This document shows, piece after piece, positions 1 to 64,000 of a stretch of DNA of 64,000 bases. The notes under the pieces are model-generated. The model saw nothing but the letters and a program-made list of their open reading frames with translations. It did no database searches and had not been told where the DNA came from. The stretch's first letter is position 1. Every line of letters starts with the position of its first letter. Source of the DNA: Sedimentimonas flavescens (GTDB lineage: Bacteria; Pseudomonadota; Alphaproteobacteria; Rhodobacterales; Rhodobacteraceae). Where the stretch lies: NCBI RefSeq assembly GCF_019264375.1, contig NZ_JAHVAI010000003.1, forward strand, positions 1 through 64,000, written 5' to 3'. Both the position numbers and the translations under genes were made by a program.

Positions 1-318
1 TTGGAAATCGTCATCGTCCTGGCTCCTCTCAAGAAGCATGGACCCGTTCACCCATACACAGAAGACCTGACACTCTCCGGGGTAGTCGTTTATGGAATGT
101 AAGACCAGAATATCATCGTTCTCGTAGAGACAGCGGCGTTGCCCCATATTCGTACGGCTGGCTGACATCATCCTCTCGAGCATCGCAATCGTTTCTGGCT
201 TGTTCATCTGGGTGCCGTTCTGATGCCGAACAAAGACAAAATCCTCGGCTAACAGTTCGGCGTAGGCATCGACATCACGGCTTTCCGTCGCTTTGGCGAC
301 CTTTTCGAACATAGACAT
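1..318 (-). CDS. SnoaL-like / NTF2-fold protein, C-terminus cut by window edge
   Basis: The reverse strand is open from the ATG at 318 to base 1, giving 106 residues without a stop, so the gene continues outside the window. It begins MSMFEKVAKATESRDVDAY and continues with an acidic Asp/Glu-rich helix typical of the SnoaL-like NTF2 cone fold (nuclear transport factor 2 family), which is used by small isomerases, hydrolases and many uncharacterised stress proteins. An in-frame Met at 312 is an alternative start. It lies 36 bases downstream of the flavin oxidase on the same strand and is probably co-transcribed with it. No catalytic residue can be assigned from the part seen. The fold call rests on the overall pattern only. 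Confidence 0.7.
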   Translation of the reverse strand, partial: MSMFEKVAKATESRDVDAYAELLAEDFVFVRHQNGTQMNKPETIAMLERMMSASRTNMGQRRCLYENDDILVLHSINDYPGECQVFCVWVNGSMLLERSQDDDDFQ

Positions 319-354
319 GCTGATCTCCCTAGTTGTCTGTCAGTTCTCTCCCGA

Positions 355-1773
355 CTAAGCGGCGGGAACGATGTTGTGGTTCACGCGAAACAGGTTGTCG
401 GGGTCGTATTTGGCTTTGATCCGGCCAAGCTTGGCCATGTTCGCACCATAGACCCCTGCGACGCGGTCGGCCTCGTCGTCGGGCATGAAGTTGATATAGG
501 CGCTGCCGGTTGCATAGGGCGCCATCTCATCGAACAGCTCGCGCGCCCAACCGATACATGCAGCGTCGCCCGAGGGGTCTTGCCAGCGCGTGTGTACGTT
601 CATGATGAAGTGTGACGCCCGCTCTGGATAGGCTGTTCCCTCGACAGGTACGCGCGCCATTGCGCCGCCGACATGCGCGATGAACACCTCGCAATTCGGG
701 TCGGGCAACGTTTCGATCGCGCTCAGCAGAGTGGAAACGGCCTCCTCCGGAAGTCCTTTGAAGTCATGACTTTTCCAGTAGTTGCGCATCCCTGGCGTCA
801 GCAGAGGATCGAAGGCTGACTGCCAGCCGATGTAAGGCGTCGGGCCAATCACATCGGCAATCGGCTCTCCCAACGCACGCAGCCCTGCAAGCGCCTCTTC
901 GCCTTTCGATAGATCACCGGTGTAGCAGGCCGCAAAGACAAGAACAGGGCGTCCGTGCCATTCCTCGGGTAGAAATGGCAGGGGCGGGGCTTTTCGCATC
1001 ACAACCCAGACCGTCAGCTCGTCTGGCGCCGTGTCGGCAATCTTGCGGTATTCCTGCAGCAGCTCGGGCGCCGCTTCGATCGGGTGAACGATCAGGCCGG
1101 ACAGAACCTCGGAGCCGATGTCGTGAACCTCAAACTCGAATGAGGTGACGATGCCAAAGTTTCCGCCGCCGCCGCGAATGGCCCAGAAAAGGTCGGCGTT
1201 TTCATCCTCGCTCGCGATCAGGATCTTGCCATCTGCCGTCACGATATCGACCGAGATCAGGTTGTCGATGGTCATGCCATACTTGCGCGTGAGCCATCCA
1301 AACCCGCCCCCGAGCGTGAGGCCAGCAATCCCGGTGGTCGAATTGATCCCGACGGGAAGCGCGAGGCCGTGCACCTGTGTTTCGCGATCGATATCGCCTA
1401 GGCTCGCCCCCGGCTCGACCCGAACCGTCTTCTCGGCTCTGTTCACCCGGACCGAGTTCATGTGCGACAAATCGAGGAGAAGCGCCCCCTCGGCCACCGC
1501 ATGTCCGGCGATCTGATGTCCGCCGGAGCGGACCGCAATCAGCAGGCCGTTTTCCCGAGCAAAGTTGACCGCTTTCTGGACATCTGAGGTTCCCTTTGCG
1601 CGGATCACGACCCCCGGCTTGCGGTCCACCATCGCATTCCAGAGGGTGCGGCCCTCGTCGTATTCGGCGCTTCCGTCGGTGAACACGCCTCCACGCAGCC
1701 CGGAAGCAAGAGCCGCGACCGCGTCTTCGTCGACTGGTTGAATTGTTCCTTGGAGTGATTTTAGCATAGTCAT
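355..1773 (-). CDS. FAD-binding oxidoreductase, berberine-bridge-enzyme (BBE) type
   Basis: This 472-residue protein has the PCMH-type FAD-binding domain (about residues 40-210) and a C-terminal BBE domain. The motif RSGGHQIAGHAV carries the histidine that, in this family, is often bound covalently to FAD. GGGGNFGIVTSFEF closes the FAD domain, and the end contains YDPDNLFRVNHNI, the BBE signature. No signal peptide is seen, so it probably acts in the cytoplasm as an oxidase or dehydrogenase of an alcohol or sugar-like substrate; the substrate is unknown. The start at 1773 is preceded by GGAGG at a spacing of 9; an ATG at 1767 is less well placed. It is followed by the SnoaL-like gene and preceded by a palindromic candidate operator at 1849-1865. 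Confidence 0.92.
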   Translation of the reverse strand: MTMLKSLQGTIQPVDEDAVAALASGLRGGVFTDGSAEYDEGRTLWNAMVDRKPGVVIRAKGTSDVQKAVNFARENGLLIAVRSGGHQIAGHAVAEGALLLDLSHMNSVRVNRAEKTVRVEPGASLGDIDRETQVHGLALPVGINSTTGIAGLTLGGGFGWLTRKYGMTIDNLISVDIVTADGKILIASEDENADLFWAIRGGGGNFGIVTSFEFEVHDIGSEVLSGLIVHPIEAAPELLQEYRKIADTAPDELTVWVVMRKAPPLPFLPEEWHGRPVLVFAACYTGDLSKGEEALAGLRALGEPIADVIGPTPYIGWQSAFDPLLTPGMRNYWKSHDFKGLPEEAVSTLLSAIETLPDPNCEVFIAHVGGAMARVPVEGTAYPERASHFIMNVHTRWQDPSGDAACIGWARELFDEMAPYATGSAYINFMPDDEADRVAGVYGANMAKLGRIKAKYDPDNLFRVNHNIVPAA

Positions 1774-1848
1774 GGCTGAGCTCCTCCCGGGTTGATTTCG
1801 GGGTTTCTTGCCATGGCATTGCCATTGTCGCGGTATTCTCCGCCTGCT

Positions 1849-1865
1849 CGAATATAGCGTATTCG
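1849..1865. promoter_or_regulatory. 17-bp inverted repeat upstream of the flavin oxidase
   Basis: CGAATA-tagcg-TATTCG is a perfect 6-5-6 inverted repeat about 76 bases upstream of the oxidase start codon, in a locally AT-rich stretch. The position and symmetry fit an operator for a dimeric repressor of the MarR, TetR or LysR kind. No regulator gene is adjacent in the window, so the binding protein is unknown. Confidence 0.4.
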
Positions 1866-2522
1866 GCCACGAGCGGCGACTTGTCGTTTAGGTCAAGGGC
1901 GCGGTCCGGCTTGCGAGGGCAGGGCGGGAGGCAATCAGGCCTTGATAGACAGCAGGGCGCGCAGGTCTTGGCTCAGGTTGAGCAGGCAGCGTTTCTGCGC
2001 GGTGTCATCGGAGGAGATGGCGCAGCAATCAGACCCGGAGCTCCCGCTGCGCTTCGCGATTGTGCTGATGCTTCTAGTCCAGCGAAGCCTCACCCGCATT
2101 TTCGCGGGATGAAGTCAGGTTTCGTGTCGCGCTCATAGCCGGTGCGTGACGAATGCGGCGTCGGAGACGCGGAGAGGAAAACCTACACGCATCTGTCGTG
2201 TGGTGGTTTGGGACGCCAGATGGTCCTTCATCCGGGCGAGAAGGCCATTTCGCCTACTGTGGTCAGCGGGCCTGAAGCGTTTGCGGGGTCTGCGCAGCCT
2301 CTGGGCGAAGTCCCGCATCGCGCCACCGGATGTCATTGCGATTGGCGAAGATAGATCCACTCAGAACCTGAAGGCCATCGATGCGCGGCTTGCCCGGCTT
2401 TTGGGGAGGAACGGCAACCGCCACGCCATGCGCGCGCCGCTCTGACCGAAGAGGGTGTTCAGCTTCAGCCTCGTTGCAGAGCCTGAAGCACGCTGCAAAA
2501 GCAAGATGGGTGGGGCCCGATC
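1866..2522. other. Intergenic region without a supported gene
   Basis: About 650 bases separate the oxidase promoter from the cytochrome c gene. Several open frames exist on both strands but none shows a recognisable domain. The least unlikely is a 54-codon minus-strand frame, 2099 to 1935, with an ATG start and a plausible amphipathic C-terminus but no clear ribosome binding site. The patchwork of short frames suggests decayed or rearranged DNA between accessory gene blocks. I could not identify a parent gene. Confidence 0.5.
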
Positions 2523-2972
2523 CTAGTTCGCCTGCGACACGCTTTCCTGATAGCTGCGCTCACGCTCGGGCCACGTGCTTTTGATATAGGCGAGGACAGC
2601 GCGGATTTCCGTGTCGCTCATCTCCCCCGAAAAGCCGGGCATGTCGCTCTCGTATCCACCGCCTACGACAGCGGCGGTACCCTCCTTCACGATGCGAAAC
2701 AGCAGATCGTCGGCGTGATGCCATGTGTGGCCGCTGGCGTCGTGCGGTGGTGCCGGCAGCCTTCCGGATGGGAGCGGCGAGCGCCAGTCGGGTTGGCCTT
2801 CCAGCGTTTCTCCATGGCAAGAGGCGCAGCGCGCGACATAGATCTGCTGCCCCTGCGCGATGATATCGGCCGAGGCGTAGGCATCGGATGCCGCAAGGCC
2901 GATGAGGCTCAGACCGCCCGCGAGCCAAACGATCGCGCCAGTGATTCGAGGTGTGTTCTTCAAGGCCTTCAT
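2523..2972 (-). CDS. Class I cytochrome c, exported
   Basis: The 149-residue product has an N-terminal signal peptide (hydrophobic stretch at about residues 12-32 ending in AYAS), one heme motif CASCH at about residue 50, and a distal ligand candidate in the DMPGFSGEMSD loop, followed by the usual C-terminal helix (EIRAVLAYIKSTW). It is a periplasmic single-heme electron carrier. It is transcribed away from the copper genes that follow and lies next to a small exported Cys-rich protein. A cytochrome c beside a multicopper oxidase and a copper ATPase is common in copper-tolerance islands; a role in passing electrons from periplasmic copper or cuproprotein oxidation is inference. Confidence 0.9.
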   Translation of the reverse strand: MKALKNTPRITGAIVWLAGGLSLIGLAASDAYASADIIAQGQQIYVARCASCHGETLEGQPDWRSPLPSGRLPAPPHDASGHTWHHADDLLFRIVKEGTAAVVGGGYESDMPGFSGEMSDTEIRAVLAYIKSTWPERERSYQESVSQAN

Positions 2973-2981
2973 CTCCGATCG

Positions 2982-2998
2982 CCCCAGAATCCCTGGGG
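2982..2998. promoter_or_regulatory. Inverted repeat in the cytochrome c / exported-protein intergenic region
   Basis: CCCCAG-aatcc-CTGGGG is a perfect 6-5-6 inverted repeat starting 10 bases upstream of the cytochrome c start codon, between that gene and the divergently read gene at 3077. It could be an operator or an mRNA leader stem-loop. The sequence alone does not decide between them. Confidence 0.35.
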
Positions 2999-3076
2999 TT
3001 TATTGAGCAAAGTCCCGCCTGCGGTGCGGCGCGGCGGGCACTGGACATTCTGCCAGAGCTGTGGCTACCGTTACGC

Positions 3077-3439
3077 ATGCTTTCGCGCCTTGTCACCATT
3101 CTTGCCGTCCTCGCGATCACCGTGGTGACCTCGGTGGTGCCCACGCATGCCGCGCGTATGGCCATCAGCACTGGCCCGGATTACGTGTCATCTTTCGGTC
3201 AGGCTCTGGATGCTCCCGAGGGAGCGGAGCTTGCCTGTCAGGGGGGCGCGCATTGCGCGCCGGCGGATTCCGAGATCTGCACGTTCGTCTGTGCCAATGC
3301 CTCGGTCTTCTTGGCTCCGGCGGAAACCAACACTCTGCGCGCGCATGATCCTGTCGGTCATCTTTTCCCGGCCGAAGCGGATCATGCCGACATCGCGCCC
3401 GCGCTCGCCGAGCGTCCGCCAAAGTCTCTTCCTCTCTAA
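3077..3439 (+). CDS. Small exported Cys-containing protein of a copper locus
   Basis: A 120-residue protein starting MLSRLVTILAVLAITVVTSV, which is a clear signal peptide with a probable cleavage site after THA. The mature part contains four cysteines grouped as C-x6-C then C-x3-C (ELACQGGAHC and EICTFVC) and a proline-rich tail ending PPKSLPL. The frame is open further upstream, but the signal peptide fixes the start at 3077. It sits 73 bases before the multicopper oxidase and is probably its operon partner. It resembles in size and layout the exported protein at 45702-46031, which also sits beside a cytochrome c. Function is not known; periplasmic metal binding is an inference from cysteines and context. 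Confidence 0.7.
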   Translation: MLSRLVTILAVLAITVVTSVVPTHAARMAISTGPDYVSSFGQALDAPEGAELACQGGAHCAPADSEICTFVCANASVFLAPAETNTLRAHDPVGHLFPAEADHADIAPALAERPPKSLPL

Positions 3440-3512
3440 TCGCGCCCGGACTGACGCCCGCGGCGTCCCATCGGCTTAGAGAAACGGGACTGCATGTCCC
3501 CAGGAGACGAAA

Positions 3513-4991
3513 ATGAACACGCTCTCTCGACGCGACTTCCTAGTCGCAAGCGCTGCGGCCATTGCCTCTGCGCAGCTTCCTCGCGCGGCCATCGCGCAGA
3601 CCACAGCGCCCCTCGCGCTGTCTGCCGCCACGCGCACCCTCGATATCAATGGTCGCGCCGCCACGGTCTTCGGGCTTGTCGGTCCCGCAGGCCAGGGCCT
3701 TGTTCTTGACCCCGGACAAAGGTTCCGCGTCGATCTCACCAATGACCTCGGGATTGACACGATCGTGCACTGGCACGGGCAGGTCCCGCCCAACCTGCAG
3801 GATGGGGTCCCGGATATGCCTTTGCCGTTGCTCGCACCGGGCGAGACGCGCTCGTACGACTTTGAGGCGCGGCCGGGAACGCATTGGATGCATAGCCATG
3901 TGCCGGTTCAGGAGATGCAACTGCTTGCGGCCCCGCTGATCGTCCGCTCCGCCGAAGATCTGGCCGCCGACCGGCAAGAGGTGGTGATGTTCCTGCACGA
4001 TTTCGCCTTTGCGCCACCCGAGGAAGTCCTGGCGACAATTGCAGGCGGCCAAGCGGGTGCTGGCCATGGCGCGCATGGCATGCCGGGCGCGCCTTCCGCC
4101 GCGCAAGCTGCCCCGGAGATGCCCATGGGCAACATGATGGGCGGGATGATGGGCATGAGCGGCATGGCCATGGATCTGAACGACTACGATTGGGATGCGT
4201 ATCTCGCCAATGACCGTACGCTCTCGGACCCCGAGGTTGTGCAGGTCGAGCGCGGTGGCCAAATTCGGCTTCGCGTCATCAACGCCGCGGCGGCGACCGT
4301 TTTCTGGGTTGATACCGGCACGGTTCCGGCCCGTTTGGTCGCGGTCGATGGCAATCCGGTTCAAGCGGTGCCGGGAAACCGGTTCGGGCTGGCAATGGGG
4401 CAGCGCATAGACCTGGAAATCGACCTGCCGCGCGAAGGTGGCGCCTGGCCCATTCTGGCGTTGCGCGAAGGCGCGCGGGAGCGCACAGGGCTTATCCTCG
4501 CGACAAGCGGCGCAGAGGTGGCGCGTATCGACGGGCTGGCCGAGATCGAGGCCCCGGCTTTCGATACGGACCTTGCTCAGGAGGCGCGGCTGACAGCCCT
4601 TGCACCGTTGCCGCTTCGGCCGGTCGATCGCGGACACATGCTGATGCTGGGTGGCGCGATGCAGCCCTATGTCTGGACGATCAACGGCGCGGTATGGGGG
4701 CAGCATCGCCCGGTCGTCGCGCGAAGCGGTGAGCGGGTCGTCATGTCGTTCCACAATATGTCGATGATGGGACACCCGATGCACCTGCATGGCCATGCAT
4801 TTCAGGTTGTCGGCTTGAACGGACGCGCGCTTTCCGGTGCCGCGCGGGATACGGTCTACGTTCCTCCGATGTCTATGATCGATGTGGTGCTCGACGCGGG
4901 CGAGGCCGCGCGCTGGATGCTGCACTGCCATCACATGCCACATCTCGCCACGGGCATGATGACCGAGTTCGCGGTCGAGGCCTCGGCCTGA
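3513..4991 (+). CDS. Multicopper oxidase, Tat-exported (CopA/CueO-like)
   Basis: The 492-residue protein carries a twin-arginine signal (SRRDFLVAS at residues 5-13, cleavage near AIAQ). Copper ligands are visible as HWHG (86-89), HSH (127-129), HPMHLHG (421-427) and HCHHMPH (471-477), the four canonical multicopper oxidase motifs with a Met-containing type 1 site at the end. A His/Met-rich insertion at about residues 183-220 resembles the Met-rich region of CueO, thought to bind Cu(I). It would oxidise periplasmic Cu(I) to Cu(II). The ribosome site AGGAGA precedes the ATG. It is followed, after a small gene, by the copper ATPase, which supports a copper-detoxification operon. Confidence 0.93.
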   Translation: MNTLSRRDFLVASAAAIASAQLPRAAIAQTTAPLALSAATRTLDINGRAATVFGLVGPAGQGLVLDPGQRFRVDLTNDLGIDTIVHWHGQVPPNLQDGVPDMPLPLLAPGETRSYDFEARPGTHWMHSHVPVQEMQLLAAPLIVRSAEDLAADRQEVVMFLHDFAFAPPEEVLATIAGGQAGAGHGAHGMPGAPSAAQAAPEMPMGNMMGGMMGMSGMAMDLNDYDWDAYLANDRTLSDPEVVQVERGGQIRLRVINAAAATVFWVDTGTVPARLVAVDGNPVQAVPGNRFGLAMGQRIDLEIDLPREGGAWPILALREGARERTGLILATSGAEVARIDGLAEIEAPAFDTDLAQEARLTALAPLPLRPVDRGHMLMLGGAMQPYVWTINGAVWGQHRPVVARSGERVVMSFHNMSMMGHPMHLHGHAFQVVGLNGRALSGAARDTVYVPPMSMIDVVLDAGEAARWMLHCHHMPHLATGMMTEFAVEASA

Positions 4992-4999
4992 GGCTGGTC

Positions 5000-5019
5000 G
5001 GGCGCGCTTGGGTGCGCCC
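5000..5019 (+). terminator. Weak hairpin after the multicopper oxidase
   Basis: GGGCGC and GCGCCC form a 6-bp stem with an 8-base loop just past the oxidase stop codon. There is no U-run after it, so it may be a partial terminator or an mRNA-stabilising stem and not a strong terminator. Confidence 0.3.
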
Positions 5020-5117
5020 TGACACCTCTGGCGCCACCTACAGCGCCACAACGCGCGGCGATTGAGGGTCCTTCGATCCGCAGTCGCAGCGTTGGCCACG
5101 GTTAGGAGAGTTGAGGC

Positions 5118-5507
5118 ATGAACTGGAACGGCATGAGCAATGCAATGGGTTTCGGGGAGGAACTCGGCTGGCTTCTCGGCTTGCCGAGCCTCGCGCAGGT
5201 CACCTTGGTCATTGCCAACCTGACCAGAGATATTTGCAAGCAAAGCACCGGACGTTCTGGCGACCCGTTTCGCGGGTCAGCAAGGCTCCGGCACGGATCT
5301 GCGCGCCTGTGGAGAGCACAACGCAGCACATATCAACGTGCTGCATGTCGTGTGGGCGCGCGAGGGATCCACCGTTGGAAACCCGCCGCGCAGGCACCGG
5401 TAACGCCGCGCCTGCCGCTAGCGGTTCTGCCCGGGCTTCAAACACTTGAAGCCATCAGGTTGAGATTGAAAATCGAAAGAAAGGCTGGCCATGGAACATC
5501 ATCATAA
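5118..5507 (+). CDS. Hypothetical small protein, possibly frame-disrupted, between oxidase and copA
   Basis: An ATG preceded by AGGAGAG (7 bases further, a second G-rich box) opens a 129-codon frame beginning [20 protein letters not shown], a Gly/Met/Trp-rich start leading into a hydrophobic stretch, as seen in small single-span membrane proteins near copper genes. After about residue 38 the translation becomes Arg/Ala-rich with no pattern and runs 17 bases into the copA start. I read this as a true N-terminus followed by disrupted sequence; a frameshift near 5225-5235 is possible but I could not reconstruct the original frame. Treat the C-terminal two thirds as unreliable. Confidence 0.35.
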
Positions 5508-7818
5508 GGCCCACCCGACTGCGGCAGATACGCCGACCGCAACGGATCCGGTTTGCGGCATGACCGTCGCCGCGACATCGATCTCGCGGCACACAGAGTA
5601 TTCTGGAAAGACATTCCATTTCTGCTCGGAAGGTTGTGAAACCAAGTTCGATACCGACCCGTGGTTCTATGCCGCTGGTCGGGCGGTCGAGCGAGGGACT
5701 GTTGCCGCTGCGCAGGTGCAATACACCTGCCCGATGCACCCCGAGATCATACGCGATGAACCGGGCAGTTGCCCGATCTGCGGGATGGCGCTGGAGGCGT
5801 TGTTGCCCTCGGACGCGCCGAGTCACGAGTTGGCCGACTTTACCCGCCGGATGTGGATATCGGCGGCGGTCGCGGTTCCGCTCATCGCGCTCACCATGGG
5901 TCAGTTGGTCGGGATGCCGTTGCGCGACTGGATCGGGCATGGGGCAGCGAGCATTACAGAGTTCGCTCTCGCGACGCCGATCATTCTCTGGGCGGCCCTT
6001 CCGTTCTTCCGGCGCGGCAGAGAGTCCCTGGTAAACAGATCGCCCAACATGTGGACGTTGATCAGCCTTGGCGTTGCGGCCGCCTACCTCTATCCGCTGG
6101 TCGCCACCTTCTTGCCCGGGGTCTTCCCGGATGAATACCGGATGGGCGGAGGTGTAGGCACTTACTACGAGGCGGCCGTCGTGATCATCGCGCTGGTTTT
6201 CGTTGGACAGGTGCTGGAGCTACGTGCGCGTGAGCGCACCGGGGACGCGATCCGGGCTCTGCTTGACCTCGCCCCCAAGACTGCACGGCGCATCCTTCCG
6301 AATGGATCAGAATATGACGCGCCACTGGAAAACATCATGGCAGGCGACCGGCTGCGCGTGCGCCCGGGCGATGCGGTCCCGGTCGACGGGGTTGTGCTCG
6401 AGGGGCGGTCGAGCCTTGATGAGTCCATGCTAACGGGAGAGTCGCTGCCTGTAGAGAAGGGACCGGGTGATGCGGTGACGGGTGCGACGATCAACAAGAA
6501 TGGTTCTCTGGTCATAGAGGCGCGCAAGGTCGGCGCCGATACCGTGCTGGCACAGATCGTCGCGATGGTGTCGAGCGCGCGCCGATCCCGCGCACCGATC
6601 CAGGGCATGGCTGACCGGGTGTCGGCGATATTCGTGCCATCCGTGGTGATGATCGCGATCATTGCCTTTGTAGTCTGGCTGGCGTTCGGCCCAGAGCCTG
6701 CGCTGGTCTTTGCCATCGCCTCTGCGGTGTCGGTTCTGATCATTGCGTGCCCCTGCGCGCTTGGTTTGGCAACGCCGATCTCGATCACGACGGCGGCCGG
6801 ACGAGGGGCGCAGGCGGGGGTCTTGGTAAAGGATGCCGAGGCTTTGGAACGGATGGCTGCGGTCGACACGTTGATCGTTGACAAGACCGGGACGTTGACG
6901 ATGGGCAAGCCAGTGTTGACCGACACGATAGCCCTGGCGGACATCGCGGCCGCCGACCTGCTATCATTGGCGGCAGCGTTGGAGCGCGGGTCGGAGCACC
7001 CGCTCGCCGAAGCGATCCTCGAAGCGGCGACGTTGGACGGCGGCCCACGTCGAGATGCCGTCGAATTTGAGGCGATCACCGGCAAGGGTGTGCGTGCCCG
7101 CATTGACGATCAGCCTGTGGCGCTTGGGAATGCCGCGATGATGCAAGAGATCGGGCTGGATGCCGCTCCGGCGGAGGCGAAGGCGGACAAGCTGCGCGAG
7201 GAGGGCAAGACCGCGATCTTCCTCGCTGTCGGCGACTTGCTTGCGGGCGTGTTTGCTGTTGCCGATCCGATAAAATCCTCCACCGCGCAGGCCATTCGAG
7301 AACTGCACGCCCAGGGGATGCGGGTGATCATGGCAACGGGCGACAACGAACGCACGGCCCATGCGGTGGCGGCACAACTCGGGATCGACGAGGTGCGCGC
7401 CAACGTGCTTCCCGAAGCCAAGAAAGAGTTGATTGATCGCCTGAGGTCCGAAGGCCGAAAGATCGCGATGGCAGGCGACGGTGTCAATGACGCCCCCGCG
7501 CTGGCCGCCGCCGATGTCGGTATCGCGATGGGAACGGGCGCAGATGTGGCGGTGGAGAGTGCAGGGATCACCTTGCTTGGCGGCGATCTCATGGGCATCG
7601 TCCGCGCCCGCAAGCTCGCCCGCGCGACGCTGCGCAACGTCAAGCAAAACCTCTTCTTTGCCTTTGCCTACAACGCTCTTGGTATCCCGGTCGCAGCGGG
7701 TCTGCTTTATCCGCTGACCGGAATGTTGCTGTCGCCAATGATTGCGGCGGCCGCGATGAGCTTTTCGTCGGTTTCGGTGATCATGAACTCTCTTCGATTG
7801 CGGCGGGTCGCGCTTTAG
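5491..7818 (+). CDS. copA: Copper-translocating P1B-type ATPase with YHS and heavy-metal-binding domains
   Basis: This 775-residue ATPase exports Cu(I) from the cytoplasm. The N-terminus is His-rich (EHHHKAH), then a YHS-type domain (PVCGM at 20-24, FCSEGC at 44-49) and a heavy-metal-binding domain (CPMHP at 80-84, CPICGM at 94-99) replace the usual CxxC HMA domains. Core motifs are CPC (420-422), the phosphorylated Asp464 in DKTGTLT, and [10 protein letters not shown] (from 662). The last two helices contain FAYNALGIP and [12 protein letters not shown], the signature of Cu(I)-selective P1B-1 pumps. It completes the copper module with the multicopper oxidase upstream. No CueR-type regulator is adjacent. 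Confidence 0.95.
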
Positions 7819-8373
7819 TCCTTCCGCTCCGAACTGACCCTCCGGACCTGGTCAGAGGAACTCGATTTGAAGGAACGGTGCTCTGGTCATCACGTGGCAT
7901 GATCGGGCACCTTCCTTCGGCTGTTATAGGGCAGGCCTTGAAACCATTCGACTGACCGAGACCAAGCGGGAGCGGTTCCCGCAGCTGTTTGGGTGCATTG
8001 TCAGGCCACCGCTCGATCGCGCCATCGGCGGGGATCTTGGCGGTGATGAACCGCGCGTGGCGCAAGAACCGGGCAGTGGATGAAGAACCCGCGGCGCTCC
8101 CGCGCTTGGCTCTCCGAGGGCGAGGGCGGGCCATGATCCGGTCTCAGCGGATATGAAGCCGTTGGAACTCGCGGCCCCCAATCCAGCCGCCTGTGTCAAC
8201 TCAACCGGGCAGGCAGCCTCGCCAGCAGACCTCATCTAAGACCGAGCACTGCGCAACGCTCACAGAAGGGCGCGGTATCTGTTCGGCTCGGGACTGTGTT
8301 GGCACCGAGTTGGAGGTTGGCTCGAATGCGGCTGGCCACGTCCTCCCGGCGGCGCCTGTTTGACTCCGTATGG
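7819..8373. other. Gap after copA with no supported gene
   Basis: 555 bases between copA and the convergent cupin gene. A CTGACC...GGTCAG imperfect stem just after the copA stop may help end transcription. The open frames on both strands overlap one another, lack ribosome sites and match no family I recognise. The stretch looks like decayed sequence. Confidence 0.5.
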
Positions 8374-8766
8374 CTATACGAGCGTATCCAACTCGGGCAG
8401 CAGCACGACGCTTTCCTGCTCATTGGGATCGGTTCTGGAAAGCACGGCGACTGCAGGCACGTCACCATCGTTGTACGGAAGGTGGGGCGTATCTGCGGGT
8501 ATGAAGATCAGATCGCCAGCGCTTGCTTCCATCAGGTTCTCGAGCCTGTCCCCCCAATACATCTTGGCGGTGCCGGAGATCATATAAATCGCGGTCTCAT
8601 GCGAGAGGTGTTTATGCGCCTTCGCGCGTCCGCCAGGCGGGATCGTCAGGAGATGCATGCAGATGCCCTGACTGCCGGTGGTTTCCTTCGCAATCCCTTC
8701 GAAGTAGTCGAAACCCTGTTTCCCGGAATAGGTCCCGCCGGGGCGCAGCTTGATGCAATCGGCCAT
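8374..8766 (-). CDS. Cupin domain protein
   Basis: A 130-residue single-domain cupin. The conserved metal-binding set is visible: HKHLSHETAIYMISG gives the first cupin motif (two His and a Glu), and AGDLIFIPADTPH gives the second motif with its terminal His. There is no signal peptide, so it is cytoplasmic. Stand-alone cupins of this size act as small isomerases, dioxygenases or sensor proteins; the substrate cannot be told. It is monocistronic, read toward copA. Confidence 0.88.
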   Translation of the reverse strand: MADCIKLRPGGTYSGKQGFDYFEGIAKETTGSQGICMHLLTIPPGGRAKAHKHLSHETAIYMISGTAKMYWGDRLENLMEASAGDLIFIPADTPHLPYNDGDVPAVAVLSRTDPNEQESVVLLPELDTLV

Positions 8767-9117
8767 CTCAAGTGTCCTCTGCTTGTTGTTTCACGCATTA
8801 TTCAGGGTAGGCGAACATTGCCGGATGACCTAACGGAAAGAGAGGGGCGAGCCGAATGGAGACGAGTGCGTTTCAGCAGGGCCGATTGTGTGAGGTCTCT
8901 ACCGTGATGCCCCGGGGATAAGGCGTTAACTGCCATGGCGGTTCTTCGGAACGATTGGCAACGGATTGCTTTGCCCAACTGACAGTCTGCGCCTGACTAG
9001 CCGAAGCGGGAGCCGCCGTCAGCAGGAGGCCGGCCGAGATGGCCGACGGATAGCCGGGCAGAAACTCATGCGCCTACCGGTTGTCGGATCCCGCGCGTAT
9101 CCGCTTCGCCCCTTTGC
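8767..9117. other. Intergenic region, no gene seen
   Basis: 351 bases between the cupin gene's start and the stop of the folate gene. It should contain the cupin promoter near 8790-8830, where the sequence is AT-richer, but I see no convincing -35/-10 pair, operator or short gene. Confidence 0.5.
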
Positions 9118-9813
9118 TCATGTCGCCTCCACCCCCTTCTCGGTCAGGATAAGGTCGAGAGGGATGTCGTGGGGCTGTGGGAAAATGGTTGCAAGCTGCG
9201 CCGCCGCGAAACCGATGCCGATGACAAAGGGTTTCGGGCGCAGCGCCGCCAATGTCCGGTCGAAATAGCCCCCGCCATAGCCGAGGCGGTAGCCATCCGA
9301 CGTCCAGCCGACGAGGGGGGCAAGCGCGATGTGGGGCGTGACGGCGGGCGCCTCCGGGGGTGGGACGGGAATGTTCCAGACGCCGCGCGCCATGCGGGTC
9401 TCGGGTGTCCAGCGACGGAAGGTGAGCGGGGCTGACCTGGTTTCGACCAGTGGCAGGGCGACGGTCACTCCGGCCATGTGAAGTTCGGCCATAAGCGGGC
9501 GCAGGTCTGGCTCGCCTTTGATCGGCCAGTAGGCGGAGAAGACCAAACCGCGCGCCCCGTCGAAGCGGTCTTTCAATAGCTGTCGCAAATACCCGGCCAG
9601 GGTCTCGTCGATCACCTCGCGCTCAGTGCTCGACAGCGCCAGACGCGCGTTGCGCAGGCGCGTGCGTTCGGCCTTGCGCCAGCGCGCCACATCGCGTGCC
9701 TGTTCGGGATCGACTGCCAGCGGATCGAAATAGTCGGGCGCGATCTCGGCAGCGTAGCAGGGGGGTGAGGAAAAACCGCTTCGGCAGCGGAAGTTCTTGA
9801 ATTCGTCACTCAT
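9118..9813 (-). CDS. 5-formyltetrahydrofolate cyclo-ligase
   Basis: The enzyme converts 5-formyl-THF to 5,10-methenyl-THF with ATP. The 231-residue product has the family signature GYGGGYFDR near the C-terminus, the substrate-loop region FSAYWPIKGEPDLRPLM, and basic RKAERTRLRNAR near the N-terminus. The frame is open to 9993, but the ATG at 9813 with AAGGTG upstream gives the expected length, and an upstream short frame stops at exactly this point (ATGA overlap). It has about 25 more N-terminal residues than typical members, starting MSDEFKNFRCRSGF. It is a housekeeping salvage gene sitting alone among accessory genes. Confidence 0.93.
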   Translation of the reverse strand: MSDEFKNFRCRSGFSSPPCYAAEIAPDYFDPLAVDPEQARDVARWRKAERTRLRNARLALSSTEREVIDETLAGYLRQLLKDRFDGARGLVFSAYWPIKGEPDLRPLMAELHMAGVTVALPLVETRSAPLTFRRWTPETRMARGVWNIPVPPPEAPAVTPHIALAPLVGWTSDGYRLGYGGGYFDRTLAALRPKPFVIGIGFAAAQLATIFPQPHDIPLDLILTEKGVEAT

Positions 9814-9944
9814 GACTTCACCTTGAAACCGTTCCGAACCAAGCCCTTCAGGACATGCCGGGCCTGCGCGACCGTAATGGCCAGATGTGTGGCGACGGGC
9901 GGAACATCCGTTGGATCGCCAGCAGCCCGATCGATTGAGAGCAC
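9810..9944 (-). CDS. Short upstream ORF overlapping the folate cyclo-ligase start
   Basis: A 44-codon frame from a GTG at 9944 stops at 9810 with an ATGA overlap onto the cyclo-ligase start. Its end reads THLAITVAQARHVLKGLVRN, which has the pattern of a helix-turn-helix recognition pair. There is no good ribosome site at the GTG, and the frame closes just upstream at about 9979. It may be the last part of a decayed winged-helix regulator or a leader ORF that couples translation to the next gene. Its reality is uncertain. Confidence 0.35.
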   Translation of the reverse strand: MLSIDRAAGDPTDVPPVATHLAITVAQARHVLKGLVRNGFKVKS

Positions 9945-10015
9945 CGGGGTTTCGAGGCTCGGATCGCGTTAACGGCAAAGGGGGCGTCGTCAACCGATGA
10001 CCTAGGCCACGTGCA

Positions 10016-10360
10016 TCAGGTGTCTCGCTTGTCAGAGTCCCCGATCACCTCCACTGCCTTCAGCGCATGTGCCCAGGATGCACCAGCGCGCATTTCAGCG
10101 GCAACCCAGATCGCCTCCATGATCTGTTCGCCCGAGGCGCCCGCGCGCCGGGCGGCCTTGACATGGCCCTCAATGCACCACGGGCATTGGGTCGCATGCG
10201 CGACCGCCACGGCGATCAGCTGTTTGGTGCATGCATCCAGCGCGCCTTCGGCAAACACCGCTTTCGAGAAGGCGCGAAAGCTGTCTTCGATATCCGGTGC
10301 CAGGGCATGGCGCCGGTCGACAAGGTCTCTGGTCGCTTTGGGAAGATGTAGCTCAGCCAT
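10016..10360 (-). CDS. Carboxymuconolactone decarboxylase / AhpD-like protein
   Basis: A 114-residue all-helical AhpD-type protein. It has the redox CPWC pair followed by IEGH (TQCPWCIEGHVKAARRAGAS), the arrangement of the AhpD core where the two Cys and the His work in peroxide reduction. The frame is open 7 codons further upstream, but the ATG at 10360 overlaps the stop of the preceding 59-codon gene (ATGGCTGA) and has GGAG upstream. It is read divergently from the NsrR-like regulator, so a part in nitrosative or oxidative stress is likely. The physiological reductant is unknown. Confidence 0.88.
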   Translation of the reverse strand: MAELHLPKATRDLVDRRHALAPDIEDSFRAFSKAVFAEGALDACTKQLIAVAVAHATQCPWCIEGHVKAARRAGASGEQIMEAIWVAAEMRAGASWAHALKAVEVIGDSDKRDT

Positions 10361-10532
10361 GGGTGGCACTCCGCGTTTCAAATTGTGGGCATAACACTTG
10401 TCTGAATTCTGGCGCGTGGTCGTCGTGACCCGCCCGCATCGCTACGATCGCCACGTCCTGCCGCATTCGCGCCGTGATCTCGGCGCTCAGTCGCGGGAGG
10501 GCTGAGATGATCAGTGGATCGGCGGATGACAT
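10353..10532 (-). CDS. 59-residue conserved-looking small protein upstream of the AhpD-like gene
   Basis: An ATG at 10532 opens a 59-codon frame that stops inside the start of the AhpD-like gene with an 8-base overlap, a classic translational-coupling arrangement. The protein starts MSSADPLIISALPRLSAEIT, includes QDVAIVAMRAGHDDHAPEFR with closely spaced His and Asp residues, and has one Cys. It is too short for most gene finders. It lies immediately downstream of a palindromic NsrR-like site, so it would be the first gene of the NsrR-controlled transcript. No family is recognised; metal or heme binding through the His/Asp cluster is a guess. The upstream ribosome site is weak. Confidence 0.55.
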   Translation of the reverse strand: MSSADPLIISALPRLSAEITARMRQDVAIVAMRAGHDDHAPEFRQVLCPQFETRSATHG

Positions 10533-10576
10533 GGCGTTCTCAAGATTTTGAGTTCGACTCTCATGCTATCTCTGCT

Positions 10577-10601
10577 AAATATGCATTGCAAATACCAATT
10601 T
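10577..10601. promoter_or_regulatory. NsrR-like palindromic operator
   Basis: An AT-rich imperfect inverted repeat centred on 10589 can be read as 12-1-12 or 11-3-11 (8 of 11 arm positions paired). The left arm AAATATGCATT resembles the NsrR half-site AAGATGCATTT. It lies 18 bases upstream of the regulator gene and 45 bases upstream of the divergent 59-codon gene, so it could control both directions. The regulator next to it has the NsrR cysteine pattern, which makes an autoregulatory site likely. Confidence 0.6.
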
Positions 10602-10618
10602 AAAAAGTGCGGGACAGC

Positions 10619-11035
10619 ATGAACCTCACATCCTTCACCGATTATGGGCTCCGCATGCTGATGCGGATGGCGAGTGCCCCCGATCAGGCATTCTCGACCG
10701 CGGATATGGCCGAGGAGTTCAAGCTGTCCCGCAACCATCTGGCAAAGATCATGCAGCGGCTCGCACAGGGCGGCATCGTCGAGACCCGGCGCGGCGTGAA
10801 TGGTGGCGCGGTCTTGCGGTCCAGCCCCGCCGAGATCCGGCTTGGCGACATCGTGCGACTGCTCGAACAGGGGCAAGCGCTGGTCGAGTGCCTCGGGCCG
10901 ACAGGAGGAGACTGCACGATTGAGGGCTGTTGCCGTCTCAAGTTCAGGCTTCGGCAGGCGGAGGCCAGGTTCATCGCGGATCTGAACCGATCGACTCTTG
11001 CCGATATAGCCCTTCCACAACAGGCGGTCGCGTGA
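10619..11035 (+). CDS. nsrR: Rrf2-family transcriptional regulator, NsrR-like
   Basis: A 138-residue Rrf2 protein starting MNLTSFTDYGLRMLMRMA, the standard opening of this family, with the helix-turn-helix at about residues 27-52 (FSTADMAEEFKLSRNHLAKI). Three cysteine positions, C91, C99 and C104/C105, have the spacing expected for an NsrR [4Fe-4S] cluster that senses nitric oxide. ATG 10607 is also in frame but 10619 matches the family start. It is divergent from the 59-codon and AhpD-like genes across an NsrR-like palindrome. The NsrR name follows from the cysteines and site and has not been tested; IscR is excluded by the spacing. Confidence 0.82.
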   Translation: MNLTSFTDYGLRMLMRMASAPDQAFSTADMAEEFKLSRNHLAKIMQRLAQGGIVETRRGVNGGAVLRSSPAEIRLGDIVRLLEQGQALVECLGPTGGDCTIEGCCRLKFRLRQAEARFIADLNRSTLADIALPQQAVA

Positions 11036-11436
11036 TGGGAAAAGGTGGGGCAAGCTTATCGCAGGGCCGTCTGTTTCCGATGCCCTCTATGCTGACAAGC
11101 CCGCCTCTTGGTGGACGGAACGGCCTGACGGGGTCGCGCTTGGTGAGTTCCCGAACAGAGCTTCCGCCTCGCACGCCCTGTTCACATGCCATTTGCGGGG
11201 AACTGCAGCCGGGCCCCGCTGTGATGCCCGCTTGGGCGGGTCACTCGTCCGGTGGCGCGATCAATCGCTTGGTCCGCCATCTCCGGGTTCCTGATTGTTT
11301 GCTGGTTTGCGGGGATCGGACACAGCAAGAAAAGCCGACTTCTTTACGCTCACGAGCGTCTGTAGTGACGATGCAATTGATACCGCAACACGCGTTAATC
11401 CACTGAAACACCTGCTTCAAACGAGAGGAATACCTG
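11036..11436. other. Intergenic region carrying the likely HTHP promoter
   Basis: 401 bases without a supported gene. A perfect 6-2-6 inverted repeat ACGCTC-AC-GAGCGT at 11346-11359 lies 78 bases upstream of the heme protein gene and is a candidate operator. AT-richer sequence follows it (about 11370-11400), where the promoter should be. Nothing else is recognisable. Confidence 0.45.
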
Positions 11437-11670
11437 ATGACCACTTGGCTCCCGACACTCAAGACGGCGACACCCGAAGAGGGCTATAACCTTGCGGTCA
11501 AGCTTGCACGAGTTGCCGTGAAACTCACTCAACCCGATCCCGCCGTGCGGGACCGGTTGCGCCCGGAATACGCCGAAGACTCTGGTGCCTTGATCGCGGT
11601 CAGTCAGGTGGTCGCTACGCATTTCGCCACGGTTGCAGCGGCGAATGATTATTGGCGGGACAGGACATGA
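11437..11670 (+). CDS. Hexameric tyrosine-coordinated heme protein (HTHP)
   Basis: A 77-residue protein matching from memory the HTHP described structurally from Silicibacter pomeroyi: TWLPTLKTATPEEGYNLAVK at the start, then the heme-binding Tyr45 in RPEYAED, then IAVSQVVATHF and AAANDYWRD at the end. HTHP is a ring of six small helical subunits, each with a heme bound by tyrosine, and has peroxidase and catalase-like activity. GAGAGGA precedes the ATG at a good distance. It stands alone, near the NsrR-like and AhpD-like genes, consistent with a peroxide or NO stress cluster. The match in length and motif order is close to complete. Confidence 0.93.
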   Translation: MTTWLPTLKTATPEEGYNLAVKLARVAVKLTQPDPAVRDRLRPEYAEDSGALIAVSQVVATHFATVAAANDYWRDRT

Positions 11671-12312
11671 GTGAGGTTGAGCGAAGCGCCCATCAGTTCA
11701 TCGTCGAGGCGTGAGCGCGGGGCAGGGTGTCTGAGCCGTCCGCCGAACGGCGGACAGTGACGCAAACTATCATCCACTACCTGCGGCTCTCCGAAAGCGA
11801 GACGATCGAATGTCACCACCCCACGCTGTCTGTCGGGGCGGGCTGCCGCCTGCCGTCGATCGCGCGGTCGTCGTTCGACTATGCACCGCGGGTGGGATCG
11901 AGATGGACCCGGCGCGACCCATCGCGGACAGCCGCCCGCCGTGGCCTCCTTCAAATAGATCGAAGCTGGCCGGCAGGGGCCGTAGCTCACTTCAATCAAC
12001 CCGGAAACGGATCGCAAATCGAATAGGAACTCACTGCTCGACGATACCGATACGTGACGGGTTCCGTCCGCGGCAGGGTGGGGTGGCCGTGGCGCGGGCA
12101 ACATAGCCGCAGGTGTTCATGCGGCGGTATGTGCGTTCGGCATGGCGGCTGAGGCCTGGAAAGGGCGATATGCCCGGGCGGTCTCGGCGACGGATATGGC
12201 TCGGAGGCACGATGGCTTATTAGGGCGCAGGCGAAATCATTCTTGTGAATGAAACACTTCTTGGGTTTAGTTGACCGATAGGGGCTAAAGCGCAGCAAGC
12301 GGGGGACGTATC
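11671..12312. other. Gap with no supported gene
   Basis: 642 bases between HTHP and the membrane protein pair. Overlapping open frames are present on both strands (the longest, minus strand 12104-11649, has no recognisable motif or ribosome site). The final 80 bases are AT-richer and probably hold the promoter for the gene at 12313. The rest looks like decayed sequence. Confidence 0.5.
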
Positions 12313-12696
12313 GTGTCAGAGAACATTCCGGGTCTTGATCACCTACCCTCATATGTCACAGGCCCCGGTGAGACGGATGTCTTGCTGGTCGGGGCGATCA
12401 TATTGCTGCCGCTCATCTTTCTCGCCTTCGGTGCGTTCTTTCTGTCTTTGCATTCCATTCCGGACCGCATGGCGCACAAGGTCAATCACAACCAGCTCCA
12501 ATTGATCGGGTTACTGACTCTGCTCGCACTGCTGACGCATAACAACGTGCTGTGGCTGCTTGCACTGATCGTTGCGGCGCTGAACCCGCCCGATATGTTG
12601 ACGCCCCTGAGATCCATGGCGCGGTCACTGGCGCGCATGTCACGCAGGCCCGATCCGATCCGTTCGACCGATGACGAGGTGCGCGACGATGCTTGA
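12313..12696 (+). CDS. Small inner-membrane protein, DUF3302-like
   Basis: A 127-residue protein with two predicted membrane helices (about residues 23-45 and 61-89) joined by a short basic loop, SLHSIPDRMAHKVNHNQLQL. The loop and its position resemble the E. coli YiaW/YibI family (DUF3302: a helix, then HDIP..AKKRNHPH, then a helix). The C-terminal 35 residues are polar and Arg-rich. Its stop overlaps the start of the HlyD-type gene by 8 bases, just as yiaW-yiaV and yibI-yibH are paired. The family call is by pattern and should be checked. Confidence 0.72.
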   Translation: MSENIPGLDHLPSYVTGPGETDVLLVGAIILLPLIFLAFGAFFLSLHSIPDRMAHKVNHNQLQLIGLLTLLALLTHNNVLWLLALIVAALNPPDMLTPLRSMARSLARMSRRPDPIRSTDDEVRDDA

Positions 12697-13897
12697 ACTC
12701 CTTTTCAGTGCCTGCGTCACCATCCTGCCCGACTACCTGTACCGCTCGCGCGTGCAGGGCAAACGGATTGGCCATGAGATCACGCTCTACTCAGTCTGGT
12801 TCGAGTTGCGCTGGGGGATTGCGGGCTGCGCGATCCTGACGACCGCGCTCATCACCCTGATCTTCTTCTATCACCCCGAGACGACGAATGTGACGTCGTT
12901 CTTCCGGACGGTAACGATCCTGCCGCAAACGGGTGGCCGCGTCGATGAGGTCCTGGTGCGCAACGGGGATGTGGTCGAGGCGGGGCAACCGTTGATCCGG
13001 CTGGAAAGCGATGCTCAGAAAGCGGCCCTGGCCACGGCGCAGAGCCGTCTGGCCGAAGTGGATGCCGCGCTCGCCGTTGGTGCGTCGCGTCTTGCCGCCG
13101 CAGAGGGCGCGCTCGAGCAGGCGCAGGGCGGGCTGCGCAATGCCGAACAGGAACTGGAACTGCGCCAGGATCTTGCGCGGCGCAACTCCTCGGTCGTGTC
13201 CGAGCGGGATCTGGAGGCGCTTGAGAACGCGCTCACGTCGGCCCGTGGAGCCGTGAATGCCGCCGAAGCGAACCGCGCGGCTGTCGAGGCCGAGCTTACC
13301 CAGGTCTTGCCGGCGCAGCGCGCTGCGGCGACGGCCGCGATCGAGCAGGCGCAGGTCGCGCTGGATCAGACCGAGATCGTCGCGGGTGTCGCGGGGCGGG
13401 TGGAGCAATTCGCGCTACAGGTCGGTGACTACGTCAGCCCGGTCCTGCGGCCCGCGGGTATTCTGGTGCCCAGCAATGAGGGCCGGGTCGCCGTGTTCCA
13501 GGCCGGATTCAACCAGCTTGCCGGTCAGGTGCTGCACGAGGGTATGGTGGTCGAGATGACCTGCCTCAGCAAACCCTTCGCAATCATTCCGATGCGCATC
13601 ACCGGTATCCAGCCGCAAGTTGCGGCCGGGCAATTCCGGCCGACCGATCAGCTTGTGGATCTGGCGCAGCTGCGCCAGCCGGGGCTGATCACGGTCAAGA
13701 TGGAGCCGATCTGGCCGGAAATGGCCGAGGGCGTCCTGCCGGGTTCGGCCTGTGCCGCGATGGCCTATACCACCGCGCCGCACGACAGTGGCGTCTTCAT
13801 GCATATCGTCGAGACGGTTGGCGTGGTTCACGCGGCGATGCTGCGCATCCGGGCGCTTGTGCTGCCGGTTCAGGCGCTCGTGTTCTCGGGGCATTGA
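12689..13897 (+). CDS. HlyD-family membrane fusion protein (YiaV/YibH-like)
   Basis: A 402-residue periplasmic adaptor with one N-terminal membrane helix (about residues 35-55), a biotinyl-lipoyl half-motif (GGRVDEVLVRNGDVVEAGQP), a long alpha-helical hairpin rich in Ala/Glu/Gln (about 105-220), the second lipoyl half (IVAGVAGRVEQFALQVGDYV), and a beta-barrel end. The ATG at 12689 overlaps the upstream gene's stop. There is no MFS or ABC partner next to it, only the small membrane protein, as in the E. coli yia/yib pairs whose function is still poorly defined. The exported substrate is unknown. Confidence 0.88.
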   Translation: MLELLFSACVTILPDYLYRSRVQGKRIGHEITLYSVWFELRWGIAGCAILTTALITLIFFYHPETTNVTSFFRTVTILPQTGGRVDEVLVRNGDVVEAGQPLIRLESDAQKAALATAQSRLAEVDAALAVGASRLAAAEGALEQAQGGLRNAEQELELRQDLARRNSSVVSERDLEALENALTSARGAVNAAEANRAAVEAELTQVLPAQRAAATAAIEQAQVALDQTEIVAGVAGRVEQFALQVGDYVSPVLRPAGILVPSNEGRVAVFQAGFNQLAGQVLHEGMVVEMTCLSKPFAIIPMRITGIQPQVAAGQFRPTDQLVDLAQLRQPGLITVKMEPIWPEMAEGVLPGSACAAMAYTTAPHDSGVFMHIVETVGVVHAAMLRIRALVLPVQALVFSGH

Positions 13898-13905
13898 TTG
13901 ACAGG

Positions 13906-13926
13906 CGGGCCGAACCGGCCCGCCGT
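13906..13926. terminator. Bidirectional hairpin between hlyD-like gene and glpR
   Basis: GGCGGGCCG and CGGCCCGCC form a perfect 9-bp stem with a 3-base loop between two convergent genes. A short T-run (gttt) follows on the plus strand. The location supports a shared terminator. Confidence 0.65.
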
Positions 13927-13935
13927 TTCGCGCCT

Positions 13936-14697
13936 TTACGGGGTAGTGACCACCTTGGTGCCCCATCCTTCGCAGGCTGCGGCCAGGTCCGGGGCGAGGA
14001 TGCGGTCGGTGAAGAACACGTCCACATCGGCCAGCGAGGCAATCCGCGCGGGCGCGCTGCGGGAAAATTTGGTGTGATCCGCCACAAGGAAGGTCTTGCG
14101 TGACTGGCGCAGGATCGTCTGACTGACGCTGACCTCCTGAATGTCGAAGTCGAGCAGGTCGCCATCGCGATCCAGCGCCGAGCAGCCGATGACCGCGAGG
14201 TCGAACTTGAACTGCCGGATCGTCTCGGCCGCGAGGTTGCCGATCAGCCCGCCATCGGCGCGGCGCAGATGCCCGCCGGTGACGATGATCTCGCAGGACG
14301 AATTGGCCACCAGAATATTCGCCACGTTCATGTTGTTCGTCACCACCAGCAGGTTCTCGTGGTGCAGCAGTTCTTGCGCGACTGCTTCGGTCGAGGTGCC
14401 GATGTTGAGAAACAGTGAGATCCCGTTCGGAATGCGCGCAGCACAGGCGCGGGCAATGGCCTGCTTGGCCTCGGGGTTGAGCGAGCGGCGCTCCTCATAG
14501 CCGATATTCGTCGTACCCGAGGGCAGCACGGCGCCGCCGTGAACACGCTCCAGCCGTCCGGCTTCGGCCAGATCGGTCAGGTCACGGCGAATGGTTTGCA
14601 GCGTCACGCCGAAATGCGCCGCCAGCCCCTCGACCGTCACCTTGCCTTCGCGGCGCGCGATGTCGAGGATTTCCGGGTGCCGGAAGGTTTGAGACAT
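13936..14697 (-). CDS. glpR: DeoR/GlpR-family repressor of the glycerol operon
   Basis: The 253-residue protein has the DeoR helix-turn-helix at the N-terminus (RREGKVTVEGLAAHFGVTLQ, then TIRRDLTDLAEAGRL and VHGGAVLP) and the sugar-phosphate sensor domain with LFLNIGTSTEAVA, VTNNMNVANIL and ADHTKFSRSAPARIA. The frame extends to 14826, but the ATG at 14697 with GGGAG upstream matches the family start. It is divergent from glpD, the standard position for GlpR, which represses glycerol genes and is released by glycerol-3-phosphate. Phased CGA boxes in front of glpD are its likely targets. Confidence 0.92.
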   Translation of the reverse strand: MSQTFRHPEILDIARREGKVTVEGLAAHFGVTLQTIRRDLTDLAEAGRLERVHGGAVLPSGTTNIGYEERRSLNPEAKQAIARACAARIPNGISLFLNIGTSTEAVAQELLHHENLLVVTNNMNVANILVANSSCEIIVTGGHLRRADGGLIGNLAAETIRQFKFDLAVIGCSALDRDGDLLDFDIQEVSVSQTILRQSRKTFLVADHTKFSRSAPARIASLADVDVFFTDRILAPDLAAACEGWGTKVVTTP

Positions 14698-14864
14698 GGC
14701 TCCCGTGCCTTTCCAATTGGGTCGGGTTTGCGGCGCTTTCCTAACGTCATGAGTCGGGGAATGAGCGGAAAAAGCAACCCCAAAGGCTTCGGCGAAGTGA
14801 TGCGCGCGGAAAAGCGCACCCGGCATTTTCTCTAACTGCTTGAGATCTGGCGGAAAGATTAAAA

Positions 14865-14914
14865 GCGAAAAAATACGAACATAAAGTACTTGCGAGAATA
14901 TGCGATGTTAGCGA
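14865..14914. promoter_or_regulatory. Candidate GlpR operator with phased CGA boxes upstream of glpD
   Basis: Five CGA trinucleotides, mostly within GCGA, start at 14866, 14876, 14893, 14903 and 14912. The spacings of 10, 17, 10 and 9 put most of them on one face of the helix. The stretch is AT-rich and ends 36 bases before the glpD start. DeoR-family repressors bind short repeated half-sites, so this is the likely GlpR operator overlapping the promoter. Confidence 0.5.
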
Positions 14915-14949
14915 TAAACATGCAGCAACGCGGCTAAGGGGGGAATCGC

Positions 14950-16548
14950 GTGTCGCATCCGCAAGACATCGAGATAACGGACCTGTTCATCATCGGTGGT
15001 GGCATCAATGGGTGTGGCATCGCGCGGGATGCGGCGGGCCGTGGGCTGAGCGTCGCTTTGGCCGAGATGAACGACCTTGCCAGCGCAACCTCCTCGGCTT
15101 CGACCAAGCTTTTCCACGGCGGTCTGCGCTATCTGGAGTATTTCGAGTTTCGGCTGGTGCGCGAGGCGCTGATCGAGCGCGAAGTACTGTTGAAGGCGAT
15201 GCCGCATATCAGCTGGCCTATGCGTTTTGTTCTGCCTTATCATAGAGATATGCGGTTTGAGTCGGATACGCCGACCTCGAAACTGCTTGGGCTGTTCATG
15301 CCCTGGATGAAAGGGCGTCGGCCCGCTTGGCTGATCCGCCTGGGTCTCTTTCTTTATGACCACCTCGGCGGGCGGAAAATACTGCCGGGAACGGCGACGC
15401 TGGAACTGGCGGGCGCGCCCGAAGGGGCGCCTTTGCAGGAACGTTTCGCAAAGGCTTATGAATATTCGGATTGCTGGGTCGAGGACTCGCGTCTAGTGGT
15501 GCTGAATGCCCGCGATGCGGCGGCGCGCGGTGCGCGGATCATGACGCGCACCAAGGTGCTCAGCGCGCAGTTCGAAGATGGCCTGTGGCGCATCAAAACG
15601 CGCAATAGCGAAAATGGCGAGCAGGCGACGCATCATGCGCGGATGCTGGTCAATGCCGGTGGGCCGTGGGTCGGCGACATTATCCACTCGACCGTGCACA
15701 GCTCCTCGCGCGAGGGGATCCGGCTGGTGCGCGGCAGCCATATCGTCACGCGCAGGCTTTACGATCATGACAAGTGCTATTTCTTTCAGGGGACGGACGG
15801 GCGGATCATCTTTGCCATCCCCTACGAGAACGACTTCACCCTGATCGGGACGACCGATGCCGACCACCCGGATGCCGCGCAAAAGCCCGAGTGCACGCCG
15901 CAAGAGCAAGACTACCTGCTGAACTTCGCTAACCAGTATTTCAAGCGCCAACTGACCCGCGATGATATCGTCTGGACCTACTCGGGCGTGCGGCCGCTTT
16001 ATAACGACGGCGCGAGCAGCGCGACTGCGGCGACCCGCGATTACACGCTGAAGGTCGATACTAGCAGCGGCGGCCCGCTTCTGAATATCTTCGGCGGCAA
16101 GATCACGACCTATCGGCGTCTGGCGGAAAGCGCGCTCGAGAAGATCGGAGCGCAGATCCCGGTAGCCAAAGGGCCCTGGACGGCGGGTGTTCCCCTGCCC
16201 GGTGGCGATTTCCCGGTGGACGGCGTTGCGGCCCTGACGTCAGAACTGCGCGCCCGCTACCCGTTCCTGACCGATTTCTGGGCGCGCCGCTTGGTGCGCG
16301 CCTATGGCACCGAAGCGGCCGTGATGCTGGGCGATGCGCAAAGCGCAGCCGACCTTGGGCGCGATTTCGGCGCAACCCTGACTGAGAAAGAGATTGCCTG
16401 GCTGATGGCCCGCGAATTCGCCCGCACCGCAGAGGATGTGGTGTGGCGGCGCAACAAGCTGGGCCTGCGTCTTGGTGAGGAACAGATCGCTGTCCTGGAT
16501 GGCTGGATGGCTCAGTGCCGCTACAGCGCGTCGTCGGCCGCGGAATGA
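14950..16548 (+). CDS. glpD: Glycerol-3-phosphate dehydrogenase (aerobic, FAD)
   Basis: The 532-residue flavoprotein oxidises glycerol-3-phosphate to dihydroxyacetone phosphate and passes electrons to quinone at the inner membrane. It has the FAD fold DLFIIGGGINGCGIARDAAG, the signature SSASTKLFHGGLRYLE, and GGKITTYRRLAESAL near the C-terminus. It begins at a GTG with GGGGGAA upstream; no ATG fits. It is the first gene of the glycerol operon, with glpS following 13 bases later. Confidence 0.97.
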   Translation: MSHPQDIEITDLFIIGGGINGCGIARDAAGRGLSVALAEMNDLASATSSASTKLFHGGLRYLEYFEFRLVREALIEREVLLKAMPHISWPMRFVLPYHRDMRFESDTPTSKLLGLFMPWMKGRRPAWLIRLGLFLYDHLGGRKILPGTATLELAGAPEGAPLQERFAKAYEYSDCWVEDSRLVVLNARDAAARGARIMTRTKVLSAQFEDGLWRIKTRNSENGEQATHHARMLVNAGGPWVGDIIHSTVHSSSREGIRLVRGSHIVTRRLYDHDKCYFFQGTDGRIIFAIPYENDFTLIGTTDADHPDAAQKPECTPQEQDYLLNFANQYFKRQLTRDDIVWTYSGVRPLYNDGASSATAATRDYTLKVDTSSGGPLLNIFGGKITTYRRLAESALEKIGAQIPVAKGPWTAGVPLPGGDFPVDGVAALTSELRARYPFLTDFWARRLVRAYGTEAAVMLGDAQSAADLGRDFGATLTEKEIAWLMAREFARTAEDVVWRRNKLGLRLGEEQIAVLDGWMAQCRYSASSAAE

Positions 16549-16561
16549 GGAGGAGAACCGG

Positions 16562-17650
16562 ATGACCCTGGAACTGAGGGGCGTTTCAAAGACCGTGGAG
16601 GGGCAGACCCACATCTATCCCACGGATCTGACGCTGGAAAATGGCACGATGAACGTGCTGCTGGGGCCGACGCTTTCGGGCAAGACCTCGCTCATGCGAC
16701 TGATGGCGGGGCTGGATGCGCCCTCCTCGGGGCGGATCTTCTGGAACGGCGCGGACGTGACCGGCCAGCGCGTGCAGGATCGCAAGGTCGCGATGGTCTA
16801 CCAGCAGTTCATCAACTACCCGTCGATGAGCGTTTACGACAATATCGCCTCGCCGATGAAACTGCTGGGCGCGGACAAGGCCGAGATCGACGCCCGCGTG
16901 CGCGAAACGGCCGAGCTGATGCAGTTGACGCCGATGCTGGGCCGCAAGCCGCTGGAACTGTCGGGCGGGCAGCAGCAACGCTGCGCGCTTGCGCGTGCGC
17001 TCGTCAAGAATGCGGGGCTGGTGCTGCTTGATGAGCCGCTGGCGAACCTCGACTACAAGCTGCGCGAGGAATTGCGCGTCGAGATCCCGAAGATCTTCGA
17101 GGCCTCGGGGTCGATTTTCGTCTATGCCACGACCGAGCCCGAGGAGGCGTTGCTGCTTGGGGGCAATACCGCGACCCTTTGGGAAGGGCGGGTAACCCAG
17201 TTCGGCGCGACCCCTGCGGTCTATCGTCAGCCGCTCGATGCAACGACCGCGCGGGTCTTTTCGGACCCGCCGATGAACTTCCTTCAAATCTCCAAGACCG
17301 GAAACCGGATCATGTTCGGTGCCGGGCAAAGTGCTGCGGCGACTGGAAAGCTGTCTGAACTGCCTGACGGACGCTACATGGCGGGCTTTCGGCCCAACCA
17401 TCTGGAGATCGTCAAGCACACGCCCGATGCGCTGGAGTTCACCACGACGCTCAACGTGACCGAACTGACCGGCTCGGAAACTTTCGTGCATCTTCAACAT
17501 CATGGTGAGCGTTGGGTGGGCCTTGTGCACGGGGTGCATGACCTTGCACTGGGCGAGGAGCTGCGCGTCTGGCTCGACCCGCGACACGTCTACATCTTCG
17601 GCGAAAACGGCAAGCTGGTGGCCCCGGCGGCCTATGCGCTGGCGGCCTGA
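16562..17650 (+). CDS. glpS: Glycerol ABC transporter ATPase subunit GlpS
   Basis: A 362-residue ATPase of the CUT1-like type. Walker A (GPTLSGKTS), Q-loop (YQQFINYPS), a full signature LSGGQQQR and Walker B (LVLLDEPLANLD) are present. The switch histidine is missing: the H-loop reads VYATTEPEEAL where YVTHDQ is usual. The C-terminal third is an MalK-like regulatory beta domain. Its partner GlpT has the reverse defect, so the pair should form one complete and one degenerate ATP site. The frame is open upstream into glpD, but the ATG at 16562 has GGAGGAGAA before it. In Rhizobium leguminosarum glpSTPQUV encodes glycerol uptake. Confidence 0.93.
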   Translation: MTLELRGVSKTVEGQTHIYPTDLTLENGTMNVLLGPTLSGKTSLMRLMAGLDAPSSGRIFWNGADVTGQRVQDRKVAMVYQQFINYPSMSVYDNIASPMKLLGADKAEIDARVRETAELMQLTPMLGRKPLELSGGQQQRCALARALVKNAGLVLLDEPLANLDYKLREELRVEIPKIFEASGSIFVYATTEPEEALLLGGNTATLWEGRVTQFGATPAVYRQPLDATTARVFSDPPMNFLQISKTGNRIMFGAGQSAAATGKLSELPDGRYMAGFRPNHLEIVKHTPDALEFTTTLNVTELTGSETFVHLQHHGERWVGLVHGVHDLALGEELRVWLDPRHVYIFGENGKLVAPAAYALAA

Positions 17651-17661
17651 GGGGGGAAACG

Positions 17662-18738
17662 ATGGCCAAGATCACGCTTGATAACCTTGCGCATTCCTAC
17701 CTGCCGAACCCGGCATCCGAGGATGATTACGCGCTCAAGGAACTCAACCACGACTGGGATGATGGCGCAGCCTATGCGCTGCTTGGGTCTTCGGGGTGCG
17801 GCAAGTCCACCTTGCTCAACATCATCTCGGGGCTGTTGCAGCCCTCGCAGGGGCGCATCCTGTTCGACGGGCGTGATGTGACCCATGCCCCCACCGCCGC
17901 GCGCAACATCGCGCAGGTTTTCCAGTTCCCGGTCGTCTATGACACGATGACCGTGCGCGACAACCTGGCCTTTCCGCTGCGCAACCGGGGCCGCGATGAA
18001 GCCTATATCGCGCAGCGCGTTCAGGAAATCGCGCGCATGATCGGCATGGAAGAGATGCTGAACAAGAAGGCGCGCGGGCTGACGGCGGATGCCAAGCAAA
18101 AGATCAGCCTCGGGCGCGGCATGGTGCGCAAGGACGTCAACGCGCTTCTGTTTGACGAGCCGCTGACCGTGATCGACCCGCATATGAAGTGGGAGCTGCG
18201 CACGCAGCTGAAAAAGCTGCACCACGATTTCGGCCACACGATGATCTACGTGACGCATGATCAGACCGAGGCGCTGACCTTCGCCGACAAGGTGGTGGTC
18301 ATGTACGACGGCCGCGTTGTGCAGATCGGTACGCCCGAGGAGCTGTTCGAGCGCCCCGAGCATACCTTTGTCGGCTATTTCATCGGCTCGCCGGGGATGA
18401 ACGTGATCCCGGCCCGGATCGACGGCAACAAGGCCTATGTGAACGGCGCCTTTGTCGAGCTGTCGCAAAGCTACCGACCGCTGTCTGGCAAGGTCGAGAT
18501 CGGCGTGCGCCCCGAATATGCCCGCCTGTCACAGACTGAGGGGCTGCCGGTGAAAGTGCGCCGGGTCGAGGACGTGGGTCGGCACAAGATCATCCGGGCC
18601 GAATTTTTCGGAAACGATATCAACATCATCGCCGATGAGGGCGAGCATATCAGTGCGGATATGAACCGCGTCTCGTTCGATGCGGGGCACGTCAATGTCT
18701 ATGCAAACGACTGGCGCGTTCAGGGGGAGGCCGCGTGA
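17662..18738 (+). CDS. glpT: Glycerol ABC transporter ATPase subunit GlpT
   Basis: A 358-residue ATPase with canonical Walker A (GSSGCGKST), Walker B (LLFDEPLTVIDP) and H-loop (YVTHDQTEAL), but the ABC signature is replaced by GLTADAKQKISLGRG. With GlpS it builds a heteromeric nucleotide-binding pair. The C-terminal half is a regulatory domain. It starts 11 bases after glpS, and its stop overlaps the next short ORF as TGATG. The name here is the ABC ATPase of the alphaproteobacterial system and not the E. coli GlpT antiporter. Confidence 0.93.
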   Translation: MAKITLDNLAHSYLPNPASEDDYALKELNHDWDDGAAYALLGSSGCGKSTLLNIISGLLQPSQGRILFDGRDVTHAPTAARNIAQVFQFPVVYDTMTVRDNLAFPLRNRGRDEAYIAQRVQEIARMIGMEEMLNKKARGLTADAKQKISLGRGMVRKDVNALLFDEPLTVIDPHMKWELRTQLKKLHHDFGHTMIYVTHDQTEALTFADKVVVMYDGRVVQIGTPEELFERPEHTFVGYFIGSPGMNVIPARIDGNKAYVNGAFVELSQSYRPLSGKVEIGVRPEYARLSQTEGLPVKVRRVEDVGRHKIIRAEFFGNDINIIADEGEHISADMNRVSFDAGHVNVYANDWRVQGEAA

Positions 18739-18832
18739 TGGCCGGGTGCCGTTACGCCAAGGCCAGGGGCGCGCTGCCCGTCACTGAATACCCGCGCCGC
18801 CGTGCGCAACCGTCCGGGGAGGGGGCGAGGTA

Positions 18833-18833
<1 letters not shown>
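18738..18833 (+). CDS. 31-residue ORF coupled between glpT and glpP
   Basis: A 31-codon frame starts on the last base of the glpT stop (TGATG) and ends with TAATG overlapping the glpP start. It begins MAGCRYAKARGALPV and is Arg-rich. Both junctions are the typical one-base stop-start overlaps of coupled genes, and GGGGAGGGGGCGAGG inside it is the ribosome site for glpP. It may be a real small protein, a coupling device that keeps ribosomes on the transcript, or chance. It would be missed by standard annotation. Confidence 0.4.
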
Positions 18834-19702
<869 letters not shown>

Positions 19703-19704
19703 CC

Positions 19705-20574
<870 letters not shown>

Positions 20575-20598
20575 GCCCCGGATAGAGGAGGAAAAACA

Positions 20599-20871
20599 AT
20601 GGACTGGATGGCTTGGACCTGGCCGACCGCGACCTTCTTCACCGTGATCGCCACGCTGCTGATCGTCTTCACCGTGCTGGCGATCAGATACCCCGAGACC
20701 CCCCGTGTGGGCATCCTGCGGATCGAGACCACGCGCGGCGACCGGCTTTTCATCACCCTTCTGGGCTCGGCCTTCATCAATCTGGCCTGGCTTGGTGTCG
20801 TGGGCGCGGGGCAGCCCTATGCCCTTGTCGTCTGCCTGATCTACGCCGCAGCGGTGTTCCGCTGGGTCTAG
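20599..20871 (+). CDS. glpU: Small membrane protein GlpU (DUF2160 family)
   Basis: A 90-residue protein with three hydrophobic segments and the characteristic IRYPETPRVGILRIETTRGD loop between the first and second, as in DUF2160 proteins that occur only in this type of glycerol transporter operon. GAGGAGGAA precedes the ATG. It is needed as an accessory membrane subunit in the Rhizobium system, though its exact job is unknown. Confidence 0.9.
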   Translation: MDWMAWTWPTATFFTVIATLLIVFTVLAIRYPETPRVGILRIETTRGDRLFITLLGSAFINLAWLGVVGAGQPYALVVCLIYAAAVFRWV

Positions 20872-20954
20872 GAAACGGCTGCGCGGCCGAGGCGGGAAAG
20901 GGCCCGGCCACGCTTTGTACTCAAGGAACGAACGGTTCAATACGGGAGGACAAA

Positions 20955-22667
20955 ATGAACCACCAACTCAAGTCAACAACGGCGGCGCTGCTGATCCTGG
21001 CGGGTCCGGCCTTCGCCGACATGGAGGCCGCGCGCGGCTTCCTCGACAAGGAGATCGGCGATCTGTCGTCGCTGAGCCGTGCCGAGCAGGAAGCCGAAAT
21101 GCAGTTCTTCGTCGATGCGGCGAAGCCTTTCGCGGGTATGGAGATCAAGGTCGTCTCCGAGACGATCACCACCCACGAATACGAAAGCCAGGTCCTGGCC
21201 CCGGCCTTCACCGCGATCACCGGCATCAAGGTCACCCATGACCTGATCGGCGAGGGCGACGTCGTCGAGAAGCTGCAAACCCAGATGCAGTCAGGCGAGA
21301 ATATCTACGACGGCTATGTCAACGACAGCGACCTGATCGGCACCCACTGGCGCTATCAGCAGGTGCGCAACCTGACCGACTGGATGGCGGGCGAGGGCTC
21401 CGACGTGACCCTGCCGACGCTCGATCTGGCGGACTTCATCGGCCTGAGCTTCACCACCGGCCCGGATGGCAAGGTCTATCAGATGCCGACCCAGCAGTTC
21501 GCGAACCTCTACTGGTTCCGCTATGACTGGTTCAACGACGAGAAGAACAAGGCCGACTTCAAGGCGGCTTACGGCTACGATCTGGGGGTTCCGGTCAACT
21601 GGTCGGCCTATGAGGATATCGCCGAGTTCTTCACCGGTCGCGACCTGTCGCACCTGGGCGTTCAGGGCGCGGTCTATGGCAACATGGACTACGGCAAGAA
21701 AGACCCCTCGCTTGGCTGGCGCTACACCGATGCTTGGATGTCGATGGCCGGTATGGGCGACGTGGGTGAACCCAACGGCCTGCCGGTCGATGAATGGGGT
21801 ATCCGCGTGAACGAGAACTCGCAGCCGACGGGTTCGTGCGTGGCACGTGGCGGCGCGACCAACAGCCCCGCGGCGGTCTATGCCGTCACCAAGGCGATCG
21901 AGTGGCTGAACAAATACTCGCCCCCGGCGGCGGCTGGCATGACGTTCTCCGAAGCCGGCCCGATCCCGGCGCAGGGCAACGTTGCGCAGCAGATGTTCTG
22001 GTACACCGCCTTCACCGCTGACACCGTCAAGCCGGGCCTGCCGGTGATGAACGAGGATGGCACGCCCAAGTGGCGCATGGCCCCCTCGCCGCATGGCGTT
22101 TACTGGAAAGAGGGCCAGAAGGTCGGCTATCAGGATGCCGGTTCGTGGACGCTGATGCAATCCACCCCGGTTGATCGCGCCAAGGCGGCCTGGCTCTATG
22201 CCCAGTTCGTCACCTCGAAGACCGTGGACGTGAAGAAATCCCATGTGGGTCTGACCTTCATCCGTGAGTCGACCGTGCAGCATGACAGCTTCACCGAGCG
22301 CGCCTCCAAGCTGGGCGGTCTGGTCGAGTTCTACCGCTCGCCCGCCCGCGTGGCGTGGTCGCCCACCGGCACCAACGTTCCGGACTACCCGAAGCTGGCG
22401 CAGCTGTGGTGGCAGAACATCGGCGATGCCATGTCGGGCGCAAAGAGCCCGCAAGAGGCGCTCGATGCGCTCTGCTCCGATCAGGAGCGCGTGCTGGAGC
22501 GTCTTGAGCGCGCCGGTATCCAGGGCGACATCGGTCCCAAGCTGAACGAGGAAATGGACGCCCAGTACTGGTTCGACCAGCCCGGCGCGCCCTATCCCAA
22601 GCTTGAAAACGAGGACGAAACCCCGCAGACCGTCAGCTATGATGAGCTGATCAAGTCCTGGCAGTAA
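20955..22667 (+). CDS. glpV: Glycerol-binding periplasmic protein GlpV
   Basis: A 570-residue exported solute-binding protein. The signal peptide runs MNHQLKSTTAALLILAGPAFA, and the mature protein is larger than usual for the family, as known for GlpV. The open frame runs upstream through glpU in another phase, but the signal peptide and GGGAGGA fix the start at 20955. It would deliver glycerol (or related polyols) to GlpPQ/GlpST. It is rich in Trp and Tyr, consistent with a polyol-binding cleft. Confidence 0.92.
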   Translation: MNHQLKSTTAALLILAGPAFADMEAARGFLDKEIGDLSSLSRAEQEAEMQFFVDAAKPFAGMEIKVVSETITTHEYESQVLAPAFTAITGIKVTHDLIGEGDVVEKLQTQMQSGENIYDGYVNDSDLIGTHWRYQQVRNLTDWMAGEGSDVTLPTLDLADFIGLSFTTGPDGKVYQMPTQQFANLYWFRYDWFNDEKNKADFKAAYGYDLGVPVNWSAYEDIAEFFTGRDLSHLGVQGAVYGNMDYGKKDPSLGWRYTDAWMSMAGMGDVGEPNGLPVDEWGIRVNENSQPTGSCVARGGATNSPAAVYAVTKAIEWLNKYSPPAAAGMTFSEAGPIPAQGNVAQQMFWYTAFTADTVKPGLPVMNEDGTPKWRMAPSPHGVYWKEGQKVGYQDAGSWTLMQSTPVDRAKAAWLYAQFVTSKTVDVKKSHVGLTFIRESTVQHDSFTERASKLGGLVEFYRSPARVAWSPTGTNVPDYPKLAQLWWQNIGDAMSGAKSPQEALDALCSDQERVLERLERAGIQGDIGPKLNEEMDAQYWFDQPGAPYPKLENEDETPQTVSYDELIKSWQ

Positions 22668-22680
22668 GCCTTCCTCCCCG

Positions 22681-22704
22681 GCCGGGGCCCCTCGGGGCCT
22701 CGGC
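22681..22704 (+). terminator. Intercistronic hairpin between glpV and glpK
   Basis: GC-rich arms (gccgggg... and ...cctcggc, one G-T pair) can form a 10-11-bp stem 13 bases after the glpV stop. No U-run follows, so it is more likely an mRNA-stabilising stem that raises expression of the abundant binding protein, or a partial attenuator ahead of glpK. Confidence 0.4.
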
Positions 22705-22768
22705 TAACTGACCAACACCGCCCGGCGCCAGGATGCCGGGCGAACCATCGCTCTGAGGAGAAGCGGTT

Positions 22769-24253
22769 ATGACCCATATTCTTGCAATTGATCAGGGAAC
22801 TACGTCCACACGGGCCATTCTTTTCGATCAGGCGATGAACGTGGTCTCCTCGGCGCAGGAAGAATTTCCCCAGCATTATCCGGCCAGTGGCTGGGTTGAG
22901 CATGACCCGGCCGATCTGTGGTCCACCACCGCCGCCACTTGCCGCGCCGCCATCGAGCGCGCGGGCACAGGCGCCGAGGGGATCGCGGCCATCGGTATCA
23001 CCAACCAGCGCGAGACGACGCTGGTTTGGGACCGCAAGACCGGAAAGCCCATCCATAACGCGATCGTGTGGCAGGATCGGCGCACTTCGGCGCTGTGCAA
23101 GGCGCTCAAGTCCGAAGGGTTCGAAGAGGTCGTGACGGATCGCACAGGCCTGCTGCTCGATCCCTATTTCTCGGGCACCAAGCTCGCCTGGATCCTCGAC
23201 AATGTCGAAGGTGCGCGGGCACGGGCCGAGGCCAGAGAGATTGTCTTCGGCACGGTCGATACCTGGCTGGTGTGGAACCTGACGGGTGGGGCGGTGCATG
23301 TCACCGATGCCACCAATGCCGCGCGGACCATGCTTTACGATATTCGCAAGGGCCGCTGGTCGCAGACCATCTGCGAGCGCCTTGGCATCCCGATGGGTAT
23401 GCTGCCCGAGGTGCGCGACTGCGCCGCCGAGTTTGGCCAGACCCGCCCGGACCTCTTCGGCCGCGCCATCCCGATCCTCGGGATCGCGGGGGATCAGCAG
23501 GCCGCCACCGTAGGGCAGGCCTGCTTTGCGCCGGGTATGATGAAATCCACCTATGGCACCGGCTGTTTCGCGTTGCTCAATACCGGTGCGGCGCCGGTGC
23601 GTTCGCAAAACCGGCTGCTCACGACCATCGCCTACCAGTTGGACGGCAAGCCGACCTATGCGCTCGAAGGCTCGATCTTCATCGCAGGCGCGGTGGTGCA
23701 GTGGCTGCGCGACGGGATCAAGATTATCCGCGAGGCGAAAGAGGCGCAGGGGCTGGCCGACCGGGCCGACCCGACGCAACAGGTGGTGCTGGTGCCAGCC
23801 TTCACCGGGCTTGGTGCGCCTTATTGGAACGCCGAGTGTCGCGGCGCGGTCTTCGGGCTGACGCGCAATTCGGGCCCGGAAGAGCTGACCCGCGCGGCAC
23901 TGGAAAGCGTGGGCTACCAGACGCGCGACCTGTTGCAGGCGATGCGCGCGGACTGGACCGGCGGGGGCGAGACCGCGCTGCGGGTCGATGGCGGCATGAG
24001 CGCCTCGGACTTCGCGATGCAGTTTCTGTCGGACATTATCGACGCGCGGGTGGACCGGCCCAAGGTGCTTGAGACAACGGCAATGGGCGCAGCCTGGCTG
24101 GCGGGGCAGCGCGCGGGGCTTTACCCGAACCAGTCGGAATTTGCCGCGCAATGGGCGCTGGAGCGGTGCTTCCAGCCGCAGATGGCCGCCGAGACCCGCG
24201 AAGAGAAATACGCGGCCTGGCGCCGCGCCGTGGATGCGACGATGCGGTTCTAG
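22769..24253 (+). CDS. glpK: Glycerol kinase
   Basis: A 494-residue FGGY kinase phosphorylating glycerol to glycerol-3-phosphate, the substrate of GlpD. Visible motifs are [16 protein letters not shown] at the N-terminus, [45 protein letters not shown], and the C-terminal [16 protein letters not shown]. It is preceded by GAGGAGA and follows the hairpin after glpV. Length and motifs are standard. Confidence 0.97.
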
Positions 24254-24278
24254 GCCGCTGGCGGTCTGAGGGGGAGCG

Positions 24279-25427
24279 ATGACGATCTTTTCCGTGACGG
24301 CTCCGGCCCAAACCATCTTTGGCCGCGACAGTCGCCTCGGCGCCGCTACGCATGTGGCGCGGTTGGGCGCACGCGTCTTGCTGGTCAGCGGCCGCTCGGT
24401 TCCCTGGGTCGAGACCTTCGCGGCCGAATTGCGGGCCTTGGGCCTTGCCGTCGCGCGGCACTATTCCGCGGGCGAACCCAGCTTGGGCGACGTGCGAGAT
24501 GGCGTCAGCGCCGCACGCCGCTTTCGCGCGGCGTGCGTGGTCGCCATCGGCGGGGGCGCGAGTATCGACCTTGGCAAGGCCATCGCGGGGCTTGCGGGGT
24601 CTGAGGGCGACCCGGAGGAGTATCTGGAACTGGGGCCAGCCCCCCCGCGCCGCCTGAGCAACCCGCTGCCCTTCGTTGCCATGCCGACGACCGCAGGCAC
24701 CGGGGCCGAGGCCACGCGGAACGCGGTCATCAGCCTGCCCGAGCAGCAGTTGAAGATCAGCCTGCGCGACCCCCGGTTGGTTCCGACGCTGGCAATCGTC
24801 GATCCGGCGCTGACCGATGGCTTGCCCAAGGCGCTGACGCTTGCCACCGGGCTCGATGCGATCACGCAGTTGATCGAAAGCTACCTGTGCAACCGCGCGA
24901 ACCCCGTCAGCGATGCGCTCTGCCGCGACACGCTGCCCGAAGCGATCGCCGCCCTGCGCTGCCTGATGGAGGGGCCGTCAGAGGCCGCGCGCGATACCAT
25001 GGCGCGGGCGAGTTACCTTAGCGGTCTGGCGCTCGCCAATTCGGGGCTCGGAGTGGTGCATGGGCTTGCCTCGGTGATCGGTGGGCGGGGCGGCGCGCAT
25101 GGCGCCATCTGCGGGCGCCTTCTGGCCGACGCGCTGCATGTGAACCGCGAAGCAGCGGAGCGCGCGGGCCTGCCCGCCCGGCGCTATGACGACGTAGACG
25201 GATGGCTGCGCGAAGGGCTTGGCGGGGCCGATAGCGGGCCAGAGTGTCTGCGCACCTTCGTTGACCGCCGCGGTCTGCCGACGCTGCGTGATCTGCATCT
25301 GCCCGAGAGCGATTTCGACGCTGTCGCGCGTGCGGCCCTTGGTGCTTCCTCGACCAAGGCGAACTCCGTTGCGCTGAGCGAGGGCGAGATCGTGCAAATC
25401 TTGCTCGGCGCGGCGCGGTCGCTTTGA
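24279..25427 (+). CDS. Iron-type alcohol dehydrogenase with altered metal site
   Basis: A 382-residue group III (Fe-ADH) fold protein: NAD site AIGGGASIDLGKA and PTTAGTGAEATRNAVIS. Of the usual metal ligands, Asp193, His261 and His274 are seen, but the His four residues after Asp193 is Gln197 (GLDAITQLIES), and the catalytic-region His after His261 is Ser265. This substitution pattern marks a subfamily whose metal use is unclear. As the last gene of the glycerol operon, 25 bases after glpK, it may oxidise a glycerol-derived or other alcohol, or reduce an aldehyde; this is inferred from position only. Confidence 0.85.
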   Translation: MTIFSVTAPAQTIFGRDSRLGAATHVARLGARVLLVSGRSVPWVETFAAELRALGLAVARHYSAGEPSLGDVRDGVSAARRFRAACVVAIGGGASIDLGKAIAGLAGSEGDPEEYLELGPAPPRRLSNPLPFVAMPTTAGTGAEATRNAVISLPEQQLKISLRDPRLVPTLAIVDPALTDGLPKALTLATGLDAITQLIESYLCNRANPVSDALCRDTLPEAIAALRCLMEGPSEAARDTMARASYLSGLALANSGLGVVHGLASVIGGRGGAHGAICGRLLADALHVNREAAERAGLPARRYDDVDGWLREGLGGADSGPECLRTFVDRRGLPTLRDLHLPESDFDAVARAALGASSTKANSVALSEGEIVQILLGAARSL

Positions 25428-25500
25428 TGCATGTCCACTGTGTTTTCTAAGAAAATTGGCGTAATGTTGCCTTGACTGCATAACGCGGGGGAGGAACGCC

Positions 25501-26295
25501 ATGTTCGTCGCTCAGTCCGGTTTGAGAGGTGGTGCGTCGGGGAGATGTCTCGGCGCAAAGGTGCCGGCGATTGCCTGCATCGTGGCGCTGGCGTTTACGG
25601 CGGGGCGTGCGGATGCGCAGGATGGCGGCGACTGGAAGATGCGATTCAACCCCTACCTTTGGGGCTCTGGTCTGAGCGGAAGCGTGGCCACGGTGCCCGG
25701 GGTGCCCCCTGCCGATATCGATAAGTCTTTCAGCGAAATTCTCGACAATCTCGATCTCGGCGCTATGGCGGGGCTGACGGCACGGAAGGACAATTTCGGG
25801 CTTTTCGGCGATGTGATGTATGTGAAGATCGGGGCCGAGCAGGCGCTTGGTCCTGTGCTGGGCCGCGCCTCGCTCGACGCGAAGAATTTCGCCTTCACCT
25901 TGGGCGGCGATTACGTCATCGCGCGATCCCAACGCGGCGAGTTGCGCGTGGCCGGGGGGCTTCGCTACTGGAACGTCGAGACCGACCTGCGTTTCAGCGG
26001 TGGCACGGTGGGAGAGCGTTCGGGCTCGGCTTCAAACGACTGGGTCGATGGTCTGGCGGGTGTAAACTGGCTGGCCGACACAAGCGAAAAGACCTTCGTG
26101 ACGGGTTGGGCAATGGTCGGGGCGGGCGGGTCGGACTTTACCACCGACGTCTTTGCAGGGCTTGGTTACCGGATCAGTGAGCGCAACGCCATCGTCGGCG
26201 GCTACCGCTACCTGAGCGTCGATCGTGAGGATGGCGATTTCCAGTATGACGTCGAACAGCAGGGTCTGATGCTTGGGCTAAGCCTGCCGTTCTGA
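25501..26295 (+). CDS. Outer-membrane beta-barrel protein
   Basis: A 264-residue protein with a signal peptide (hydrophobic IACIVALAFTAGRADA, cleaved near residue 39) and alternating hydrophobic strands ending in Phe (LGLSLPF), the usual outer-membrane barrel signature. It shares the segments PYLW.SGL.G and FQYDVEQQG with the protein at 40155-40907, and the two are paralogues. A Met at the annotated start has GGGGGAGGAA upstream. The promoter region contains a TTGACTGCATAACG-like stretch. Function is unknown; small barrels of this kind may be porins or surface-stability proteins. Confidence 0.75.
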   Translation: MFVAQSGLRGGASGRCLGAKVPAIACIVALAFTAGRADAQDGGDWKMRFNPYLWGSGLSGSVATVPGVPPADIDKSFSEILDNLDLGAMAGLTARKDNFGLFGDVMYVKIGAEQALGPVLGRASLDAKNFAFTLGGDYVIARSQRGELRVAGGLRYWNVETDLRFSGGTVGERSGSASNDWVDGLAGVNWLADTSEKTFVTGWAMVGAGGSDFTTDVFAGLGYRISERNAIVGGYRYLSVDREDGDFQYDVEQQGLMLGLSLPF

Positions 26296-26334
26296 TCGCG
26301 GCCAAGTCTTCTGCGCGTCGCGCCCGGCCGTTGG

Positions 26335-26351
26335 CCGATCAGCCTGATCGG
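26335..26351. terminator. Hairpin between convergent genes
   Basis: CCGATCA-gcc-TGATCGG is a perfect 7-bp stem with a 3-base loop between the stop codons of the convergent barrel and surface-antigen-like genes. No long U-run is present on either side. Confidence 0.4.
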
Positions 26352-26354
26352 CGC

Positions 26355-26696
26355 TTACTCAAGCTGCCAGAGCCCGTCAGCCCGTTTGCAGCGTTTGAAT
26401 TCGGCGCGCTGTTGCCCGGCTTTCTCCTGGGTCTCGAAGATATGCGTGATCAGGACGCAACCTTCCTCGACGCCGGTGACCTCGATCGAGCCGCTCGCAC
26501 CGCTGGCCTCGTTTTGCCATGTGCTCTTGTCGCCGGCCTGTACCTCGGGGTTGGTGTAGAGCGCCTCGGACTCGGCAAGCACCGCCTTGATATCGTCGGG
26601 CGTAAGACCCGAATCGCCCAGCATGACCGCCACGCTTTGGGCCTGCGCCATCCCGGAGAGGCCGACAAACACCAGCAGGGAAAGAAGGGATCGCAT
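26355..26696 (-). CDS. Small exported protein resembling the 17-kDa surface antigen C-terminal domain
   Basis: A 113-residue protein with a signal peptide (MRSLLSLLVFVGLSGMAQAQ). The mature part ends in the pattern W-x-N..SGASGSIEV...GCVLITHIFE...GQQRAEFKRCKRADGLW, with two Cys and a terminal W-x-L, as in RT0821/Lpp0805-type surface proteins. The frame is open upstream, but the signal peptide fixes the start. It is 85 bases downstream of the response regulator and may be the last gene of the redox operon or independent. Confidence 0.68.
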   Translation of the reverse strand: MRSLLSLLVFVGLSGMAQAQSVAVMLGDSGLTPDDIKAVLAESEALYTNPEVQAGDKSTWQNEASGASGSIEVTGVEEGCVLITHIFETQEKAGQQRAEFKRCKRADGLWQLE

Positions 26697-26781
26697 TGGA
26701 AAAACTCCGTAGCTGTGGCTCTGAAGTATGCTTAGCCAGAAATGCCGCGGCACACAACGGCAGCGGCTGCCTCGGGCGAAG

Positions 26782-28125
26782 TCAGTTGATCTTGCGCAGG
26801 ATGCGGTAGGTGTTGCGCTCGGAAATCCCGAGTGTCTCGGCCAGTTTCTGGCGGTTACCGCCGTAGCGGTCGAGCAGCAGTTGCAGATAGGCGTCGCGCA
26901 TCTCCTCAAGCGTGGGCGGCGCGGCGAAACGCAGCAGGATGCCGTTGCCACCAGCGGCCTGAGCGCCGGTCTGACCGGCCAGCCCGACATCGGCTGGCAG
27001 AATCTCGGCGCGACCGGCGGACATGATCAGCCCGCGCTCGATCGCGTTGCGCAACTCGCGGATATTGCCCGGCCAGTCATAGCTTTGCAGTGCGGTGCGG
27101 GTTTCGCGCGGCAGAACCTTGTCGACGCCGCGCTGGAACGAGCGGTTCTCAAGCAGGAACTCGGCCAGGGCCGGGATGTCCTGCGCGCGCTCGCGCAGGG
27201 CCGGTACGGCCAGGCTGAGCGCCGAGAGGCGGTAGAACAGCTCGGGGCGGAAGCGGCCCTCGCGCGCGGCGCCTTCGAGGTCGGCGGCGGTGGCCGCGAT
27301 CAGACGCACGGGGCAGGGCAGGGACATGGTCGAACCCTGCGGCCGGTAGCAGCCCTGTTCCATTACGCGCAGCACAGGTGCCTGAAGGGTTAGCGGCAGC
27401 TTCTCGATTTCGTTCAGAAAGACCGTCCCGGCTTCGGCTGCGGCAAAGAGGCCCTCGCGCCGGGTAGAGCCGCTGCCCGGCAGGCTGCCGAACAGATCGG
27501 CCGCGCTCAGCTCGGGGTCGCAGTCGATAGTGACGAAGCGCGCGTTGGCGCGCGGGCTTTGCATGTGGATTGCCTCGGCCACGGCGGTCTTGCCGGTGCC
27601 CGCCTCGCCGCGTAGCAGCACGGGCGCATCCGAGGCCGCCACCAGACCGATCATGCGGCGTAACTCGACCATCACCGGGCTGTCGCCTGTCAGCGTCATC
27701 TGGTCGGCGCGTTGCGCCTTGGCCTGCCAGAACGCCAGATCGCGCCGCAGAGCCGCCGTCTCGAACACACGCCCAAGCGCCAATTCAAGACTGTCGGGTG
27801 AGACCGGCTTGAGCATGTATTCCACCGCCCCCGCCTTGACCGCGCGCACCGCCTGGTCGATCGAGCCGAAGGCCGTCAGGATCACCACCGGGCAGAACTC
27901 GCGCAGTTCGGGCAGGAAGGTCATGCCATCGGTGTCCGGCAGGCGCATGTCGAGGATCGCCAGCGCCGGAGCGAAATAGCCCAACATTTCCAGCGCCTCG
28001 GCGCGCGAGCGCGCGCCGCGTGCGTCATGCCCCAGTTCGACCAGTTGGTCGCAGAGCAGACGGTTCAGGGTGCGGTCGTCCTCGACCACCAGGATCGGGC
28101 GCGGGGCGACGGGGGGAGGTGTCAT
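26782..28125 (-). CDS. NtrC-family response regulator lacking GAFTGA
   Basis: A 447-residue three-domain regulator. The receiver domain has Asp59 as phosphoacceptor and Lys106. The AAA+ domain has Walker A GEAGTGKT (173-180), but after LFG (211-213) the GAFTGA loop that contacts sigma-54 is absent and shortened, reading SLPGSGSTRREGLF. The Walker B Asp is Asn238 (VFLNEI). The C-terminus has a Fis-type helix-turn-helix. Without GAFTGA it probably works with sigma-70, like Rhodobacter NtrC. Its start overlaps the kinase stop by 4 bases. Its likely sites are the twin palindromes at 37797 and 37860. Confidence 0.9.
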   Translation of the reverse strand: MTPPPVAPRPILVVEDDRTLNRLLCDQLVELGHDARGARSRAEALEMLGYFAPALAILDMRLPDTDGMTFLPELREFCPVVILTAFGSIDQAVRAVKAGAVEYMLKPVSPDSLELALGRVFETAALRRDLAFWQAKAQRADQMTLTGDSPVMVELRRMIGLVAASDAPVLLRGEAGTGKTAVAEAIHMQSPRANARFVTIDCDPELSAADLFGSLPGSGSTRREGLFAAAEAGTVFLNEIEKLPLTLQAPVLRVMEQGCYRPQGSTMSLPCPVRLIAATAADLEGAAREGRFRPELFYRLSALSLAVPALRERAQDIPALAEFLLENRSFQRGVDKVLPRETRTALQSYDWPGNIRELRNAIERGLIMSAGRAEILPADVGLAGQTGAQAAGGNGILLRFAAPPTLEEMRDAYLQLLLDRYGGNRQKLAETLGISERNTYRILRKIN

Positions 28126-30032
28126 GGCGGCGTTTCCTGCAAGGGGGTGACATCCGCCTGCGGGACGTCTGGTTCCGGGGTGTCGGGATCGGGGAAGGCC
28201 ACGGTAAAGACCGAGCCTTCCCCGAGGTTGCTTTCAACATCGATCGTTGCGCCGTGACGGTCGAGGATGCCGCGCACGATTGACAGACCAAGTCCGCGGC
28301 CCATGCTGGAATCGGCGCGGCGAGACCAGAAGGGCATGAATATGCGCTCCAGATCGGCGGCGGCGATGCCGATGCCCAGGTCGGAAACCGACAGGCGCAC
28401 CTTGCCCGCCTCGCGCCAGCCGCGCAGCGTGACGATGCCGCCCGTGGGCATCGCATGGAAGGCGTTCATGATCAGGTTCGTCATCAGCATCCGCAGGTCG
28501 GCGTCGGTGGCAATCACCCGCAATCCGGGGGCCAACTCGGTTTGCATCGTGATGCCGCCCTGCTCGGCCTGATAGTTGAGCAACTGCGACACGCCCGAGA
28601 CGACGCGGTCAAGCTCGATCAGTTGGCGGCCCTCGCCGGGCGGGGCGGATAGCATCAGCAGGTTGTCGGTGATCTCGATGCATTTGCCGACCTCGGAGCG
28701 GATCGTGTCGAAATAGGCCCGGGCGCGCTCCGGTCGGCCCTGGTCGAATTCGCGCGCGAGCGCCGCAAGCGCGAGTTCAACCGACGAGAGCGGGTTGAAG
28801 ATCTCATGTGCAACCCCGGCGGCCAGCAGGCCGATCTCGCTCAGCCGTTCCTCTTGCGAGATACGCGCCTGGGTGTCGAGATCGCGGATCGCCTCGACCA
28901 CACAGGGCGATCCATTGCCCGCGAGATCGATCCGCGCCGAACTGACCTCCACCGTGCGCGCGCCGTTGGCGCAATGGTGGCGGTCGCGGAAGGTGACGGC
29001 CGAGGCGCCCTTTTCGATCAGTTCGACCACCGGGCAGGTCACCAGAGTATGCGGGCAGGGGGTGTCGCGACCGTGGCTGGAGGCGTAGCAGAAACTGCCC
29101 GCGACCGTTTCGGGGGCATGTCCGGTTTGCAGGCAATAGGCACGGTTGGCGCGCAGGATGCGGAAGTCGGGGCCGATCACCCGCACACCGTCGGGCAGCG
29201 CATCGAGCAGCGCCTGCAATTCGGCCTCGGAATGCCGTATCGTCGCCAGTTGCGCCTCGATCTGCGAGGACATGCGGTTGAATGTCTGCCCGAGGTCGGC
29301 GATTTCATCGCGCCCGTGCAGATCGAGCCTTGTATCAAGATGGCCTTCGGCCAGCGCGCGGTTGGCGGCGGTCAGCCGTTCGAGCGGCGCGATCACCATG
29401 CGGCGCAGCGCGATCCACATCGCCGCGCTGGCCAGTGTCACGACTGCCATCCCGAGGAGCCCCAGCCAGATTGCGCCGGACAGCGCCTCGCGTCGGATCG
29501 CCCCGGCACGGTAATCCACCACCAGCAGCCCGTTGACCGGATGCTCGGCCGCTTCGCCGTGGCATTGGCGGCACTCGCTGCGGTTCAGCACCGGGTTGAT
29601 CGAGCGCATGGCAACTTCGCCCATGCCGTCGTCAAGGTAGCGAGCGTGGGGCGTGCGGCTTTCCAGCGCATCGCGCAGCGCCGGGCTGTCAAGTCGCTGC
29701 CCGACGCGCGACGGGTCCGATGAGAAGCGCACCTCGAAATCGGGATTGACGATCATCACCCGCTCGATGTCGTCCTGCCGGCCCAAGCCGTCGAGGATCT
29801 GCACAAGGCCGGGAATGTCGCGCTTGAGCATGGCGTTTTCCAGCGCGCCCTGAAGCAGTTCGTTGATCTGGCCGGCCGCGCGGGCGTGCACCGAGATCAT
29901 CTGGTTGCGGTAAAGCGAGCTGAGCACCACGAGAAACAGCGCCGAGACAACGATCAGCAGCCCCCCGAGGGCGAGGATCAGCTTGCGCTGCACCGAGGCA
30001 CCCGCCCAGTGCCGGAACCGGGCCATGATCAT
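28122..30032 (-). CDS. Membrane sensor histidine kinase with periplasmic CXXCH motif
   Basis: A 636-residue kinase: membrane helix 1 (about 17-41), a periplasmic domain of about 145 residues with CRQCH at 154-158, helix 2 (about 186-208), HAMP, a PAS domain (270-380) with four Cys (315, 326, 333, 354), HisKA with His409 in GVAHEIFNPLSS, and an HATPase domain. The CXXCH suggests covalent heme c binding, as in redox- or ligand-sensing kinases of the Tll0287/DUF3365 type. The start at 30032 overlaps the ferredoxin stop (ATGA). It pairs with the overlapping regulator downstream and would report the state of the periplasmic redox chain encoded in the same operon. Confidence 0.9.
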   Translation of the reverse strand: MIMARFRHWAGASVQRKLILALGGLLIVVSALFLVVLSSLYRNQMISVHARAAGQINELLQGALENAMLKRDIPGLVQILDGLGRQDDIERVMIVNPDFEVRFSSDPSRVGQRLDSPALRDALESRTPHARYLDDGMGEVAMRSINPVLNRSECRQCHGEAAEHPVNGLLVVDYRAGAIRREALSGAIWLGLLGMAVVTLASAAMWIALRRMVIAPLERLTAANRALAEGHLDTRLDLHGRDEIADLGQTFNRMSSQIEAQLATIRHSEAELQALLDALPDGVRVIGPDFRILRANRAYCLQTGHAPETVAGSFCYASSHGRDTPCPHTLVTCPVVELIEKGASAVTFRDRHHCANGARTVEVSSARIDLAGNGSPCVVEAIRDLDTQARISQEERLSEIGLLAAGVAHEIFNPLSSVELALAALAREFDQGRPERARAYFDTIRSEVGKCIEITDNLLMLSAPPGEGRQLIELDRVVSGVSQLLNYQAEQGGITMQTELAPGLRVIATDADLRMLMTNLIMNAFHAMPTGGIVTLRGWREAGKVRLSVSDLGIGIAAADLERIFMPFWSRRADSSMGRGLGLSIVRGILDRHGATIDVESNLGEGSVFTVAFPDPDTPEPDVPQADVTPLQETPP

Positions 30033-31018
30033 GGCAGCACCTGAAACAGCTTGCGGTGATGTCCGGTACGACGGCAGACCGGGCAAAGATCGCCCTCGGT
30101 GCCTGCTGGACGATGCGCGGAAGGCTCCTGCACCGATACCCCGCACCCGCAGCAGGCATAGACCTGCAGCGGCACGTCGGGGGGGGCTGGGACCATCGCG
30201 GCTAGTTGCAAGGCATCCTCGTCGCAAACGTCGGCACAGAGCCCGCAGCCGGTGCAGGCCGCAGGCTCGGTCCGGTAGCACAGATCCCCCTGATCGTCTT
30301 TGATACGGATCAGGACCTCGTGTGGACAGATGCACAAACAGGCCCCGCAGCCCGTGCATTTTCCGGCCTCAATGCAGGGAACGGTGGCGAAGAGGCCGGT
30401 ATCGAGGCATGGCTCCGCCTGCAACCGGGCCAGCGCGTCGTTGTGTGTCTCGGGCGCGGCGACGCGTGCAAAGAGGTTGCGGCGCGCGGGGTTTTCTGGG
30501 GCATCGCGCAGGAAAGTGGCGACCTGGCTCCGGCTGGCGGGTGCGATGTCCAGCGCTGCCAACCCGCGGGCCTCGGCCAGCGCCGAAATTTGCGCGACAC
30601 GCGCCGACAGGTCATGCCCCTCGGGGGGCTGGTCGGGGCAGGTTGCGCAATCACCGCTGGCCAGAGCGATCAGGCGCACGCCTGCAGCCCGGAGCGCCGC
30701 AAGATCGTTCAACGAGAGCGCGTGGGCGCAGGGGCGGGCCGCATCGCCTTGCGGGTGGCGCGAGCAGAGCGCCAGGGCAACCTCTGCGCGCTGCGCGACA
30801 ACAGCGGCAGGGCCGGGCAGTGAGAGCGCGCTTTCTGGGCAGGCCGCCACGCAGAGCCCGCAGCCCGAACAGAGTTCAGGCTCAATCCGCAATCCGCCGC
30901 GGATCGGTTCGAGCGCGCCTTGCGGGCAGGCCTCGATGCAGGCCGCGCAGGAACTGGCCGACAGACGGGCCGCAGTGCAACTGCCCGCGGCCAGCCGGGG
31001 CAGGGCGGCGGCTACCAA
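30029..31018 (-). CDS. Multicluster 4Fe-4S ferredoxin-type protein with zinc-ribbon-like tail
   Basis: A 329-residue soluble protein with four ferredoxin cysteine groups: SSCAACIEACPQGA and CSGCGLCVAACPESA near the N-terminus, and CTGCGACLCICP and CTGCGLCADVCDEDA in the C-terminal half. The end carries CCGCG and CPVCRRTGH, a rubredoxin or zinc-ribbon pattern. The start is a TTG at 31018 that overlaps the chaperone stop; no better start exists. It would carry electrons in the cytoplasm or help assemble the molybdoenzyme clusters. Its partner enzyme is inferred from the operon only. Confidence 0.85.
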   Translation of the reverse strand: MVAAALPRLAAGSCTAARLSASSCAACIEACPQGALEPIRGGLRIEPELCSGCGLCVAACPESALSLPGPAAVVAQRAEVALALCSRHPQGDAARPCAHALSLNDLAALRAAGVRLIALASGDCATCPDQPPEGHDLSARVAQISALAEARGLAALDIAPASRSQVATFLRDAPENPARRNLFARVAAPETHNDALARLQAEPCLDTGLFATVPCIEAGKCTGCGACLCICPHEVLIRIKDDQGDLCYRTEPAACTGCGLCADVCDEDALQLAAMVPAPPDVPLQVYACCGCGVSVQEPSAHRPAGTEGDLCPVCRRTGHHRKLFQVLP

Positions 31019-31785
31019 CTCTCGGCCGCTCCGGGAACGAAAGGCGCGGCCTCGGGGTCGGGCTGGCTGGAGGCAGGGACCGCCTTGCGCGGCTGACGCG
31101 CAAGGCCCGTCAGTTCCTCAAGCTGGTCGCGCAGGGCCTCCAGGTAGGCCGCGCAGAGCAGCCCCGCGGCGGCATAGAGCGGCTCGGCCACACGAAGCGC
31201 CATGCGGCGACCGAACTCGGGCACCCAGGGCAGCAGATGCGCGTCAAGGAAATGCGCCGCGTCTGCCATGCCCGCCTCGGTGCCGAGGTTCAGCAGCAGC
31301 CCGAGGAATTGCAGCTCATGCACGATGTGATCATCGGCGCGCTTGCGCCAGTCGGGGACGCTCACGCCGTAATGCGCATACCAGTCGCGCACCTCGAACA
31401 TCGGGCCCTGGCGTTCCAGCTTTTCTTCGGTCAGCCAGACCGAGGCGTTGGGCGCCAGCCGGTAGCCATGGGTCAGAAAGACATCTGCGTAATCGGCGGC
31501 CAGCGCGTCCAGAACGCGGGCGGGAACCGTCTCGGGCAGGTCCGACAGGGCCACACGCAGCACCTGCGACCCCGCTCGCCCCTCAGCCGAAGGCAGCAAC
31601 GCCTCAAATAGATCGGGCGCCTGAATGGCACGTAGCCCGCACAGAAGATCGCTGTCCGCCTCGCGATCAAAGAGGCGGATCAATAGGCCAAGCGCCTCGG
31701 CGGCGGTATCAAGGGTGCCCCGTGCCGTATCAGGGGCGGCACGGGGCAGGGGCGGGGAGGGGAGACTGGTTTGCGGCTTACCCAT
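31012..31785 (-). CDS. TorD/DmsD-family molybdoenzyme chaperone
   Basis: A 257-residue all-helical protein with the family pattern LAADYADVFLTHGYRLAPNAS, then DWYAHYGVSVPDWRKR and DDHIVHELQFLGLLL. Such chaperones bind the Tat signal of the catalytic subunit and hold it until the molybdenum cofactor is inserted. The N-terminal 30 residues are proline-rich. It overlaps the DmsB-like gene by 8 bases at its start and the ferredoxin gene by 7 at its end. Confidence 0.88.
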   Translation of the reverse strand: MGKPQTSLPSPPLPRAAPDTARGTLDTAAEALGLLIRLFDREADSDLLCGLRAIQAPDLFEALLPSAEGRAGSQVLRVALSDLPETVPARVLDALAADYADVFLTHGYRLAPNASVWLTEEKLERQGPMFEVRDWYAHYGVSVPDWRKRADDHIVHELQFLGLLLNLGTEAGMADAAHFLDAHLLPWVPEFGRRMALRVAEPLYAAAGLLCAAYLEALRDQLEELTGLARQPRKAVPASSQPDPEAAPFVPGAAESW

Positions 31786-32446
31786 CGACCCGCCCTTTCG
31801 AATGCGGAATGAACACGATTGAGGGATTGGTCAGTTCCGGGTCGGCCATGGATTTGACCTGCCGCACGACCTCATCGTTCGGCCCGCGTGCTTTCGTCTC
31901 GTAGCTGCCGTCGCGCAGCTGGTCGATCGGCCCGATGTCGAGCACCCGCATCATGCAGGCCGAGACGCAATAGGGTTTGCGCCCCGCCTCCAGCTCGTCG
32001 ATGCACATGTTGCACTTCTTGACGACGTTTTCTTCGGGGTCGAACTGCGGCGCGCCATAGGGGCACGAGGCCTCGCATTTGCGGCACCCGATGCACAGCG
32101 TGGTGTCGATGTCCACCACGCCATTGTCGGGACGCTTGAAGATCGCGCCGGTCGGGCAGGTCGGGATACAGGCCGGCTCCGCGCAATGGTTGCACGACAT
32201 GTTGATCTTGAAGGCGAAGACCTCGGGGAAGGTGCCGCCCTCGATATATTGCACGCGACGAAAGCGCGGACCGGCCGCCAGCCCGTTCTTGTCCTTGCAG
32301 GCGATCTCGCAGGCGCGGCAGCCGATACAATCCACGTTGTTGTGGATAAAGCCGAACTGCTGCTCGGGGACTACGGGGGTGTAGCCCTCGCGCTTGCGCT
32401 TGGCGGCATTGGCCTTGATGGCTTCCTTGTCGATCTTGTTGGCCAT
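31778..32446 (-). CDS. DmsB-like 4Fe-4S electron-transfer subunit
   Basis: A 222-residue subunit with 16 cysteines in the four-cluster arrangement of the DmsB/NrfC/PhsB family: CIGCRACEIACKD, CNHCAEPACIPTCPTGA, CIGCRKCEASCPYGA and CNMCIDELEAG...CVSACMM. The N-terminus is Lys-rich without a signal, so it would be exported together with the Tat-carrying catalytic subunit. It wires the molybdenum subunit to the cytochrome. It lies 15 bases after the catalytic gene. No DmsC-type membrane anchor is encoded; the multiheme cytochrome seems to replace it. Confidence 0.93.
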   Translation of the reverse strand: MANKIDKEAIKANAAKRKREGYTPVVPEQQFGFIHNNVDCIGCRACEIACKDKNGLAAGPRFRRVQYIEGGTFPEVFAFKINMSCNHCAEPACIPTCPTGAIFKRPDNGVVDIDTTLCIGCRKCEASCPYGAPQFDPEENVVKKCNMCIDELEAGRKPYCVSACMMRVLDIGPIDQLRDGSYETKARGPNDEVVRQVKSMADPELTNPSIVFIPHSKGRVDG

Positions 32447-32461
32447 GATGGTTTGCCCCCT

Positions 32462-35026
32462 TTACTGATCGCGCCGGAAGACATGGGAGCGCGCCGTGGC
32501 CAGCTGATCCCATCCGGGGCGGTGATGCAGGTCGGTTTTGCGGATGTCGCACAGCACCGTGTTGTAGGCGAAGGCCCCGGCGGGCGAGGGATCGTCCTTG
32601 GTCAGGAAGTCCGGGTTCCCCGCGCGGTCCACGCCATCCTTGTCGAGGTCCATCCAGGCGCCCTCATGCAGCACCAGAACGCCGGGCATGCAACGCTCGG
32701 TCACATAGACCGGGGTCACCACGCGACCGCGATCGTTCCACAGCTCGACGATGTCGCCATGCTTGATACCCATCCGTTTGGCATCGGCGGCGTTCATCGT
32801 CGTTTCCTGACTGAAGGTCTCGCGCAGCCAGGGGATGTTGTTGAAGATCGAGTGCGTGCGCCAGCGCGGATGCGGGCTGATCAGGTGGAAGGGATAGGTC
32901 TCGGTCAGCGGATGGTTGAGGCTTTCCCAAGGCTCGATCCATTTCGGGATCGCGGGAATCTCATAGCCGTATTGCGTGCGCGTCCAGTCGTCGATCTGCG
33001 CCAGCTGCGAGGACAGGATCTCGATCTTGCCCGAGGGGGTCTGGAATGGCAGGCCCTGCTCGATCTGGGCGCGGAAGGCAACATGCGGCTGCGACAGGAT
33101 GAACTTGTAAACGCCGCGCTTCTTGAACTCTTCCCAGCTCCATTCGACATGCTGGTGGTCTTGCACCTTGTGCCACCAGTCGACCAGATAGGCCTCGTCC
33201 GTGGCATCGGGATTGTCGAAATAGTCGCGCGCGGCCTTCGGGTTGTAGGCCGGGCCGAAGCCAAGGCGCCAGGCAAGCTCGGTATAGACCTGGAAGTCAG
33301 TCTTGCTCTCGCCGAGGGGCTCGATGACCTTCGGGCGGTGGATGTAGTAATGTCCCTTGTACCAGGGCAGGGCGACATCGTGGCGCTCGAAATGGGTGGC
33401 GATGGGCAGCAGGTAGTCGGCCCAGATGCCGGTCGGCGTGATCGTGCTGTCCGAGCAGACCAGAAGGCTTTCGCCCTCGCCCTGCTCATCGAGCTTGCGG
33501 ATCGCCGCGATCTCCTTGTTGATGTTCGTCAGCTGGTTGAACCAGTCCGAGCCCTGCCAAAAGATGCCGCGGATATTCGGTACCACCCCGTCGAACTGGT
33601 CGCTGCGCGGCCACAGACCGGCCTCCTGCCGGGTGACATTGGGGTAATTGAGCACGATATGCGCCCAACGGTCGGACTTGATCGAGGCATACCAGACGTT
33701 GGCATATTGGTCATAGGGATAGGCCACCGCCTCGGAGTGCCAGGCCTTGCCCACGCCCTCGGCGCAGCCGCCGAGGATGCCGATATTGCCGGTCATCGCC
33801 TGAAGCGCTGCGGCCATGCGGTTATATTGCTCGCCATAGGCATTGCGCCCTGGCGCCCAACTGGCTTTGAGTGCGGCGGGCTTGGTGGTGGCGTACATCT
33901 CCGCCAGCTTGCGGATATCCTCGGCCTTCACGCCGCAGATATCGGCGGCCCATTCGGGCGTCTTCGGCACGCCGTCATTGGTGCCAAGGATGTATTCCTT
34001 GAAGCTTTCATGGCCGCGCTGATAGGCCCATTGCGGCGTCGTGCCCGGATCCATGCCCTGTACGAAGCGGTCGATGAAACCCTGATCGTGCCAGCCATTG
34101 TCCCAGATGTGATAGGCCATGCCTGCCATCATCGCGGCATCGGTATTCGGGCGGATCGGGATCCACCAGGCGTCATAGGCGGCGGCCGAGTCGGTATATT
34201 GCGGGTCGATCAGCACGAACTTGCAGCCGCGCTGCTTGGCCATGCGCATGTAGTAGAACGTGTTGCCGCCATGGAAGGTGTAGGCGGGGTTCCAGCCCCA
34301 CATGATGATCAGCTTGGAATGCGCATAGGCGTCATCCTCGTTGCCATCTTCGATCGTGCCGAAGGTCATCCGGCTAGAAAACGTCGTGCCCTGATAGGAG
34401 GGCACCGACCAGCTCGAGGTGCGGCAGCCAAACATACCCAGGAACCGGCCCAACAGCCCCTCGATCTGGTCGGATTTATGCAGAACCCCGTAAGAGGCGC
34501 CCGCATAGGATTGATCCAGCAGGGCCTGCGGCCCGTATTTGTCGCGCAGATAGACCATGCGCTCGGCGATCTCGGTCAGCGCCTGATCCCAGCTGACGCG
34601 CTTGAACTTGCCCTCGCCGCGCTTGCCCACGCGCTTCATCGGATACAGCAGCCGCTCGGGCGAGTAGAGCCGCGAGCGGTAGCTGCGCCCGCGTAGACAG
34701 GCGCGCAGCTGCGGCTTTTCCTCGGTATCGGTGCCATAGGCATCGCCCTGATAGGTGCCGTTGTCGGTGGACAGACGCACGATCACGTCGCCCTTCTTAT
34801 GCGCCACCAGCATGTGCCGCGAGCCGCAGTTATGCGCGCAGGATGTCACGACGGTCTCAAGATCGTCGTCGCGCGGATAGGGCTCGTAGGCGAAGGCATT
34901 GGCCTTGCGCGCGCCCGCGGGCATCACCAGCGCGGTGGCCGCGGTGGCGCTGGCGGTTTGCAGGAACTGGCGCCGGGTGGGGGTGAACAGCCGTGTCCAG
35001 GCTGCGGGGTTGAACCGGGTGGTCAT
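32462..35026 (-). CDS. DmsA-like molybdopterin oxidoreductase, Tat-exported
   Basis: An 854-residue catalytic subunit. It has a Tat signal (TRRQFLQT at 17-24), a cluster-binding motif C63-x3-C67-x3-His71 with C110 in RACLRGRS, and blocks shared with E. coli DmsA (YPMKRVGKRGEGKF, DPQYTDSAAAYDAWWIPIRP, TPSGKIEI, WNDRGRV). The third cluster ligand, Cys in DmsA, is His here. Ser210 aligns with the molybdenum-ligand serine of DmsA. The ATG at 35026 with GGAGAG is preferred over a GTG at 35044. It would act in the periplasm on an oxyanion, S-oxide or N-oxide, or work as a dehydrogenase; the substrate is undetermined. Confidence 0.92.
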   Translation of the reverse strand: MTTRFNPAAWTRLFTPTRRQFLQTASATAATALVMPAGARKANAFAYEPYPRDDDLETVVTSCAHNCGSRHMLVAHKKGDVIVRLSTDNGTYQGDAYGTDTEEKPQLRACLRGRSYRSRLYSPERLLYPMKRVGKRGEGKFKRVSWDQALTEIAERMVYLRDKYGPQALLDQSYAGASYGVLHKSDQIEGLLGRFLGMFGCRTSSWSVPSYQGTTFSSRMTFGTIEDGNEDDAYAHSKLIIMWGWNPAYTFHGGNTFYYMRMAKQRGCKFVLIDPQYTDSAAAYDAWWIPIRPNTDAAMMAGMAYHIWDNGWHDQGFIDRFVQGMDPGTTPQWAYQRGHESFKEYILGTNDGVPKTPEWAADICGVKAEDIRKLAEMYATTKPAALKASWAPGRNAYGEQYNRMAAALQAMTGNIGILGGCAEGVGKAWHSEAVAYPYDQYANVWYASIKSDRWAHIVLNYPNVTRQEAGLWPRSDQFDGVVPNIRGIFWQGSDWFNQLTNINKEIAAIRKLDEQGEGESLLVCSDSTITPTGIWADYLLPIATHFERHDVALPWYKGHYYIHRPKVIEPLGESKTDFQVYTELAWRLGFGPAYNPKAARDYFDNPDATDEAYLVDWWHKVQDHQHVEWSWEEFKKRGVYKFILSQPHVAFRAQIEQGLPFQTPSGKIEILSSQLAQIDDWTRTQYGYEIPAIPKWIEPWESLNHPLTETYPFHLISPHPRWRTHSIFNNIPWLRETFSQETTMNAADAKRMGIKHGDIVELWNDRGRVVTPVYVTERCMPGVLVLHEGAWMDLDKDGVDRAGNPDFLTKDDPSPAGAFAYNTVLCDIRKTDLHHRPGWDQLATARSHVFRRDQ

Positions 35027-35040
35027 GGTTCTGCTCTCCT

Positions 35041-36513
35041 TCACTCGGCAGTTTCGGGCAGACGGTATTTCTCGTCCGAGGCGGTGGGGCGGTCAGCAGC
35101 CCAGGCGGGGGTCTCGGGGTCCATTCCGGGCCAGGGATGCCGGGCATAGGGATACGAGATCCGATACCAGGCGCGCCCGCCGTGGCAGCCGTAGCAGGTG
35201 TCCGACGAGACCTCCTGCGCCAGTGCCTCGATATTGGCGGCGTTGAGGTAGCTCACGTTGTGCCGGTTGGTGCGGAACAACTCGTTATGGCAGCTCAGGC
35301 AGCCATTCGCGGTCGCCGGATCGGTGGGGTCTTCCATATCGCCGCGCACCTCGTGCCACGGACCGCCGAGGCCCATGATCTCGACCGGGTCGGGCATCGC
35401 GCCATGGCAACGCAGACAGGTGGTCTCGGGGTTGACCATCTTGCGGTTGGTGAACTCGGGGCTGGCCGAGGCGCTCAAGAAGGGGCGGCCCGGCATCATG
35501 TCGGGGCTTTCCTCGCGCGGGTCGTTGCCCTGGTGGCAGAAATTGCACTGCAGGTTCATCACCTCTTGCGCGAAATCGCTTTGCAGGTGGCGCCAGTGCA
35601 GGTCGGCCTGCGGGCCTGTGTAGGTATCCAGCGTCTGATACCAGGCCAGGCTCGTCTCGGCCTGCACCCCGGCGGGGCTTTCCTCGCGCGGCTTGGCATC
35701 GGTGATTTCCTGGTGACACACGAGGCATTCGGCGTTCGAGGTCGTCTCGATGCGCGGCGGGAAATGGATCGGGTGATAGCGCGCCTCGTCGTAGCTGAGG
35801 CCTTCGACCTCGGCCTCAAGGGCCGCAACACGCGCGGCGATCTCGGCCTGCTGCTCGGCGCTCGGCGCGGGCGGGTTGGTGAAGGGGGTTTGCGCGATCT
35901 CGGGCGTCTCGGGGGCGGGTGCCTCGGTCGCGGCCGGCGCTTCGGATGACGCCGCATCTGACTGCGCGAAGGGCAGATCGCCCGGCGCGATCGGCGCATC
36001 GCTCTGGGCGGCAAGCCAGGCGATCAGGTTGTGCCGATCAGCGGTTTTGGACAGGCCGGCAAAGGCCATCGAGGTGCCGGGGACCATCTCTTTTGGCTTG
36101 GTCAGATACTGGTCGAGCCGCTCGGGGCTCCAGACCTCATTTGCCTGACCCTGCATGGCCTCGGAATAGGAGAAGCCCGCAGCCGAGGCCACGGGACGCG
36201 CGACGATGTTCCAGAGGTTCGGACCGGTGCGAGCGGCGCCGCCCTGATCCGCCGTATGGCAGGCGGCGCATTTCTTGAAGACCTTGGCGCCAGCCTCGGG
36301 GTCGAGCGCGGCGACCTGAGCCTCGACCGGTGCCGGGTCGGTCGCGGATGCGGTTTGGGACGGCGCGGCCTCGGCCGTCGCCTTCGGCGCGCTGGCCGGT
36401 TCATCAACTGAAATCGAGTAAAGCAAGGCGCCGACGGCATTCAAAGCCACCAGCGACGTGGAACCGAGCAATACGCCGAATGCCAGACCGAGAATGGATT
36501 CGAGTTTCGTCAT
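35041..36513 (-). CDS. Membrane-anchored cytochrome: class I heme domain fused to a pentaheme domain
   Basis: A 490-residue cytochrome. An N-terminal helix (about 7-34) anchors it; a class I cytochrome c domain follows (CAACH at 82-86, Met ligand candidate near 144-149). After a Pro/Ala/Glu linker (170-230) comes a multiheme domain with CLVCH (263), CNFCH (323), CLRCH (366), CLSCH (405) and CYGCH (440), so six heme sites in total. PREESP occurs twice, hinting at internal duplication. It ends 15 bases before the molybdoenzyme start and probably exchanges electrons between it and the respiratory chain (bc1 or cytochrome c), replacing a quinol-oxidising DmsC subunit. Confidence 0.92.
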   Translation of the reverse strand: MTKLESILGLAFGVLLGSTSLVALNAVGALLYSISVDEPASAPKATAEAAPSQTASATDPAPVEAQVAALDPEAGAKVFKKCAACHTADQGGAARTGPNLWNIVARPVASAAGFSYSEAMQGQANEVWSPERLDQYLTKPKEMVPGTSMAFAGLSKTADRHNLIAWLAAQSDAPIAPGDLPFAQSDAASSEAPAATEAPAPETPEIAQTPFTNPPAPSAEQQAEIAARVAALEAEVEGLSYDEARYHPIHFPPRIETTSNAECLVCHQEITDAKPREESPAGVQAETSLAWYQTLDTYTGPQADLHWRHLQSDFAQEVMNLQCNFCHQGNDPREESPDMMPGRPFLSASASPEFTNRKMVNPETTCLRCHGAMPDPVEIMGLGGPWHEVRGDMEDPTDPATANGCLSCHNELFRTNRHNVSYLNAANIEALAQEVSSDTCYGCHGGRAWYRISYPYARHPWPGMDPETPAWAADRPTASDEKYRLPETAE

Positions 36514-36541
36514 CGCAGGCTATCCGTGCAAGAGGAGGTGC

Positions 36542-36561
36542 GGGAGGCGCGAACGCCTCCC
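36542..36561 (-). terminator. Stem-loop with TTCG loop between the repeat protein and the cytochrome
   Basis: On the minus strand GGGAGGCG-TTCG-CGCCTCCC gives a perfect 8-bp stem with a tetraloop, 20 bases past the repeat-protein stop and 29 bases before the cytochrome start. No U-run follows. It may stabilise the upstream mRNA or partly terminate, so that the Met-rich protein is made in excess over the redox enzymes. Confidence 0.5.
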
Positions 36562-36580
36562 ACGATTGGCAAGGCGTGGG

Positions 36581-37207
36581 TTACTTGGCCATGAACGAGG
36601 TGCAGACCCAGCCGTCACCCATGCCGCTCATGCCCGACATTCCGCTCATACCGGACATGCCACCCATGCCGCTCATGCCTGACATGCCGCCCATACCGGA
36701 CATCCCCGACATTCCGTCCATGCCGCTCATGCCCGACATACCGCCCATACCGGACATTCCGTCCATGCCGCTCATGCCCGACATGCCGCCCATACCGGAC
36801 ATGCCACCCATGCCGCTCATGCCCGACATACCGCCCATACCGGACATTCCGTCCATGCCGCTCATGCCCGACATACCGCCCATACCGGACATACCACCCA
36901 TGCCGCTCATGCCCGACATGCCGCCCATACCGGACATGCCGCCCATACCGGACATTCCCGACATGCCGCTCATGCCTTGCATTGCGGGTGCGTAGGTCCA
37001 CTGCACGCAGACGCCTTCGCCGCCGGCCATACCGCTCATGCCCGACATTCCGCTCATACCGGACATGCCACCCATACCGGACATGCCCGACATGCCGCCC
37101 ATACCGGACATACCGCTCATACCCGACATGCTGTCGGCCAGTGCCACGCCGCCGACGGCGCCAGCGCACAGCAGGATGGCCAGAGCTCCCTTAACCATAG
37201 CTTTCAT
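36581..37207 (-). CDS. Exported Met-Ser-Gly tripeptide-repeat protein
   Basis: A 208-residue protein with a signal peptide (residues 1-24, ending GVALA) and a mature part made almost wholly of Met-x-Gly triplets (x = Ser, Gly or Asp): 12 triplets at 27-62, a spacer GEGVCVQWTYAPA (63-75), 41 triplets at 76-198, and a tail GWVCTSFMAK. More than a quarter of the residues are Met. The spacer and tail share the pattern G-x-G-(W)-V-C followed by an aromatic, so the protein looks like two modules, each a repeat block closed by a Cys motif. Its place in the operon, before the hexaheme cytochrome, suggests a periplasmic Cu/heme-binding, redox-buffering or structural role. No known family is recognised. 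Confidence 0.8.
   Translation of the reverse strand: MKAMVKGALAILLCAGAVGGVALADSMSGMSGMSGMGGMSGMSGMGGMSGMSGMSGMSGMAGGEGVCVQWTYAPAMQGMSGMSGMSGMGGMSGMGGMSGMSGMGGMSGMGGMSGMSGMDGMSGMGGMSGMSGMGGMSGMGGMSGMSGMDGMSGMGGMSGMSGMDGMSGMSGMGGMSGMSGMGGMSGMSGMSGMSGMGDGWVCTSFMAK
36614..36982 (-). repeat. Tandem DNA repeat encoding the long Met-x-Gly block
   Basis: The 369-base stretch codes for 41 Met-x-Gly triplets. A 9-base triplet-group and a larger 45-base unit (encoding MDGMSGMGGMSGMSG or a close variant) recur nearly unchanged, most clearly around 36715-36895. Such near-identical DNA is prone to slipped-strand length change, so repeat number may vary among strains. It is coding sequence and not a CRISPR: there are no unique spacers. 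Confidence 0.85.
37022..37129 (-). repeat. Tandem DNA repeat encoding the short Met-x-Gly block
   Basis: 108 bases encoding 12 Met-x-Gly triplets immediately after the signal peptide. The same codons are used as in the long block, suggesting that both arose by duplication of a single module together with the Cys-containing spacer. Confidence 0.8.
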
Positions 37208-37260
37208 TTCACTCTCCTTGGTGATGGCCGCTCACGGGGTTGCCCGTCAGGGCCTGTTGC

Positions 37261-37276
37261 CCGGGGAACCCCCCGG
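37261..37276 (-). other. Leader stem-loop before the repeat-protein gene
   Basis: CCGGGG-GGTT-CCCCGG (minus strand) forms a 6-bp stem with a 4-base loop between the first gene of the operon and the repeat-protein gene. It may be an mRNA processing or stability element. Confidence 0.3.
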
Positions 37277-37299
37277 ATGGGCAGCGCCGCGCGCCGCTC

Positions 37300-37656
37300 T
37301 CATTCGATGTCGTGCCAGTGCCGCAGGTCGTAAGGCCCGGTCATTCCGGGATGGATGAAGGGGTTGAACCAGGCGCCCTGATCGTCGAGCCATGCGAGGA
37401 TGGTCGGGGGGACCGGGGTCTCGATCCCGTGGATCGCGTTTTCCTGCCAGGCGGCGTCGGGCGTGAATTGCACGATGGCCGGTGCACCCTCGGGGCGCGC
37501 GCTTGATGCGACACCGGCGATAAATCCGGTCGCGTCCTGCGAATGTGCTGCGGGAACCACGGCTATACCGAGGCCTGATGCGAGACCGGTGATCACCAGA
37601 GACCGGATGAGTTGTTTGGGCTTGGTCGATTTCGGGTTGGCCGCAGGACAGGTCAT
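37300..37656 (-). CDS. Small exported protein, first gene of the redox operon
   Basis: A 118-residue protein with a basic N-region (MTCPAANPKSTKPKQLIR), a hydrophobic segment (SLVITGLASGLGIAVVPAAHS) and a probable cleavage after AHS. The mature part is short, rich in Trp, His and Pro, and ends HPGMTGPYDLRHWHDIE, with three His near the C-terminus that could bind metal or heme. A GTG at 37665 is an alternative start; the ATG has AGTGAG upstream. It matches no family I know. It is the promoter-proximal gene under the twin palindromes. Confidence 0.7.
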   Translation of the reverse strand: MTCPAANPKSTKPKQLIRSLVITGLASGLGIAVVPAAHSQDATGFIAGVASSARPEGAPAIVQFTPDAAWQENAIHGIETPVPPTILAWLDDQGAWFNPFIHPGMTGPYDLRHWHDIE

Positions 37657-37796
37657 TGCACTCACTTTCGCTGGGGCCCGGCCTTTGTATTCAGAGGTCC
37701 AGGCTGGCAGCGAGACCTTAGCAAAAGATCATGCGCGAATGAGTATTAAGTCTTTAAATACAGTGTCTTGACTGGCTTGCGTGGGGGATTCTGGGC

Positions 37797-37873
37797 TGCC
37801 AATTTGGCACGCTGCGTCGCGGCATCGCGCGACCCGGCCAAGATAGCGCGGCGCGATCCTGCCAATTTGGCAG
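37797..37873. promoter_or_regulatory. Twin 13-bp palindromes, candidate upstream activator sites of the redox operon
   Basis: TGCCAATTTGGCA occurs twice, at 37797-37809 and 37860-37872; each is a perfect 6-1-6 inverted repeat, and the second extends to 7-1-7. The centres are 63 bp apart, six helical turns, so two dimers would bind on the same face. They lie about 140-215 bases upstream of the first gene of the operon, the usual place for sites of NtrC-family activators. The operon encodes such a regulator as its last signalling gene, which makes it the natural candidate. I could not find a good sigma-54 -24/-12 element downstream. Confidence 0.7.
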
Positions 37874-38051
37874 AAGTCGGGGTGACGGGTTGTCATGCGG
37901 CGCATTGACGCGGGCGGCCTCGTCTTGGCGCTCCGGCGCTCGCATGGCGTGAAATCGCTTTGGAGGCGGTGCGAACCGGCGTGGTTGCGATTCGAAAACG
38001 TTCAGAGAAGCCTAGTGCAGGGGCGAAACCGCGGGGTGCTTTCGGCCCGAA

Positions 38052-38083
38052 AGAAAACCCGCCGCAGAGTGACCTGCGGCGGG
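38052..38083 (-). terminator. Rho-independent terminator of the lipoprotein gene
   Basis: CCCGCCGCAG and CTGCGGCGGG form a perfect 10-bp stem with a 6-base loop, followed on the minus strand by TTTTCTT. It lies about 60 bases after the lipoprotein stop codon. Confidence 0.85.
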
Positions 38084-38141
38084 TGAGCGGCGCGACCGCT
38101 TTGGCGCGCCCCTCGGCGGCACGTCGCCGCCGAGGCCTGAA

Positions 38142-38408
38142 TCAGTTGCAGGGGGCTTCGTAGAGCGCGCCGGTCTGCGGGTTGCGGTAGGTGCACACCT
38201 TGTTGGTGGGCGTCGCGTTGGCGCCGATCGCCGTCCCGATCGCTGCCCCGGCAAGCGTTGCAGCGGTCGAACCCTTGCCGCCGCCAATCTGGCTGCCAAC
38301 AGCTGCACCGGCAAGCGCGCCCGTGGCGGCATTGATCCCTTGGTCGTTGGTGCAACCAGCCACGAACCCGATCAACGCCAACATACCGATATATGCCGTC
38401 TTCCGCAT
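38142..38408 (-). CDS. Glycine-zipper lipoprotein
   Basis: An 88-residue lipoprotein. The signal MRKTAYIGMLALIGFVAGC ends in a lipobox (FVAGC), and a glycine-zipper segment follows (ATGALAGAAVGSQIGGGKG, then AATLAGAAIGTAIGA), as in the 17-kDa surface antigen / SlyB family. The end has two Cys (CTYRNPQTGALYEAPC) that may form a disulfide. The frame extends upstream by 5 codons, but AAGGAAG precedes the ATG at 38408. It is an outer-membrane or periplasmic-face envelope protein with its own terminator. Confidence 0.85.
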   Translation of the reverse strand: MRKTAYIGMLALIGFVAGCTNDQGINAATGALAGAAVGSQIGGGKGSTAATLAGAAIGTAIGANATPTNKVCTYRNPQTGALYEAPCN

Positions 38409-38592
38409 GGTACTTCCTTTCACTCGGTGCCCGATCCGCCCTCGTCGGGGTGGGACACATGATTACTCTCTCCCGCCCGTCTTAGTCGCGAACGGGGTTG
38501 TCCTCAACGAATAGCGCAGGACCGACGCCTCCGATTCACGAAAACACCGAGCCCTGAAGCGATCCGCGTTCGAGGATGCCATGATGACGTCA

Positions 38593-38620
38593 ATCATTTT
38601 GCGACACAATTCACTGTCGC
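38593..38620. promoter_or_regulatory. Copy 1 of a shared motif, with an overlapping inverted repeat
   Basis: ATCATTTTGCGACA at 38593-38606 is repeated exactly at 41040-41053, next to the AraC regulator gene. Here it also overlaps a perfect inverted repeat, GCGACA-caattcac-TGTCGC (38601-38620). It lies about 185 bases upstream of the lipoprotein gene. A regulator site is possible, but one shared 14-mer in 64 kb can also occur by chance. Confidence 0.35.
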
Positions 38621-38638
38621 GCGACCAAAAGGTAAATC

Positions 38639-38670
38639 AAAGCCCCCGGGCAGACAGCACCGGGGGCTTT
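38639..38670. terminator. Terminator of the porin operon
   Basis: AAAGCCCCCGG and CCGGGGGCTTT form a perfect 11-bp stem with a 10-base loop, 34 bases after the stop at 38704 on the minus strand. The flanking A/T pairs supply a short U-tract on either strand, so it may work in both directions. Confidence 0.8.
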
Positions 38671-38703
38671 GCCGTGTTTCTCAAGCGTGATTGCAGTGGT
38701 GGC

Positions 38704-39489
38704 TTATTTCTTGGGAAACACGAATTGGGCCTGGAGGCGCAGGCGCCAGTCCTCGGGGCCGCCAGTGGGCGAGTCTGCCCAGTAGCCGATGCCGCCCATA
38801 AGGTTGACGGGCTTGCCCCCGATCATGACCAGTTTCGAGGCCGAGGCATTGATCGGGATCGACCACTGCTCGCTCTCCCAGTCATAGGTGGCTTCGGTCT
38901 GGAGCGAGTAGCTCCACGCGCTCGCCGTGGTGTAGGAGACGAACGGTTGGATGGTGGTGGCGTTGGTCGGCGTCTTGGGATTGCTTTCCAGATCCCACAG
39001 ATGGTTCGCCAGAGCGCCCACGGTCCACTGCCCGCTCTGTTTCAAGGCGATGCCGGTCACGCCCGCGGCCCAGGTGTCGGAAGACACGTTCGTGCGGGTC
39101 GGGATCCGCACGATCGGACCCACGCCCCAGATCAGGCCGCCTTGATTGGCGGGCGTATACCAGGCGTTCAGCATGATGTCGCCCAGACCGCTCTGCGACG
39201 TGCCGGGGATGACATTCTTTTGCCAGATATAGGGGACAATGGTGCGCGTGACGATCGTCGCGCCATTGTCGAGCGCGAAGGGTACGACAGGCTGAAGATT
39301 CAGCGTCTTGCGCGTGCCGTCGCCATTCAGGCCTAGGTTCTCGTCATAGTTGAACTGCAGTGGCACAGAGATGATGGCGGCGATCGGGTTAGCAAGCTCT
39401 TGCGCCAGATCCGAGGTTTCATCCGCCTGCGCGGTCATCGGGATCAGGGGCGTCAGCGCGATTGCGGCCGCCCGGATAAACGATTTCAT
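38704..39489 (-). CDS. Outer-membrane channel-like protein
   Basis: A 261-residue protein with a signal peptide (MKSFIRAAAIALTPLIPMTAQA) and a mature part of alternating strands: PIAAIISVPLQFNYDENLG, VVPFALDNG, RTIVPYIW, LGDIMLNAWYTP, and a C-terminal strand LQAQFVFPKK. This pattern is that of the transporter/phenol-degradation outer-membrane barrel group often annotated as neuromedin-U-like. The frame begins with TTG 6 bases earlier, but the ATG has AAGGAA. It is the third gene of the operon from 40907. The substrate is unknown. Confidence 0.78.
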   Translation of the reverse strand: MKSFIRAAAIALTPLIPMTAQADETSDLAQELANPIAAIISVPLQFNYDENLGLNGDGTRKTLNLQPVVPFALDNGATIVTRTIVPYIWQKNVIPGTSQSGLGDIMLNAWYTPANQGGLIWGVGPIVRIPTRTNVSSDTWAAGVTGIALKQSGQWTVGALANHLWDLESNPKTPTNATTIQPFVSYTTASAWSYSLQTEATYDWESEQWSIPINASASKLVMIGGKPVNLMGGIGYWADSPTGGPEDWRLRLQAQFVFPKK

Positions 39490-39518
39490 GGTCAATTCCT
39501 TTCAGATATCTGCCTGGG

Positions 39519-40139
39519 TTAGCTTGCGGGCACGATGGTCGGGAACTTCCACGATCCGTCGAGGATCTCGGGGCGCGTTTCTTCCTTGCGGCCAAAGGCA
39601 TAGTCCGAACTGAGGTCGAGCGATGCGATGTCGTTCAGCGCCTTGCGCGCGACGGCCAGCCGTTCGGTATCCCAGTCGGGCGCCTCGAACGGGCCGAGGC
39701 CGCCGCCCTCGATCGTGATCTTGTCCTGCGCGGCAAAGGTGCCGGGCTTCACGTCGACGAGCATGTCGCGATCCTGATCGATCAGATGCTTCGACATATA
39801 CCGCCGACCGATCTCGGGCAGGGTGAACTTCAATGGTTTCGACGGGTCAAGGATGACCGAGGAATAAAGCTTGTCCTGGTTGCTGCGGGTGACCGTCTGG
39901 TTTTGGGCGGTCGTAGGTTCGCGCAGATGCACCAGTTGTTCGGCCTGAACGCCCTGCATCTGCATCGAAACGCGGAACATGTGGTCAGTCTCGGCGCGCA
40001 GGAAACTGCCGAGCGTCACCGGAATGACGGCCGCGTCGCCCTGTCCATCTGACGATTGCGCGCGGGCGCCGCCGCCAAGCAGAACGACAGCCAGCGCAAC
40101 ACCAAGCGCCAGTTTCGAGAGTCGGGTGAAAACGTGCAG
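39519..40139 (-). CDS. DUF1254/DUF1214-type exported protein with apparent CTG start
   Basis: The family domain reads NQDKLYSSVILDPSKPLKFT, then GRRYMSKHLIDQDRDM, as in DUF1254 proteins. The first ordinary start in frame, a GTG at 40019, would leave the protein without export signal. In the same frame, upstream of it, lies a typical signal peptide (FTRLSKLALGVALAVVLLGG, then GARAQ) with no ATG, GTG or TTG, only CTG at 40139. GGGAG lies 6 bases before this CTG, 10 bases after the stop of the previous gene. I therefore place the start at CTG 40139 (206 residues). A sequencing error is the alternative. Confidence 0.72.
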   Translation of the reverse strand: MHVFTRLSKLALGVALAVVLLGGGARAQSSDGQGDAAVIPVTLGSFLRAETDHMFRVSMQMQGVQAEQLVHLREPTTAQNQTVTRSNQDKLYSSVILDPSKPLKFTLPEIGRRYMSKHLIDQDRDMLVDVKPGTFAAQDKITIEGGGLGPFEAPDWDTERLAVARKALNDIASLDLSSDYAFGRKEETRPEILDGSWKFPTIVPAS

Positions 40140-40154
40140 CGTGCTCTCCCGTCC

Positions 40155-40907
40155 TTAGAAGCGGAAAGTAGCGCCGAGAACCGGGCCGGACTGTTCGACA
40201 TCGAACAGAACACCGCCCTTGTCGTAATCGACCTCCATGTGGCGCCATCCCATCGACACGCCGAAGCTGTCAGAGACCGAGTAGGTAGCGCCGGCAAGCA
40301 CCGACCATTCGCTATCGGCCCCGACGCCAAAGCCGCCGACCTCAAGCGCGCCGAACAGCGTCCAGCGATCATCCGCCCGATAGCGCCCGGCAACACCGAT
40401 CAGCGGATTGACCCACGAGGCTTTCTCGGTCTGGCTGGTGGTGCCGCCGTTCACGCCGTGCAGCTTGAAGCTGTTGCTCAGCCACCAGGCGCGGGCACCG
40501 ACATAGGCGTCAAGGTGCCCCTTGGGCGAGCTTGCAACCGTGCGACCGGCCGCCAGCGCGAAGGTCGTCGTTTTGCTCCGGATCCCGATGCTGTCGAACA
40601 CGACCCCGCCGAGCGCCTCGGTTGTCGAGGTTTTGACATAGGTGGAGTCGAGGTAGAACACCCAAGGATCGTTGCGCGCGCTTGCCATGAACATCCCGGC
40701 GAAATCGAGATCGTCAAGGATATCGCGGAAGGGGATGTCCACCTCGGTTGGCGGTAGCCCCGCGACAGTTCCGACATTCCCCTTGAGGCCTGACATCCAT
40801 GCGTAGGGCGTTGCCTGCCACTGCCAGTCCGATGCCGACTGGGCATTTGCGGCGCCAGCGACAGAAACTGCTGAAATTGTCAGATAAAAAATGAATGATG
40901 ACCGCAT
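40155..40907 (-). CDS. Outer-membrane beta-barrel protein, paralogue of the 25501 gene
   Basis: A 250-residue protein with a signal peptide (MRSSFIFYLTISAVSVAGAANAQ), then PYAWMSGLKGNVGTVAGLPP, repeated amphipathic strands and a terminal Phe (GATFRF). It aligns along its length with the 25501-26295 product, including PPxE/DID..F.EIL..LD and DVEQ.G near the end. GGAGGA precedes the ATG; the longer open frame upstream is only the shadow of the AraC gene. It is the first gene of a three-gene operon with the DUF1254-like and channel-like proteins, divergent from the AraC regulator that probably controls it. Confidence 0.82.
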   Translation of the reverse strand: MRSSFIFYLTISAVSVAGAANAQSASDWQWQATPYAWMSGLKGNVGTVAGLPPTEVDIPFRDILDDLDFAGMFMASARNDPWVFYLDSTYVKTSTTEALGGVVFDSIGIRSKTTTFALAAGRTVASSPKGHLDAYVGARAWWLSNSFKLHGVNGGTTSQTEKASWVNPLIGVAGRYRADDRWTLFGALEVGGFGVGADSEWSVLAGATYSVSDSFGVSMGWRHMEVDYDKGGVLFDVEQSGPVLGATFRF

Positions 40908-41039
40908 GGAGTCCTCCAAATTTCTACGGGAATGCAGAGCGCTGCGCGCGGAGACAATCGGGGCACCCTGATCTCGCTGCGTCACGGGTTTATTGCCGCC
41001 CATCCGCCTTCCTGCGCGAATTTTGGCATGGCGTCGGTG

Positions 41040-41053
41040 ATCATTTTGCGACA
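41040..41053. promoter_or_regulatory. Copy 2 of the shared motif, between the barrel operon and araC-like gene
   Basis: ATCATTTTGCGACA is identical to 38593-38606, and the next six bases match in four places. It lies 133 bases upstream of the barrel gene and 11 bases before the preferred start of the AraC-type gene. If it is an operator, the AraC start at 41064 is favoured over 41028, which would place the site inside the coding region. Confidence 0.4.
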
Positions 41054-41063
41054 AACTTCGCGC

Positions 41064-42113
41064 ATGATTGCCCCGCTGGTGAACATTATTGAATTGAAGC
41101 ATTTGGTTTCCGCTCTCGACCGGATGACATCGCCCTCGGTGGTGGACCGGGCGCTCAGATCCGCGGGTGTCAGCCGCAAGGTGCTTCGGGAGGTCAGCGG
41201 ATTTCTGCCCTATGCGATCGAGGCGATCGTGCTGGAAAAGGTGGCCCGCGCGGTGGGCGATCGGCATCTTGGTGCGCGTCTGGGTCATGCGTTCGACTAT
41301 TCCGCCTACGGGCCCTACGCCGATTACGTGCTTGGCGCGCCGACGCTGGTTTCGGCGCTGTTTCGCAGTCAGCAGGCCCTGCCGCTGTTGCATCCCGGTT
41401 CGTCGATCCGGACCAGTGCGCAAGATGGCAAGATCCTGATTTCGTTCTGCTCCGGCTTGTCCTCGGTCGTCGGTCACCGGCATCTCGATGAAGGCGCGAT
41501 CCTTGTGGTGTGTCATGCCATCCGGCATTTTCTGGGCGACGACTGGGCGCCCGAATGGATCGAACTGACCGGGGCGCCTCATGCGCGTCTGCACGATATG
41601 GAGACATTGATCGGCGCGCCGATCCGGACCGGGGCCGATATGTCGGCGCTTGCGCTTCGCATGGAAGATCTGATGCGCCCGAACCCCCAACCGGTGGTTG
41701 GCGGGGCACGGCTTTTGATTGACGACCTGCCTGCGCTGATGGGCTTGTCGCCGCTACGCAGCGTGGCCGACACGGTCGATAATTTCCTTCGCTTGCAACT
41801 GATTGCCGGGGATACCTCCGAGGATGGCGTCGCGCGGATGCTGTCTGTCGGGCCGCGCACGTTGCAGCGCGCGCTGCGCGCCGAGGGCACATCCTTTCGC
41901 GAGGTCAAGGCGCGTTTCAACGAGGAGCGGGCGCGCAAGTATCTGAGCGACTCCGATCTGTCGATCGACCAGATCGCCGGTCTTCTGGGTTATGAGGAGC
42001 CCAACAGCTTCCGTCGCGCCTTCCGGAACTGGACTGGCCAGTCGCCGGGGGCCTATCGCGATGCCGGAAAAAAAGTCCCGGCCCTGGGGCCGGGAGTTGC
42101 TCGGGCGCAGTAG
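41064..42113 (+). CDS. AraC-family regulator with arabinose-binding-type sensor domain
   Basis: A 349-residue regulator. The N-terminal sensor (about 1-230; LVSALDRMTSPSVVDRALRS at the start) is of the PF12625 type found in OruR/ArgR-like AraC proteins. The C-terminus has two helix-turn-helix motifs (EDGVARMLSVGPRTLQRALR and IDQIAGLLGYEEPNSFRRAF, then WTGQSPGAYR). Starts at 40932 and 41028 are also in frame; 41064 matches the family start. It is divergent from the envelope operon. Its last codons overlap a terminator for the opposite strand. Confidence 0.85.
   Translation: MIAPLVNIIELKHLVSALDRMTSPSVVDRALRSAGVSRKVLREVSGFLPYAIEAIVLEKVARAVGDRHLGARLGHAFDYSAYGPYADYVLGAPTLVSALFRSQQALPLLHPGSSIRTSAQDGKILISFCSGLSSVVGHRHLDEGAILVVCHAIRHFLGDDWAPEWIELTGAPHARLHDMETLIGAPIRTGADMSALALRMEDLMRPNPQPVVGGARLLIDDLPALMGLSPLRSVADTVDNFLRLQLIAGDTSEDGVARMLSVGPRTLQRALRAEGTSFREVKARFNEERARKYLSDSDLSIDQIAGLLGYEEPNSFRRAFRNWTGQSPGAYRDAGKKVPALGPGVARAQ
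42068..42095 (-). terminator. Terminator of the agmatinase operon, inside the 3' end of the araC-like gene
   Basis: On the minus strand TCCCGGCC-CCAG-GGCCGGGA, then C and seven T residues, forms a textbook intrinsic terminator about 50 bases after the stop at 42145. It lies within the last 16 codons of the convergent AraC gene, so those codons also serve as a terminator for the other strand. Confidence 0.88.
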
Positions 42114-42144
42114 TTGGCCATGCGCCCTTCGCGGGTTTTCGTGA

Positions 42145-43239
42145 CTAGATGCCAGATTTCACCGAGGTCCAAAGGCGCGTTCGGTTGCGCAGGGTCTTCG
42201 CGTCCACGCTCTTGTCGGGGAACAGCCGGTTCAGCGTCTCGGTATCGGGGTAGATGCCCGGATCGGAGAGGATCGCGGGGTCGACAAACTCATCGGCGGC
42301 CTTGTTTGCATTGGCAAAGAACACCATGTTCGACACCTCGGCGATCATCTCGGGGCGCAGCATGTGGTCGATGAAAGCATAGGCCTCGGCCACATTCTTC
42401 GCATCGCTCGGAATCGCCATGAGGTCGATCCACATCAGCGTGCCCTCTTTCGGGATAGTATAAAGCACCTCGACGCCGTTGTCGCTTTCGGCCGCACGGG
42501 CCTGCGCGATCCCCGCGTCGCCACTGTAGATGACCGCCATGCAGACATCGCCCGAGGCCAGATCGTTGGTGGCCTTCTGGTTATGGAAATAGCGGATGTG
42601 ATCCGAGGCCGCGCTCAGCGCCGCCTGGGTCCGCTCCAGATCGGTTGCATCGTTCGAATAGGGGTCGATCCCGAGGTAGTTCATCGTGACCGAGACCATC
42701 TCGACCGGGGAGTCCAGCATCCCGATGCCGCAATCCGCCAGCTTGGAGGCGATCTCGGGGTTGAAGAGAACGTCCCAGGTGGACATGTCCTGATCGCCAA
42801 GGCGATCGGCGACCAGCTTGGGGTTATAGGCGATGCCGATGGTGCCCCAGGTATAGGGCACACCCAGTTGCCGCCCGCCCGGAACCTTGTCGAGCGCGGC
42901 CAGAATATCGGCGTCGAGATTGGCGTAATTGCTCAGCCGCGCGGGGTCGATGGCCAGCAACGCCCCGGCCTGAAACTCGCGCTCGGCGTTCGAGGCCGCG
43001 GGGAAGACCAGATCATAGCCCGAAGCCCCGGTCAGCAGTTTCGTCTCAAGAATCTCATTCGAGTCGAAATAGTCGAGCGTGACCGACGTGCCGGTCGCCG
43101 CCTCGAAAGTCGATAGAGAGGTTTCGCCGAGGTAGTCGGCCCAGTTGTAGATTGCGAGGTCACCGGCCTGTGCGCTCCCCGCGCCGGCCAAGGCCAGCGC
43201 GAGGGTGGTGATCGTGACTGTGGTTCTCCTGTTGGACAT
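42145..43239 (-). CDS. Polyamine ABC transporter substrate-binding protein (PotF/SpuD-like)
   Basis: A 364-residue exported protein. The signal peptide is MSNRRTTVTITTLALALAGA followed by GSAQA, and the mature protein begins GDLAIYNWADYLGE, the classic start of PotF/PotD proteins. FDSNEILETKLLTG, YDLVFPA, GVPYTWGTIGIAYNP and DSPVEMVSV are family landmarks. GGGAGAA precedes the ATG at 43239. It binds putrescine or a related diamine in the periplasm. The transporter's permeases and ATPase are not adjacent. Linkage with agmatinase suggests uptake of agmatine or putrescine. Confidence 0.92.
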   Translation of the reverse strand: MSNRRTTVTITTLALALAGAGSAQAGDLAIYNWADYLGETSLSTFEAATGTSVTLDYFDSNEILETKLLTGASGYDLVFPAASNAEREFQAGALLAIDPARLSNYANLDADILAALDKVPGGRQLGVPYTWGTIGIAYNPKLVADRLGDQDMSTWDVLFNPEIASKLADCGIGMLDSPVEMVSVTMNYLGIDPYSNDATDLERTQAALSAASDHIRYFHNQKATNDLASGDVCMAVIYSGDAGIAQARAAESDNGVEVLYTIPKEGTLMWIDLMAIPSDAKNVAEAYAFIDHMLRPEMIAEVSNMVFFANANKAADEFVDPAILSDPGIYPDTETLNRLFPDKSVDAKTLRNRTRLWTSVKSGI

Positions 43240-43261
43240 GGTCTTGTTCTCCCTTTTGGGG

Positions 43262-44236
43262 TCAGCCGTGCTGCTTACGCGCGGCGGCGTAGAGGCACAG
43301 CAGGTCATTGGCGAGGGTGGCGGCCGCAAGTGCGGTGATGTCGCTCACGTCATAGGCGGGGGCGACCTCAACGATATCCATGCCCACCACGTTGATCCCC
43401 GCGAGGCTGCGCAGCGTCTCTTGCGCCTGATAGGGGCTGAGGCCGCCGATGACCGGCGTGCCGGTGCCCGGAGCCGAGGCAGGTTCCAGCGCGTCGATGT
43501 CGAAGGTGACATAGGTCTTGTTGTCACCCACGATCTTGCGGATCTTCTCGGCCACGGCATGGGGGCCGGTCTTATGCATCTCGATGGCGTCGATGATGTT
43601 GAAGCCAAGCGGGTCGGGGTTGTGCGTGCGGATGCCGACCTGAACGGACCGGGCCGGATCGACCAACCCGTCGCGCACCGCGTGGAACATCATCGTGCCG
43701 TGGTCGATGCGGCCTTCCTCGTCCGCCCAGGTGTCACTATGGGCGTCGAACTGGATCACGCTCAGCGGGCCGCCGTGTTTCTCGACATGCGCCTTGAGCA
43801 GCGGATAGGTGATGAAGTGATCCCCGCCGATCGATAGCAGCGCCGTGTCGGTGGCCAGAACGGCCCGCGCCTCGTCGGCGATCTCGTTGGGCACATTCGC
43901 GGGATAGCCCGAGTCAAACCGGCAATCGCCGTAATCCACCACAGCAAGCTGCTCGTAGGGGTCTTGCTCCCACGGCCAGGGCGCCGACCACGAGATATGC
44001 GCCGAGGCGCCACGCACCGCGCGCGGCCCAAGGCGCGCGCCCGAGCGGCTCGACACCGAAAGGTCGAACGGCACGCCCATGATTGCCACATCGGCAGTGC
44101 TGAGGTCGCGCGTGTAGCGCCGACGCATGAAGCTCAGCGCGCCCGCATAAGAGGCCTCGGTCACGGTGCCGCGATCCGACAGGCGTGTGAAGGCCTGATC
44201 GCCCGTCGAGGGGTTAACGCTGGAATCCTTCGCCAT
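43262..44236 (-). CDS. speB: Agmatinase (ureohydrolase family)
   Basis: A 324-residue ureohydrolase converting agmatine to putrescine and urea. The binuclear manganese ligands are visible: SIGGDHF, QFDAHSDTW and VTFDIDALEPASAPGTGTP. It is upstream of the polyamine-binding gene by 22 bases in one operon and is divergent from a LuxR-type regulator. A related guanidino substrate (guanidinobutyrate, guanidinopropionate) cannot be excluded from sequence. Confidence 0.9.
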   Translation of the reverse strand: MAKDSSVNPSTGDQAFTRLSDRGTVTEASYAGALSFMRRRYTRDLSTADVAIMGVPFDLSVSSRSGARLGPRAVRGASAHISWSAPWPWEQDPYEQLAVVDYGDCRFDSGYPANVPNEIADEARAVLATDTALLSIGGDHFITYPLLKAHVEKHGGPLSVIQFDAHSDTWADEEGRIDHGTMMFHAVRDGLVDPARSVQVGIRTHNPDPLGFNIIDAIEMHKTGPHAVAEKIRKIVGDNKTYVTFDIDALEPASAPGTGTPVIGGLSPYQAQETLRSLAGINVVGMDIVEVAPAYDVSDITALAAATLANDLLCLYAAARKQHG

Positions 44237-44303
44237 TGATCTGTCTCCCGGTTCAAATTGGCATCCGAAGAGATTGGCCGAGAATGCATATGCTGGTAAA
44301 TTC

Positions 44304-44332
44304 GGGTATGGATATATACCCTTGGATATATA
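44304..44332. promoter_or_regulatory. Repeats in the agmatinase / LuxR intergenic region
   Basis: TGGATATATA occurs twice, 14 bp apart (44309 and 44323), and GGGTAT-ggatat-ATACCC is an inverted repeat at 44304-44321. The stretch is AT-rich, 29-57 bases before the LuxR-type start and about 70 bases before agmatinase. It is a likely operator or overlapping -10 region for divergent control by the neighbouring regulator. Confidence 0.5.
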
Positions 44333-44360
44333 AGGTCAGTGCGGCCACGCAGGAATGTCG

Positions 44361-45140
44361 ATGGAAAACAAAGTGCTAACTCTTGACGACGGCCGCATCC
44401 AGGCAGTGGCGGCCCTGCTCGAGTCGCTTGGCTCTGACCGGTTCCCGACGGCTTTCCGGCAGCTTGTCAGGTCGATCTGCAGCTTTGATTCTCTGATCGC
44501 CACGCGCTACCCGGCCAATCAGCCGCCGGTCTCGCTGTTTCATGATCTCGACGATGTGCAGGCGGCCATCACCGTGCAGTTCTACGCCACCGGGCCCTAT
44601 CTGCTCGACCCGCTTTATCTGGCGTGCAAGGGGGGCAGCGCGCCGGGCGCCTATCGGTTGCTCGACCTCGCGCCCGAGGCCTTCTACCGCTCGCAATACT
44701 ACCGCGCTTTCTATCGCAGCATCCGTATCGGCGATGAGGTGGGCCTGCTAATCCGCGAGGGTGGGAGTGACTGGATCATCGTTTCGCTGGCGCGCGGGGT
44801 GCGCCAGACACGCTTCACCGAACAGGAACTGATGCAACTGCGCCAGATCTTCCCGATCCTGTCCGCAGCCGTGCTGCGCCACTGGGGTGACAAGCCCGAG
44901 ACCGCACCCGCAGGGCTGCTTGAGGACCGTCTGGAAAGCTTCGGCGCGGATATCCTCAGCCCGCGCGAGGCCGAGATCGTGCGCCTGATCCTTCAGGGGC
45001 ACTCAACCCCCTCTGCAGCGGCTTATCTGGGTATTTCCGAAGGCACGGTGAAGGTTCACCGCCATCACGCCTATGCCAAGCTCGGCATTGCCTCGCAGGC
45101 CGAACTGTTCTCGCTCGCGACGCGGCATTTCGTGGGTTGA
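44361..45140 (+). CDS. LuxR-family transcriptional regulator
   Basis: A 259-residue protein with an N-terminal sensor domain of unknown ligand and a C-terminal LuxR helix-turn-helix (ILSPREAEIVRLILQGHSTP, then GISEGTVKVHRHHAYAKLGI). No receiver Asp pattern or acyl-homoserine-lactone motif is evident. An ATG at 44355 is too close to the AGGA box; the ATG at 44361 is well spaced. It is divergent from agmatinase and is followed by a strong terminator. It probably senses an amine or its product and controls the speB operon. Confidence 0.85.
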   Translation: MENKVLTLDDGRIQAVAALLESLGSDRFPTAFRQLVRSICSFDSLIATRYPANQPPVSLFHDLDDVQAAITVQFYATGPYLLDPLYLACKGGSAPGAYRLLDLAPEAFYRSQYYRAFYRSIRIGDEVGLLIREGGSDWIIVSLARGVRQTRFTEQELMQLRQIFPILSAAVLRHWGDKPETAPAGLLEDRLESFGADILSPREAEIVRLILQGHSTPSAAAYLGISEGTVKVHRHHAYAKLGIASQAELFSLATRHFVG

Positions 45141-45142
45141 GG

Positions 45143-45170
45143 CGCCGGTAGCCCGCGCGGGCTACCGGCG
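45143..45170. terminator. Bidirectional terminator between LuxR and cytochrome c genes
   Basis: A perfect 28-base palindrome (two 14-base arms, CGCCGGTAGCCCGC and its complement) lies just after the LuxR stop and 11 bases before the convergent cytochrome stop. TGTTGTTGTG follows on the plus strand. Confidence 0.85.
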
Positions 45171-45180
45171 TGTTGTTGTG

Positions 45181-45612
45181 TTACTGAATGCCGTTGGCGC
45201 GCTGCACCTCGCGCACATAGGCGACGATGTTGACCACGTCGGAGGGGGTCAGCCCCTCGACCGGGGGCATGTCGCCGAACTTCCAATGGTGCGCGCGCAC
45301 CCCGTTTTGTACGGCGGCAAGGAAGGACATGTCGCCGTGGTGCGAGGGTTCATAGATCACGTGGATCAGCGGCGGCGCGATGCCCAACTTGCCGCCAGCA
45401 TTCGCGCCGTGGCAAGCCGCGCAGACGGCATCGAAGGCGCGCTGCCCCATCTGGGCATTGGGCGAGAGGCTGTCGGGGAGCGAGACCGCCACCATCGGAT
45501 CGCCTTCGGCAGGCGCCTTGGCCTGAACATCGGGCGTGCCGCCGGGGCCGAGTGCCAGATAGGCGCCTCCGGCAATGGCCAGGGCTGCGGCGGCAACAAG
45601 GTATTTCTTCAT
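45181..45612 (-). CDS. Class I cytochrome c, exported or membrane-anchored
   Basis: A 143-residue protein with an N-terminal hydrophobic segment (MKKYLVAAAALAIAGGAYLA), heme motif CAACH, and a Met ligand candidate in FGDMPPVEGLTPSDV, ending in the typical helix VVNIVAYVREVQRANG. Upstream, a small Cys/His exported protein is read in the same direction. The pair repeats the cytochrome plus small exported protein seen at 2523-3439 in the copper block. A role in copper or periplasmic redox is likely but unproven. Confidence 0.9.
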   Translation of the reverse strand: MKKYLVAAAALAIAGGAYLALGPGGTPDVQAKAPAEGDPMVAVSLPDSLSPNAQMGQRAFDAVCAACHGANAGGKLGIAPPLIHVIYEPSHHGDMSFLAAVQNGVRAHHWKFGDMPPVEGLTPSDVVNIVAYVREVQRANGIQ

Positions 45613-45701
45613 CGTAGGTTCCAATTCGATCAGGGCCCGCAAAGGGGCGCAAACAAGCGGGCGCGGGCGCCTCTGGCGGTCGCGCGTCGGTGTGAGATCG
45701 G

Positions 45702-46031
45702 TCAGGAACGTGGTGGAGGCAGGTCCAGCGCTGGCTCATGCGCCGCGGGCCAGGGCCGGTCGCCGTGCCGCAGTTCAAGCGGCAGGTCCGCCCGGCGCAG
45801 CGTCAGCGCCGGGGCAAAGGGCAGGGGCGCGGACAGCATGGCCTCGGCATGGGGGCAGGGGGCGCTCGGCATCTTGGAATGATGGGAATCCGGGCAAGAG
45901 GGGCAGTCGGCCATATCTGAAACTGCGGCCATCGCCTGTGCATGGCTCATCGCGGCAGCCGGAGCCCCCAGCTGCACGGAGCCGATCAGCAAGACCAGCC
46001 CGATAACGAGAAGATGCACGATCTGGCGCAT
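45702..46031 (-). CDS. Small exported Cys/His/Met-rich protein
   Basis: A 109-residue protein with a signal peptide (MRQIVHLLVIGLVLLIGSVQ). The mature part has MSHAQAMAAVSDMADCPSCPDSHHSKM and a further Cys (APCPHAEAM), so Cys, His and Met are clustered as in periplasmic copper-binding peptides and DUF2946-type proteins; the tail is proline-rich and ends LDLPPPRS. It is 89 bases upstream of the cytochrome gene and is probably co-transcribed. No enzyme activity is expected; metal handling is inferred. Confidence 0.7.
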   Translation of the reverse strand: MRQIVHLLVIGLVLLIGSVQLGAPAAAMSHAQAMAAVSDMADCPSCPDSHHSKMPSAPCPHAEAMLSAPLPFAPALTLRRADLPLELRHGDRPWPAAHEPALDLPPPRS

Positions 46032-46303
46032 GGTTTCCTATCTTGCGCGACCGGCGGGGGCTGTCAATCGCTCCGCCGATGGCCTGTCGCGCAAGTGATC
46101 GCGCATCGTGCATGCGCCGGCCATGACATTGGTCAAACGGGCCAGCCCTGGCGATAGATCCGCTCGTTGAGGTTGGTGCGCGTTGCCATAGTTGGCCCGA
46201 AACGCCACCCGGGAGTTCGGCTGCTTCCATTGCGGGTTGGTCGGCAGAGAGATGTTGGCCACTGGCAGCGCCTCGTCGGGCGGCAGCAGTCGAACCCGCC
46301 TGC

Positions 46304-46378
46304 TTGCGTCATCGCGCTGCGCCACAGGCGACCGGAGTGTTCGCCGACGAGATCGTGCCGGTCGAGGCGGCCCCGATC
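46304..46378 (+). pseudogene. Possible remnant of a thiolase (acetyl-CoA acetyltransferase)
   Basis: In one plus-strand frame the stretch reads LRHRAAPQATGVFADEIVPV, which resembles the thiolase segment (S)HQRAAAAQAAG.F..EIVPVE. No other thiolase motif is found around it, and the rest of the frame has no match, so it can only be a small fragment or coincidence. The surrounding region 46032-46423 has no intact gene. Confidence 0.3.
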
Positions 46379-46423
46379 CTGATCACAAAGGCGACCGGTT
46401 ACGCGCGCAAAAAGCCCGCGCGC

Positions 46424-47020
46424 CTAGAAGCTTGGCGGGGTGCAGGCGGAGATCAGGATGCAGACCTCGTCGCGGATGTTTCGAAACCTGTGCGGGACGC
46501 GGCTGTCAAAGAGATAGGCATCGCCGGGGCCCAACTCGTTCACCGCTTCGCCGACGGTCAACTCGATCCATCCCGAGAGAACGAATCCCCCTTCCTCCCC
46601 GTCGTGGCTGTAGTTTTCCACGCCGGTGTCGGCTCCGGGTTCGTATCGCTCGTGCAGAATTTGCAGCATTCGGTTGGAGCCTGCGCCCACCTGATGCAGG
46701 GCGATTCTGGCCGCTTGCGGCGCGTTGCGAAAGACCATCTTAGGGTCAACGGCAAGCAGTTCGCTCGCGCGGAAGCAGATCTGTTCCCGGTCTTCAATGT
46801 CGGGGCCGAAGAACTCTGCCAGGCTCATCGGGATTGCATCCAGAATACGTTTGAGCGATGCGACAGATGGCGATGAGTGGTTTGTTTCTATTTGTGAAAT
46901 CAAGCCGTTGGTGACGCCGGAGCGGCGCGCGAGTTCACGCTGCGACCATCGCTTTTGTGTGCGCACCGCCCGAAGGCGATGACCGATATCGAGATTGGGT
47001 TGCTTTGCTGGAACGGGCAC
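46424..47020 (-). CDS. XRE-family regulator with cupin sensor domain (PuuR-like)
   Basis: A 198-residue protein: helix-turn-helix at about residues 11-65 (IGHRLRAVRTQKRWSQRELA, GVTNGLISQIETNHSSPS) and a C-terminal cupin (about 120-195; YSHDGEEGGFVLSGW and LGPGDAYLFDSRVPHRF). This is the layout of PuuR, the putrescine-responsive repressor, and of many amino-acid or amine regulators. The frame begins with a TTG at 47110 without ribosome site; the GTG at 47020 with CGGGGGA upstream gives the family length. It is divergent from the TRAP operon and is the likely controller of it. Confidence 0.85.
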   Translation of the reverse strand: MPVPAKQPNLDIGHRLRAVRTQKRWSQRELARRSGVTNGLISQIETNHSSPSVASLKRILDAIPMSLAEFFGPDIEDREQICFRASELLAVDPKMVFRNAPQAARIALHQVGAGSNRMLQILHERYEPGADTGVENYSHDGEEGGFVLSGWIELTVGEAVNELGPGDAYLFDSRVPHRFRNIRDEVCILISACTPPSF

Positions 47021-47372
47021 GGCGGTCCCCCGGCTGACTTCTCGCGGGCTGATGATGGGCTGTTGTGAACTGGATTCACTGAAGTCTAACGCGAAGAGAT
47101 TTCCGAACAAGCTTGATTACTATTTTAAACGGAACTACGCTTTCATGACACTTTACCTCCTTCTATGCGACCGTTCCCGGTTTCGCAGTTGGGCGCATCG
47201 CCCTTGTGTGGGGGCAGCCTGAGCGAAGGTATCCTGTGGCCCATGTAGGAGACGCCCGTCGAGGCGTCTGCGCGCGGCCCGATCGGCCGGACCCGGTTCG
47301 GCGAAGGAGTGATTCAGCGGGGCAACAAGAATCCGCGGGTCAAATGTCCAGTTAGCGACACGGAGTTGAAAA
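47021..47372. promoter_or_regulatory. Intergenic region between the XRE-cupin regulator and the TRAP operon
   Basis: 352 bases with no gene. An AT-rich stretch around 47110-47160, containing CTTGATTACTATTTTAAACG and, further on, TTCATGACACTTTACC, is the likely location of promoters and operator for the divergent regulator and transporter. No perfect palindrome longer than six bases was found there. Confidence 0.4.
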
Positions 47373-48329
47373 ATGACATATCTCAAGACACTCTCGTTCG
47401 TCAGTGCCATGGCGCTTGCGACCACTGCCGCCGCCGAGGAGCGGTTCATCACCATCGGCACCGGCGGCCAGACCGGCGTGTATTTCGTGGTCGGACAGTC
47501 GATCTGCCGGCTGGTGAACCGCGACACGCCGACGACCAACCTCAAGTGCACCGCGCCCTCGACCGGCGGCTCGATCGCCAATATCAACGCCATCGCGGCG
47601 GGTGATATGGACATGGGCGTTGCGCAATCCGACTGGCAGTATCACGCCTTCAACGGCAGCTCGGAGTTCGAGGGCAAGACGGTGGACAAGCTGCGCGCCG
47701 TCTTCTCGGTGCATGGTGAGCCCTTCACCGTCGTCGCCCGGAAGGACTCGAATATCGCGAGCTTCGAAGACCTCAAGGGCAAGCGCGTCAATGTCGGCAA
47801 TCCCGGCTCGGGTCAGCGGGCGACCATGGAGGTCGTGCTGAACGCAATGGGCTGGACCGATGGCGATTTCGCGCTGGCATCCGAGCTGAAGCCCGCCGAG
47901 CAGGCCGCAGCCCTGGGTGACAACAAGGTCGACGCGATCATCTACACCGTGGGCCACCCGAACGGCTCGATCCAGGAGGCGACCTCGACAGTCGAGGCAA
48001 ATCTGGTTCCGGTAACCGGCGAGGCGATCGACAAGCTTGTGGCCGAAAATGCCTATTACGCCAAGGCGATGATCCCCGGCGGGATGTATGCCGGCACGCC
48101 CGATGACGTCGAGACCTTCGGCGTGAAGGCCACCTTCGTCACCTCGGCCGATGTGCCCGATGATGTGGTCTATGCCGTGGTCAAGGCAGTGTTCGACAAT
48201 TTCGACCGCTTCAAGGGCCTGCACCCCGCCTTTGCCAATCTCAAGGAAGAAGAGATGATCAAGGACGGTCTGTCCGCCCCGCTGCATCCGGGCGCGATCA
48301 AGTACTACACCGAGCGCGGCTGGATGTAA
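47373..48329 (+). CDS. TAXI-family TRAP transporter solute-binding protein
   Basis: A 318-residue exported protein. The signal peptide is MTYLKTLSFVSAMALATTAAA, and the mature protein starts EERFITIGTGGQTGVYFVVG, the TAXI family signature (ITIGTGG..G.Y...G). GGSIANINAI, GVAQSDWQYHAF and VGHPNGSIQEAT are further family blocks. It delivers an organic acid or amino acid to the fused permease downstream. The ligand is unknown; the operon suggests an amino-acid or amine-like compound. Confidence 0.93.
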   Translation: MTYLKTLSFVSAMALATTAAAEERFITIGTGGQTGVYFVVGQSICRLVNRDTPTTNLKCTAPSTGGSIANINAIAAGDMDMGVAQSDWQYHAFNGSSEFEGKTVDKLRAVFSVHGEPFTVVARKDSNIASFEDLKGKRVNVGNPGSGQRATMEVVLNAMGWTDGDFALASELKPAEQAAALGDNKVDAIIYTVGHPNGSIQEATSTVEANLVPVTGEAIDKLVAENAYYAKAMIPGGMYAGTPDDVETFGVKATFVTSADVPDDVVYAVVKAVFDNFDRFKGLHPAFANLKEEEMIKDGLSAPLHPGAIKYYTERGWM

Positions 48330-48450
48330 GCTGCTCGGGCCGCCCTGCTTACGGTGGGGCGGCCCTTTCAGGCGCAGCGCGCGGATGGTGCGCGCGTCGA
48401 GCACTCGGCAATGACCTGGCAAGGGCGCGCCGTAGGGACTGGGGGACTTC

Positions 48451-51213
<2,763 letters not shown>

Positions 51214-51223
51214 GGAGGGCGCC

Positions 51224-51655
51224 ATGTACAAGACCATCCTCCTGACGATCGACCTTGAGCACGAAGCCTCGTGGAAACAGGCGCTGCCGGTGGCGATCGA
51301 CTTCGCCAAGGCGCCCGGGGCGACGCTGCATATCCTCGCGGTGGTGCCGAATTATGGCTCGGCGCTGGTCGCGAGCGAGTTCCCGTCAAGCTATCTTGAG
51401 AAGACATTGGCCAAGGCCAAGGCCAAGCTTGCGGCCATGGTGGCCGAGCATGTTCCGGCGCAGGTGAAGGCAATCAGCCATGTCGGGGCAGGGCGGGTGC
51501 ATGAGGTGATCCTGGAGTATATCGACAGCTCGGGCGCCGATCTGGTCGTGATGGCCAGCCATGCACCGGATCGCGTACGCGAGTTCCTGGTCGGGTCCAA
51601 CGCCGACCGGGTGGTGCGCCGCTCGCCTGTTTCCATTCACGTTGTGCGGTGCTAG
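51224..51655 (+). CDS. Universal stress protein (UspA) of a TRAP operon
   Basis: A 143-residue UspA-fold protein. It starts MYKTILLTIDLEHEASWKQA and has the ATP-binding loop motif G-x2-G-x9-G-(S/T) recognisable as VMASHAPDRVREFLVGSNAD, then VVRRSPVSIHVV. It is 10 bases after the TRAP permease, the position of TeaD in the ectoine TRAP system, where the protein binds ATP and tunes transporter activity. A similar role is likely here. Confidence 0.92.
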   Translation: MYKTILLTIDLEHEASWKQALPVAIDFAKAPGATLHILAVVPNYGSALVASEFPSSYLEKTLAKAKAKLAAMVAEHVPAQVKAISHVGAGRVHEVILEYIDSSGADLVVMASHAPDRVREFLVGSNADRVVRRSPVSIHVVRC

Positions 51656-51708
51656 GCAGTGCGGCGGTCCCGTCAAGGGGGGCTGAACAAGTGAGAGCAG
51701 GAACCGAG

Positions 51709-52686
51709 ATGACTCCCTTCGCGATTGCCGGTGTGCAGATGTACGTCAACGCATTGCATCCCAACACAGATGGCATGCTGCACCGGCTCGACATTCTGAT
51801 GGCGCGGTTCCCGTGGACGCAGATGGTGCTGTTCTCCGAACTTGCCCCCTTCGGGCCGCTGCCGAAATTCGCGCAGCCTTTCCATAACGACAGTCTGCGC
51901 CAGTTCCAGGAGGCCGCGCGCAAGCACAATATCTGGCTGATCCCCGGCTCGATGTTCGAACGTGCCGAGGATGGGAAGATCTACAACACCTCGGCGGTGA
52001 TCAACCCGGCGGGCGAGATCGTGGCCAGCTACCGCAAGATGTTTCCGTTCCGGCCCTATGAGACCGAGGTCGAGGCCGGGACCGAGTTTTGCGTCTTCGA
52101 CGTGCCGGGGGTGGGGCGGTTCGGCCTGTCGATCTGCTATGACATCTGGTTCCCGGAAACCACGCGCCAGCTGACCGCGCAGGGCGTTGAGGTGCTGCTG
52201 CATCCGGTTCTGACGGGTACGGCCGACCGCGACGCCGAACTGGCCATCGCGCGGGCTACCGCCGCGCAGTTCCAATGCTACGTTTTCGACGTGAACGGGC
52301 TTGGCGCGGGTGGCAACGGGCGATCCTGCGTGGTCGATCCTTCGGCCACGGTGCTGCACCAGTCCGCCGGGCAAGAGGACATGTTCCCGATCGAGATCGA
52401 CCTCGATCTTGTACGGCGTCAGCGTGAGACCGGCATCAAGGGGCTTGGGCAGGTGCTGAAGAGCTTCCGCGACCGCTCGGTCGATTTCCCGGTCTATGAC
52501 CGCACGAGCGGGACCGACGCCTATCTGAACAGCCTTGGCGCGCTTGAGATGCCGCGCCAGGGATCGCGCTCGGGGATGAATTTGCGGGATACTTCGGTGA
52601 CGGGGGAGCAGCATCTGACGATGGGCCCGCCGTTCCGTGACGATGACGGTACGCCGCCGCTGGCGGGCACGATTTCAACGGGCTGA
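51709..52686 (+). CDS. Carbon-nitrogen hydrolase (nitrilase superfamily)
   Basis: A 325-residue enzyme with the complete catalytic triad Glu44 (LFSELAPFG), Lys110 (YRKMFPF) and Cys143 (LSICYDIWFPE). These are the amidase/carbamoylase branches of the nitrilase superfamily. The C-terminal 50 residues are longer than usual and polar. The frame starts at 51649; the ATG at 51709 with GGAAC upstream fits, and a GTG at 51691 is an alternative. It is cytoplasmic. It precedes the decarboxylase/ATP-grasp genes and may release ammonia or an amine from an amide taken up by the transporter. Confidence 0.88.
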   Translation: MTPFAIAGVQMYVNALHPNTDGMLHRLDILMARFPWTQMVLFSELAPFGPLPKFAQPFHNDSLRQFQEAARKHNIWLIPGSMFERAEDGKIYNTSAVINPAGEIVASYRKMFPFRPYETEVEAGTEFCVFDVPGVGRFGLSICYDIWFPETTRQLTAQGVEVLLHPVLTGTADRDAELAIARATAAQFQCYVFDVNGLGAGGNGRSCVVDPSATVLHQSAGQEDMFPIEIDLDLVRRQRETGIKGLGQVLKSFRDRSVDFPVYDRTSGTDAYLNSLGALEMPRQGSRSGMNLRDTSVTGEQHLTMGPPFRDDDGTPPLAGTISTG

Positions 52687-52751
52687 CTTGACCGAACGAT
52701 AAGCTTGATGCGCGCATCGTTGGTTGGTCGGCCTCAGGGAGGAACGGACCG

Positions 52752-55484
52752 ATGCAATCGATGAGCGACTACTACTCTGCCGTGCAGCTGCGCGCAGACC
52801 GTTGGAGCGCCCTGCGAGAAAAACTCGTTCATCTGGAGCGAGAGCCGCAGGGGAGGCGCGCCAAGGCTGCCCATGCCGAGGCGCAGAAGCTGTTCGGGTC
52901 GCTGGCGATCGTTGAGCGATACTGGGCCTTTCCCGGCATGGCGGCATTCGAACACATCCGCCGCCAGTTCGAGGCAGGACATCTTTCCGAAGCCACCTAT
53001 TCGGTTACTCGGGTCAACCGCGCCCTGACCACCGGGGCGTATCGGCGCCGCAAGATCCCGCTGGAGCAAGGAATTCTTGACGAGGATCAGGAAGAGGATG
53101 CCCTGCTGCCGCCGGATGCGCGGGCGCTTACAAAGCCCTATTTCGAGGTGATGATCGTCGATGATGTGAACGAGCATCAGGAGCGCTGGCTGAAATCCAA
53201 CATGCTCTCGATGCGCCGCAGCGAGGACGCCTTCACCTATGAGCCGGTCGTCGTCTCCAGCCTTCAGGATGCGCTGATCGGCGTTCTGTTCAATCACAAC
53301 ATCCAGGCAATCATCGTGCGTCCGGGGCTGCGGCTCGAGTCAGAGGTCGAGCTGGCGATCCTGACGCGCTATCTCAACCGTGCGGGCGGGGCCGAGGAGA
53401 TCGAGGATATCCCACCCGAGGACTATGGCCCCGAACTGTGCCGCCTGATCGCGAAGGTGCGCCCCGAGCTTGACGCCTATCTCGTCACCGATCGCTCGGT
53501 CGAGGATATCGCGGGACTTGATCTGGGGATCTGCCGGCGGGTCTTCTACAATCAGGAAGACTTCATGGAGTTGCACCTGAACATCCTGCGCGGCGTTCAG
53601 GCGCGGTTCAAGACGCCGTTCTTCACCGCGCTCAAGGAATATTCCAAGCAACCGACCGGTGTATTCCATGCCATGCCGATCAGTCGCGGCAAGTCGATCA
53701 CGCGCAGCCACTGGATTCAGGACATGGGCGCGTTCTACGGCCCGAACATCTTCCTGGCGGAGACCTCGGCGACCTCGGGCGGGCTTGACAGCCTGCTTGA
53801 GCCGCACGGGCCGATCAAGGAGGCGCAGGAGCTTGCTGCACGCGCCTTTGGCGCCAAGCAGACCTTCTTTGCGACGAATGGCACCTCGACTTGCAACAAG
53901 ATCGTGGTGCAGGCGCTGGTGCGACCGGGCGACATCGTTCTGGTGGACCGCGACTGCCACAAGTCGCATCACTACGGCATGGTGCTGGCCGGCGCGAATG
54001 TGCGCTACCTCGACAGCTATCCGCTCAATGAATACTCGATGTATGGCGCGGTGCCGCTGAAAGAGATCAAGCATCACCTGCTCAAGCTGAAGGCCGCGGG
54101 CAAGCTCGACCGGGTGCGGATGCTCTTGCTGACGAACTGCACCTTCGACGGGATCGTCTATAACGTCGAGCGGGTGATGGAGGAATGCCTTGCCATCAAG
54201 CCCGACCTGATCTTCCTGTGGGACGAAGCCTGGTTTGCTTTCGCGCGCTTTGGTCCCACCTATCGGCCGCGCACCGGGATGAATGCCGCGAACAACCTGC
54301 GAGAGCGGCTACGCTCGCCCGAGCACGCCAAGGCCCATGCCAAGCAGGTGGAAAAGCTGCAGGATGCAGATGAGGCGACGCTGATCAAGACCCGCCTGAT
54401 CCCGCCGCCGAATGCGCGGGTGCGCGTTTACACGACCCAATCGACGCATAAGACGCTGACCTCGTTGCGGCAGGGGTCGATGATTCATGTCAACGATCAG
54501 GACTTCAAGGGCGAGGTCGAGGCTTCGTTCCAGGAAGCCTATATGACCCATACCTCGACCAGCCCGAATTACCAGATCATCGCCTCGCTCGATGTCGGGC
54601 GGCGGCAGGTCGAACTGGAGGGTTTCGAATTCGTCCAGCGTCAGGTCGAGGCGGCCATGGCGATGCGCCGCGCGATCTCGACCCATCCGCTGTTGCAGAA
54701 GTATTTCAAGGTGCTGACCGCGGGCGACATGATCCCCGAGGAGCATCGCGAAAGCGGGGTCGAGAGTTACTACGACCCCGAGCAGGGCTGGACCGATATC
54801 TGGAACTGCTGGGAAAAGGACGAATTCGTTCTGGACGCAACGCGCGTGACGCTGGCCGTGGGCGGTACGGGCTGGGATGGCGATACGTTCAAGACCCAGG
54901 TGCTGATGGACAAATACGGCATCCAGATCAACAAGACCTCGCGCAATACCGTTTTGTTCATGACGAATATCGGTACCACGCGGTCCTCGGTCGCCTATCT
55001 GATCGAGGTGCTGGTCGAGATCGCAAAGGAGCTGGACGACCGGCTTGACGATGCCTCGAAGATGGAGCGACTGGCCTTCGAGCGGCGCGTGAAGAACCTG
55101 ATGCAGGACCTGCCGCCTCTGCCCGATTTCTCGCATTTCCATGAGGCGTTCTGCGCCGATCCCGACACCGGCGAAGGGGACATCCGCACGCCCTTCTTCC
55201 TGGCCTATGATGAGAACAACTGCGACTACCTCGACTTGCAGGGCGGGATCGAAGCCGAGATGGACAAGGGGCGCGAGGTCGTCTCGGCCTCGTTCATCAT
55301 TCCCTATCCGCCCGGCTTCCCGATCTTGGTGCCCGGGCAGGTCGTCAGCCGAGAAATCCTGGCCTTCATGCGGGCCTTGGACGTCAACGAGATCCACGGC
55401 TACCGCGCCGATCTGGGCCTGAGGGTCTTTACCGACGAGGCACTTGCCAAACAGCTTGAAACACTCGCCACCGCGGCGGAATGA
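52752..55484 (+). CDS. Orn/Lys/Arg-type PLP decarboxylase, large form
   Basis: A 910-residue fold-type I PLP enzyme. The N-terminal 130 residues are an added helical region, then a response-regulator-like wing domain (EVMIVDDVNEHQERW), then the PLP core: SATSGGLDSLL, TFFATNGTSTCNKIVV, DRDCHKSHHYGM, DEAWFAFARFG and the Schiff-base lysine Lys567 in STHKTLTSLRQGS. The family includes inducible lysine, ornithine and arginine decarboxylases of about 710-760 residues, so this one is unusually long. It is preceded by AGGGAGGAA. Substrate specificity cannot be read; linkage with an ATP-grasp enzyme and amidases makes simple acid resistance unlikely. Confidence 0.88.
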   Translation: MQSMSDYYSAVQLRADRWSALREKLVHLEREPQGRRAKAAHAEAQKLFGSLAIVERYWAFPGMAAFEHIRRQFEAGHLSEATYSVTRVNRALTTGAYRRRKIPLEQGILDEDQEEDALLPPDARALTKPYFEVMIVDDVNEHQERWLKSNMLSMRRSEDAFTYEPVVVSSLQDALIGVLFNHNIQAIIVRPGLRLESEVELAILTRYLNRAGGAEEIEDIPPEDYGPELCRLIAKVRPELDAYLVTDRSVEDIAGLDLGICRRVFYNQEDFMELHLNILRGVQARFKTPFFTALKEYSKQPTGVFHAMPISRGKSITRSHWIQDMGAFYGPNIFLAETSATSGGLDSLLEPHGPIKEAQELAARAFGAKQTFFATNGTSTCNKIVVQALVRPGDIVLVDRDCHKSHHYGMVLAGANVRYLDSYPLNEYSMYGAVPLKEIKHHLLKLKAAGKLDRVRMLLLTNCTFDGIVYNVERVMEECLAIKPDLIFLWDEAWFAFARFGPTYRPRTGMNAANNLRERLRSPEHAKAHAKQVEKLQDADEATLIKTRLIPPPNARVRVYTTQSTHKTLTSLRQGSMIHVNDQDFKGEVEASFQEAYMTHTSTSPNYQIIASLDVGRRQVELEGFEFVQRQVEAAMAMRRAISTHPLLQKYFKVLTAGDMIPEEHRESGVESYYDPEQGWTDIWNCWEKDEFVLDATRVTLAVGGTGWDGDTFKTQVLMDKYGIQINKTSRNTVLFMTNIGTTRSSVAYLIEVLVEIAKELDDRLDDASKMERLAFERRVKNLMQDLPPLPDFSHFHEAFCADPDTGEGDIRTPFFLAYDENNCDYLDLQGGIEAEMDKGREVVSASFIIPYPPGFPILVPGQVVSREILAFMRALDVNEIHGYRADLGLRVFTDEALAKQLETLATAAE

Positions 55485-55497
55485 AGGGGGAAGTCAC

Positions 55498-56958
55498 GTG
55501 AGCAAGACAGATCTGAAGAACATTTCCGAAATCCGCCGCTTCTTCCACAGGAACGAAGAGCCGATCTATTTCATCTCGGCGACCAACTTCAACCTGCTGG
55601 GCATCGACGAGTGGTGCAAGAATTTCAAGTATATCTGCTACATTGACTGCTATGACGGGCGCCATCCGAACGTGTTCTGCCCCTCCGAGCAGCCCCATGC
55701 CGAGTTCCAATCGATCGAAGAGATCAATAACTACCTGCTCCAGCACAAGGAGGTCATCGACCTTGTGAAGCGGCGCGGCGGCAAGCCCAAGTTCGTCTTC
55801 CTGATGTTCGACGAAGAGACCGAGCGGCTGGCCAAGGAACTGGGCGCCGAGGTCTGGTTCCCCAAGGCCAAGCTGCGCACCAAGATGGACAACAAGATCG
55901 AGACGGTGCGCGTCGGTAACAAGGCGGGGGTGCCCTCGGTGCCCAACACGCTGGCCGAGGTCAAATCCTGGGACGACCTGATGAAGACCTGCGACAAGGC
56001 GGGGCTCGGCCATGATCTTGTGCTGCAATCGGCCTATGGTGATAGCGGCCACACGACGTTTTTCATCAAATCCGAGGCCGATTTCCGCCGTCATGAGCAT
56101 GAAATTGTCGGCGAGGGCGAGATCAAGATCATGAAGCGCATCGATTGTCGCGGGTCGGCGATTGAGGGTTGCGCGACCAGCAAGGGCACCATCGTCGGTC
56201 CGCTGATGACCGAACTGGTTGGCTTCAAGGAACTGACGCCCTATCGCGGCGGTTGGTGCGGCAACGAGATCTTCTCGACCGCCTTTCCGCCCAAGGTGCG
56301 TCAGAAGGCCCGCGATCTGACCTTCAAATTCGGCGAGCAACTGCGCAAGGAGGGCTATCGGGGCTATTTCGAACTCGATTTCCTGATCGACAAGAAATCC
56401 GGAGATATCTGGCTGGGTGAGTTGAACCCGCGCATCACCGGCGCCTCATCCATGACGAACCACGCGGCTTTCGCCCATGCCGATGCGCCGCTCTTCCTGT
56501 TCCACCTGCTCGAGTTCTCGAAAGCGAAGTTCAAGCTGGATGTGGATGAGCTGAACGCCCGTTGGGCCGATCCCGACATGATCGACAGCTGGAGTCAGAT
56601 GGTCATCAAGCATACCGAGGACAATGTCGATATCGTCACCGCCGCTCCGCAATCCGGGATCTACCGGATGCTGGAAGACGGGCGCGTGGTCTTCGACCGC
56701 TTCGATTATCACCGCCGCGCGGTCGAATCCGAGAACGAGGCCTTCTTCCTGCGCATCCTCAAGCCGGGCGACTACCGCTATGAGGGCGCCGATCTGGGCA
56801 TTCTGGTGACGCGCGGGCGCTCGATGACGAACGGCTTCCAGCTGAACGAACGCGCGAAGAAGTGGATCCACGGCATCAAGTCGGCCTTCGCCGCGCAGCC
56901 CCTGCCGATGGCCGAGGCCGGCCCGGCGCTGGCAGATCCGGCGTTCAAGATCCTCTGA
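55498..56958 (+). CDS. ATP-grasp enzyme, biotin-carboxylase-like
   Basis: A 486-residue protein starting at a GTG (55498) with AAGGGGGAAG before it, 13 bases after the decarboxylase. It has an N-terminal Rossmann-like part (EPIYFISATNFNLLGIDEW) and an ATP-grasp core with the lysines, the loop YGDSGHTTFF, and the Mg-binding GYFELDFLIDKKSGDIWLGE, then LNPRITGASS. No biotin domain is present. Such stand-alone enzymes join a carboxylate to an amine through an acyl phosphate, or carboxylate a substrate. Its tight linkage to a decarboxylase and an Ntn hydrolase suggests a ligation step in one pathway. Confidence 0.83.
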   Translation: MSKTDLKNISEIRRFFHRNEEPIYFISATNFNLLGIDEWCKNFKYICYIDCYDGRHPNVFCPSEQPHAEFQSIEEINNYLLQHKEVIDLVKRRGGKPKFVFLMFDEETERLAKELGAEVWFPKAKLRTKMDNKIETVRVGNKAGVPSVPNTLAEVKSWDDLMKTCDKAGLGHDLVLQSAYGDSGHTTFFIKSEADFRRHEHEIVGEGEIKIMKRIDCRGSAIEGCATSKGTIVGPLMTELVGFKELTPYRGGWCGNEIFSTAFPPKVRQKARDLTFKFGEQLRKEGYRGYFELDFLIDKKSGDIWLGELNPRITGASSMTNHAAFAHADAPLFLFHLLEFSKAKFKLDVDELNARWADPDMIDSWSQMVIKHTEDNVDIVTAAPQSGIYRMLEDGRVVFDRFDYHRRAVESENEAFFLRILKPGDYRYEGADLGILVTRGRSMTNGFQLNERAKKWIHGIKSAFAAQPLPMAEAGPALADPAFKIL

Positions 56959-57956
56959 TGGAGCTTTGGTGGCGCGCCATAAGAGAGGCGGAGCCTGGCC
57001 CGAAATGGGCCGGGCTTTTCGCTGAGCTTTGGCCCGCCTACAAGGCTTGGTGGTTGCGAGAGGGCGAGGATGCGCGGCCGACCTACCTTGAATGCCTGCG
57101 TGCGCTTGAGCGGCACATGCCCGAGATCGTGCCGATCTACGAGCAGCTCTGCGCCCTTGCGGGGGGCGGTGATCTGGCGGCGCGGTTTCTCAGCTTCTAT
57201 CGCCCGCCACCCTATCTATCGGGATGCAGTCAGGCGATCTGGCCGGGCAAGGAGCCCGTGCTGGTGCGCAACTATGATTATGACCCGCGCGCGTTCGAAC
57301 GCATCGTGCTGCACTCGGGTTGGCAGGGCCGCAGGGTCATGGGCACCTCCGACGGGCTTTGGGGGCTAGTCGATGGCATGAATGATGCGGGGCTCGCGGT
57401 GTCGCTGACCTTCGGCGGGCGGCGCGTGGTGGGCGACGGCTTTGGCGTGCCGATCATCCTGCGCTATGTGCTGCAAACCTGCACAACCGCCGAAGAGGCA
57501 GGGCAGGCGCTGGCGCGCATCCCCTCGCACATGAGCTACAACGTCACCGTGCTGGATCGGCGCCGCAACTACCTGACGGCGTTCCTGTCGCCAGACCGGC
57601 CCGCGATCATGACCCATGCGGCGGTCGCGACGAACCATCAGGAGCGCGTCGAGTGGGATGCCCACGCCCGTATGACCGCCTCGGTCGAGCGCGAGCGCTT
57701 CCTGCTGCAACGCCTGACGCTGCATGTTGAGCCCGAGGAGAAGTTCATCTCGGCCTTCCTGCGCCCGCCGCTTTACTCGACGGCGTATGATCGGGGCTTC
57801 GGCACGCTTTACACGGCGGTTTACCGCCCGCGCAAAGGCGAGATGGAACTGCGTTGGCCGCGCGGGCGCTGGCCGCTCGATCTGAACGATTTTCACGAAG
57901 CCTCGCATCTGATCATGACCCCCGACCCAAGGGCGGTCTCGGAAAGGGAGCAATGA
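56958..57956 (+). CDS. C45/AAT-type Ntn hydrolase or acyltransferase
   Basis: A 332-residue protein of the acyl-CoA:6-aminopenicillanate acyltransferase (peptidase C45) class. The likely self-processing site and N-terminal nucleophile is Cys90 in YLSGCSQAIWPG, followed by LVRNYDYDP, the family's strand pattern; VDGMNDAGLAVSLTFGGRR and ATNHQERVEW are further landmarks. Its ATG overlaps the ATP-grasp stop (TGATG), and its own stop overlaps mgtE (ATGA), so the genes are translationally coupled. It would cleave or exchange an N-acyl group. Typical family members hydrolyse or transfer acyl groups on small amines. Confidence 0.85.
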   Translation: MELWWRAIREAEPGPKWAGLFAELWPAYKAWWLREGEDARPTYLECLRALERHMPEIVPIYEQLCALAGGGDLAARFLSFYRPPPYLSGCSQAIWPGKEPVLVRNYDYDPRAFERIVLHSGWQGRRVMGTSDGLWGLVDGMNDAGLAVSLTFGGRRVVGDGFGVPIILRYVLQTCTTAEEAGQALARIPSHMSYNVTVLDRRRNYLTAFLSPDRPAIMTHAAVATNHQERVEWDAHARMTASVERERFLLQRLTLHVEPEEKFISAFLRPPLYSTAYDRGFGTLYTAVYRPRKGEMELRWPRGRWPLDLNDFHEASHLIMTPDPRAVSEREQ

Positions 57957-59356
57957 CCGAAGACACCGAACTGCTGGAGCGTCCCGAGCCCACGCCCGAG
58001 GATGGTGACCCCACCACGCCAACCCTGCGAGAGCGGGTCAAAGCCGCGGTGGACGCACGCGACGCCGAGCAACTGAATGCCCTGCTGGAGCCTTTGCCGC
58101 TTTCGGCGGCGCTACGCCAGTTGTTGACGCTTTCGGCCGATGACCGCGACACGGTGCTGGAGCTTGTGCCGACCGAACTGGCCGCAGCGCTGGTAGAAGA
58201 GGCGCCCCATGCCGCCGCGACCGAACTGGTCGAACGCCTCGAATGGGACCGCGCCGCCGAAATCATCGACGTGCTCGACAGCGACCTTCAGGCCGACCTT
58301 ATCGGCGATCTCGACAGTGAGGACGCCGAGGCGATCCTGGCCGAGCTTGAACCCGAGGACGCGGCCGATGTGCGCCGTCTGGTCGCCTATGAGGACGATA
58401 CCGCAGGCGGGTTGATGGTGGCTGAGGCCTTCAAGTTCCCGGTCACCGCGACGGTGGGCGCGGTGCTGCGCAGTTTCGTCGATGAGGATCAGGACTTTGA
58501 GCGCTATCGCGGTCAGCATCCCTATGTGATCGACGCCGAGGGGCGCCCTGTGGGCGTTGTCTCGCTGCGCGGGCTTTTGGTGGCGAAACGCTCGGAAAAG
58601 CTCAGCGCGATCATGATTGAGCCGATCGTCGTGACGGTCGATACGATGCTGGATGAATTGCAGGATCTGTTCGACCGCCATGGCTTCCTTGGCCTGCCGG
58701 TGGTCGAAGCGGACGGGCGTCTGGTCGGCGTTGTGTCCCGGGCGGCGATCAATGCCGCCGCGTTGGAGCGCGCCGAGAGCGAGGCGCTGAAGTTGCAGGG
58801 CGTCGGGGATGAATTGCGCTCGATGCCGCTCTGGCTGCGTTCGCGTCGGCGGTTGATGTGGCTGTCGGCCAATATCGTGCTGAACGTGATCGCGGCCTCG
58901 GTGATCTCGGCCTATGAGGAGACCTTGGCCGCTGTCATTGCCATCGCGGTCTTCCTACCGATGGTGTCGGACATGTCGGGCTGTTCGGGCAATCAGGCGG
59001 TGGGCGTGACGATGCGGGAGCTTTCGCTGGGGTTGGTGCAACCCAAGGATGCGATGCGCGTCTGGCTCAAGGAGCTGTCTGTCGGCGCGATCAACGGGCT
59101 GGCCCTTGGCGTGCTGATCGCGCTTGTGGCCTGGCTCTGGAAGGGCAACGTCTGGCTTGGCGCGGTGATCGGGGCGGCGCTCGCGCTCAATACCATGCTG
59201 GCGGTGTCCATCGGGGGCGTCGTGCCGCTGGTCCTCAAGCGGTTGGGGCAAGATCCGGCGGTTGCCTCCGGGCCGCTCCTGACCACGATCACCGATATGG
59301 CGGGTTTCTTCCTTGTGCTTAGCCTCGCCAGCCTGCTGATGCCCTATCTGATCTGA
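57953..59356 (+). CDS. mgtE: MgtE-type magnesium channel
   Basis: A 467-residue protein: N-domain of acidic helices (about 30-150), a CBS pair (about 155-275; HPYVIDAEGRPVGVVSLRGL and VVEADGRLVGVVSR), a connecting helix, and five membrane helices with the conserved SDMSGCSGNQAVGV and the pore motif near the end. It imports Mg2+ and senses it through the cytosolic domains. The coupled position after the ATP-grasp and C45 genes is odd; it may supply Mg2+ for the ATP-grasp reaction or be a chance neighbour. The start overlaps the upstream stop. Confidence 0.95.
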   Translation: MTEDTELLERPEPTPEDGDPTTPTLRERVKAAVDARDAEQLNALLEPLPLSAALRQLLTLSADDRDTVLELVPTELAAALVEEAPHAAATELVERLEWDRAAEIIDVLDSDLQADLIGDLDSEDAEAILAELEPEDAADVRRLVAYEDDTAGGLMVAEAFKFPVTATVGAVLRSFVDEDQDFERYRGQHPYVIDAEGRPVGVVSLRGLLVAKRSEKLSAIMIEPIVVTVDTMLDELQDLFDRHGFLGLPVVEADGRLVGVVSRAAINAAALERAESEALKLQGVGDELRSMPLWLRSRRRLMWLSANIVLNVIAASVISAYEETLAAVIAIAVFLPMVSDMSGCSGNQAVGVTMRELSLGLVQPKDAMRVWLKELSVGAINGLALGVLIALVAWLWKGNVWLGAVIGAALALNTMLAVSIGGVVPLVLKRLGQDPAVASGPLLTTITDMAGFFLVLSLASLLMPYLI

Positions 59357-59360
59357 GAGC

Positions 59361-60218
59361 CTACTGCGCCATGTAGCCGCCAAAGCGGGCGATCCGCTCC
59401 TCGAAGCGCGCGACCCGGTCGGCCGCGCCGTCGCTGCGCGCGGCCATCGCGGCCAGGATCAACTCGACCGTCAGGAAGGCGCTGTTGAGCGAGGGCATGA
59501 GCTGCGGCCCCGACATCGGCAGGCAGATCACCTTCCACGCGCCAAGCGCTATGGGCGAGGTCTGCGCATCGGTCAGCGCCAGAACCCGCGCGCCGCACTC
59601 GCGGGCGATTTGGCAGGCGCGCACGACCTCGGCGGAATAATGCGCGTAGGTAATCGCGACGACGACATCCTCGGGGGTGCTTTGCGACACCTGGTCAAGG
59701 ATTGCGCCCGGTGCGGCGGGGGCGGGGACGAAATTATCGAAAGTCAACCCGCCGACATAGGACAGGTAATGCGCGATCGAGTAGCAGCTGCGCACACCCA
59801 CGGAATAGACGTGGCGCGCTTCCAGTAGCGGCGCAATACAGTCATTCGCGGTTTCCAGCAGCGTGGGCGATGAGAGCCGCTGGAGGTTGTCGCCGCTTGC
59901 GGAGAGCACCTGCGTGAAAATGTCTGCATCGGGAAGGTTGCGCAGCGCCCGCGCGCGGCCGCCATAGGTGGCGCCCCCGCGCTGAAGCAGACGCTGAACA
60001 TCGGCGCGCAAGGCGTCGTAGCCTTCGTAGCCCAACTCGCGCGACGTGCGGGTGACAAGGTTCGCATCGACCCCGGCCTTCTGCGCCAGCCCGCGAATCG
60101 AGTTGAAGGCAATATCGTTCCAGTGCTCAAGCAGCCACAGTGCGAAGGCGCCAAGTTTGGGCGGCGCGGTTTGCGCCAGATCACGCAGCGCAGACTGGAG
60201 TTTTTCTTCGGACATCAT
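59361..60218 (-). CDS. MurR/RpiR-family transcriptional regulator
   Basis: A 285-residue regulator: N-terminal helix-turn-helix of the RpiR type (WNDIAFNSIRGLAQKAGVDA, then NLVTRTSRELGYEGYDALRA) and a C-terminal SIS sugar-phosphate-type domain (VYSVGVRSCYSIAHYLSYVG and DVVVAITYAHYSAEVV). The frame continues to 60314, but the family start is near MMSEEKL at 60218. It is convergent with mgtE (4 bases apart) and divergent from the aminotransferase gene, which it probably regulates. Confidence 0.87.
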   Translation of the reverse strand: MMSEEKLQSALRDLAQTAPPKLGAFALWLLEHWNDIAFNSIRGLAQKAGVDANLVTRTSRELGYEGYDALRADVQRLLQRGGATYGGRARALRNLPDADIFTQVLSASGDNLQRLSSPTLLETANDCIAPLLEARHVYSVGVRSCYSIAHYLSYVGGLTFDNFVPAPAAPGAILDQVSQSTPEDVVVAITYAHYSAEVVRACQIARECGARVLALTDAQTSPIALGAWKVICLPMSGPQLMPSLNSAFLTVELILAAMAARSDGAADRVARFEERIARFGGYMAQ

Positions 60219-60267
60219 GGGCTTGCGGCTTTCTTGGCGGTGGCTCTGGCACATATCAAAGACCAGT

Positions 60268-60289
60268 TTTGCGAAAAATGCAAACGCAT
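60268..60289. promoter_or_regulatory. Overlapping inverted repeats between RpiR and aminotransferase genes
   Basis: TTTGC-gaaaaat-GCAAA (60268-60284) and ATGC-aaac-GCAT (60278-60289) overlap in an AT-rich stretch 50 bases upstream of the RpiR start and about 100 bases upstream of the aminotransferase. They are the best candidate operators for divergent control by RpiR. Confidence 0.45.
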
Positions 60290-60385
60290 CTTTACGCATC
60301 AATAAATAAAGCATATGAATTACTGGCGGATGGGATAGTCCCAGTCGAAAGCCGGTCTGCCCCGGAATTGCATAAGGATCTGCGC

Positions 60386-61714
60386 ATGTCCGATCATATC
60401 TTTGGCCGCTCCACCAAGGGCACTCTGCCGGTCGCTGTGGCGGGCGATGGCTGCTATCTGATCGACGCCAGCGGCAAGCGGTATCTTGATGGATCGGGCG
60501 GGGCGGCGGTGTCCTGTCTTGGGCATTCCAATGCGGCCGTGCGCGCGGCGCTGCATGACCAGCTTGACCGGATGGCTTTCGCGCATACCGGCTTCTTCAC
60601 CTCGCAACCGGCCGAGCAGCTTGCCGATACGCTGATCGCGAATGCCCCCGAAGGGATCGAGCGCGTCTATCTTGTCTCGGGCGGGTCCGAGGCGGTCGAG
60701 GCGGCACTCAAGCTGGCGCGACAGTATTTCCTGGAGATCGGCCAGCCGCAGCGGCACCGGGTGATCGCCCGGCGCCAAAGCTACCATGGCAACACGCTCG
60801 GGGCGCTGGCGACCGGCGGTAACGAATGGCGCCGCGCGCAATTCGCGCCGATGCTGATCGAGACCAGCCATATCTCGGCCTGCTACGAATACCGGGGCAG
60901 GGCGGAAGGTGAGAGCGTCGAGGCCTACGGGCTGCGCGCCGCGGATGAGCTGGAGGCCGAGATCCAGCGCCTCGGGCCTGAAAGCGTGATGGCCTTCGTG
61001 GCCGAGCCGGTCGTGGGCGCGACGGCGGGCGCTGTGCCTGCGGTCAAGGGTTACCTCAAGCGCATCCGCGAGATCTGTGATCGCCACGGCGTGCTCTTGA
61101 TCCTTGATGAGGTGATGTGCGGCATGGGCCGCACGGGTTACCTGTTCGCCTGTCAGGAAGACGGCGTCGCGCCCGACATGATCACCATCGCCAAGGGGCT
61201 GGGGGCGGGCTATCAGCCCATCGGCGCGCTGCTGGTGCAGGGCCGGATCTACAATGCCATCGCCGCCGGATCGGGCTTTTTCCAGCACGGTCATACTTAC
61301 ATGGGCCATGCGATGGCGGCGACGGCGGCGAATGCCGTGCTGGCCGAGATCTTGGGCAAGGATCTGCTGGCCCGGGTGCGCACGCAGGGCGAAAAGCTGC
61401 AAGCCGCGCTGCTCGATGCCTTCGGCGATCATCCCCATGTCGGCGATATTCGCGGGCGCGGCCTGTTTCGCGGCGTCGAACTGGTGGCAGACCGCGCGAC
61501 CAAGGCGCCCTTCGATCCGGCACGCAAGCTGAACGCCCGGATCAAGGCCGAGGCCTTCAAGGCGGGCCTGATCTGCTACCCGATGGGCGGCACGATCGAC
61601 GGGCAATCGGGCGATCACGTCCTGCTCGCGCCGCCCTTCATCATCGAGGACGCGCAGATCGACGAGCTTGTCGGCAAGCTCTCGGGTGCCATCGACCGGG
61701 CGCTTTCGGCATGA
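60386..61714 (+). CDS. Class III (omega-type) aminotransferase
   Basis: A 442-residue PLP aminotransferase. The frame begins at 60140, but MSDHIFGRSTKGTLPVAV at 60386 with AAGGA upstream matches the family. Visible are GSGGAAVSCLGHSN, YLVSGGSEAVEAALKLARQY, RRQSYHGNTLGAL, LLILDEVMCGMGRTG and the PLP lysine Lys270 (ITIAKGLGAGYQP). It transfers an amino group from an omega- or beta-amino compound to a keto acid. Its stop overlaps the next gene (ATGA), a beta-keto acid cleavage enzyme, so the two probably act in sequence. Confidence 0.92.
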   Translation: MSDHIFGRSTKGTLPVAVAGDGCYLIDASGKRYLDGSGGAAVSCLGHSNAAVRAALHDQLDRMAFAHTGFFTSQPAEQLADTLIANAPEGIERVYLVSGGSEAVEAALKLARQYFLEIGQPQRHRVIARRQSYHGNTLGALATGGNEWRRAQFAPMLIETSHISACYEYRGRAEGESVEAYGLRAADELEAEIQRLGPESVMAFVAEPVVGATAGAVPAVKGYLKRIREICDRHGVLLILDEVMCGMGRTGYLFACQEDGVAPDMITIAKGLGAGYQPIGALLVQGRIYNAIAAGSGFFQHGHTYMGHAMAATAANAVLAEILGKDLLARVRTQGEKLQAALLDAFGDHPHVGDIRGRGLFRGVELVADRATKAPFDPARKLNARIKAEAFKAGLICYPMGGTIDGQSGDHVLLAPPFIIEDAQIDELVGKLSGAIDRALSA

Positions 61715-62490
61715 GGCCGCTTCCCCGCATCATGGTCGCCCCGAACGGCGCGCGGCTGACCAAGGCCGATCACCCCGGCGTTCCCGTGACCATCCCCGAG
61801 ATCGTGGATTGCGCGGTTGCCTGCCATAGGGCCGGGGCTGACGGCATCCACGCTCATGTGCGCGATGCAGATGGCGCGCATGTTCTCGATGCCGGGCTCT
61901 ATCGTGAATTGCTGGCCGAGTTGGATCTGGTGCTGCCGGGTTTCTATACGCAGATCACGACCGAGGCGGTCGGGCGCTACTCTGCGGCCGAACAGCGGGC
62001 ATTGGTTCATGCAGTGCGCCCTGCGGCCGTGTCCGTGGCGCTGCGCGAGATCACATTGGACGCTGAGCCGGCCGAGACCGCCCGCTTCTTCGGCTTTTGC
62101 CACGAAGCCGGGATCGAGGTGCAGCATATCCTCTACGATGTCGCGGATATCGAGCACCTTGCGCGCCTCGTCGGTCAGGGCGATGTGCCGCGCGCGGGCC
62201 TTCGGGCGTTGATCGTGCTGGGGCGATACAGCGCGGGGCAGAAATCCGCTCCCTCCGACCTCGATGCGCCCGCCGGGGCGCTGCAGGGGCTGCTGCCGGA
62301 TACAGATTGGGCCGTCTGCGCATTTGGCGCGCAGGAAACGGCGTGCCTGATTGCGGCGGCCAAGATGGGCGGAAAGGCTCGGATCGGGTTCGAGAACAAT
62401 CGTCTCAATACCGATCTGTCCGTCGCCGCAACGAATGCCGAGCGCGTGGCCGAGCTTGCCGCTGCCCTCGAAGCTTCGGGGCAAAGCTAG
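61711..62490 (+). CDS. Beta-keto acid cleavage enzyme (BKACE / Kce family)
   Basis: A 259-residue TIM-barrel enzyme of the family founded by 3-keto-5-aminohexanoate cleavage enzyme. The start has IMVAPNGARLTKADHPGVPV; the zinc ligands are the HxH pair in GIHAHVRDADG and probably a Glu in RIGFENN. The reaction is beta-keto acid plus acetyl-CoA giving acetoacetate and a new acyl-CoA. It is slightly shorter than most members. The overlap with the aminotransferase suggests a route: beta-amino acid to beta-keto acid to acyl-CoA plus acetoacetate. Confidence 0.9.
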   Translation: MRPLPRIMVAPNGARLTKADHPGVPVTIPEIVDCAVACHRAGADGIHAHVRDADGAHVLDAGLYRELLAELDLVLPGFYTQITTEAVGRYSAAEQRALVHAVRPAAVSVALREITLDAEPAETARFFGFCHEAGIEVQHILYDVADIEHLARLVGQGDVPRAGLRALIVLGRYSAGQKSAPSDLDAPAGALQGLLPDTDWAVCAFGAQETACLIAAAKMGGKARIGFENNRLNTDLSVAATNAERVAELAAALEASGQS

Positions 62491-62503
62491 GCAGGCTGCA
62501 CGC

Positions 62504-63472
62504 CTATCGGCGCCAGCCCTCACGAGGCAGCAGGTTCCAGCGATCCGCCGATTTGCGCTGCCCACCCCACAGGTCGGCATCGGCGCCGAGCGTGTCGTAA
62601 AGGAAGGCCATCATCGCCCGCACCCGCGCCGTGTTGCGCAGATCGGGATGGGTCAGGACCCAAAGCTGCATGTCGAGATGTGCGAGCGGGTCCGACACGC
62701 GCGCAAGCCGGGGATCGGCATCGCCGACATAGCAAGGCAGGAAGGCGATCCCCAATCCCTCGGCCCCGGCGTTTTGCACCGCGCGCGAGGCCCGGCACTG
62801 AAAGACCGCGCAGTCCTCTCCCTGCTGGCGCGATTTCCACACAACCGGAACTAGCCAGGAGGCCGTGCCCTCAATCAGACAGAAGGCGTGCTCGGCCAGA
62901 GGGGTGTCCGCGCGGCGCTCCATATAGGCGGGGGAGGCGTAGAGCGCGAAGCGGAAGGCGCAGACCTTGCGCCCGAAGGTGGTCTCGGGCGGCGCCTTGG
63001 TCGCGCGGATGGCCACTTCGGCCTCGCGGCGGCTCAGGTCGGCCGCGCCGTGGCCGGGAATAACATCGACGCGGATATCGGGGTGCTCCGCCATGAAGCG
63101 CGCCATCAGCCCGGGCGCGTGGTCGCTTGCGAAAACCTCGGGGCAGGTGACGCGGATGCGCCCGCTGAGGCGAGTGTCCTGCCCGAGGATCTCGCGGCTC
63201 ATGGCGTGAAACTCGCTCTCGACCCGCTCGGCATATTGCAGCGCAAGACGCCCGGCGTCGGTGGGGACGTAGCCGTTATCGAAACGGTCGAAGAACCGCA
63301 CGGCGGTTTTCTCTTCGATCGCGGTAATATTGCGAAAGATCGTCGAGTGCGTCTTGCCCAAGGCCCGCGCAGCCCCCGACAGGCTTCCCGCACGGCCGAT
63401 GGCAAGAATGATCGCCAGATCGCTCCAGTCCAGATCGCGGCGGCTAAGGGCGGCATCATCGGTCTGAGGCAT
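62504..63472 (-). CDS. LysR-family transcriptional regulator
   Basis: A 322-residue LysR-type protein: helix-turn-helix at about residues 13-70 (WSDLAIILAIGRAGSLSGAA, RALGKTHSTIFRNITAIEEK) and a C-terminal substrate domain. The open frame extends to 63529, but the ATG at 63472 matches the family start. It is convergent with the BKACE gene and divergent from the small barrel protein at 63598, which it probably regulates. Confidence 0.9.
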   Translation of the reverse strand: MPQTDDAALSRRDLDWSDLAIILAIGRAGSLSGAARALGKTHSTIFRNITAIEEKTAVRFFDRFDNGYVPTDAGRLALQYAERVESEFHAMSREILGQDTRLSGRIRVTCPEVFASDHAPGLMARFMAEHPDIRVDVIPGHGAADLSRREAEVAIRATKAPPETTFGRKVCAFRFALYASPAYMERRADTPLAEHAFCLIEGTASWLVPVVWKSRQQGEDCAVFQCRASRAVQNAGAEGLGIAFLPCYVGDADPRLARVSDPLAHLDMQLWVLTHPDLRNTARVRAMMAFLYDTLGADADLWGGQRKSADRWNLLPREGWRR

Positions 63473-63486
63473 GTTTGACCTGTCCG

Positions 63487-63532
63487 TTTTTGCAAGCTGA
63501 CATTTCCACATTAACGAATTCTGGCGCAAAAA
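63487..63532. promoter_or_regulatory. LysR-type operator candidates in the divergent region
   Basis: TTTTTGC (63487-63493) and GCAAAAA (63526-63532) are perfect inverted arms 32 bp apart, and between them TTCCACATTAACGAA (63504-63518) fits the LysR T-N11-A pattern with TTC/GAA arms. Position between lysR (start 63472) and the divergent gene (63598) supports regulation of both. Confidence 0.5.
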
Positions 63533-63597
63533 TAAACATGCAAGACTTCTCTCATGGCCGGAACAGACCGGCGCAAACGCAACATGGGAGAAGACAG

Positions 63598-63912
63598 ATG
63601 ATCGTCCAGTTCGTGCAATTCGAAAGCGCCCTGACCGAGGAAGAAGCCATGGCCGTCGCCAAGGAGCGTGTGCCCGCCTATGCGGCGACGCCGGGCCTCG
63701 TGCAGAAATTCTACCTCAAGCTCGCCAAACCCAACCATTTCGGCGGTTTCCTGATCTGGGAGTCGGTCGAGGCCATGCAAGCCTTCGCCAAGACCGAGTT
63801 GGCCCGGACCATTCCCTCTGCCTACAAGGTGATCGGCGCCCCTGACGTGGATATCCATGAGCTGCTCTTTTCGCTGCATCAGGGTGTCGTCTATGACGCC
63901 GCGGCCGCCTGA
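63598..63912 (+). CDS. Small dimeric alpha-beta barrel protein, YdhR/ABM monooxygenase-like
   Basis: A 104-residue protein starting MIVQFVQFESALTEEEAMAV, then YAATPGLVQKFYLK and FGGFLIWESVEAMQAFAKTE, the pattern of the dimeric ferredoxin-like alpha-beta barrel shared by YdhR-type putative monooxygenases and antibiotic-biosynthesis monooxygenases. GGGAGAAG precedes the ATG; the longer upstream frame has no support. It is read divergently from a LysR regulator, an arrangement common for inducible detoxification proteins. No cofactor motif is expected. Confidence 0.82.
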   Translation: MIVQFVQFESALTEEEAMAVAKERVPAYAATPGLVQKFYLKLAKPNHFGGFLIWESVEAMQAFAKTELARTIPSAYKVIGAPDVDIHELLFSLHQGVVYDAAAA

Positions 63913-63932
63913 GCGTACTTCAATCAGTGCCG

Positions 63933-63962
63933 GGGCCACTCGCGGTTGCTCGCGGGTGGCCC
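63933..63962 (+). terminator. GC-rich hairpin after the last gene
   Basis: GGGCCACTCGCG and CGCGGGTGGCCC form a 12-bp stem with one T-G pair and a 6-base loop, 21 bases after the stop of the barrel gene. No U-run follows. It may still act as a terminator; the last 40 bases of the window hold nothing else recognisable. Confidence 0.45.
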
Positions 63963-64000
63963 TGTGCGTCATGACGCGTTAACACTATGGCAGGATGCAT

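Follow-up and report, generated by a model that had tools for sequence, protein, structure and literature searches.

A proteobacterial operon pairing a DmsAB-type molybdoenzyme with a (Gly-Met-X)n repeat protein: a possible periplasmic methionine-cycling system

What does a relative of the DMSO reductases act on when it is encoded together with a multiheme cytochrome and an exported methionine-repeat protein, and in which direction do its electrons flow? The question is raised by an operon of Sedimentimonas flavescens, found in a stretch of 64,000 nucleotides (contig NZ_JAHVAI010000003.1, positions 1 to 64,000) that is called the window here. The analysis confirms a nine-gene operon at window positions 26782-37665, all on the minus strand and in the order given in the initial annotation:

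37300..37665, minus strand: orf121, the leading gene of the operon, for a small protein whose N terminus is signal-like (37/39 loci with enough upstream DNA)
36581..37207, minus strand: GMX repeat protein, signal-like N terminus followed by (Gly-Met-X)n (array in 37/42 loci)
35041..36513, minus strand: cytochrome with an N-terminal helix, a class I c552-like domain (about residues 71-170) and a pentaheme domain
32462..35044, minus strand: DmsA-like Mo-bisPGD catalytic subunit, twin-arginine signal read by eye, in-frame ATG at 35026
31778..32446, minus strand: DmsB-like subunit with four Cys quartets, 16 Cys as counted in the translation (79/79 loci)
31012..31785, minus strand: TorD/DmsD-type chaperone, PF02613 (72/73 loci)
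30029..31018, minus strand: multicluster ferredoxin without a signal, Fer4 domains (52/69 loci)
28122..30032, minus strand: histidine kinase with an extracytoplasmic part carrying CXXCH, then HAMP, PAS, HisKA and HATPase; start as annotated in a plasmid homologue
26782..28125, minus strand: NtrC-type response regulator without GAFTGA

Overlaps of 4-8 bases join the DmsB/TorD, TorD/ferredoxin, ferredoxin/kinase and kinase/regulator pairs. The cytochrome and DmsA genes overlap by 4 bases only with GTG 35044 as the start, and not with ATG 35026. Across alpha-, beta- and gammaproteobacteria the operon reappears as a unit (80 loci kept), a conservation that rules out chance for the gene set and bears out the expectation that the genes stay together. 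Environmental isolates with the operon include Rhodovulum imhoffii DSM 18064, Defluviimonas denitrificans DSM 18921 and Rhodobacter xanthinilyticus LPB0142. The range first assigned to the system reached further down, over 26355-26781, which holds another small ORF; this was rejected as an operon member, no homologue being found in the 80 relatives (0/80). The multicluster ferredoxin would have an accessory role, and neither Pfam nor NCBIfam has a match for orf121. At twelve gamma loci, most of them of Thiodiazotropha, the set also includes a thioredoxin-NHL protein (one member scanned), which fits a role in protein redox chemistry; shared-ORF clusters 11 and 12 gave no match when scanned. Many of the cassette loci come from sulfur oxidisers.

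The catalytic subunit, with domains PF00384/PF01568, is 76-86% identical across the 80 loci and 37% identical to E. coli DmsA. In the tree, from which six long rows were left out, the family forms one clade with an SH-aLRT support of 100, so that its proposed separate position holds within the rows covered. The tree is without TtrA, SerA, PcrA, ClrA, DdhA and PhsA, of which those that have a model were compared through HMM scores; a search for type II enzyme and PhsA references found none in 120 genomes, and a second found none in 60, where the controls were silent too. By HMM score the subunit is nearest to the DmsA/YnfE models, followed by the BisC family. The best NCBIfam match is TIGR02166, at 611.5 bits below the cut-off of 777.7, and the type II model TIGR03479 is not passed either (213 bits, cut-off 984.75). 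The initial annotation had named, as what would speak against a new system, a catalytic subunit inside a clade of defined substrate with neighbors not conserved with it; what was found is a separate clade and a cassette kept together.

The FS0 motif of the family reads CxxxCxxxH, the third Cys being replaced by His in 81/81 members, whereas E. coli DmsA, YnfE, and YnfF keep Cys at this position (CxxxCxxxC). Ser216, also present in 81/81, aligns with the Ser of DmsA, YnfE, TorA, and TorZ, in a column which we take to hold the Mo ligand. DmsA is listed as Ser-coordinating in the available portion of PMC10100899. The structure model of the subunit, calculated from a too uniform alignment of 27 sequences, has a mean pLDDT of 47 and is unusable for the active site.

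An FS0 histidine and high-potential heme partners are also features of subfamily II (NarG, EbdA, PcrA), according to the accessible text of PMC8840923. The cassette enzyme differs in having Ser in the Mo-ligand column and its His at the third FS0 ligand position. In subfamily II the histidine is the first ligand. The other His position, the Ser and the weak TIGR03479 match make the likeness look convergent. Closer are DmsABC and YnfEFGH, which share homologous catalytic and four-cluster subunits, a TorD/DmsD-type chaperone and the Ser ligand column. They differ in their clade and in FS0, and both cassette subunits score below the family cut-offs, the DmsB-like one at 198.5 bits against 214.1 for TIGR02951. 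The cassette moreover adds the pentaheme cytochrome, the GMX protein and the two-component system, and the absence of the usual DmsC was correctly recognized at the outset: none is encoded in the operon, and PF04976 has no match in the genome (the E. coli control was positive; NrfD-type anchors were outside the search).

In place of DmsC, electrons plausibly pass through the c-type cytochrome. Its N-terminal helix would serve as a membrane anchor. The protein had been described as a hexaheme cytochrome, and it does contain six heme motifs, but these belong to a class I c552/CycM-type domain and a pentaheme domain. Six motifs occur in only 21/74 members of the cytochrome cluster, the window's among them, and the class I domain is fused in 21/74. 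A separate class I cytochrome gene follows the regulator at L050 and L080, and another cluster of such genes lies near the cassette at 10 gamma loci (cluster 10, one member scanned). Cytochromes c552 are similar to the fused domain, among them the protein that naturally takes electrons from arsenite oxidase (8ed4). The structure model has a pLDDT of 72, with class I cytochrome c matches among the best 50 of 126; for the pentaheme part no PDB sequence relative was found (one match at E 0.38).

In TorCA/DorCA, too, a multiheme cytochrome anchored in the membrane feeds a Mo-enzyme, although TorA and DorA are not known to have a DmsB. The cassette cytochrome, in contrast, does not belong to the NapC/NirT type (PF03264, 15.6 bits, cut-off 24.1), and TorA and DorA are without FS0, as judged from the alignment and from the available part of PMC10100899.

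We have also considered that the electrons run the opposite way, DmsAB being a periplasmic dehydrogenase that oxidizes a small thioether, sulfur or metalloid compound and delivers electrons through the pentaheme and class I cytochromes to cytochrome c oxidase, with the GMX protein as a binder or protector. The class I cytochrome fused to, or encoded near, the cassette and its resemblance to the acceptor of arsenite oxidase would suit such a chain, as would the FS0 His, which parallels subfamily II, the home of ethylbenzene and dimethylsulfide dehydrogenases in the accessible text of PMC8840923. The nearest named families are, however, sulfoxide and selenate reductases, and a protein as system-specific as GMX would be left unexplained. 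In addition, soxB is no commoner with the operon (32/49 genomes) than in the family of the window (139/218). The similar frequencies indicate no association with thiosulfate oxidation, and sulfur oxidation was rejected as the role, the two samples differing in taxonomy. We consider the dehydrogenase rather unlikely.

The GMX protein of the window has 208 residues, 56 of them Met, and its relatives contain up to about 100 Met. Of the 42 loci with 2.8 kb or more of upstream sequence, 37 have the array (36/42 by a stricter count), and it occurs in three classes. Among 398 genomes, the 5 that bear the enzyme, S. flavescens included, have 11-74 GMX pattern matches, while the 393 without it have at most 4 (1-4 in 10 of these). 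The GMX protein is thus a system-specific partner of the enzyme. It follows that the earlier view of the substrate as not predictable was too pessimistic: the methionine sulfoxide of a protein so tightly tied to the enzyme is a specific, testable substrate candidate. The repeat protein cannot serve as sole substrate at every locus, since five of the 42 loci (L046, L066, L069, L076, L081) have the enzyme without the array. No description of the GMX protein was found in the literature searched, the one match being unrelated.

On this basis, we propose, with a probability of roughly 45%, that the operon encodes a periplasmic methionine-cycling and oxidant-buffering system, similar to MrpX/YedYZ in its working but with DmsAB and a pentaheme cytochrome as its components. 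The proposal draws on the restriction of GMX arrays to enzyme-bearing genomes, the nearness to DmsA/YnfE and the Ser in the Mo-ligand column. Hypohalous acids, peroxide, or peroxynitrite would oxidize the GMX methionines to sulfoxides, and DmsAB would reduce these back with electrons passing from the respiratory chain through the class I cytochrome c and the pentaheme cytochrome. Each GMX molecule would then be a large rechargeable sink. The heme-motif kinase would detect the redox or oxidant state and switch the operon on through paired operators. An exported GMX protein, a DmsAB-type enzyme, a pentaheme cytochrome replacing DmsC, a chaperone, a two-component system and likely operators together suggest, at the sequence level, an undescribed way of absorbing envelope oxidants and recycling the absorber; both the substrate and the direction of electron flow are inferred.

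Recycling of a Met-rich peptide by a Mo-enzyme has a precedent in MrpX/YedYZ (PMC4623255 and PMC8692401, in the portions available). There too an exported Met-rich protein, linked genetically to its enzyme as in 37/42 loci here, is combined with a molybdoenzyme and its own regulation. The likeness is one of working and not of descent. The cassette Mo-enzyme belongs to the DMSO reductase family instead of YedY/MsrP, its electrons would travel via FeS clusters and c-hemes, the Met-rich protein is made of GMX triplets, and control is by a two-component system rather than by SigF/NrsF.

Several observations speak against methionine cycling. The accessible part of PMC7402097 shows that BisC and TorZ/MtsZ leave protein-bound MetO unreduced and that DmsA accepts a single MetO stereoisomer. 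The MetO repair enzyme MsrP is encoded elsewhere in the genome and in 30/49 relatives (a frequency without a background rate), and the cassette was therefore rejected as an MsrP replacement. Reduction of MetO may also be uphill when the electrons come from class I cytochromes c, whose potential is high.

The enzyme could instead be a respiratory reductase that takes electrons from cytochrome c and acts on a high-potential oxyanion or N-/S-oxide, in which case the GMX protein would protect against reactive by-products in the manner of MrpX. For high-potential acceptors a cytochrome c donor is thermodynamically easy. Judging by the titles of PMC9048795 and PMC9468665, DMSO reductase genes of Shewanella are needed for iodate and bromate reduction, and a Met-rich peptide guards perchlorate reducers in the available text of PMC4623255 and PMC8692401. 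We nevertheless regard an oxyanion reductase as unlikely: no chlorite dismutase or peroxidase was recognized in the scanned shared ORF clusters (a general scan and not a dedicated cld search), and the occurrence of the cassette is both broad and sporadic.

The Met repeats could instead bind copper, as Met-rich proteins often do with Cu(I). The GMX protein would then be a chaperone or store for copper or soft metals, and the molybdoenzyme system a co-controlled metal-stress or respiratory function. We find this very unlikely, as the usual copper motifs are of the Met/His kind, unlike the strict GMX triplet, no copper gene was recognized among the scanned shared ORF clusters, and the enzyme with which GMX is specifically paired is related to sulfoxide reductases.

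Within the preferred methionine-cycling reading, it is conceivable, and we put it more tentatively, that the (Gly-Met-X)n proteins are redox buffers of a new, rechargeable kind in the envelope: triplet-repeat rods whose thioethers would absorb oxidizing equivalents (two electrons per methionine). A dedicated His-FS0 branch of the DMSO reductases would recharge them with electrons that a c-type cytochrome relay brings from the respiratory chain, under control of the heme-motif kinase. Periplasmic methionine cycling would then have been invented a second time, independently. More generally, the DMSO reductase family would gain a distinct branch in which FS0 is altered and, its substrates being often a matter of guesswork, a partner substrate that can be tested; the cassette also suggests that both free-living and symbiotic proteobacteria use dedicated methionine-repeat proteins to buffer oxidants. 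No description of the cassette was found among the literature matches listed, nor does the available part of a nitric-oxide reactor paper (PMC10390337) describe it. The accessible text of a lucinid-symbiont paper (PMC11237559) reports genes annotated dmsAB near soxY-S1c, which possibly belong to the enzyme family of the cassette.

The kinase carries a single, extracytoplasmic CXXCH, a candidate heme-binding motif kept in 54/58 cluster members. GAFTGA is absent from the regulator of the window, as initially described. Upstream of the operon lie two proposed operators of this regulator:

37797..37809: inverted repeat TGCCAAATTGGCA, proposed operator 1
37860..37872: inverted repeat TGCCAAATTGGCA, proposed operator 2, 63 bp from operator 1

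The two exact palindromes give four matches over both strands, against 0.07 expected. Across 31 loci, a sigma-54 motif is present at 16 of the 20 with a GAFTGA regulator and at none of the 11 without (0/11). From the paired repeats and the tracking of GAFTGA by the sigma-54 motif, the two-component system probably serves its own operon. The regulators would form a natural series: GAFTGA is absent together with the sigma-54 promoter, and the operators are retained. The second palindrome coincides with position 37873, the high end of the range initially assigned to the system.

The operon comprises nine co-directional genes on the minus strand of the window, and its final five gene junctions are tight, four of the five with overlap. 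One scan of genome contigs yielded 323 stretches encoding a relative, and the best 80 of the 323 were kept (76–86% identity in the best segment). These 80 loci are labelled mainly alpha-, beta-, and gammaproteobacteria, and a few misfit labels (e.g., L015 Exiguobacterium and L057 Desulfobulbus) belong to metagenome-assembled genomes. To the question raised in the initial annotation, whether the genes stay together, the answer is yes, the order being conserved across the best 80 loci. Beyond the operon each shared ORF cluster is common to at most 12 loci.

Genes of the operon in order, 37665 to 26782, minus strand, with presence by tblastn with the window's proteins among loci with sufficient DNA on the relevant side (kinase and regulator counted at any position on the locus)
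orf121, small protein with a signal-like N terminus: 37 of 39
GMX protein, (Gly-Met-X)n repeat
cytochrome: 56 of 56
DmsA-like catalytic subunit
DmsB-like subunit: 79 of 79
TorD-like chaperone: 72 of 73
multicluster ferredoxin: 52 of 69
histidine kinase: 47 of 61
NtrC-type regulator: 40 of 53

The kinase and regulator lie upstream and divergent in seven gammaproteobacterial loci. In 12 gammaproteobacterial loci the cassette ends with a lipoprotein that combines thioredoxin and NHL repeats (e.g., L064:6848-8443; one member was scanned). The betaproteobacterial loci L066, L069, and L076 keep the enzyme, with the GMX array absent, the ferredoxin unmatched, and the kinase and regulator missing or, in L076, located elsewhere and devoid of CXXCH.

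The occurrence of the system is sporadic: it is found in 8 of 295 genomes of the Rhodobacteraceae. In a phylum-wide set of 398 genomes, 5 have it and another 21 match at no more than 43% identity. Rhodobacter xanthinilyticus carries a close relative of the operon on its conjugative plasmid pEJ01 (locus L155; MOBP, MPF_T), with IS21 and IS1380 genes within the same 26.5 kb; the catalytic proteins are 98.8% identical, and the DNA is 89% identical across 12.1 kb. In a plasmid collection, one of 966 matching records exceeds 60% identity to the catalytic subunit. The soxB gene is present in 32 of 49 operon-bearing genomes, our own choice from the 80 loci, and in 139 of 218 Rhodobacteraceae genomes, so it is no commoner with the operon, although the two samples differ in taxonomy.

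The separate clade envisaged for the DmsA-like protein was recovered: in a tree of 59 rows, built by a quick method, all 32 rows of the family group together in a single clade (SH-aLRT 100) with a long stem (2.7) and a shallow crown, neighboring DmsA, YnfE, and YnfF. The top NCBIfam match, to the DmsA/YnfE model, scores 611.5 bits and so misses the cut-off of 777.7; the scores against the type II, PhsA, and TtrA models are 213, 198, and 81 bits. A putative sister enzyme, encoded at locus L100, is 43% identical and has the usual all-cysteine FS0 motif; its gene carries an in-frame TGA close to the end, and the 5.2 kb of that locus gave no match to any other protein of the window's operon.

Across 81 aligned members of the family, counting that of the window, FS0 has the form C-x3-C-x3-H, with His77 present in all 81, whereas E. 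coli DmsA, YnfE, and YnfF have cysteine at this position. The fourth FS0 position, Cys116, is kept in the family, and from its position His77 would be a cluster ligand. Ser216 is invariant and aligns with the serine of DmsA, YnfE, TorA, and TorZ, a column that we take to be the Mo ligand. Such an assignment agrees with the Ser-coordinating group described in PMC10100899. The FS0 histidine of the family arose in a different branch from that of subfamily II, where it presumably occupies a different position in the motif. Conservation of the histidine ligand in subfamily II is described in PMC8840923.

The GMX protein of the window has a signal-like N terminus and 56 methionines among 208 residues, with up to 104 methionines in relatives; the array length varies, since the pEJ01 protein has 244 residues. 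The array is present in 37 of the 42 loci having at least 2.8 kb upstream (36 with a stricter pattern, which misses L047) and was not found in the other five (L046, L066, L069, L076, and L081); the remaining 38 loci, with too little upstream DNA, are omitted from this count. In a search of the 398 genomes with a pattern of six units, each of the five enzyme-bearing genomes, our own included, gave 11–74 matches, while 10 of the remaining 393 gave 1–4. As the arrays accompany the enzyme both in the loci and in this survey, the GMX protein is tied to the DmsA-like system. One genome (G023) may hold a second array, since its matches are divided between the forward (20) and reverse (54) strands. 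Neither the cassette nor the GMX protein was found described in the mostly open-access literature searched. The operon is a new combination of known families, with the GMX protein as an apparently new protein type and with a changed cluster motif.

The number of CXXCH motifs among 74 members of the cytochrome cluster is five in 52, six in 21, and four in one. The sixth motif lies within a class I domain at the N terminus, whose relatives include Paracoccus c552 and the cytochrome accepting electrons from arsenite oxidase. A class I cytochrome is a separate gene in some unfused loci (L050 and L080, after the regulator, and cluster 10, in 10 loci), and its presence as a fused domain or as such a gene points to it as the probable working partner. 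No DmsC was found in the own genome, and the pentaheme domain does not belong to the NapC/NirT type.

The substrate of the enzyme would be a methionine sulfoxide in the GMX protein. For a relative of sulfoxide reductases that is tied to a protein of methionine repeats, this explanation is the simplest, and we give it a probability of about 0.45. We infer both the steps leading from the oxidant to the kinase and the direction in which electrons would flow. Outside support comes from the reduction of protein-bound methionine sulfoxide by DorA, suggested also for DmsA (PMC7402097), and from the Met-rich peptide cycled with YedYZ in perchlorate reducers (PMC4623255). The estimate is held down by the five loci without the repeat protein and by BisC and TorZ/MtsZ, which, according to PMC7402097, do not reduce methionine sulfoxide in proteins. 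The frequent presence of MsrP (30 of 49 operon-bearing genomes, and the own genome) also counts against GMX sulfoxide reduction, as does the cytochrome c partner, which we assume to be of high potential. Such a partner fits at least as well with a dehydrogenase feeding electrons to cytochrome c, and likewise with a reductase drawing electrons from it for a high-potential acceptor.

An inverted repeat, TG[AC]CA-N3-TG[TG]CA, occurs upstream of orf121 in 26 of 41 loci (mean 0.075 and largest 2 in 200 single-base shuffles). Successive copies are spaced 63–69 bp apart in 11 of 16 cases. The two copies in the window (37797-37872) are the sole exact ones in the 3.38 Mb genome, which has three further places with one mismatch. 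These repeats are candidate operators, probably bound by the operon's regulator. A sigma-54 promoter motif is found in 20 of the 41 upstream regions (shuffle mean 0.115). Among the 31 loci having both regulator and upstream DNA, it occurs in 16 of 20 with GAFTGA, GSFTGA, or GAFTDA in the regulator and in none of the 11 without (Fisher p 1.6e-5); by label these 11 are Rhodobacterales nearly throughout, so a single event may account for the pattern, and the association is overstated by this p value. NtrC of Rhodobacter capsulatus is reported to have lost GAFTGA and to act at sigma-70 promoters, and the deletion is also reported in other Rhodobacterales (PMC10274813). The operon's regulator seems to be a second one to take the path of NtrC, and the series of loci offers a natural record of regulator rewiring. 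Among the 41 upstream regions, putative paired operators persist where GAFTGA and the sigma-54 motif are both missing, nearly only in Rhodobacterales.
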